From a virus, in the IMG/VR virus record IMGVR_UViG_3300042891_001197, positions 1 to 22,628 of that record: DNA of 22,628 nucleotides. One strand, given 5' to 3'. Under the pieces are notes generated by a model. The model worked only from the letters and a program-made list of their open reading frames with translations, searched no databases and was not told the origin of the DNA. Every line of letters begins with the position of its first letter. Position 1 is the first letter of the stretch. A program made the translations under genes and the position numbers. Below, one piece after another: positions 1 to 22,628 of the stretch.

Positions 1-2
1 AT

Positions 3-218
3 ATTGAGAAGCATGGTGGCAATCTACATTACTATGATGAGCATACAGGTGATACAGATTTACGCTCAGACTGGACGGAAGTTTACTTGATAGGCTACTG
101 GGACAATTATACACAACAATTAAATTTTCCACAATCTGCGACGGTCATTGACCCTTGGCGACAGATAAAAACGCACAAAGGCCGTACTATATTTTACGGA
201 AATACAAGAAAAGTATAA
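3..218 (+). CDS. C-terminal end of an unidentified protein (5' truncated)
   Basis: An open frame enters from the left edge and ends at TAA 216-218, giving 71 visible residues that finish ...SATVIDPWRQIKTHKG...GNTRKV. The composition (many Tyr, Trp, Asp, His) looks like a soluble globular protein. The piece has no catalytic motif I recognise. The VIDPWR element faintly recalls the C-terminal part of phage nucleotide-sugar dehydrogenases, but that is an impression from memory and not a call. Its stop codon lies inside the TATAAATA box at 214-221, so the next transcription unit starts as this gene ends. Confidence 0.6.
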   Translation: MEKHGGNLHYYDEHTGDTDLRSDWTEVYLIGYWDNYTQQLNFPQSATVIDPWRQIKTHKGRTIFYGNTRKV

Positions 219-221
219 ATA
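214..221 (+). promoter_or_regulatory. T4-type late promoter box (perfect TATAAATA)
   Basis: Exact match to the T4 late promoter consensus, with no -35 element needed in that class. In T4 geometry (box at -13 to -6) transcription would start near base 227. No ORF with a ribosome site follows, so the product is probably the structured RNA described at 227-391, or a transcript antisense to the gene at 396-2459. Confidence 0.6.
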
Positions 222-226
222 AACTG

Positions 227-391
227 AGCCGCACGACCTTCTGGAGTAGTGTTTGTCGCATAGCGATGGCGTTGTTGTAGGGTCAAGATGTTTCCGGGAC
301 ATCAGAGACAAACCAGAAAAAAGGCTTCGGTCAGTACTGTGGGAAGTACAGATCGAGAAGACTAGGACAAGGTTCGAATCCAAGCCGAAGC
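227..391 (+). ncRNA. Candidate structured RNA with a tRNA-like 3' domain
   Basis: This non-coding stretch follows a perfect late promoter. Domain 1: TTCTG 239-243 pairs with CAGAA 314-318, and GTTTGTC 251-257 pairs with GACAAAC 307-313. The two helices stack across a 7-base bulge and enclose the hairpin GATGT 287-291 / ACATC 299-303. Domain 2: GCTTCGG 324-330 pairs perfectly with CCGAAGC 385-391, like a 7-bp acceptor stem. Directly inside its 3' strand is a 17-base T-arm-like element with loop TTCGAAT (373-379), and near its 5' strand is a D-arm-like hairpin GTAC 334-337 / GTAC 346-349 with G341-G343 in the loop. The T stem has two A-A mismatches and no anticodon stem can be drawn, so it is not a normal tRNA. 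It could be a decayed tRNA gene or an unknown phage RNA. Confidence 0.35.
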
Positions 392-395
392 GAAT

Positions 396-2459
396 TCAAA
401 CAAACAGTGGACAATCTAAAATTTTAGTTGGATCACTCGTAGCAATTTCTACAAATCTTCTATAATTATGTTCTAACATAGGCTCTTGCTTTTTGTAAAG
501 GTAATACAACTTATTGTTGTTATATTTTTGAAGTTTTAATAATAATTTAATAATACTACTGATATTACAATCATCTAACTCTTTAAAATCAAACAACATA
601 GCAGGCGTGTAAAATCCTAATTTTTCTAATACATGAGTCGCAGAAGGATCAGTGTTTAAAACGAACGGTCTTTTACCTATTATAGGTTTCCAAGTTTTTT
701 CTGTCAAGTGATATTTTTCATCAACATTTGTTTCGCTCACTATGATGCAATAAGACCTGTTCCATATATCTAAATCTCCTAAACTAAAAATATCTTCTGG
801 ACGACTAAATCTGTAATCGCTACAATGTTCAGGATAGTTAGCAGGATCTAAATTTTTTACTTTTTCAAACCAATCTTGTTCTGTGTTTCCTGTCATTGCA
901 TCAACTGCAGGAAAAATTCCCTTTTCATAAGTTACATATCCTGACGATAAAAGATTGTTATCAATCAATTGTTGTACGAGTTCAAATCTATGCGGTTTAG
1001 GTTTTCTATTATAACTCAAGTACAAGTGTTTGATTGATGTTAGAGTTGTATCTATGTTTTGATTATTGTTATACAGAGCGTTGGGGAACCAGCTATGCCA
1101 ATTCTCTAAATCATAACCTACAAGACTAATGTCAAATCTTTCCCTAACTAATCCAAGATAAAAATCACTGCGAGTAATCCAATTTACCGCGTCTATGCTA
1201 CCGCAAAGCCAAATTTTGCAAGTTTCAGGCTTGTGGTTATTTGACAGTATCATCTGTATATATTCTAGCCCTCCCTTGTGTGGAAACCACGTTAGATTTA
1301 TTAAAAAATTATATGGATAAATACTTTTAATAGAGATTTCATTTTTTAGATTTTCAATCCAAGATGTCTCATATCTACGTATCTCTTGTGGATTACTTGA
1401 ATAAATGTTTCCTAATACAAATACTGCTTGCACGATTTTTTTACCCTGGGGCCAATATAAAATTTTAGTTCTATCTAGATCACAAATCTCTTTTAAACGT
1501 TGTCTATTCGCTAACAATAAAGGTAATTGTTTTTCATAGAGATTGTACAATTCTGTTTTATTTAATGTTTTTAAATATGACACTAATCTAATGATAGATT
1601 CTATAGAACCGTTTTCTAAGTTCAAGTCATTAAAAAAGTCTACCGTAGTATAAAATCCCATTTTCTTTAAGATATTATAAAGATTGGAATGACCATTTAT
1701 AATGAAAGGTCTAAGACCTATTATAGGCTTATAGGTTTTTTCTGTAATGTGATATGGATTTGTATCAGTTGTCTCGCTAATTATATTCAAATACGCACTA
1801 TTCCAAATGTCTAAATTGCCTAATGATGTTGCATCTTCTGGTCTTGAATATCTTAAATCTGGGTTACCTTTGTAGTTATAAGATTGTTGTATAATTATCT
1901 TATCCCAATAATCTGTTTCAGTGTTACCAGTAGCCATATCAATTTCTGGAAATACACCATGCTGGTATGTGACATGTCCCACATCATGCAAGTTATTTTC
2001 TATAAGGCTCTTGACTAGATTATATCTATGCAAATGTGGTTTTCTATTATAACTTAGATAAATGTATTTTATATTCTCATCTAACTTAGCAACAACATCT
2101 TTATTATATTGGTAGACCCAATAAGGATACCAGCTACTCCAGTGTTCTGGACTGAATCCAACAGTAGACACTGTAAAGCCTTTGTCTATAAATTTTTGAT
2201 AAAATTTTTCTTCCAATGGATCAACACAACTTACGAACCAAAATTTACAAAGTCTTGGATTTTCAATTTCAGCATAAATGTCGTATTCATGTTGATCTTC
2301 ATTGACGCTTTCCCAAGTCAAATTGATAACATAATTTTTAGGAAATTCGCTTGTCTTAGCAATTTCTATCCATAAGTTATGCAACCATTCAAGTTCATAA
2401 TTACCCATGTCTTGCGGATCGCAAGTATACCATTTTCCATATCTTATGACAGATCGCAT
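396..2459 (-). CDS. Tandem-duplicated glycosyltransferase-like protein (GT10/fucosyltransferase-like motifs)
   Basis: 687 residues built of two homologous halves with a period of about 346. YLSYNRKPHLHR (134-145) recurs as YLSYNRKPKPHR (480-491). SET..(8)..TEKTYKPIIGLRPFI (228-253) recurs as SET...TEKTWKPIIGKRPFV (575-600). The S-E-...-TEK-...-G-x-x-PF pattern resembles the donor-binding region of alpha-1,3-fucosyltransferase-type enzymes (motif FENS...YVTEK...G.VPV), so a sugar transferase is the best guess; this is inferred from the motif only. The key acidic and Lys residues are kept in both halves, so both may be active. A diverged single-domain relative is encoded at 12948-14030. There is no Shine-Dalgarno site. 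A late promoter box ends 5 bases before the ATG, predicting a leaderless mRNA. The gene is transcribed against its neighbours. Likely role: glycosylation of a virion or surface component. Confidence 0.75.
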   Translation of the reverse strand: MRSVIRYGKWYTCDPQDMGNYELEWLHNLWIEIAKTSEFPKNYVINLTWESVNEDQHEYDIYAEIENPRLCKFWFVSCVDPLEEKFYQKFIDKGFTVSTVGFSPEHWSSWYPYWVYQYNKDVVAKLDENIKYIYLSYNRKPHLHRYNLVKSLIENNLHDVGHVTYQHGVFPEIDMATGNTETDYWDKIIIQQSYNYKGNPDLRYSRPEDATSLGNLDIWNSAYLNIISETTDTNPYHITEKTYKPIIGLRPFIINGHSNLYNILKKMGFYTTVDFFNDLNLENGSIESIIRLVSYLKTLNKTELYNLYEKQLPLLLANRQRLKEICDLDRTKILYWPQGKKIVQAVFVLGNIYSSNPQEIRRYETSWIENLKNEISIKSIYPYNFLINLTWFPHKGGLEYIQMILSNNHKPETCKIWLCGSIDAVNWITRSDFYLGLVRERFDISLVGYDLENWHSWFPNALYNNNQNIDTTLTSIKHLYLSYNRKPKPHRFELVQQLIDNNLLSSGYVTYEKGIFPAVDAMTGNTEQDWFEKVKNLDPANYPEHCSDYRFSRPEDIFSLGDLDIWNRSYCIIVSETNVDEKYHLTEKTWKPIIGKRPFVLNTDPSATHVLEKLGFYTPAMLFDFKELDDCNISSIIKLLLKLQKYNNNKLYYLYKKQEPMLEHNYRRFVEIATSDPTKILDCPLFV

Positions 2460-2464
2460 AAGGA

Positions 2465-2472
2465 TATTTATT
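2465..2472 (-). promoter_or_regulatory. Late promoter box AATAAATA for the minus-strand glycosyltransferase gene
   Basis: Read on the minus strand, AATAAATA is followed by TCCTT and then the ATG at 2459. With T4 geometry the transcript starts on the A of the ATG. The box shares two bases with the -35 element of the divergent promoter at 2471-2499. Confidence 0.55.
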
Positions 2473-2499
2473 GACAGTAGAGTGTTGACAATATATAAT
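2471..2499 (+). promoter_or_regulatory. Consensus sigma70 promoter for the DNA methyltransferase gene
   Basis: TTGACA (2471-2476), a 17-base spacer and TATAAT (2494-2499) are a perfect host-type promoter. The base 7 after the -10 element is 2506, the A of the ATG, so this message is also predicted to be leaderless; no Shine-Dalgarno site is present. The strength and type of promoter suggest early transcription by host polymerase. Confidence 0.7.
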
Positions 2500-2505
2500 A
2501 TCTAG

Positions 2506-3750
2506 ATGGTTAATCATGATTTGATCAAGTATTTTGAATATCACGGTGATAGTCGTGGAATACCCTTTATTCCTAATAGAGAATGGAAGAATCTTATCAA
2601 ACAATATGATAAGGACAGCATAAAAGATAGTCTTGCTGAATATATAATTTCTAATAATATTCCATTTCCTACTAAAAAAATATCGTATGATGATTTAAAT
2701 CGTCTATTCACGAAATTTACTAAAACATCAATGATGGGACATTATAAGAATGTACAAAATGTTTTAGAAAAGTTTGATTACAAATATAAGTATAACCAGA
2801 ACCCGTTAGGTGTGATTGATAAGTCTCACGCATACAATAGCGTAAGTAATTATTTTCAACAACTTAATCGCATGAAGTGTGGTAGCAATCTTGTTGATAG
2901 CCCATATGATATATGGCATGACAAAACAAAGTTGTCACGTATGAATTGGCACTTCTGGCGATTGGGCGCATTAGGTAATAGTGATATTGATAATAGTACA
3001 TTTCGCAGCGCCTTTCGTATAGGAACCTATACAGCAACACAATTTAAACCTACTGTTGCGAAAGCATTATATGAGAAACATAAGGCACATAAAGTATTAG
3101 ATACTAGTTGTGGTTGGGGTGATAGATTAGCAGGCTTCTATGCTACGTCACATACAGAACTGTATGTTGGATGTGATCCCAATCCTGAAGTCTATGAGAC
3201 GTACAAAGACCAGTGCTTAGAATATGAAAACATGTTGGGCTGTGATAGTGCTGTACTACAAGACAAGGGCGATCATTTTATTGTATTAGGCACAAAAAAG
3301 GTAATCATTTATAATTTGCCTAGCGAAGATGTTGATTGGAGTAAGCACGAAAACACATTTGACTTTTATTTTACAAGCCCTCCCTACTATGAGACAGAAC
3401 GATATGCGGCTAATCATAGCAGCACACAAAGTTATATACGATATCAGACATTTGATAGTTGGAAACATGACTTCTTTTTCAAAGTCAATCGCATGGTATG
3501 GGACACACTATCTGACAATGCTTATATGATGATCAATATCATTGAACCTAGAATCGCAAAGGGCACACGTTTAAACTTATGTGATGACATGGTTGATGAC
3601 ATATTGACTTACCAAAATGCATACTATCTAGGTAAGATCGGTATGCGTATGCAGGCTAGGCCACATGCTATTGTAGAGGCAGATAAGAATAGTATATTTG
3701 TAGAGCCAATTTGGGTGTTCAGAAAAAATAATAATCACTATGATATTTGA
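2506..3750 (+). CDS. DNA methyltransferase (SPPY-type, N4-cytosine or N6-adenine)
   Basis: 414 residues. The SAM-binding motif I is DTSCGWGDR (199-207, after the strand KVL). The catalytic motif IV is TSPPYYE (290-296), of the S/D-P-P-Y class found in N4-cytosine and N6-adenine amino-methyltransferases. Residues 1-180 carry no recognised motif and are probably a target-recognition or helical region. The order motif I then motif IV is as in the gamma/beta-like classes. Such enzymes modify phage DNA against host restriction or for regulation; the target sequence cannot be read here. No restriction endonuclease lies beside it, so it is an orphan methylase. The ATG is chosen because it falls at +1 of a consensus sigma70 promoter and no earlier in-frame start is present. 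Confidence 0.82.
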   Translation: MVNHDLIKYFEYHGDSRGIPFIPNREWKNLIKQYDKDSIKDSLAEYIISNNIPFPTKKISYDDLNRLFTKFTKTSMMGHYKNVQNVLEKFDYKYKYNQNPLGVIDKSHAYNSVSNYFQQLNRMKCGSNLVDSPYDIWHDKTKLSRMNWHFWRLGALGNSDIDNSTFRSAFRIGTYTATQFKPTVAKALYEKHKAHKVLDTSCGWGDRLAGFYATSHTELYVGCDPNPEVYETYKDQCLEYENMLGCDSAVLQDKGDHFIVLGTKKVIIYNLPSEDVDWSKHENTFDFYFTSPPYYETERYAANHSSTQSYIRYQTFDSWKHDFFFKVNRMVWDTLSDNAYMMINIIEPRIAKGTRLNLCDDMVDDILTYQNAYYLGKIGMRMQARPHAIVEADKNSIFVEPIWVFRKNNNHYDI

Positions 3751-3799
3751 TATATACTACTGCTTATAAAAAACACACACATACACACAGGAGGTAATT

Positions 3800-4024
3800 A
3801 TGAGCAAAACACCATACGAGATCCGTCTGGATCTACTAAGACTGGCTAAAGAAAGTCTCTTTGAGCCATACTTTTACGCAAGGTCAAATAAGGAACTAGA
3901 GTGGAACGCACAACGGGATGCAAATCCTTATGCACCATTTCCAGAAATGCCTACAGCACCCACATCAGAAGATATTATTGCCGAAGCGAAAAAACTAAAC
4001 GAGTTTGTTAGCAAGGGCGAATAA
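3800..4024 (+). CDS. Small conserved phage protein, unknown function
   Basis: 74 residues, acidic and probably helical, starting MSKTPYEIRLDLLRLAKES and with a Pro-rich middle (NPYAPFPEMPTAPTSEDI). The start is fixed by a near-perfect ribosome site, AGGAGG, 5 bases before the ATG. From memory, small proteins with a K/T-PYEIRLD start and a SEDII.EA..L..FV end recur in T4-like marine phages, without a known role. It has no membrane segment, signal peptide or Cys motif. A sequence resembling a degenerate late box (TTATAAAAA, near 3765) lies upstream. Its stop codon lies next to the late promoter box at 4020-4027. Confidence 0.8.
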   Translation: MSKTPYEIRLDLLRLAKESLFEPYFYARSNKELEWNAQRDANPYAPFPEMPTAPTSEDIIAEAKKLNEFVSKGE

Positions 4025-4027
4025 ATA
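4020..4027 (+). promoter_or_regulatory. Late promoter box AATAAATA ahead of the membrane peptide and tmRNA
   Basis: AATAAATA overlaps the end of the preceding gene and is followed by CCTAT and ATG at 4033, the same 5-base spacing seen at 2459, 4522, 5005 and 20899. It is the only clear promoter upstream of the tmRNA gene, so it likely drives both. Confidence 0.5.
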
Positions 4028-4032
4028 CCTAT

Positions 4033-4155
4033 ATGGATAGCACAGAAACATTATTGAAAGTTTCTATTGCGGCAGTTGGGGCATATATTTTGTCCCATCT
4101 GCTCTATAGATTAGCACTAGAAGTCTGGTGTATAGCGTACGGATTAGTTTATTGA
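4033..4155 (+). CDS. 40-residue predicted membrane peptide
   Basis: The reading frame 4033-4155 encodes 40 residues: a short polar start (MDSTETLLK), a hydrophobic stretch of roughly residues 10-25 (VSIAAVGAYILSHLLY), a second moderately hydrophobic segment and a C-terminal GLVY. There is no Shine-Dalgarno site, but the ATG stands exactly 5 bases after a late promoter box, as for larger genes in this window, which is the main argument that it is real. The stop codon lies just before the start of the tmRNA acceptor piece, so one transcript would carry both. The function is unknown; a small membrane protein is all the sequence shows. It may be a chance frame. Confidence 0.45.
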   Translation: MDSTETLLKVSIAAVGAYILSHLLYRLALEVWCIAYGLVY

Positions 4156-4156
4156 T

Positions 4157-4475
4157 ATGACTGTAGGAAGTGAGGAGAAAGATGCTTTGGACGCGGGTGC
4201 GAATCCCGCCATCTCCACCAATAGATTGATTGATGAACCTCGCAATCTGTTTTTTACAGAGCGTGAGTGGAGTAGAATAGTAGGTTGGGATCTTCCCCCA
4301 ATGGAAAACACAAAGGGGATGAACAGTTTCGACAGGGCAAGTAGTACCCAAGCAGACAGTCCGAAAGACGACTGACGTAATCAGCGTAAATCAAAGTAAA
4401 CGCAAATGATGAAACATTTGCTCTAGCAGCCTAAGGGCAGTTAGATGGGGTTGACGACCTTATTAACCAATAGTC
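4157..4475 (+). ncRNA. ssrA: Circularly permuted (two-piece) transfer-messenger RNA
   Basis: The gene order is permuted: the acceptor (3') piece comes first, then a spacer, then the coding (5') piece. Acceptor piece, about 4157-4220: T arm GCGGG (4193-4197), loop TGCGAAT, CCCGC (4205-4209), then CATCTCC (4210-4216), A and encoded CCA (4218-4220). Spacer to be removed: 4221-4314. Coding piece from 4315: GGGGATG (4315-4321) pairs with CATCTCC over 7 bp (one G-U), followed by the tmRNA-typical AACAGTTTCGAC. Helix P2 joins the pieces: CCAAGC 4348-4353 with GCTTTGG 4184-4190 (one bulge), and ACAGTC 4356-4361 with GACTGT 4159-4164. A tag frame at 4402-4434 follows. The outer ends are approximate. 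tmRNA rescues stalled ribosomes with SmpB and tags nascent chains for proteolysis. No smpB is in the window, so host SmpB would be used. Confidence 0.93.
4402..4434 (+). other. tmRNA proteolysis-tag reading frame (ANDETFALAA, stop)
   Basis: GCA AAT GAT GAA ACA TTT GCT CTA GCA GCC TAA starts at the expected resume codon after AAAGTAAAC. With the charged Ala the tag is AANDETFALAA, close to the E. coli tag AANDENYALAA and ending in the LAA that ClpXP-type proteases recognise. An upstream hairpin CTGA 4372-4375 / TCAG 4381-4384 lies where pseudoknot PK1 sits. Confidence 0.92.
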
Positions 4476-4476
4476 A

Positions 4477-4503
4477 GGTGGGGACTTTTGTCCCTACCTT
4501 TTT
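4477..4503 (+). terminator. Rho-independent terminator of the tmRNA unit
   Basis: GGTGGGGAC (4477-4485), loop TTTT and GTCCCTACC (4490-4498) form a 9-bp stem with one G-U pair, followed by TTTTT (4499-4503). It closes the tmRNA transcription unit just before the next late promoter. Confidence 0.9.
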
Positions 4504-4508
4504 ATCGT

Positions 4509-4516
4509 TATAAATA
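4509..4516 (+). promoter_or_regulatory. T4-type late promoter (perfect TATAAATA)
   Basis: Exact TATAAATA, then TCTGG, then the ATG at 4522. It follows the tmRNA terminator directly, so the hydroxylase-like gene must be transcribed from here. The predicted start site is the A of the ATG. Confidence 0.75.
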
Positions 4517-4521
4517 TCTGG

Positions 4522-4992
4522 ATGAAAGTTCACTTTATAGACAGGCTTGATAAAACATTTGTAAATGTTAATAAGTTATTATTAGAATTTGAATTATTTA
4601 AGGATAGGATAATTGACGTTACTAATCACGGTAATGCTGTGCTAGTTCAGAAGAAATTTCATTTGATTTTAAATAATAAAGAATCAGAGGATTTAAACAA
4701 GGTTGAATACACACTTTCTGTGATAAACCAACTAAAAGAACATTTAGAATTTGATAGTGTGACATATAGATTTGTGATGCCTAATACATGTTACAATTGG
4801 CATAATGACGCAGGCGAGATTTGTCTACATATACCTCTAATAACTAATCCTGGCTGTCACTTTGTATACGACCATAGAGCATTTTCTATGCCCGCAGACG
4901 GGTCGGTCTATGTCGTAAACAATGGCAGAATGCATACTTTTGTCAATGCCGGAGCGTCCCCCAGATTGCATCTAACCTTTGAAAAACTCTAA
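4522..4992 (+). CDS. Aspartyl/asparaginyl beta-hydroxylase-like 2-oxoglutarate/Fe(II) dioxygenase
   Basis: 156 residues. The C-terminal half has the double-stranded beta-helix signature: YNWHNDAGE with H94-x-D96 as iron ligands, a distal H138 in NNGRMHTFVNAG, and R148 in SPRLHLTF as the likely 2-oxoglutarate-binding Arg. The order and spacing fit the Asp/Asn hydroxylase family, which oxidises side chains using O2 and 2-oxoglutarate. Marine T4-like phages often carry small 2OG-Fe(II) enzymes of unclear substrate. Residues 1-85 lack a recognised motif. There is no ribosome site; the ATG lies 5 bases after a perfect late box. The substrate is not predictable from sequence. Confidence 0.75.
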   Translation: MKVHFIDRLDKTFVNVNKLLLEFELFKDRIIDVTNHGNAVLVQKKFHLILNNKESEDLNKVEYTLSVINQLKEHLEFDSVTYRFVMPNTCYNWHNDAGEICLHIPLITNPGCHFVYDHRAFSMPADGSVYVVNNGRMHTFVNAGASPRLHLTFEKL

Positions 4993-4999
4993 CTAAATA
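4992..4999 (+). promoter_or_regulatory. Late promoter box ACTAAATA
   Basis: ACTAAATA overlaps the stop codon region of the hydroxylase gene and is followed by CATTT and the ATG at 5005 (5-base spacing again). It departs from consensus only in the first bases. Confidence 0.5.
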
Positions 5000-5004
5000 C
5001 ATTT

Positions 5005-6402
5005 ATGGATATTAGTGAGTTAGAAGATTTTAAATTATCTGATGCAGTCAAATTTCATAATGAACTGAATCCAAACTTGTGGGAAAATAATAAACTTAAA
5101 CCAGAAGTAAAAAAGCAGTTATTAAAAATAGCGAATGACTTTATACTAGAATTAGGAGTAGCAATACCTAAAATTCAAGATATCACGATATCAGGAAGTA
5201 ATGCTGCTTATAGTTATACGCCATACAGCGACTTAGATTTGCACATATTGGTTGATTTCAATAAACTTCCAGATGACGAAATTTACCAAGAACTGTTTAC
5301 TGCTAAAAAGAATTTATATAATGACGAACATGACATTTCTGTACATGGAGTCCCGGTAGAATTATACGTGCAAGATAGCAATCAACCTCATGTAAGCCTT
5401 GGTGAATATAGTATAGTAAATGATGATTGGATAAGAATTCCTAAAAAGAAAAAAGCAAATTTTGATCAAAATGAAACAAGAGCCAAATACGAAAAGTTAG
5501 GCACGATGATAGAACTCGCGTTGAAGTCAAATAGTTTAGAAAAAGTTGAAAAGGTCCTAGACGTATTAAAAAGATATAGAAAGGCAGGATTACAAAGTAC
5601 GGGTGAGTTTGGACCGGAAAATTTATCTTATAAAGCACTACGTAAATTAGGTTATATTCAAAAACTTTACGATTACAAAAATGAATTACACAGCAAAGAA
5701 TTAAGTTTGGAAGATTATGATCCAACTTATAATGTAAAAGAAAGCGTGAAGTTTATTGAAGGCACCAATTGCAAGAATTGCGTATGGTGGAAAAAAGATA
5801 GCGAAAAACCTGTAGGTAAAGATGAACTAAACAAGTATGGTGGATTGAAACCACCTAATAAAGAATATATCGCTATGAGCAAGCGTGTTGATCTAGTCAC
5901 ATTGCCTGGTAAAGATACTGTAAAAGTAAAAGGGTTTTGCTACCACAAAGATATCAATGATTGGGTGACTGAGCGCATGTGCTGTGCTAAGTGGGACGGC
6001 AAAGGTGTATTACGCGACTATAAAGGCGAAAGCCCATTGATGGAGTCTAAAGAAGATGCAGTGCGTAAAATACAAAAGTTTCTAAACAAAAAATATGATG
6101 CTAATCTTGATGTTGATGGAGTGTTAGGACCTCTCACACTAAAGTCAATAAACAAGTTTATGCCTCAGGCTAAGAAAGCAAGTGCGCCGGAGCCAGAGAA
6201 AACTACAAGTGTTCAAGGTAAAAAAGTAAAAGAAGCAAGCGGCTATATACCTAGCGAAAAAGAAAAGAACGATCCGCGATTTAAGACAGCACTTACAGTA
6301 GATGTAAAACCAGATAGTATTTTAAGCAATGCTAAAGCATTTAAATTCAAAACAAGTAGAGCAGGAATTCCGCCTACCGCAAAAACAAATGGAAAATTAT
6401 GA
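5005..6402 (+). CDS. Nucleotidyltransferase fused to Cys-rich and peptidoglycan-binding-like regions
   Basis: 465 residues, mosaic. About residues 40-135 form a polymerase-beta-type nucleotidyltransferase core: GSN (64-66), SDLDL (75-79, the metal-binding Asp pair) and VELYVQ (118-123, candidate third acidic residue E119). A helical section follows to about 240. Residues 255-330 contain C256-x-x-C259, C312-Y-H and C326-C327, a possible metal or disulfide site. Residues 350-388 (DAVRKIQKFLNKKY...DVDGVLGPLT) match the peptidoglycan-binding PG_binding_1 pattern. The tail GYIPSEKEKNDPRFKTALT reminds me of a C-terminal tail recurring in marine T4-like phage proteins (memory only). The substrate of the transferase is unknown. 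There is no Shine-Dalgarno site; the ATG is 5 bases after a late box. The stop overlaps the next gene by 4 bases. Confidence 0.68.
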   Translation: MDISELEDFKLSDAVKFHNELNPNLWENNKLKPEVKKQLLKIANDFILELGVAIPKIQDITISGSNAAYSYTPYSDLDLHILVDFNKLPDDEIYQELFTAKKNLYNDEHDISVHGVPVELYVQDSNQPHVSLGEYSIVNDDWIRIPKKKKANFDQNETRAKYEKLGTMIELALKSNSLEKVEKVLDVLKRYRKAGLQSTGEFGPENLSYKALRKLGYIQKLYDYKNELHSKELSLEDYDPTYNVKESVKFIEGTNCKNCVWWKKDSEKPVGKDELNKYGGLKPPNKEYIAMSKRVDLVTLPGKDTVKVKGFCYHKDINDWVTERMCCAKWDGKGVLRDYKGESPLMESKEDAVRKIQKFLNKKYDANLDVDGVLGPLTLKSINKFMPQAKKASAPEPEKTTSVQGKKVKEASGYIPSEKEKNDPRFKTALTVDVKPDSILSNAKAFKFKTSRAGIPPTAKTNGKL

Positions 6403-7193
6403 CAACTAAAATTTTAGTAATGGGATTACCGGGTAGTGGTAAAACATATTTTACCAATCACCTTAAAAAAGAGTTAGAATCAATCATAGGAGTTACTGTT
6501 GATTGGTTTAATGCTGATGATGTACGTAAGCAATTCAATGACTGGGATTTCAGTCATGAAGGTCGTATAAGACAATCACATAGGATGTATGATTTAGCAG
6601 AATCATCTGAATGTGATTATGTAATTTGTGATTTTGTGGCTCCACTAGTTGAGATGCGTAATAACTATAAAGCAGATTGGACAGTATGGATTGATACAAT
6701 TGAGAAGGGAAGATTTGAAGATACTAATAAATTATTTGTTCCTCCTACAGTTTATGACTTCCGTATTACTGAACAGAATGCAGAGTTATGGGCACCTTAT
6801 GTTGCTAACTATATATTAAAGAATCAACGCAGACCTGTATTTGATTATCAAAAAGAAACTGTACAGATGTTAGGTCGCTGGCAGCCATGGCATGTAGGGC
6901 ATCGTGCATTGTTTGAACGTGCATTGGCAAAGACAGGTCAAGTATGCATTATGATACGTGACTGTCAGGGATGGAATGGGTCAAACCCATTTGCAATTGA
7001 ACAAGTAAAAGATTATATTCGTAGAGACTTAGATCCAAAATATCAAGGTCAATATGAAATTGTTGTCGTTCCAAATATCGTCAACATTACATATGGGCGT
7101 GATGTAGGTTACAAGATTGAGCAAGAGGTCTTTGACGATGCAATACATTCAATCAGCGCAACCAAAATACGCAAGGACATGGGACTTGAGTGA
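6399..7193 (+). CDS. APS-kinase-like P-loop domain fused to an NMN-adenylyltransferase-like domain
   Basis: 264 residues. The N-terminal domain has Walker A GLPGSGKT (9-16), NADDVRKQF (38-46) and CDYVICDFVAPLVEMR (72-87), followed by WIDT...FEDTNKLF (97-113), all in the order of adenylylsulfate kinases (CysC family). The C-terminal domain has GRWQPWHVGH (159-168) and ISATKIR (252-258), the signature pair of NMN adenylyltransferase-type nucleotidyltransferases (G-R-x-Q-P-x-H-x-G-H and ISxTxxR). The order is kinase then transferase, the reverse of NadR. Roles in NAD metabolism or sugar/nucleotide activation are possible; the true substrates are not known. Its ATG overlaps the stop of the upstream gene (ATGA), so it is translationally coupled. 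Confidence 0.78.
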   Translation: MTTKILVMGLPGSGKTYFTNHLKKELESIIGVTVDWFNADDVRKQFNDWDFSHEGRIRQSHRMYDLAESSECDYVICDFVAPLVEMRNNYKADWTVWIDTIEKGRFEDTNKLFVPPTVYDFRITEQNAELWAPYVANYILKNQRRPVFDYQKETVQMLGRWQPWHVGHRALFERALAKTGQVCIMIRDCQGWNGSNPFAIEQVKDYIRRDLDPKYQGQYEIVVVPNIVNITYGRDVGYKIEQEVFDDAIHSISATKIRKDMGLE

Positions 7194-7449
7194 AATAAAA
7201 TTCACAACTGCTGTAGAGGCAAGTAAGATTATTGATGATCTTACCTACCAAGCGCGTCAACTCAACTACAGTAAAGATTTACGTAAACTGATAAAAAATG
7301 CTGAGAAACTTGTGGGTGTACTGGGCAGTGCCGAAGTACGTGCTAGACAGTTACATAAGCCCTATTTAGCCAACAAGCCCAGAGAAGATTTGGCTAATTC
7401 CATAGACTATTGCGAGAAAATGTTACTAATCCTGCGATTAACGCAATAA
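7186..7449 (+). CDS. Small helical protein, unknown function
   Basis: 87 residues if translation starts at TTG 7186, which overlaps the previous stop by 8 bases and has AAGGA about 9 bases upstream. An in-frame ATG at 7138 would add 16 residues inside the preceding gene, and that start cannot be excluded. The sequence (SEIKFTTAVEASKIIDDL...) is rich in Lys, Leu and Ala with heptad-like spacing and predicts mostly helix. No motif is recognised. It is followed by about 100 non-coding bases before the G+C-richer island. Confidence 0.55.
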   Translation: MSEIKFTTAVEASKIIDDLTYQARQLNYSKDLRKLIKNAEKLVGVLGSAEVRARQLHKPYLANKPREDLANSIDYCEKMLLILRLTQ

Positions 7450-7492
7450 AAATCCTAATAGAATCAATAACTTACGACGCCATAAAAAAGGC

Positions 7493-7521
7493 TTGACTTT
7501 GGGTCCATTTGGGCATACACT
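7493..7521 (+). promoter_or_regulatory. Sigma70-type promoter TTGACT-N17-TACACT
   Basis: TTGACT (7493-7498), a 17-base spacer and TACACT (7516-7521) stand 31 bases before the ATG at 7552. The leader between contains a ribosome site. It is the first of three such promoters in the 7.4-10.7 kb island. Confidence 0.5.
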
Positions 7522-7551
7522 ATATCTATAGTTGATAAACGGAGATTGATT

Positions 7552-7878
7552 ATGAGTCGGTTCTTGAAAGACAAGTTTGACGGTTCAGAATATGTGACTT
7601 ACGAAGGTAAGTTTGTTGCCCGATTCAAGTATAACCGAGTCAGCAAGGGAACGTTTATTACGTTTCTAGTCAAGAATTTCACGGTCGAGGAATACTTCAG
7701 CCGCTTGAATGCAGGTGAGGCTCCCCTGACGATTCTTGAGAGCAAGGGCTATATGTTGCCCCATATTCGCAAGTTACTCAAGTCCCTGGGATACGACCAG
7801 ACCCGACAGGGTCTTGACAAGTATATTCAGGACCAAATCAAAACCCGTCAGCAAAATCAAATTTTAGCTGCTGCCTAA
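7552..7878 (+). CDS. Unknown protein, first gene of the MoxR island
   Basis: 108 residues starting MSRFLKDKFDGSEYVTYEG. The ATG at 7552 is preferred because GGAG (7541-7544) lies 7 bases upstream; a TTG at 7546 would add two residues but sits too close to the ribosome site. The protein is basic, with a beta-rich N-terminal half (FVARFKYNRVSKGTFITFLV) and a helical C-terminal half. The C-terminal end is Gln/Ala rich (QQNQILAAA). It has no signal peptide, membrane segment or Cys pair. No family is recognised. It is followed after 14 bases by another small gene with its own ribosome site, and probably forms an operon with it. Confidence 0.75.
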   Translation: MSRFLKDKFDGSEYVTYEGKFVARFKYNRVSKGTFITFLVKNFTVEEYFSRLNAGEAPLTILESKGYMLPHIRKLLKSLGYDQTRQGLDKYIQDQIKTRQQNQILAAA

Positions 7879-7892
7879 TAGGAGTCGATGCA

Positions 7893-8156
7893 ATGACTAT
7901 CAAAATCAAAGTTTATAGCGATCCTGGTCACGCCTGGGGTGCGGTCAAGCGCAAGGTGCTTGATCAGTTGGGCATCATCAACACTATCACCGAGTATTCT
8001 TATCAGAAGGGTGGTACGGTCTATCTTGAGGAAGATTTGGACCTCGGTACATTACTCACTACATTGCGTGACAAGAATATCGGTTTCACGGTTGTGGAAA
8101 AGAATTCGGCAAATCGTTATAGCCCAATTCGTTCGTATGAGCGATTCAAGGCTTGA
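7893..8156 (+). CDS. Small protein of unknown function
   Basis: 87 residues starting MTIKIKVYSDPGHAWGAVKR, preceded by AGGAG 10 bases before the ATG. It reads as a compact alpha/beta protein: a beta strand (IKIKVYS), a helix (GAVKRKVLDQLGI), a strand pair (YSYQKGGTVYLEED), a helix (LGTLLTTLRDKNI), then an Arg/Ser-rich end (NRYSPIRSYERFKA). I have the impression that proteins with this SDPGHAW start occur in other phages near MoxR-type genes, but cannot confirm it. Its stop overlaps the -35 element of the next promoter. Confidence 0.78.
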   Translation: MTIKIKVYSDPGHAWGAVKRKVLDQLGIINTITEYSYQKGGTVYLEEDLDLGTLLTTLRDKNIGFTVVEKNSANRYSPIRSYERFKA

Positions 8157-8181
8157 CAACAGGTCTGTTATCAAATAAGAT
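8153..8181 (+). promoter_or_regulatory. Sigma70-type promoter TTGACA-N17-TAAGAT with an inverted repeat over the -10
   Basis: TTGACA (8153-8158), 17 bases, TAAGAT (8176-8181). The perfect inverted repeat GTTATC (8167-8172) / GATAAC (8179-8184) covers the spacer and -10, a place where an operator would act. The leader runs about 30 bases to the ATG at 8213, with AGGAG in it. Confidence 0.5.
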
Positions 8182-8212
8182 AACTAGACATTAATTTATA
8201 GGAGACTCTCAC

Positions 8213-9307
8213 ATGGCTATTACTGATAACATGACAGTTACATCTGTCCAGGCTCGCAAGGCCCTTCTCAAGGCATTCAAGGCAAAACGTCCGGTGTTTC
8301 TCTGGGGTCCTCCCGGCATCGGCAAGTCTGAGGTCGTGAGTGAAATCACTAACGAACTTGGTGGCTTGATGATTGACTTGCGCATGGCGCAAATGGAGCC
8401 CACTGACTTGCGTGGTATCCCTTACTACAACAAAGATAACGGTCGCATGGACTGGGCTCCCCCAGTCGATCTACCTGATGCTGAACTTGCTAGCAAGTAT
8501 CCCGTCATCGTTCTCTTTCTTGACGAGATGAACTCTGCACCGCCCGCTGTTCAGGCAGCAGGTTATCAGTTGGTTCTCAATCGCCGTGTAGGTAAGTATG
8601 TACTGCCCGATAACGTTGTTATCGTCGCGGCAGGTAATCGTGAATCTGATAAGGGCGTGACGTATCGTATGCCTATGCCCCTCGCAAATCGTTTCTTGCA
8701 TCTTGAGATGCGGGCAGACTTTGCTTCATGGCAAAACTGGGCTGTGAACGCAGGCATTCATACTGACGTTGTTGGTTACTTGTCGTTCGCTAAGAATGAC
8801 TTGTATGACTTTGACAACAAGTCCAGCAGCCGTGCATTCGCTACCCCGCGTAGTTGGACATTCGTTAGCCAGATTCTTGAAGATGAGGCTGACACCGACA
8901 ACGATACTATGTTCAATCTTGTCGCTGGTGCTGTCGGCGAAGGTCTTGCCGTCAAGTTTATGGCACACCGCAAGGTGAGTAGCAAGATGCCTAACCCGAG
9001 TGATATCTTGTCGGGTAAGGTCAAGGACCTCAACGTCAAAGAAATTTCGGCTATGTATTCCTTGACTACTTCAATGTGTTACGAATTGCGCGATGCAATT
9101 GAGAACAAGGTCGATATGAAGAAGTTCCATACTATGGCTGATAATTTCTTCAACTACATGATGAGTAACTTTGAGACTGAACTTGTAGTGATGGGTGCTA
9201 AGGTCGCACTCAAAACTTTCAAGTTGCCCATCGAACCCAGTCAGTTGAAGAACTTTGACGAGTTCCACAAGAAGTACGGTAAGTACATCGTCGAGGCTGG
9301 TAACTAA
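8213..9307 (+). CDS. MoxR-type AAA+ ATPase
   Basis: 364 residues. Walker A is GPPGIGKS (32-39), Walker B is VIVLFLDEMN (98-107), and the sensor region is VVIVAAGNRESD, followed by MPMPLANRF, all typical of the MoxR/RavA branch of AAA+ ATPases. These hexameric ATPases usually work with a von Willebrand A-domain partner encoded next door, acting as chaperones or in metal-centre assembly. Here the partner is the metallopeptidase/VWA protein at 9438-10745, 130 bases downstream. The start is set by AGGAG 10 bases before the ATG and a sigma70-type promoter. Base use is clearly richer in G+C than in the sugar genes (for example 37 of 60 bases in 8281-8340 against 15 of 60 in 14341-14400). The role in the phage cycle is unknown. 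Confidence 0.88.
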   Translation: MAITDNMTVTSVQARKALLKAFKAKRPVFLWGPPGIGKSEVVSEITNELGGLMIDLRMAQMEPTDLRGIPYYNKDNGRMDWAPPVDLPDAELASKYPVIVLFLDEMNSAPPAVQAAGYQLVLNRRVGKYVLPDNVVIVAAGNRESDKGVTYRMPMPLANRFLHLEMRADFASWQNWAVNAGIHTDVVGYLSFAKNDLYDFDNKSSSRAFATPRSWTFVSQILEDEADTDNDTMFNLVAGAVGEGLAVKFMAHRKVSSKMPNPSDILSGKVKDLNVKEISAMYSLTTSMCYELRDAIENKVDMKKFHTMADNFFNYMMSNFETELVVMGAKVALKTFKLPIEPSQLKNFDEFHKKYGKYIVEAGN

Positions 9308-9320
9308 GGTCCGTTATGGT

Positions 9321-9371
9321 CCATGGTGCTCAAGCCCGAATACGTGAGAGTCTAGGGTTTGGGCATCATGG
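9321..9371 (+). promoter_or_regulatory. Long RNA hairpin between the ATPase and VWA genes
   Basis: Bases 9321-9337 (CCATGG...AAGCCC) can pair with 9355-9371 (GGGTTT...CATGG) over all 17 positions, three of them G-U, with a 17-base loop. The weakly T-rich GCTTTCTCTT follows. It could stop readthrough from the ATPase gene, be cut by RNase III, or protect the mRNA 3' end. Confidence 0.55.
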
Positions 9372-9379
9372 GCTTTCTC

Positions 9380-9408
9380 TTGACTTTGACTCTCACTTAT
9401 CTTATAAT
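9380..9408 (+). promoter_or_regulatory. Sigma70-type promoter TTGACT-N17-TATAAT
   Basis: TTGACT (9380-9385), 17 bases and a perfect TATAAT (9403-9408), 30 bases before the ATG at 9438; the leader holds a GGAG ribosome site. It lets the VWA gene be transcribed apart from the ATPase gene. Confidence 0.7.
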
Positions 9409-9437
9409 ATATACATATTGACTAACGGAGTTTATGT

Positions 9438-10745
9438 ATGAGTGACGTTATTCCCGGCACTAAGGGTTCTAAGAAGTCTAAACGCAATAAGAAGTTTGAC
9501 AATCTTATCGGCCCGACTGACCCGAAAATTGATGCTCAGGCGCGTGAGCGATTGGTGACAGCACGTATTGGTCTACTGTTGCGTCATTCGTTTTTCGGTA
9601 ATCTCGCTACTAGACTTCAACTAATTAATGCTGACGATTGGTGCGGTACTGCCGCGACTGACGGCAAGAAATTTTATTACAATAGTAAATTCATCACTCT
9701 GCTCAAGCCTAAAGAAGTTGAATTCTTGGTTGCGCATGAGGTGCTTCACGTTGTGTATGATCACATGGGTCGTCGCGGCGAACGTGACCCACAAATTTTC
9801 AATATCGCAAATGACTATGCGGTCAATGCTGACTTGAAACGTCACAAGGTCGGTCAGTTTATCACTAGTGTCCCTGCATTGTACGAACAAAAGTATGACG
9901 GCAAATCGTCAGAAGAAATCTATGATGACTTGATGCAGAATGTTCAAAAGATTGACATGGACCAACTGATTCAACAGTTGCTCGACGAGCATATGGACGG
10001 TGATGGCGAGGGTGAAGGTGAGGGCGAGGGTGAAGGTGAGGGCGATAAGAAGGGAAAAGGTAAACGTCCCACTATGACTGCTGAAGAGCGCGAGGCTCTC
10101 AAGCAAGAAATCAAGCAGGCTGTAATCAATGCTGCTCAGAGTGCTGAAGCAGGTAGTCTGCCCGCAGGTGTTGAGCGTCTTATCAAAGACATGACTAACC
10201 CTGTCATGCCCTGGCGTGAGTTGATCCAGACTAATCTGACTAGTGCTATCAAGACTGACTTTAGTTGGATCAAGCCCAGTCGTCGCGGTTGGCATATGGA
10301 TGCAGTAATGCCCGGCATGACTCCCGGTGAAGAAATTGATGTTGACGTATTCATTGACTTGTCAGGTTCTATTAGCGACACTCAAGGTAAGGCATTCTTG
10401 ACTGAAATTGCTGGCATGATGAGTGCGTTTGATGGTTATCGTATCAATGTGCATTGCTTTGATACTGAAGTTTATAACCCGCAAACTTTCACTAGTGAGA
10501 ATCTTGACACTATTGAGGGCTATCAATTAATGGGTGGTGGCGGTACTGACTTCACTTGTATCTTTGATCATTTGAAGAAAGAGGGTCGCGTGCCTACACG
10601 ATTGATCGTATTCACAGACGGTTACCCCTTCGGTAGTTGGGGCGATGAGAACTACTGTGATACGACATGGATCATTCATGGTGATCCTAACCCGAACCCA
10701 CCGTTCGGTACTTTTGCACTTTATGACGATCATAAAAAGCATTGA
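9438..10745 (+). CDS. Putative zinc metallopeptidase with C-terminal VWA-like domain (DUF2201 type), MoxR partner
   Basis: 435 residues. The N-terminal domain has H100-E101-V-L-H104 in VAHEVLHVVYDH, a zinc-peptidase HExxH motif, as in the DUF2201 putative metallopeptidase family. The C-terminal domain is VWA-like, with the metal site DLSGS (307-311), GGGGTDF (366-372) and VFTDGYP (391-397). A Gly-Glu spacer (residues 188-202) followed by a Lys-rich patch links them. This pairing with a MoxR ATPase is a standard bacterial arrangement, where the VWA protein acts as substrate adaptor. In the phage it may remodel or cleave a host or virion protein; that is inference. It has its own sigma70 promoter, and GGAG lies 9 bases before the ATG. 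The next gene overlaps its end by 23 bases. Confidence 0.86.
   Translation: MSDVIPGTKGSKKSKRNKKFDNLIGPTDPKIDAQARERLVTARIGLLLRHSFFGNLATRLQLINADDWCGTAATDGKKFYYNSKFITLLKPKEVEFLVAHEVLHVVYDHMGRRGERDPQIFNIANDYAVNADLKRHKVGQFITSVPALYEQKYDGKSSEEIYDDLMQNVQKIDMDQLIQQLLDEHMDGDGEGEGEGEGEGEGDKKGKGKRPTMTAEEREALKQEIKQAVINAAQSAEAGSLPAGVERLIKDMTNPVMPWRELIQTNLTSAIKTDFSWIKPSRRGWHMDAVMPGMTPGEEIDVDVFIDLSGSISDTQGKAFLTEIAGMMSAFDGYRINVHCFDTEVYNPQTFTSENLDTIEGYQLMGGGGTDFTCIFDHLKKEGRVPTRLIVFTDGYPFGSWGDENYCDTTWIIHGDPNPNPPFGTFALYDDHKKH
10005..10040 (+). repeat. Two exact 18-base direct repeats coding Gly-Glu
   Basis: GGCGAGGGTGAAGGTGAG occurs at 10005-10022 and again at 10023-10040, followed by a partial third start. It encodes the flexible acidic GEGEGE linker between the peptidase and VWA-like domains and is likely to vary in length by slippage. 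Confidence 0.9.
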
Positions 10746-10965
10746 GGAGATTTGGATTTACGAAAGTCCAGACGGCGGTAAAACAATTTACCGTAGAAAA
10801 AGTGGCGAGACTGATAGAGAACTAATCCGTGAAGATCCGGAAAAAAAGCACCGTGATCGTTGGTTAGAATGGCGTGATATATTAGAAGCAAGTAGAGATA
10901 ATCCTGCACTAGCAGACCAAATTGAAAAGGCAGAGTTGATATGGCGTCTAACAAAAAATCCGTAA
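10723..10965 (+). CDS. Small charged protein, unknown function
   Basis: 80 residues from ATG 10723, which lies inside the end of the VWA gene. The conserved-looking part starts at WIYESPDGGKTIYRRKSG, then a highly charged helix (REDPEKKHRDRWLEWRDI). The start is uncertain: the ATG has no ribosome site, while GAGGAG (about 10743-10748) sits ideally for an ATT codon at 10755, a rare initiator, giving I-Y-E-S-P as N-terminus. From memory, phage proteins opening with (M)WIYESPDGGKTVY are common in T4-like marine phages; the role is unknown. The end overlaps the next gene by 25 bases. Confidence 0.65.
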   Translation: MTIIKSIEEIWIYESPDGGKTIYRRKSGETDRELIREDPEKKHRDRWLEWRDILEASRDNPALADQIEKAELIWRLTKNP

Positions 10966-11315
10966 AAAATTTTATTGCCATGTGGGATAACACAGGGCTT
11001 GAATCTATATTTGACGTCGATGCCGAAATGGCTCAACGCGATGCCTATGAAAAGCGTAAATTATGGAACATACTGAAGGACGAAAAAATGTTAGAATATC
11101 GTTCAAGTATTCCACTACAGTCACTTATTCTAAGGGCTAGGGCTAATAGCCAGCGTCACTATGAAATCTACCAGTTTACTACTGATGGTATAGATATGGA
11201 TGATGTAAAAAGTATGTTTGAAGATAACCCACAATTCATCGTAAATCATATTCGCAAGAATGGTCGTAAAATTTATAGTGACCGTTTTGAAATTAAAAAT
11301 TCTGTAATCGTATGA
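10941..11315 (+). CDS. Unknown protein
   Basis: 124 residues, MASNKKSVKNFIAMWDNTGL onward. The sequence is charged and helical (AEMAQRDAYEKRKLWNILKDEK), then mixed, with a C-terminal part VNHIRKNGRKIYSDRFEIKN. There is no membrane segment and no Cys. No family is recognised. The ATG is the first in frame and overlaps the previous gene by 25 bases; the stop overlaps the next ATG (ATGA). Together with its neighbours it forms a tightly coupled block of four short genes (10723-11955) with no promoter of their own visible. Confidence 0.75.
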   Translation: MASNKKSVKNFIAMWDNTGLESIFDVDAEMAQRDAYEKRKLWNILKDEKMLEYRSSIPLQSLILRARANSQRHYEIYQFTTDGIDMDDVKSMFEDNPQFIVNHIRKNGRKIYSDRFEIKNSVIV

Positions 11316-11722
11316 TGCTTGTTGGTACCAGTTTGGGCGGATGCTTGAAGTCACTTGCGTTAGGTGAAGTAAGTGTAGATGATGTTTTGGTCATCATCAC
11401 TAGAACGGCTTGTCCGGACTTAGACCAATTGATAGGTGTTGTAAAATCATATTATGAGTATGGTAATACTGGTGCTAGACAACGTAGCAACTATGATCTG
11501 TCTGATTGTGATATTGATAGTGTGATAGAGATAGCAAGTGATCTATACCGTAATGGTAAGATACATCAGCCACGATTATTTAATGGGTTTGGTGGATTCG
11601 TACATATTGAATTATCACGCAAAGAAATTTGGATACCCCTCGCACCCTCACCTAAAACTGATGATCAAATGGTAGTGGATGCCTACAACAAATATATGGT
11701 ATTAAGGAATCTGATGGCATGA
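11312..11722 (+). CDS. Unknown protein, translationally coupled
   Basis: 136 residues starting MMLVGTSLGGCLKSLALGEV, with ATGA overlap at both ends. The second Met (11315) is an equally possible start. It has an N-terminal Gly-rich loop (VGTSLGGCLKSL), a region of repeated Asp (DLSDCDIDSVIEIASDLY) and a C-terminal helix. I see no catalytic signature. The N-terminal Gly-rich loop is not a Walker A motif (no GK[ST]). It is probably a cytoplasmic protein of the same operon. Confidence 0.72.
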   Translation: MMLVGTSLGGCLKSLALGEVSVDDVLVIITRTACPDLDQLIGVVKSYYEYGNTGARQRSNYDLSDCDIDSVIEIASDLYRNGKIHQPRLFNGFGGFVHIELSRKEIWIPLAPSPKTDDQMVVDAYNKYMVLRNLMA

Positions 11723-11955
11723 ACGACATCAATTTATACACATGGTTTGGGCAAAGAGAACTTGATTATTGCCCAAAACATTTTGTAAAAGCAAATACAC
11801 AAGTGACCAAACAAAGTAAATTGTGGGTTCTAGAAAAACTTTCAGGTAGATTCTTTATATCAAATTCTGTGATGACTTTGTTTTCAGATTCAGAGGGAGT
11901 GATCTATTTTGAAGATCCTCAAGAGGCTGTTTTTTACGAAATCGCCTGGTCATAA
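11719..11955 (+). CDS. Small protein, unknown function
   Basis: 78 residues, MNDINLYTWFGQRELDYCPK onward, with ATGA overlap to the upstream stop. It is rich in aromatic residues, with alternating beta-type segments (GRFFISNSVMTLFSDSEGVIYFEDPQEAVFYEIAW), suggesting a small beta-sheet fold. It has no signal peptide, and one Cys at residue 18. It is the last gene of the coupled block; 53 non-coding bases with a late promoter box follow. Confidence 0.72.
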   Translation: MNDINLYTWFGQRELDYCPKHFVKANTQVTKQSKLWVLEKLSGRFFISNSVMTLFSDSEGVIYFEDPQEAVFYEIAWS

Positions 11956-11978
11956 ATTTAATCTATAACAAAATCTTT

Positions 11979-11986
11979 ATTAAATA
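11979..11986 (+). promoter_or_regulatory. Late promoter box ATTAAATA
   Basis: ATTAAATA precedes the ATG at 12009 by 22 bases. The predicted start is near 11992, leaving a leader that contains AGGAGA (11996-12001). This is the ordinary, leadered form of the late promoter in this window, a contrast to the boxes at 5-base spacing. Confidence 0.5.
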
Positions 11987-12008
11987 CAAAACTATAGGAG
12001 ACATAATT

Positions 12009-12653
12009 ATGTTTTTGAGACACGTTGGAAAACACGGAGATCGTAAGGTAGCAGTAATTTTTCGTGAGGTACCGGGTGAGCCTCACATGTGTTTAGTCAC
12101 ATATCCCGAAGTATTAAATCAACATATTCATGATCCACTCATGAAGTGTATTGAGAGTGATATCGGACAGAATAGCGAAAATCTTGCCGATGCTTTGAAT
12201 CGCACACATACTAAAGATGGTGTTATAATCCTTCAAAAATTGCATAGTGAAGGTATGTTAAAGAAGATTCGTACTGAAACAGTTGTGATGACCCCTGCTC
12301 CAAATACAAAGATTAAGTTAGATGAATTAAACAAAATTCTTAATGAGATGAAGCAAGGCGAAGAGGCTGTTAAGAAGTTGGCTGAGATGGATAAACAGAT
12401 GGGTATGCAAGATCCCGCACAAGTAGCACGTAGAATGCGCGGAGATAAAACTCCACCAGCGGGTTCTGATGAAGCACTTTCTGATGCAGGCATAGCAAGA
12501 AACTTACGCCAGCAGGCTGATCGTATGAATCTTGAAGCGAAGGGACTGATGGCAGAGGCTGAGCGTTTACTAAAAGAGGCTGCGAGTCTTGAACCAGTCA
12601 AGGCTGAAAAGTCTAAAACTAAAAAGGCAAGTAAAGTAAAAGTAACTGTATAA
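12009..12653 (+). CDS. Conserved phage-type protein with long helical C-terminal tail, unknown function
   Basis: 214 residues. Residues 1-105 look globular (MFLRHVGKHGDRKVAVIFREVPGEP..., ending in the strand VVMTP). Residues about 110-205 are rich in Ala, Glu, Lys, Met and predict long helices or a coiled coil (ARNLRQQADRMNLEAKGL, MAEAERLLKEAAS), ending in a Lys-rich tail (KSKTKKASKVKVTV). The start is certain: AGGAGA lies 7 bases before the ATG. The N-terminal domain seems to me one that recurs in T4-like marine phages, possibly a polymerase- or DNA-associated protein given the basic tail, but I cannot name it. The next gene starts 1 base after its stop, so they are coupled. Confidence 0.75.
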   Translation: MFLRHVGKHGDRKVAVIFREVPGEPHMCLVTYPEVLNQHIHDPLMKCIESDIGQNSENLADALNRTHTKDGVIILQKLHSEGMLKKIRTETVVMTPAPNTKIKLDELNKILNEMKQGEEAVKKLAEMDKQMGMQDPAQVARRMRGDKTPPAGSDEALSDAGIARNLRQQADRMNLEAKGLMAEAERLLKEAASLEPVKAEKSKTKKASKVKVTV

Positions 12654-12654
12654 T

Positions 12655-12951
12655 ATGTCCCCAGATTTTTTAAAGAAGTGGGAACATATTATTGACGATG
12701 TTGATAAGCAAAAAATCCCTGTTGAATTTATAAAAAAATTAGTTATAAAGTTAGCAGGGAAGCGCCAACAAACTATTAATATAAAAAAGTTCCTTGATCA
12801 AGGGCTCGCTCCAGAGCAGATTGAAGAAGCAGTAAGTCGTAAACTTGCTGAGTACGACGATCACATCTTAAGCGTGGAGTTTGTTCTAAATATAGAAAGT
12901 ATTGCAGAAGCGGTGCAGCCGGAAACTGACAAATTATTAAATAAACTATGA
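12655..12951 (+). CDS. Small helical protein, unknown function
   Basis: 98 residues, MSPDFLKKWEHIIDDVDKQK onward. It is all charged and hydrophobic helix-forming sequence, with GLAPEQIEEAVSRKLAEYDD in the middle and a C-terminal ESIAEAVQPETDKLLNKL. There is no membrane segment. It begins 1 base after the stop of the previous gene with no ribosome site of its own, so it depends on coupling. The stop overlaps the next ATG by 4 bases. A regulatory or adaptor role is possible; no family is recognised. Confidence 0.75.
   Translation: MSPDFLKKWEHIIDDVDKQKIPVEFIKKLVIKLAGKRQQTINIKKFLDQGLAPEQIEEAVSRKLAEYDDHILSVEFVLNIESIAEAVQPETDKLLNKL
12936..12943 (+). promoter_or_regulatory. Possible late promoter box ATTAAATA inside a gene end
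   Basis: ATTAAATA lies 4 bases before the ATG at 12948, inside the last codons of the previous gene (LLNKL). The spacing is one base shorter than in the leaderless group, so this is a weaker candidate and may be chance in A+T-rich coding sequence. Confidence 0.3.
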
Positions 12952-14030
12952 TAGGTCACATTCCAATTTGGGGCAATCCTAAACTTCATTTTGAACAAAT
13001 CAAAAAGTTAAGGCATGCTAGTCGTATTGTTATTTTAGGTGAGACAGAATTTCACTATACAAGCCTTTGTGGCGACAGACAATTACTTATTGACATTTGT
13101 GACTATGCAGATTCACGAAAAATTCCTGTTTATTTTATAACAGGACTTAGTCAAAAAAACTCAAACCTCATACCTATAGATGATCCATTATACAATAGAT
13201 TTACGATATTGTATTGGCCAACATTTTGGTTCACATATTCATTTGTGCTTTACAACAGGTTAGAAACAAAGATAGCAAATGACAACATAGGCTTAGATGT
13301 AGAGTTAATAACACCTTATAAGGATTATAACCATACGTTTATTTCTATGAATAACCAGCCGCATAGGCATCGTATTGCTTTGATGGATATGTTCGCAAAA
13401 TACGATTTGATAAATGATAACAAGATAAGTTTCCGGCGTACAAATGATGCCATGTTTTATTATTGGGATAATCCTAGACAATTATATCTAGAACAAGAAA
13501 ATACTGAAGGTATAAAGTTTCATAGAGAAACTTTACCTAGTTGCTACAATGATTGTTTTATGACAGTCTTTGGGGAAAGTGACGGTGAAAATTTATATAC
13601 TATAAGTGGTAGCAGCGTGTTATCTCTACTTTTTAACAAACCATTCCTAGCACTAGGTCCGCAAAACTATATGATGTTTTTAGAATCATTTGGTTTCCAA
13701 CGTTATGATGAGATTTTTGATTATACTTTTGATACTGTGTACAATATTGAAGAAAGAGCAGAAGTATTAGTCAGCGAGATTAAGAGGATACAAGGTTTGA
13801 AAGATAATTGGAAAGAAATGTATTTCAAAATTTATCCTAAGTTAATTGCTAACAGAAAACTTGCAATTAAGTACGCATTTGATATTTCTAAGTTTCCTCC
13901 TATCTATATGCAATTATCCGAGCAAGAGTTTGTGCCTACCAAAGATATTCCATACCCTTATTTTCATTTTCCAAATCTTATGATAGGCCATTTGAATAAT
14001 GTCTATGATAAATTTAAAGCATTCCTATAA
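12948..14030 (+). CDS. Diverged glycosyltransferase-like protein, relative of the tandem protein at 396-2459
   Basis: 360 residues. Two blocks align by eye with each half of the 687-residue protein: FISMNNQPHRHRIALMDMF (compare YLSYNRKPHLHR), and GES..NLYTISGSSVLSLLFNKPFLALG...LESFGFQRYDEIFD (compare SET...ITEKTYKPIIGLRPFII...LKKMGFYTTVDFF). The TEK motif of the likely donor site is replaced by TIS, so activity may be lost or altered. The C-terminus adds about 60 residues. The gene starts the coupled sugar-related run (ATGA overlap upstream). A role in transfer of a sugar is an inference from the shared pattern. Confidence 0.62.
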   Translation: MIGHIPIWGNPKLHFEQIKKLRHASRIVILGETEFHYTSLCGDRQLLIDICDYADSRKIPVYFITGLSQKNSNLIPIDDPLYNRFTILYWPTFWFTYSFVLYNRLETKIANDNIGLDVELITPYKDYNHTFISMNNQPHRHRIALMDMFAKYDLINDNKISFRRTNDAMFYYWDNPRQLYLEQENTEGIKFHRETLPSCYNDCFMTVFGESDGENLYTISGSSVLSLLFNKPFLALGPQNYMMFLESFGFQRYDEIFDYTFDTVYNIEERAEVLVSEIKRIQGLKDNWKEMYFKIYPKLIANRKLAIKYAFDISKFPPIYMQLSEQEFVPTKDIPYPYFHFPNLMIGHLNNVYDKFKAFL

Positions 14031-14853
14031 AAGAATTTTTGCTTTCGGGTGTAGTTATACTAGACATACCTGGCCTACTTGGGCAAATATTATTGCTAGT
14101 CAATACCCCAACAGTATTTTTTATAATCTTGCAAAATCTGGAGGCGGTAATCAACTATTGTGTATAAGATTAGCGCAAGCACACAATAAGTTTCAAATTG
14201 ATCAAGATGATTTAGTATTAATCATGTACCCAAGTTATACCAGAGAAGATAGACATACTTCACAAGGTTACTGGCATACACCCGGCAATATTTTCCATGA
14301 GGGCAATGATATTAATGCACCTCTAGATTATTATAAATTTTATGAAACTTATGGTTCTTTTTTTCACTATATAGTGAGAGATATGTCTATAATCTATATG
14401 GTTGAAAGTTTTTTAAATAATTTAACCTGCGATAAAATATCTTTACTAAGCACTAGCCTCACGGGAGATAAAAATATTCCTGGAGATAAAGAACATTTAT
14501 CTTTCATTGAAGATCCCAATCTTACAAAGTATCATAATTTGATTGATACTTATAAAGGTCTATTAAATAAATTTCCTGAATGCTATCACCATTTTCTACA
14601 TAAAAATTATATAAAAAAGAATATTGCTACAGGAGTAAGCTTTCAAAATGGCAGCGACTCACATCCTAATCCATTACAAGCATTGGAATATTTAAAACAT
14701 TTAGGTATTGCCTTAAAGGAAGAAGCATATCTATATGCTAATGAACAAAATAAAAAACTTTTTAGTTGTAACAGTTTCAATGACATAATAAAAACATGGC
14801 ACGATGAAGAAGAACATATGGACATTTTAATTTATAAAAACGGAATAGTATGA
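13999..14853 (+). CDS. SGNH/GDSL-like hydrolase
   Basis: 284 residues. The four SGNH blocks are visible: GCSYT (17-21, nucleophile Ser19), the oxyanion Gly in LAKSGGGN (45-52) with Asn51, and D220-S-H222 in SDSHPNP near the C-terminus. Such enzymes are esterases or acetylhydrolases acting on sugars or lipids. Beside glycosyltransferase-, epimerase- and aminotransferase-like genes, deacetylation or acetylation of a glycan is likely, but this is inferred. The start overlaps the previous gene by 32 bases; a second ATG at 14005 is an alternative. The stop overlaps the thymidylate synthase ATG. Strongly A+T rich. Confidence 0.7.
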   Translation: MSMINLKHSYKRIFAFGCSYTRHTWPTWANIIASQYPNSIFYNLAKSGGGNQLLCIRLAQAHNKFQIDQDDLVLIMYPSYTREDRHTSQGYWHTPGNIFHEGNDINAPLDYYKFYETYGSFFHYIVRDMSIIYMVESFLNNLTCDKISLLSTSLTGDKNIPGDKEHLSFIEDPNLTKYHNLIDTYKGLLNKFPECYHHFLHKNYIKKNIATGVSFQNGSDSHPNPLQALEYLKHLGIALKEEAYLYANEQNKKLFSCNSFNDIIKTWHDEEEHMDILIYKNGIV

Positions 14854-15755
14854 AAGTATACCACGACTTATTAGTTGACATATTAAACAACGGCGAAGTG
14901 CGCGATGATAGAACAGGAGTCGGCACTATCAGTGTGTTTGGTAGACAACTACGATTTGACCTACGTGAAGGATTTCCTGCTATCACTACAAAAAAGTTAG
15001 CTTGGAAATCCTGTGTAGGCGAATTGCTTTGGTTCTTAGAAGGTAGCAGTGATGAAAGACGCCTCGCTGAAATCACATATGGTTACAGAGACACAAGTAA
15101 AGTTACCATATGGACTCCAAACAGCATGGCAGGATACTGGAAGCCTAAAGCTAAATTTCAAGGCGATTTAGGTCGCGTATATGGTGTACAGTGGCGTAGT
15201 TGGAACAAACACAATCTAAAGTGTGACTTTGGTAAGACATGGGAACCAGGTTACAATCGTGCTGCTACAGACTGGAAGCAGGTTGATCAAGTAAAAGAAT
15301 TGATCGAAGGATTGAAGAACAATCCAAATGGACGCAGACATATTCTAAGTGCATGGAATGTAGGTGAACTTGATGAGATGGCATTGCCACCTTGTCATGT
15401 GATGAGTCAATTCTATGTAAGTAAAAATAAAGAATTGAGTTGTCATATGTACCAGCGTAGTGTTGATGTATTTCTGGGTTTGCCATTCAACATAGCAAGT
15501 TATGCCTTACTAACGCATATGATTGCGCAAGTATGTGATCTTAAGGTTGGCGAATTAATAATATCAACGGGCGATACCCATATCTATAAAGATCATGTTG
15601 AACAAGTGAACGAACAATTACGTCGGGAGATGTATCCACAACCCACATTATGGTTGAACCCAGAAATTAAAGATATTGATAAGTTTACTATGGACGACAT
15701 CAAGTTGCTAAATTACCAAAGCCATGATACTATAAAAGCAACAATGGCGGTGTGA
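14850..15755 (+). CDS. thyA: Thymidylate synthase (ThyA type)
   Basis: 301 residues, slightly longer than E. coli ThyA (264). It converts dUMP to dTMP with methylene-tetrahydrofolate. Signature blocks: DDRTGVGT (19-26), the catalytic Cys182 in ALPPCHVMSQFYV, GRR (161-163) for phosphate binding, QRSVDVFLGLPFNIASYA (202-219), and TGDTHIYKDHVEQ (240-252). The C-terminus IKATMAV matches the essential ...MAV end. All key residues are present. The extra length lies in an insert around residues 115-145. Phages use it to supply dTTP for DNA synthesis. It is coupled by ATGA to the SGNH gene, an odd position among sugar genes. No fused dihydrofolate reductase is seen. Confidence 0.96.
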   Translation: MKVYHDLLVDILNNGEVRDDRTGVGTISVFGRQLRFDLREGFPAITTKKLAWKSCVGELLWFLEGSSDERRLAEITYGYRDTSKVTIWTPNSMAGYWKPKAKFQGDLGRVYGVQWRSWNKHNLKCDFGKTWEPGYNRAATDWKQVDQVKELIEGLKNNPNGRRHILSAWNVGELDEMALPPCHVMSQFYVSKNKELSCHMYQRSVDVFLGLPFNIASYALLTHMIAQVCDLKVGELIISTGDTHIYKDHVEQVNEQLRREMYPQPTLWLNPEIKDIDKFTMDDIKLLNYQSHDTIKATMAV

Positions 15756-15756
15756 T

Positions 15757-15996
15757 ATGCAAGAAGTTATCGTACATAAAATTCGTATGGGTGATGTAGA
15801 GGATCCCGATCTTTTCGTTGCTGAACCTATCTGGAAATGGCAGCAAACTGATGAAGGTAAATGGATCATGGAGAAAAGCAAACAACAACCCATGTGGAAG
15901 CGTAATATTGATTCTGCTACATATGGGTATGTGTACACGATACATGCCTGGCTAGACGGACAAGATTTGACATATTGGAAACTAAAGTATGAGTGA
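15757..15996 (+). CDS. Small conserved phage protein, unknown function
   Basis: 79 residues, MQEVIVHKIRMGDVEDPDLF onward, then AEPIWKWQQTDEGKWIMEKS and a C-terminal YGYVYTIHAWLDGQDLTYWKLKYE. It is very rich in Trp and Tyr for its size, with a strand-rich C-terminal half. I recall the pattern V.HKF.MGDVEDPDLYAA.P.Y.W from T4-like phage genomes, usually downstream of nucleotide-metabolism genes, with no assigned function. It starts 1 base after the thyA stop and overlaps the epimerase gene by 8 bases. Confidence 0.8.
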   Translation: MQEVIVHKIRMGDVEDPDLFVAEPIWKWQQTDEGKWIMEKSKQQPMWKRNIDSATYGYVYTIHAWLDGQDLTYWKLKYE

Positions 15997-16960
15997 TATA
16001 TTAGTGACAGGCGGTTATGGCCTCATTGGTCATAACGTGGTAAGAAAATTGCGTGATATGAAACATAGAGTTTGTGTAGTTGATACACAGACCAATTATG
16101 GCATCATACCGCAAGATGAGATTGATTATCTCATGGAACAACGAAAGAAAGTCACAGGTGCGGTCGAACATTACCCATATGATATCAGCGACAGATTTTT
16201 AATCAACCGTGCTTTTACTAGGTTCATGCCTGATATCGTTATACACATGGCAAGTTTCCCGAGGCAGAAAGTAGTAAACGCTAACCCACCACATGGTGCT
16301 AAAGTCATGTCTGAGGGTTTGCTCAATCTATTAGAAGAAAGCAAACGACAAAAAGTCAAGAAGTTTGTGTATATCAGCAGTAGCATGGTCTATGGAGACT
16401 TCACAGACGATGTGACTGAAGATGCAGTATGTAAACCACAAGGGCAATATGGTATCATGAAACTTGCAGGCGAGTGGTTGACAAGAGATTATACACGCAG
16501 CACAGGTATGGCACATACTATCATACGTCCAAGTGCTGTATATGGACCACTTGATGTTGAAGATCGTGTTATCGCTAAGTTCATGCTTACAGCAATGCGC
16601 GGCGGTACATTGAAGGTCAACGGTGCAGGCGAGACATTAGATTTCACATATGTTGATGATGCTGCCAATGGTATCGTAGCAGCCGCACTCAGCGAAAACA
16701 CAAATAACAAGACATACAATATCACAAAGAGCCATAGCCGCACACTACTTGATGCTGCTAACCTAGCAGTAAAGATTGCTGGTAAAGGTAATATTGAAGT
16801 ACGCGATAAAGACGCTGACTTCCCAAGTCGCGGCGCATTGAACATTGATAGAGCCAGAAAGGATTTTGGCTATGATCCTAAGGTTGACGTAGAAGAAGGT
16901 TTTCAAAAATATTATGACTGGCTCAAAAATAGCCCATTTTGGTCTAGCAAGACAGTATAA
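15989..16960 (+). CDS. NAD-dependent nucleotide-sugar epimerase/dehydratase (extended SDR)
   Basis: 323 residues. N-terminal Rossmann motif TGGYGLIGHNV (7-17), VVDTQT acidic end of strand 2, HMASFPRQKV, catalytic SSS (130-132) and Y154-G-I-M-K158. This is the GalE-like/extended SDR plan. The substrate is likely a nucleotide sugar, for example UDP-hexose; the exact reaction (4-epimerase, 4,6-dehydratase or reductase) cannot be read. It probably feeds the aminotransferase encoded next, which overlaps by 47 bases. The start overlaps the previous gene by 8 bases. Confidence 0.86.
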   Translation: MSDILVTGGYGLIGHNVVRKLRDMKHRVCVVDTQTNYGIIPQDEIDYLMEQRKKVTGAVEHYPYDISDRFLINRAFTRFMPDIVIHMASFPRQKVVNANPPHGAKVMSEGLLNLLEESKRQKVKKFVYISSSMVYGDFTDDVTEDAVCKPQGQYGIMKLAGEWLTRDYTRSTGMAHTIIRPSAVYGPLDVEDRVIAKFMLTAMRGGTLKVNGAGETLDFTYVDDAANGIVAAALSENTNNKTYNITKSHSRTLLDAANLAVKIAGKGNIEVRDKDADFPSRGALNIDRARKDFGYDPKVDVEEGFQKYYDWLKNSPFWSSKTV

Positions 16961-17996
16961 AAATCTCAAAGCAGAGTTGTTAGAAGCCACTGATTTAGTA
17001 TTACGCAGCGGCGAACTAATGAATGGTAGTTACACCTCTGCCTTTGAAACATGGCTTGCTATGCGAACTAGTACTGCCTTCGCATTGACTGTACATAGTG
17101 GCACACAAGCACTAGAAATAATCGCAAGATGGATACGAAAAACATCTGATGACCACCATGACTATCCGCCAGTAGTTAGAATACCTAACATTACATACGT
17201 TGCTACACTCAATGCCTTTGCTAAAGCAGGGTTTGTAATTGAGTTAGTTGATACAGATAAAAATGGACTAATGCAACCTGACAGTGAAAATCTATTAGCC
17301 AACTTTACTAAGTTTTCATGTAATGTAGGTTTATATGGTGCTAACCCAACATTACAGGCTGTCACCGGACACAATTATAATGATGTAGTAGACGGAGCAC
17401 AGCATTGGCTTGTTGCTGATAACGTTGGCGCTGGCATGGCTATTAGTTTTGACCCAACTAAAAATCTAAATGCTAGTGGCAACGGCGGTGCTATTGTAAC
17501 TAATGAACGTGAGTTATATGAGTTTGCTTATAGTTATCGCAGTAATGGTAAACCAGATCATGAAAGTGCCGGCACTAACAGCAGAATGAGCGAACTAGAC
17601 TGCGCACATTTATCAGTACGTGCTAACTATATTGACAAATGGCAGTGGCGTCGTAAAGAAATTCGTCATTATTATCTGGATGAATTACGTAATGTTGATG
17701 TTCGTTGTTTGAGCAGAGACCATCTTGTACATGCTGATCAAAAGTTTGTTATTTATAATAATCGTAGAAATGAACTACAACAATATCTAACTGATGCAGG
17801 TATTGAAACTAAGATTCACTATGCTAAAGCATTAAGTGAATTACCTCTGTCTAGACACGTATATAGCAAGCCAGATATGCTGAGTACTAGTGTCAATTTA
17901 ACTAGGGGCTTATTGAGTTTACCTATCTATCCTGAATTGACAGATAGTGAAGTTGAGTTTGTTGCTAAAAAAGTAAAAGATTTCTTTACTTGCTGA
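16914..17996 (+). CDS. DegT/DnrJ/EryC1/StrS-family sugar aminotransferase
   Basis: 360 residues. PLP-binding signature: SGTQAL (62-67), D160-G-A-Q163 (pyridine-ring Asp and Gln) and SFDPTKNLNASGNGGAIVT (178-196), where Lys183 forms the Schiff base. The family transfers an amino group from Glu or Gln to a keto-sugar nucleotide, for example in viosamine, perosamine or bacillosamine type pathways. With the epimerase/dehydratase it makes a plausible two-step amino-sugar pathway. The ATG at 16914 is embedded in the epimerase gene (47-base overlap). The gene ends facing the lipoprotein gene and overlaps it by 11 bases, so the two are convergent with no visible terminator between. Confidence 0.87.
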   Translation: MTGSKIAHFGLARQYKNLKAELLEATDLVLRSGELMNGSYTSAFETWLAMRTSTAFALTVHSGTQALEIIARWIRKTSDDHHDYPPVVRIPNITYVATLNAFAKAGFVIELVDTDKNGLMQPDSENLLANFTKFSCNVGLYGANPTLQAVTGHNYNDVVDGAQHWLVADNVGAGMAISFDPTKNLNASGNGGAIVTNERELYEFAYSYRSNGKPDHESAGTNSRMSELDCAHLSVRANYIDKWQWRRKEIRHYYLDELRNVDVRCLSRDHLVHADQKFVIYNNRRNELQQYLTDAGIETKIHYAKALSELPLSRHVYSKPDMLSTSVNLTRGLLSLPIYPELTDSEVEFVAKKVKDFFTC

Positions 17997-18258
17997 CGCT
18001 TTCAAATATTTCTTTTTGCTTTGCGTACCATTCTTTCCACGCAGCGTTTTGAGCAGCACACATATGGTACTTGTTATAGTTACCCACGACAGTCTTTAGA
18101 AACTCGCTGAAATAGACCTTATCTTTACCTATCTTATCTAGTTGGTCACATTCTACTAATAGTATTTCTGGTGCTTCTGGGAATTTAGCAGTGACAGGAA
18201 CAGTTGTTGAACATCCCGCTAATAAAGTGATAACGCAAAATAGTAGTATATTTTTCAC
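17986..18258 (-). CDS. Lipoprotein, candidate outer-membrane spanin (o-spanin)
   Basis: 90 residues with a lipoprotein signal peptide: MKNILLFCVITLLAGC, lipobox LLAGC with Cys16 as lipidation site. The mature part is short (74 residues) and ends in an amphipathic helix (AAWKEWYAKQKEIFESVSK). It is translated from ATGA overlap with the upstream gene at 18255-18731, whose product has membrane segments and a coiled coil. That pairing, i-spanin then lipoprotein in an overlapping unit, is the standard Rz/Rz1-like plan for fusing inner and outer membranes in the last step of lysis. Size and order fit; sequence homology cannot be tested here. Confidence 0.66.
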   Translation of the reverse strand: MKNILLFCVITLLAGCSTTVPVTAKFPEAPEILLVECDQLDKIGKDKVYFSEFLKTVVGNYNKYHMCAAQNAAWKEWYAKQKEIFESVSK

Positions 18259-18731
18259 TTTGGTGCCTCTTCCTGCTTGATCACTGTGATTGTGTTCTCT
18301 GGTGGTGCTTCATTGCTTGCTGACATATCATGTGCTTTGATAGCAACTTCAGGGACAGTGCAATTAGTATCAAATACTTTTACTTCTCTATCTATGTATT
18401 CAACTACTTTAGCACCCTTGACCTTGATGTATTCTTTCTCTGTGACTATTTTTTCTACGATTTCTGTGTTGACTACGGCAGCTTTGGCTTGTGCTTCAGC
18501 AACCTTTGCTTCCATCTCTTTTACACGTAATTCCCATTTAGCCTTCTCTGCTAAACCCCCCTCGAGGTATACGCCTAAACTTAATAGTAGCAGACTTATG
18601 ATCTGTATTGGAAGTTTATATTTGCTGACGAAGGGTATGAAACCTAATACGAAACCAGCAATGGTTCCAACAATACCTGCTAGAAATATGAGATGGACTA
18701 CAAATTCTGGTAACCAGTTGATTATCCACAT
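18255..18731 (-). CDS. Membrane protein with coiled coil, candidate inner-membrane spanin (i-spanin)
   Basis: 158 residues. Two hydrophobic segments (about 10-34 and 40-57) are separated by SKYKL, followed by a long Ala/Glu/Lys coiled-coil stretch (KEMEAKVAEAQAKAAVVNT..., 60-100) and C-terminal DTNCTVPEVAIKAHDMSAS. Classic Rz has one N-terminal segment and a periplasmic coiled coil; two segments is less usual, and the topology would need checking. The adjacent lipoprotein supports a spanin role. From memory, this LPE..VHLIF...GFIPFV.KYKLPIQII start is met in other T4-like marine phages as an Rz-like protein. The late box CATAAATA ends 7 bases before the ATG, leaving a leader of about 2 bases. 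Confidence 0.66.
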   Translation of the reverse strand: MWIINWLPEFVVHLIFLAGIVGTIAGFVLGFIPFVSKYKLPIQIISLLLLSLGVYLEGGLAEKAKWELRVKEMEAKVAEAQAKAAVVNTEIVEKIVTEKEYIKVKGAKVVEYIDREVKVFDTNCTVPEVAIKAHDMSASNEAPPENTITVIKQEEAPK

Positions 18732-18738
18732 ATGAACT

Positions 18739-18746
18739 TATTTATG
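18739..18746 (-). promoter_or_regulatory. Late promoter box CATAAATA for the spanin unit
   Basis: CATAAATA on the minus strand is followed by AGTTCAT and the ATG at 18731. With T4 geometry the transcript starts about 2 bases before the ATG, nearly leaderless. It shares one base with the plus-strand late box at 18746-18753. Confidence 0.6.
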
Positions 18747-18753
18747 CTAAATA
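18746..18753 (+). promoter_or_regulatory. Late promoter box GCTAAATA for the virion-type gene
   Basis: GCTAAATA lies 18 bases before the ATG at 18772, with AGGAG (18759-18763) in the leader. It is back-to-back with the spanin promoter. Confidence 0.55.
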
Positions 18754-18771
18754 CTTATAGGAGTCCCTAAT

Positions 18772-19299
18772 ATGGCAATAGAACTTGTAAACATAGGCAC
18801 TAATCCAAACGACGGAGAGGGTGATCCGTTACGCACAGCGTTCGGTAAAATTAACAACAACTTTGTTTGGACGCAGCAAACCTCCACTGAAATTTCAAGC
18901 ACAGTCACACTTGACGATACTGCCAATCAAGTAATTTGGGAATATCCTGCAGATGAATTTACTCAGGCACTAATTCAACTACAAAGTTTTCGTGAAGGCA
19001 GTAATGATAGTCAAAATGCATTGATAGGTGCAAGCATACTTAATGACTTATCTGACGTTAAGTTTACAATTTATGGATTAACAAACAACGGCGATTGGCT
19101 TACTAACTATGATATGGATGTAACAGATGGTAATGTTCGCCTTTTAGTATCTCCCCTTCAAAATGAAGCAATCACTCACTTTTTAGCATACCAGGTAACA
19201 TGGGTAGGAGACCTAGGAGTTGGTGTAAGTATGACTTCTGAAAGCGGAGAAGGGCTTGTTACTGAAACAGGCAACGTGTTCATCACCACAGAAGGTTAA
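18772..19299 (+). CDS. Virion structural-type protein (tail fibre/baseplate motif), unknown exact role
   Basis: 175 residues. The N-terminus MAIELVNIGTNPNDGEGDPL, then RTAFGKINNNF, is a motif that recurs near the start of many phage virion and tail-fibre proteins (TNPNDGTGDPLRTAF.K.N.NF, recalled from phage structural proteins). The rest is strand-rich (FTIYGLTNNGDWLTNYDMDV, YQVTWVGDLGVGVSM) with no membrane or enzymatic motif, consistent with a structural protein. The start is supported by AGGAG 8 bases upstream and by a late promoter. The next gene begins 1 base after its stop. Confidence 0.7.
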   Translation: MAIELVNIGTNPNDGEGDPLRTAFGKINNNFVWTQQTSTEISSTVTLDDTANQVIWEYPADEFTQALIQLQSFREGSNDSQNALIGASILNDLSDVKFTIYGLTNNGDWLTNYDMDVTDGNVRLLVSPLQNEAITHFLAYQVTWVGDLGVGVSMTSESGEGLVTETGNVFITTEG

Positions 19300-19300
19300 A

Positions 19301-19702
19301 ATGCGCGCCAAAGAATTTCTTACAGAACAAGATTTAGCCAGCGTCCATGATAATTTGGATATCGCTTCATTATCGTTACCATATACTTACATGATGCCTG
19401 AACTCAACAATAGCAACTTCTATGACATATATAGATTCGGAGTAGCGATTGCCGCAGTCAGGGGTGAAGCGGGCGATAAGGATAAAGTGCAAGACCAGAA
19501 CAGACCAGATTTTAGAGCAAGCAGCCAATGGGGTCAACATTTGATCGTAAGTAGTTTTGACCCTAATGTTGGTAAAGTGATTGATCAGGCATTAAGTAAA
19601 ACTAATCATAAAGGTAAAATATCTGTAAGCACTCCGGGTAGTGAAGAAATGAAAGATACATATAAAGTTTCTCCTGTCAAAGGTTTTAAAGGTTACAATT
19701 GA
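19301..19702 (+). CDS. Putative capsid-internal protein with CTS-like N-terminus (paralogue 1)
   Basis: 133 residues. The ATG at 19301 is chosen, 1 base after the previous stop, because it yields MRAKEFLTE. This resembles the T4 capsid-targeting sequence (MKTYQEFIAE) of internal proteins, which the prohead protease gp21 cleaves after (I/L)-x-E; here L-T-E at residues 7-9. An upstream in-frame start exists but lies in the previous gene. The C-terminus TYKVSPVKGFKGYN is shared with the next gene (TYTESPIKPFKGYE). The middle holds NFYDIYRFGVAIAAVRG, parallel to NYDRTYDLNRVMMAVAS there. The two are paralogues. Packaging in the head is an inference from the N-terminus; the function after injection is unknown. 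Confidence 0.62.
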   Translation: MRAKEFLTEQDLASVHDNLDIASLSLPYTYMMPELNNSNFYDIYRFGVAIAAVRGEAGDKDKVQDQNRPDFRASSQWGQHLIVSSFDPNVGKVIDQALSKTNHKGKISVSTPGSEEMKDTYKVSPVKGFKGYN

Positions 19703-20064
19703 TGAGAGCAAGAGAGTTCATAATAGAAGAGCGTAATAAACCTAGCAAAAGGCAGCACTACTCATCTGTAGGTTTGCAAACTTTTACGGATACTAATTAC
19801 GATAGAACATATGACCTTAATAGAGTCATGATGGCTGTAGCATCTACAGATGGTAAAACCATGCCAGATTTAGATGGTGAAAGTTGGGCAGCAAAACAAA
19901 ATACTGCACATCCATATACTGAAGTTGAGCAAAATATGCTTGAATTAGCTTTTGATGCCGCAGGTATTCCATACACAGATATCAATAAAGGCGATTTGAA
20001 AAGCAGAGAATTACCCGACACATATACTGAGAGTCCAATTAAACCCTTTAAAGGATACGAATAA
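19702..20064 (+). CDS. Putative capsid-internal protein with CTS-like N-terminus (paralogue 2)
   Basis: 120 residues, starting MRAREFIIEERNK at 19702, where ATG overlaps the previous stop by one base (TGATG). A TTG three bases earlier would add one Met and is less likely. The N-terminus again matches M-x-x-x-EF-[IL]-x-E, with a possible prohead-protease site I-I-E (7-9). The mid part is DGKTMPDLDGESWAAKQNTA with HPYTEVEQNMLELAFDAAG, followed by the shared end TYTESPIKPFKGYE. There is no enzymatic motif. It is paired with its paralogue upstream, and a stretch of about 50 non-coding bases follows before the methyltransferase. Confidence 0.64.
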   Translation: MRAREFIIEERNKPSKRQHYSSVGLQTFTDTNYDRTYDLNRVMMAVASTDGKTMPDLDGESWAAKQNTAHPYTEVEQNMLELAFDAAGIPYTDINKGDLKSRELPDTYTESPIKPFKGYE

Positions 20065-20117
20065 ATTTTTCATTCAAGTCTAATCAGTATAAGTAATTAA
20101 AACTGATAGGAATCAAG

Positions 20118-20825
20118 ATGCAAAATTTAATTGATATTAATCAAACACTAGACCTCGTAAAATTAAAACTTTATAATGAATGGCTATATACTGCTCATAT
20201 CTATGATGAAGGCGATAGCGCCATGCATAAAGGTTTGACAGCGAAAGTTGTTGAAAAATATATAGATCCACTAAATCTTCCTAAGGATGCAAAAATTCTA
20301 GATGTAGGTTGTGGTCCAGGATATTTCCTAGATGAAATGAAGAAGCGTGAGTATACCGATCTTGTAGGTATAACACTAAGTCCGGGTGATATCAAAACAT
20401 GTGAAGATAAAGGTCATAAGATTAAAAAGTATGATTTATCATTTATACCACAAAAAGATGGTTATTATGATGAAAGTGTTGACTTTATATTCTTGCGCCA
20501 GGCACTTGAACATAGTCCATATCCTATCTTTAGTTTGATGGAGTACAATCGTATTTTGAAGCAAGGTTCTTACATTTATATTGAAGTTCCTGCGCCAGAA
20601 TGTGACAGAATGCATGAGTATAATCTTAATCATTATAGTATTTTAGGGCAGCATCAATTGACTGCTTTACTACAAAGAACGGGGTTTAAGATTTTGAATT
20701 TTGAAGCAATAGAATTTAGTGTAGGTATCCCTACAGTCACTAATGAAGACGGTTCCATAAAGGAACTTAAAGAAAAGTATTATTGTGTAGTAGCCGTGAA
20801 GGATCGTCCATTAGACATCAAGTAA
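20118..20825 (+). CDS. SAM-dependent class I methyltransferase
   Basis: 235 residues. Motif I is ILDVGCGPGYF (60-70), followed by VGITLSPGDI (strand 2 region) and VDFIFLRQALEHSPYP, the motif IV/post area of UbiE/Coq5-type methyltransferases, then IYIEVPAPE. The substrate could be a sugar, lipid or small molecule. A role in modifying a surface glycan is possible but not shown. The upstream sequence AGGAA, 9 bases before the ATG, is a moderate ribosome site; a degenerate late-type box (GTATAAGTA) stands further upstream. A strong terminator follows 19 bases after the stop. Confidence 0.8.
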   Translation: MQNLIDINQTLDLVKLKLYNEWLYTAHIYDEGDSAMHKGLTAKVVEKYIDPLNLPKDAKILDVGCGPGYFLDEMKKREYTDLVGITLSPGDIKTCEDKGHKIKKYDLSFIPQKDGYYDESVDFIFLRQALEHSPYPIFSLMEYNRILKQGSYIYIEVPAPECDRMHEYNLNHYSILGQHQLTALLQRTGFKILNFEAIEFSVGIPTVTNEDGSIKELKEKYYCVVAVKDRPLDIK

Positions 20826-20844
20826 TATTGACTTATATAATACA

Positions 20845-20872
20845 AAAAATAGGGGCGTAGGCCCCTATTTTT
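20845..20872 (+). terminator. Strong rho-independent terminator
   Basis: AAAAATAGGGGC (20845-20856), loop GTAG and GCCCCTATTTTT (20861-20872): a perfect 12-bp stem whose 3' arm ends in T5. The A-run on the left makes it usable on the minus strand as well. It closes the unit 18772-20825. Confidence 0.95.
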
Positions 20873-20885
20873 ATATATGGAAAAC

Positions 20886-20893
20886 CATAAATA
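20886..20893 (+). promoter_or_regulatory. Late promoter box CATAAATA (proximal of a tandem pair)
   Basis: CATAAATA, AATAT, then ATG at 20899: the 5-base spacing again. It follows the terminator directly and starts the lysis-cassette transcription unit. Confidence 0.6.
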
Positions 20894-20898
20894 AATAT

Positions 20899-20952
20899 AT
20901 GACGAAGAACATAGGGAGACTGGCAGGAAATCACATAAAATCTCATAAATAG
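20899..20952 (+). CDS. 17-residue peptide, possible leader or chance frame
   Basis: MTKNIGRLAGNHIKSHK, stop. The only support is the ATG at +1 of a late promoter, as for larger genes here. Its stop codon overlaps the second late box. It could be a leader peptide of the lysis unit, or the ATG may simply mark the promoter start site. Confidence 0.25.
   Translation: MTKNIGRLAGNHIKSHK
20944..20951 (+). promoter_or_regulatory. Second late promoter box CATAAATA
   Basis: An identical 8-base box 58 bases after the first one, predicting a start near 20957 and a leader of about 19 bases before the lipoprotein ATG (20976), with CGGAG in it. A tandem pair would boost lysis-gene output. Confidence 0.55.
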
Positions 20953-20975
20953 TCGTATAGTATCGGAGTTATAAT

Positions 20976-21425
20976 ATGCGACTATTATTCGTACCACTCA
21001 TAACACTAATAATAACCGGGTGCGGTGGTCATTACCGTTATCCATGCCAAGACCCTCAAAATTGGGGTAAACTTGAGTGTAGTAACGAAGTATGTAAGGC
21101 TGAAGGAACTTGTACCAGTGATGTATTGGGCCGTAGTATGGAACAATCATCAAGTATTGAACCATCAACAGAAACTTCAGAAGAAACTACTGAGCCATGC
21201 TCACCCGCAATAAGTAGTGATGAAGGCAATGTAGAAACAGAAACAACAGAAGAAGTTCCTACGGCAAAATTACATATGAAGAAGCCAAGCAAACTTGATA
21301 TCGTCATGGATCCAGAAGGTGATGAATATGAGGCTCCAGTTAGAACTCCAGCAAGTATTGAAGAAGAAGTTTTGACGATGAATACAGTAGTTGATACAGC
21401 AGCACACAACGCTGCTATAAAGTAA
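20976..21425 (+). CDS. Cys-containing lipoprotein of the lysis region, unknown function
   Basis: 149 residues with a lipoprotein signal: MRLLFVPLITLIITGC, lipobox ITGC, lipidation at Cys16. The mature N-terminal part has a dense Cys pattern (YRYPCQDPQNWGKLECSNEVCKAEGTC, reading C-x10-C-x4-C-x5-C), probably disulfides. An acidic Ser/Thr/Glu-rich linker follows (ETSEETTEP...ETETTEE). It is encoded first in the lysis cassette, before the holin-like and endolysin genes. From memory, the YRYPCQDP.NW..PEC.PPIC start recurs in T4-like phages at this position. It may be an outer-membrane lysis accessory or exclusion protein. Confidence 0.72.
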   Translation: MRLLFVPLITLIITGCGGHYRYPCQDPQNWGKLECSNEVCKAEGTCTSDVLGRSMEQSSSIEPSTETSEETTEPCSPAISSDEGNVETETTEEVPTAKLHMKKPSKLDIVMDPEGDEYEAPVRTPASIEEEVLTMNTVVDTAAHNAAIK

Positions 21426-21434
21426 GAGGTTTAT

Positions 21435-21767
21435 ATGGGACAGAGATATACAGAAGCAGAACTAAATGCTAGAATGCGATTTTCAATCGGCATATTACTT
21501 GCCGTTTGTTTAGTCGGTATTGTGTTCGTAGTTCTATACTCATTGATTTTTGTGACACAACCAATCGGTCAGCAAAGTCCTAACGATGCTGAATTCTTCA
21601 AGTTGATCACACCAATCGCAACATTTCTTACAGGCATATTGTCTGGCATCATGCTAGGCAAGACTGACAATAGAGATGATAAGAAAGATGGTCCAGAGCA
21701 GCCAGAACTTGGCCCAGCAAAAGAACCATTAGAACTATTGGATGAAGCAGACGATCATATAGCATGA
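21435..21767 (+). CDS. Two-segment membrane protein, candidate holin
   Basis: 110 residues. Hydrophobic segments are at about 17-40 (IGILLAVCLVGIVFVVLYSL) and 56-75 (KLITPIATFLTGILSGIMLG), with a short N-terminal head and a charged, Asp/Glu-rich C-terminal tail (DNRDDKKDGPEQPELGPAKE). Size, two segments, charged tail and a 4-base overlap with the endolysin gene all fit a class II-type holin. The ribosome site AAGAGG lies 6 bases before the ATG. There is no family-specific motif that I can name, so the call rests on context. Confidence 0.58.
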   Translation: MGQRYTEAELNARMRFSIGILLAVCLVGIVFVVLYSLIFVTQPIGQQSPNDAEFFKLITPIATFLTGILSGIMLGKTDNRDDKKDGPEQPELGPAKEPLELLDEADDHIA

Positions 21768-22628
21768 GCCTAAAAAGTTTACAAACTAAAATAGGTATAG
21801 CAGCCGATGGTGCTTGGGGTCCAGGCACATTCAAAGCAGCCATGGCATATTATAAACTGTCACCTGCTAGGGCAGCACATTTCTTTGCTCAAACAGCACA
21901 TGAGACAGGTGGATATAAGGCATTCACTGAAAATCTAAACTACAATGCTGCTGGATTGATAGGAATATTCAAAAAGTATTTCCCAGATATGGCAACAGCA
22001 AATCGCTATGCTAGACAGCCAGAAAAGATTGCTAACCGTGTATACGCAAGTCGCATGGGCAATGGTCCAGAAGCAAGTGGTGACGGTTGGCGCTATCGTG
22101 GTCGCGGAGCATTACAGTTGACTGGTAAAGATAACTACGCAGCATTCGCAAAGTATTGTAATCGTCCCGATGTGATGAGCAATCCAGACATCGTTGCTAC
22201 TGAATTAGCATTTGAGAGTGCTATGTTTTTCTTTGAAAGAAATAAGTTATGGGCTATTTGCGATCAAGGTATTACTGATGCAGCAATATTATCATTGACT
22301 AAAAAGATCAATGGCGGCACACATGGTCTTGCTGATCGTAGCGAGAAAACAAAAAAATACTTTATGTGGACAGCGGGTGCAAGTCCCGTAGTGGCAGTTT
22401 CAGCACCTCAGACAACAGCACCAAGTGCACCGGCTGCACCAGCAATGGTAGTAACACCAGACATGCAACTTAGCCCACATTTCAAACTAAACGAGTTTAC
22501 GAAATCAGAAACAGCAATTCGTAAGAGAATTGATAATACACCAGGTCCAGCACATGCTTCAAATCTACAAAAAGTTTGCGAAAAAATTCTTGAACCAGTT
22601 AGGAGACATTACGGTAAACCAGTTCGTA
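21764..22628 (+). CDS. Endolysin: peptidoglycan-binding start, GH19 muramidase/chitinase-like domain and M15 peptidase domain (3' truncated)
   Basis: 288 complete codons before the window edge. Residues 1-35 (SLQTKIGIAADGAWGPGTF) look like a short peptidoglycan-binding region. Residues about 36-205 form a glycoside hydrolase family 19 domain: AHETGG with catalytic Glu47, NLNYNAAGL, and GRGALQLTGKDNY (113-125). An Ala/Pro/Thr linker (205-232) follows. Residues from 235 (SPHFKLNEFTKSETAIRKRI) are the start of a peptidase M15-type domain (VanY/M15_3 fold: ...EF..S.TA...GI.N.P). A dual-activity lysin would cut both glycan and peptide links. There is no signal peptide, so release through the holin is needed. 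It starts by ATGA overlap. The end is beyond the window. Confidence 0.9.
   Translation, partial: MSLKSLQTKIGIAADGAWGPGTFKAAMAYYKLSPARAAHFFAQTAHETGGYKAFTENLNYNAAGLIGIFKKYFPDMATANRYARQPEKIANRVYASRMGNGPEASGDGWRYRGRGALQLTGKDNYAAFAKYCNRPDVMSNPDIVATELAFESAMFFFERNKLWAICDQGITDAAILSLTKKINGGTHGLADRSEKTKKYFMWTAGASPVVAVSAPQTTAPSAPAAPAMVVTPDMQLSPHFKLNEFTKSETAIRKRIDNTPGPAHASNLQKVCEKILEPVRRHYGKPVR

Follow-up and report, generated by a model that had tools for sequence, protein, structure and literature searches.

The window, a stretch of 22,628 bases from a virus record, contains an intact permuted (two-piece) tmRNA gene at positions 4159-4503. We consider it very probable that this is a true permuted ssrA gene, belonging to a jumbo-phage relative, and, jointly with this, that it encodes a working two-piece tmRNA. 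Most likely, its product would act as an ordinary two-piece tmRNA together with SmpB of the host. The gene is of a known kind: according to the available part of PMC9004378, two-piece tmRNAs of Methylophilales phage Melnitz and related marine phages were published in 2022, so that the novelty attached to the gene in the initial annotation was overstated. What is new here is that the permuted tmRNA is tied to a jumbo-phage family, of which the window is a clean, intact case. A class of long tags found in relatives is more novel than the window gene itself.

A permuted tmRNA gene in the window

When the window was searched with all Rfam models, two tmRNA models matched over their full length and above cut-off: RF04321 tmRNA_permuted (132.3 bits, cut-off 47, E 4e-26, positions 4159-4434) and RF01850 beta_tmRNA (125.3 bits, cut-off 84, E 3.3e-38, positions 4104-4501), the latter being the best-scoring clade model. 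With these E values, which apply to the whole window, a chance match is excluded. The available text of PMC11915505 states that RF04321 covers only the pairs of the tRNA domain. ARAGORN called a permuted tmRNA at 4128-4525 with the tag ANDETFALAA. The two-piece phage tmRNA that the initial annotation had proposed, naming covariance models of permuted tmRNA as a check, is thus backed by Rfam, by ARAGORN and by covariation across the pieces (see below). No riboswitch reached the Rfam cut-off in the window.

All parts of the gene lie on the plus strand. The acceptor (3' tRNA-like) piece was delimited at 4159-4220 by the RF04321 match, the sequence and the extraction of the pieces (4159 being the start of the model match); it comprises P2 strands, the T arm (4193-4209), the acceptor strand, A73 at 4217 and an encoded CCA at 4218-4220. 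Between this CCA and GGGGATG sits an intervening segment of 94 nt (4221-4314), which is expected to be cut out of the precursor. The 5' part of the coding piece (4315-4401), taken from the Rfam alignments, contains GGGGATG, the conserved GTTTCGACAGGG and the P2 partner strands, and ends at the resume codon. The tag frame with its stop codon occupies 4402-4434, with GCA as the resume codon (ARAGORN), and the 3' part of the coding piece (4435-4503) is supported by the RF01850 match to 4501 and by a terminator scan, which found a terminator-like last hairpin at 4476-4499 followed by a T run (two such sites in 3600-5100, with 0.8 expected).

Pairing between the two pieces is complete in the acceptor stem, where CATCTCC (4210-4216) and GGGGATG (4315-4321) form seven of seven pairs, including G3-U70 (G4317 with T4214). 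G3-U70 is the identity pair by which alanyl-tRNA synthetase recognizes an RNA for alanine charging, and it is a defining feature of tmRNA. P2 forms in two blocks, GACTG 4159-4163 with CAGTC 4357-4361 (from the Rfam alignment) and TGCTTTG 4183-4189 with CAGGGCA 4333-4339 (from RNAalifold on 24 phage sequences). The T loop reads TGCGAAT, with G and not T at the second position of the usual TTCGANT. The initial annotation had described the 94-base spacer, the CCA end at 4220, the coding piece from 4315, the 7-bp acceptor stem, P2 in two cross-piece blocks, the ANDETFALAA tag and a terminator, and each of these was recovered, the coordinates included; G3-U70 and the T-loop change are additions to that description. 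An open frame of 40 codons and a stop at 4033-4155, with a stretch that looks hydrophobic by eye, ends just 5' of the tmRNA; it may be co-transcribed with it.

An assembly artefact was rejected: the same stretch is present in other contigs at 99.2-100% identity (L108, 99.96% over 10,178 bases; L111, 100% over 13,114; L110, 100% over 9,210; L102, 99.2% over 9,573), which makes an assembly error unlikely. There is also no sign of a leftover of prophage excision; no part of the gene is missing, and phage families are matched by several proteins encoded nearby. The three genes adjoining the tmRNA (396-2459, 3800-4024 and 4522-4992) have no PHROG match. Further downstream, a MoxR-type AAA ATPase on the plus strand (8213-9307; phrog_1297, Pfam AAA_5 and relatives) served as the family marker for synteny, and it is followed at 9438-10745 by a protein with a metallopeptidase-like and a VWA-like domain. 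The best matches of both proteins among phage isolates are to jumbo phages, for example Pseudomonas phage PA5oct and Sinorhizobium phage Phosso, all at less than 60% identity, and IMG/VR has relatives of the ATPase on contigs as long as 364 kb.

Rfam also gave a match to the COG2908 RNA motif (RF02939, 67.2 bits) at window positions 227-271. TATAAATA is located at 214, just upstream of it, and the stretch that follows it, at about 330-395, shows a 7-bp closing stem (by eye) and the T-arm-like GGTTCGAATCC; on the strand of the motif only short open reading frames occur before 2506. RF02939 is above cut-off upstream of the tmRNA in six of eight related loci scanned (L002, L003, L006, L087, L108 and L127), two of which (L087 and L108) are near-copies of the window. 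The spacer of the L288 tmRNA (match 1638-1654, minus strand) holds a partial copy of the window stretch that follows the motif, with GGACAAGGTTCGAATCC exact. One literature query for COG2908 RNA found no paper.

Conservation of RNA structure across the family

The two pieces were resolved by script in 55 of 57 genes (the window gene and 54 of 56 relatives); of the other two relatives, L267 pairs by eye (GGGCCAT with ATGGTCC) and L522 did not resolve. In all 55 resolved genes the acceptor stem forms seven of seven pairs with G3-U70, counts that lean upward because the extraction rule demanded at least six pairs and rewarded G-U. Acceptor pairs in the whole set include GGGGATG/CATCTCC, GGGCCTG/CAGGTCC, GGGCCGG/CCGGTCC and GGGGAAG/CTTCTCC, and the spacers of resolved genes range from 5 to 273 nt. 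P2 pairing played no part in the extraction. For 24 sequences of the window's ATPase clade (aligned without L255, whose ATPase is identical to that of L253), RNAalifold gives the acceptor stem, the T stem and P2. The cross-piece acceptor pairs covary in these sequences, and a single pair can occur in as many as four Watson-Crick types; pairing is kept in 24 of 24 at the acceptor and in 19 to 24 of 24 in P2, while the sequence varies.

Most T loops in the family are of the form TTCGANT, TGCGAAT or GGCRGNN and a few differ from these; the TGCGAAT of the window is shared by relatives. All 30 permuted genes from the best matches among 150 Pseudomonadota genomes, which we take to be alphaproteobacterial, have a GGCRGNA loop.

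Distribution and synteny in jumbo phages

Whole virus records with a relative of the window's MoxR-type ATPase were searched with RF04321, and 56 of 130 gave a match above cut-off (24/50, 12/30 and 20/50 by record set, the set of 30 leaving out three other added records that were below cut-off). These records are the first 80 ATPase relatives and 50 of 53 further contigs, the short L459, L477 and L500 being left out and near-copies not thinned. The 74 records without a match above cut-off, in a search that sought the permuted form only, are probably for the most part fragments; most of the 130 are shorter than 200 kb and may be fragments. Among records of at least 200 kb, 12 of 13 carry a permuted tmRNA, the exception being G016 (220 kb). 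In all 56 of these records the tmRNA shares the strand of the ATPase, and in 53 it lies upstream of it within 30 kb (median 6.3 kb); in the remaining three it would be upstream only if the records are circular. Record G005 has two weak RF04321 matches close together (L275 and L277; 40.9 and 35 bits), perhaps a degraded tmRNA.

With stricter filters, a permuted tmRNA was found in four of eleven phage isolates: Stenotrophomonas phage DLP_6, Alcaligenes phage QDWS595 and Synechococcus phage BUCT-ZZ01, which had been picked for matching the window tmRNA, and Sinorhizobium phage Phosso, which had been picked by protein similarity together with the seven isolates in which the same filters gave none (PA5oct, Atu_ph07, SCTP-2, Vibrio phage 2.275, XaC1, Serratia phage BF and Bacillus phage G). 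The permuted tmRNAs of DLP_6, BUCT-ZZ01 and QDWS595 (L296, L297 and L298) have no tmRNA annotation in the record stretches examined. That of Phosso (L310) has a spacer of about 410 nt and the tag ANDNVSTKVALAA. Stenotrophomonas is, to our knowledge, outside the lineages with a described two-piece tmRNA, and therefore phage and host tmRNA forms may differ there.

No SmpB match was found in 34 related records by a search that was positive in 10 of 14 control genomes. The use of host SmpB, as suggested in the initial annotation, fits this result, and the host protein is presumably what the phage RNA would rely on.

Origin of the gene and its tag

The tag ANDETFALAA was sought by an exact degenerate pattern in bacterial genome contigs and in viral contigs, with the form of each gene called by ARAGORN; second, overlapping permuted-type calls with an unrelated tag were set aside (bacterial L177, L189, L206, L231 and L243; viral L120). 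The 118 bacterial loci, mostly from genera such as Paraburkholderia, Caballeronia, Pandoraea, Colwellia and Thalassotalea, comprise 114 one-piece genes, four uncalled and no permuted gene with ANDETFALAA. The viral contigs yielded 51 loci, which include several contigs of one phage: 41 are permuted, two are one-piece and eight were uncalled. This raises the question why the permuted phage gene has a tag that, among bacteria, was found in one-piece genes only.

Permuted genes from the order of Pandoraea, which was taken to be Burkholderiales, are among the closest known systems (RF01850; loci L312-L323). They share with the window a short tag style and the best-scoring clade model. The spacer of the window is 94 nt, compared with 24-42 nt in those 12, which have other tags, for example ANDERFALAA; ANDETFALAA is permuted in none of the 118 bacterial loci, and the tmRNA tree places the window inside neither of the two groups that the Burkholderiales permuted genes form. 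This tree of 124 short RNAs was built by a quick method, with 23 of the 114 one-piece genes, and has long branches and many weak forks. In it, L257 and DLP_6 join the window with a support of 96, and L252 follows at 94. The neighbours of these four (86) are the one-piece ANDETFALAA genes and, of the 12 permuted genes from Burkholderiales, three; the other nine are apart. Four jumbo-phage genes and that of Phosso fall with alpha-type genes (99). DLP_6 (L307), permuted like the window, differs from it in being a 168-kb phage with a different tag, ANDDSFAPMAIAA. A host could not be assigned from the tmRNA: in the order of Pandoraea 21 of 399 sampled genomes are above cut-off, 16 of them at more than 120 bits, and the tree, made from short RNAs, is weak.

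The tmRNA and ATPase trees conflict, and therefore genes or parts of them have been exchanged. Acquisition of RNA genes from hosts is known in phages, and a decaying or passenger copy from a host, without function in the phage, would fit both this mobility and the one large relative, G016, that has no match. A useless copy would be hard to reconcile with the acceptor stem and G3-U70 being intact in all 55 resolved genes, with covariation across the pieces, with matches in 12 of the 13 records of at least 200 kb, or with the strand shared with the ATPase in 56 of 56; we regard it as highly improbable.

Promoter and timing

The initial annotation had placed the gene under a late promoter and suggested late use, for which we found no support. 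The exact late-type motif TATAAATA occurs three times in the window (2.9 expected), and the nearest copy, at 4509-4516, is downstream of the gene; a late promoter for the window gene was accordingly not retained. Upstream of the gene, AATAAATA, with one mismatch to TATAAATA, is located at 4020-4027 and has a counterpart upstream of the related L257. Either motif is present upstream of 15 of 55 family genes, compared with 3.8% of control segments, and several of these overlap a sigma70-type promoter. The upstream position and the family enrichment leave a late-type element possible, with AATAAATA at 4020-4027 as a candidate only. In 8 of 55 family genes a sigma70-type promoter lies upstream, at a distance of 49-52 nt to a fixed point, compared with 76 of 3300 control segments (2.3%); none occurs at this spacing in the window, where no convincing promoter was found upstream.

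Function and relation to known systems

In the most likely reading, host tRNA-processing enzymes would cut one transcript at about 4314/4315 and at 4220, giving two pieces that would pair through the acceptor stem and P2. Charged with alanine and bound to host SmpB, the RNA would enter stalled ribosomes, add ANDETFALAA and free the ribosomes, and the tagged product would pass to host ClpXP or a similar protease; from the ALAA end of the tag, degradation of such products is plausible. The likeliest gain for the phage would be that ribosomes are kept available while mRNAs are cut or truncated during infection.

Alternatively, the phage tmRNA could be a decoy that takes up SmpB in competition with the host tmRNA and blocks trans-translation in the host or diverts it, a role that has been discussed for the tRNA-like fragment in mycobacteriophage DS6A. 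Such a fragment inhibits tmRNA when expressed in E. coli, according to the available parts of PMC11915505 and PMC4131195. DS6A, however, has little beyond the tRNA-like domain, as far as the available text of PMC4131195 describes it, whereas the window gene keeps a tag frame, a stop codon and a downstream region, none of which a decoy would need. This is the least probable of the readings considered here, and that of an ordinary two-piece tmRNA is preferred.

Several surveys give this gene its setting. In the available part of PMC9004378, 402 of 18,146 phages encode 133 unique tmRNAs, of which 53 are two-piece. The same text describes the Melnitz tmRNA as alphaproteobacterial-like, downstream of an early promoter and with a glutamine riboswitch. 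Melnitz, like the window, represents a tailed phage with a permuted ssrA, and a phage smpB goes unmentioned in the portion of PMC9004378 available; the window differs in having beta_tmRNA as its best clade model, no riboswitch at cut-off and jumbo phages as relatives. Huge phages with tmRNA and SmpB are described in the available part of PMC7162821. They resemble the present family in having tmRNA in phages larger than 200 kb, and that part of the report makes no mention of the permuted form or of tag classes; the family differs from those with SmpB in the lack of an SmpB match in the 34 records searched here. The accessible text of PMC11915505 counts 97,179 unique tmRNA sequences, 79 of them from phages, with 10 as the commonest tag length. 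As far as their available parts show, PMC4131195 gives an older list of phage ssrA genes, and PMC12656738 and PMC11242549 report tmRNA in Bradyrhizobium phages and in Sinorhizobium jumbo phage AP-J-162.

A class of long tags

Fourteen of the 56 relatives (L260, L266, L283, L286-L290, L512, L515 and L518-L521) have a tag of 28-33 amino acids, and the other tags read have 10-14. The core of the long tag is mostly GEVTVSGKNVKFSAR, with VTVSGKNVKF as the common core (an example of a whole tag is AKASTGEVTVSGKNVKFSARTAQRQSLAV); L512 and L518 have the same layout around another core. All 25 members of the window's ATPase clade are short-tagged. On the ATPase tree, the short and long states amount to five changes, at least two of which are forced by well-supported branches. 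In its body, L290 is 87% identical to the short-tagged L268 and 58% identical to L260, while the tag DNA of L290 is 90% identical to that of L260. Judged from these sequences, the long tag moves between tmRNA bodies.

A pattern made from the common core identified 72 loci in viral contigs (L324-L395), all of which were read by eye as tmRNA tags with resume context. Permuted genes with 7 bp and G-U were resolved at 59 of them and not, under the extraction rule, at 13; a TCGA-type motif lies within 260 nt upstream in 70 of the 72. These loci encode 41 distinct peptides of 27-29 amino acids in 47 distinct DNA versions, 32 ending in LAV and 11 in FAV; collecting the loci through a peptide-based pattern biases the conservation seen in them. 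Among 18 records that were searched, the long tag occurs once each, at the tmRNA, in the 8 known carriers, and is absent from the other 10.

Selection was estimated on 13 distinct long tags of the ATPase-linked set, which had been found by the RNA model and not by peptide. The pN/pS of the core, uncorrected for multiple hits and from pairs that are not independent, is 0.50 in the tag frame versus 1.02 and 1.04 in the other frames (0.62 for the whole tag). The low ratio in the tag frame argues that the peptide itself is under selection. Within the tag frame there is also a possible five-pair hairpin, whose innermost pair is pairable in 39 of 40 distinct cores, two of them through a two-sided change, and RNA constraint may also play a part.

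The long tag as a known protein motif was rejected: it has no family in PHROGs and only weak or chance-level matches elsewhere. A tblastn search of 50,697 phage records gave no match at E <=10, which is a weak test for so short a query. Of 398 Pseudomonadota genomes, seven had a match at E <=0.01 with about four expected by chance, all of them weak (E 0.001-0.008), and the seven weak, repeat-like matches to PDB sequences include none with a stretch that passes alone. The predicted structure consists of two facing strands (pLDDT 61.8, pTM 0.17), too weak to rely on, and the predicted fold gave a single match in the PDB, at E 9.8. Mycobacteriophage Bxz1 also has a tmRNA with a long tag, and therefore a long tag in a phage is no novelty in itself. 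The GEVTVSGKNVKFSAR tag went unmentioned in the paper text and search listings covered here, and it may have been published before in sequence tables or supplements.

The wide differences between tags in the family, with the class of 28-33 amino acids in 14 of 56 relatives, would suit a main role in replacing the host tag, so that products of truncated mRNAs, phage or host, meet another fate, the window copy having kept a host-like tag where relatives changed theirs. For the window gene there is no sign of such re-targeting, because its tag is an ordinary degron-like one, and the short tags of the 25 ATPase-clade members are the same in kind. We think tag replacement unlikely as the main role, and it is compatible with the window gene acting as an ordinary two-piece tmRNA.

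Implications for jumbo-phage biology

The presence of a permuted tmRNA in nearly all of the longest records of the family suggests that ribosome rescue is a lasting requirement of these phages and no chance acquisition. More tentatively, and with more doubt than confidence, we suggest that the jumbo-phage tmRNA is a platform with exchangeable tags, whose long class (27-33 amino acids, a weakly predicted beta hairpin) might give proteins from broken mRNAs a fate other than ordinary disposal by ClpXP, such as being bound by a partner from the phage or the host. If this is true, the exchangeable long tag would represent trans-translation re-programmed by a virus, and the long-tag class offers a direct way to ask whether viruses alter the role of the tag.
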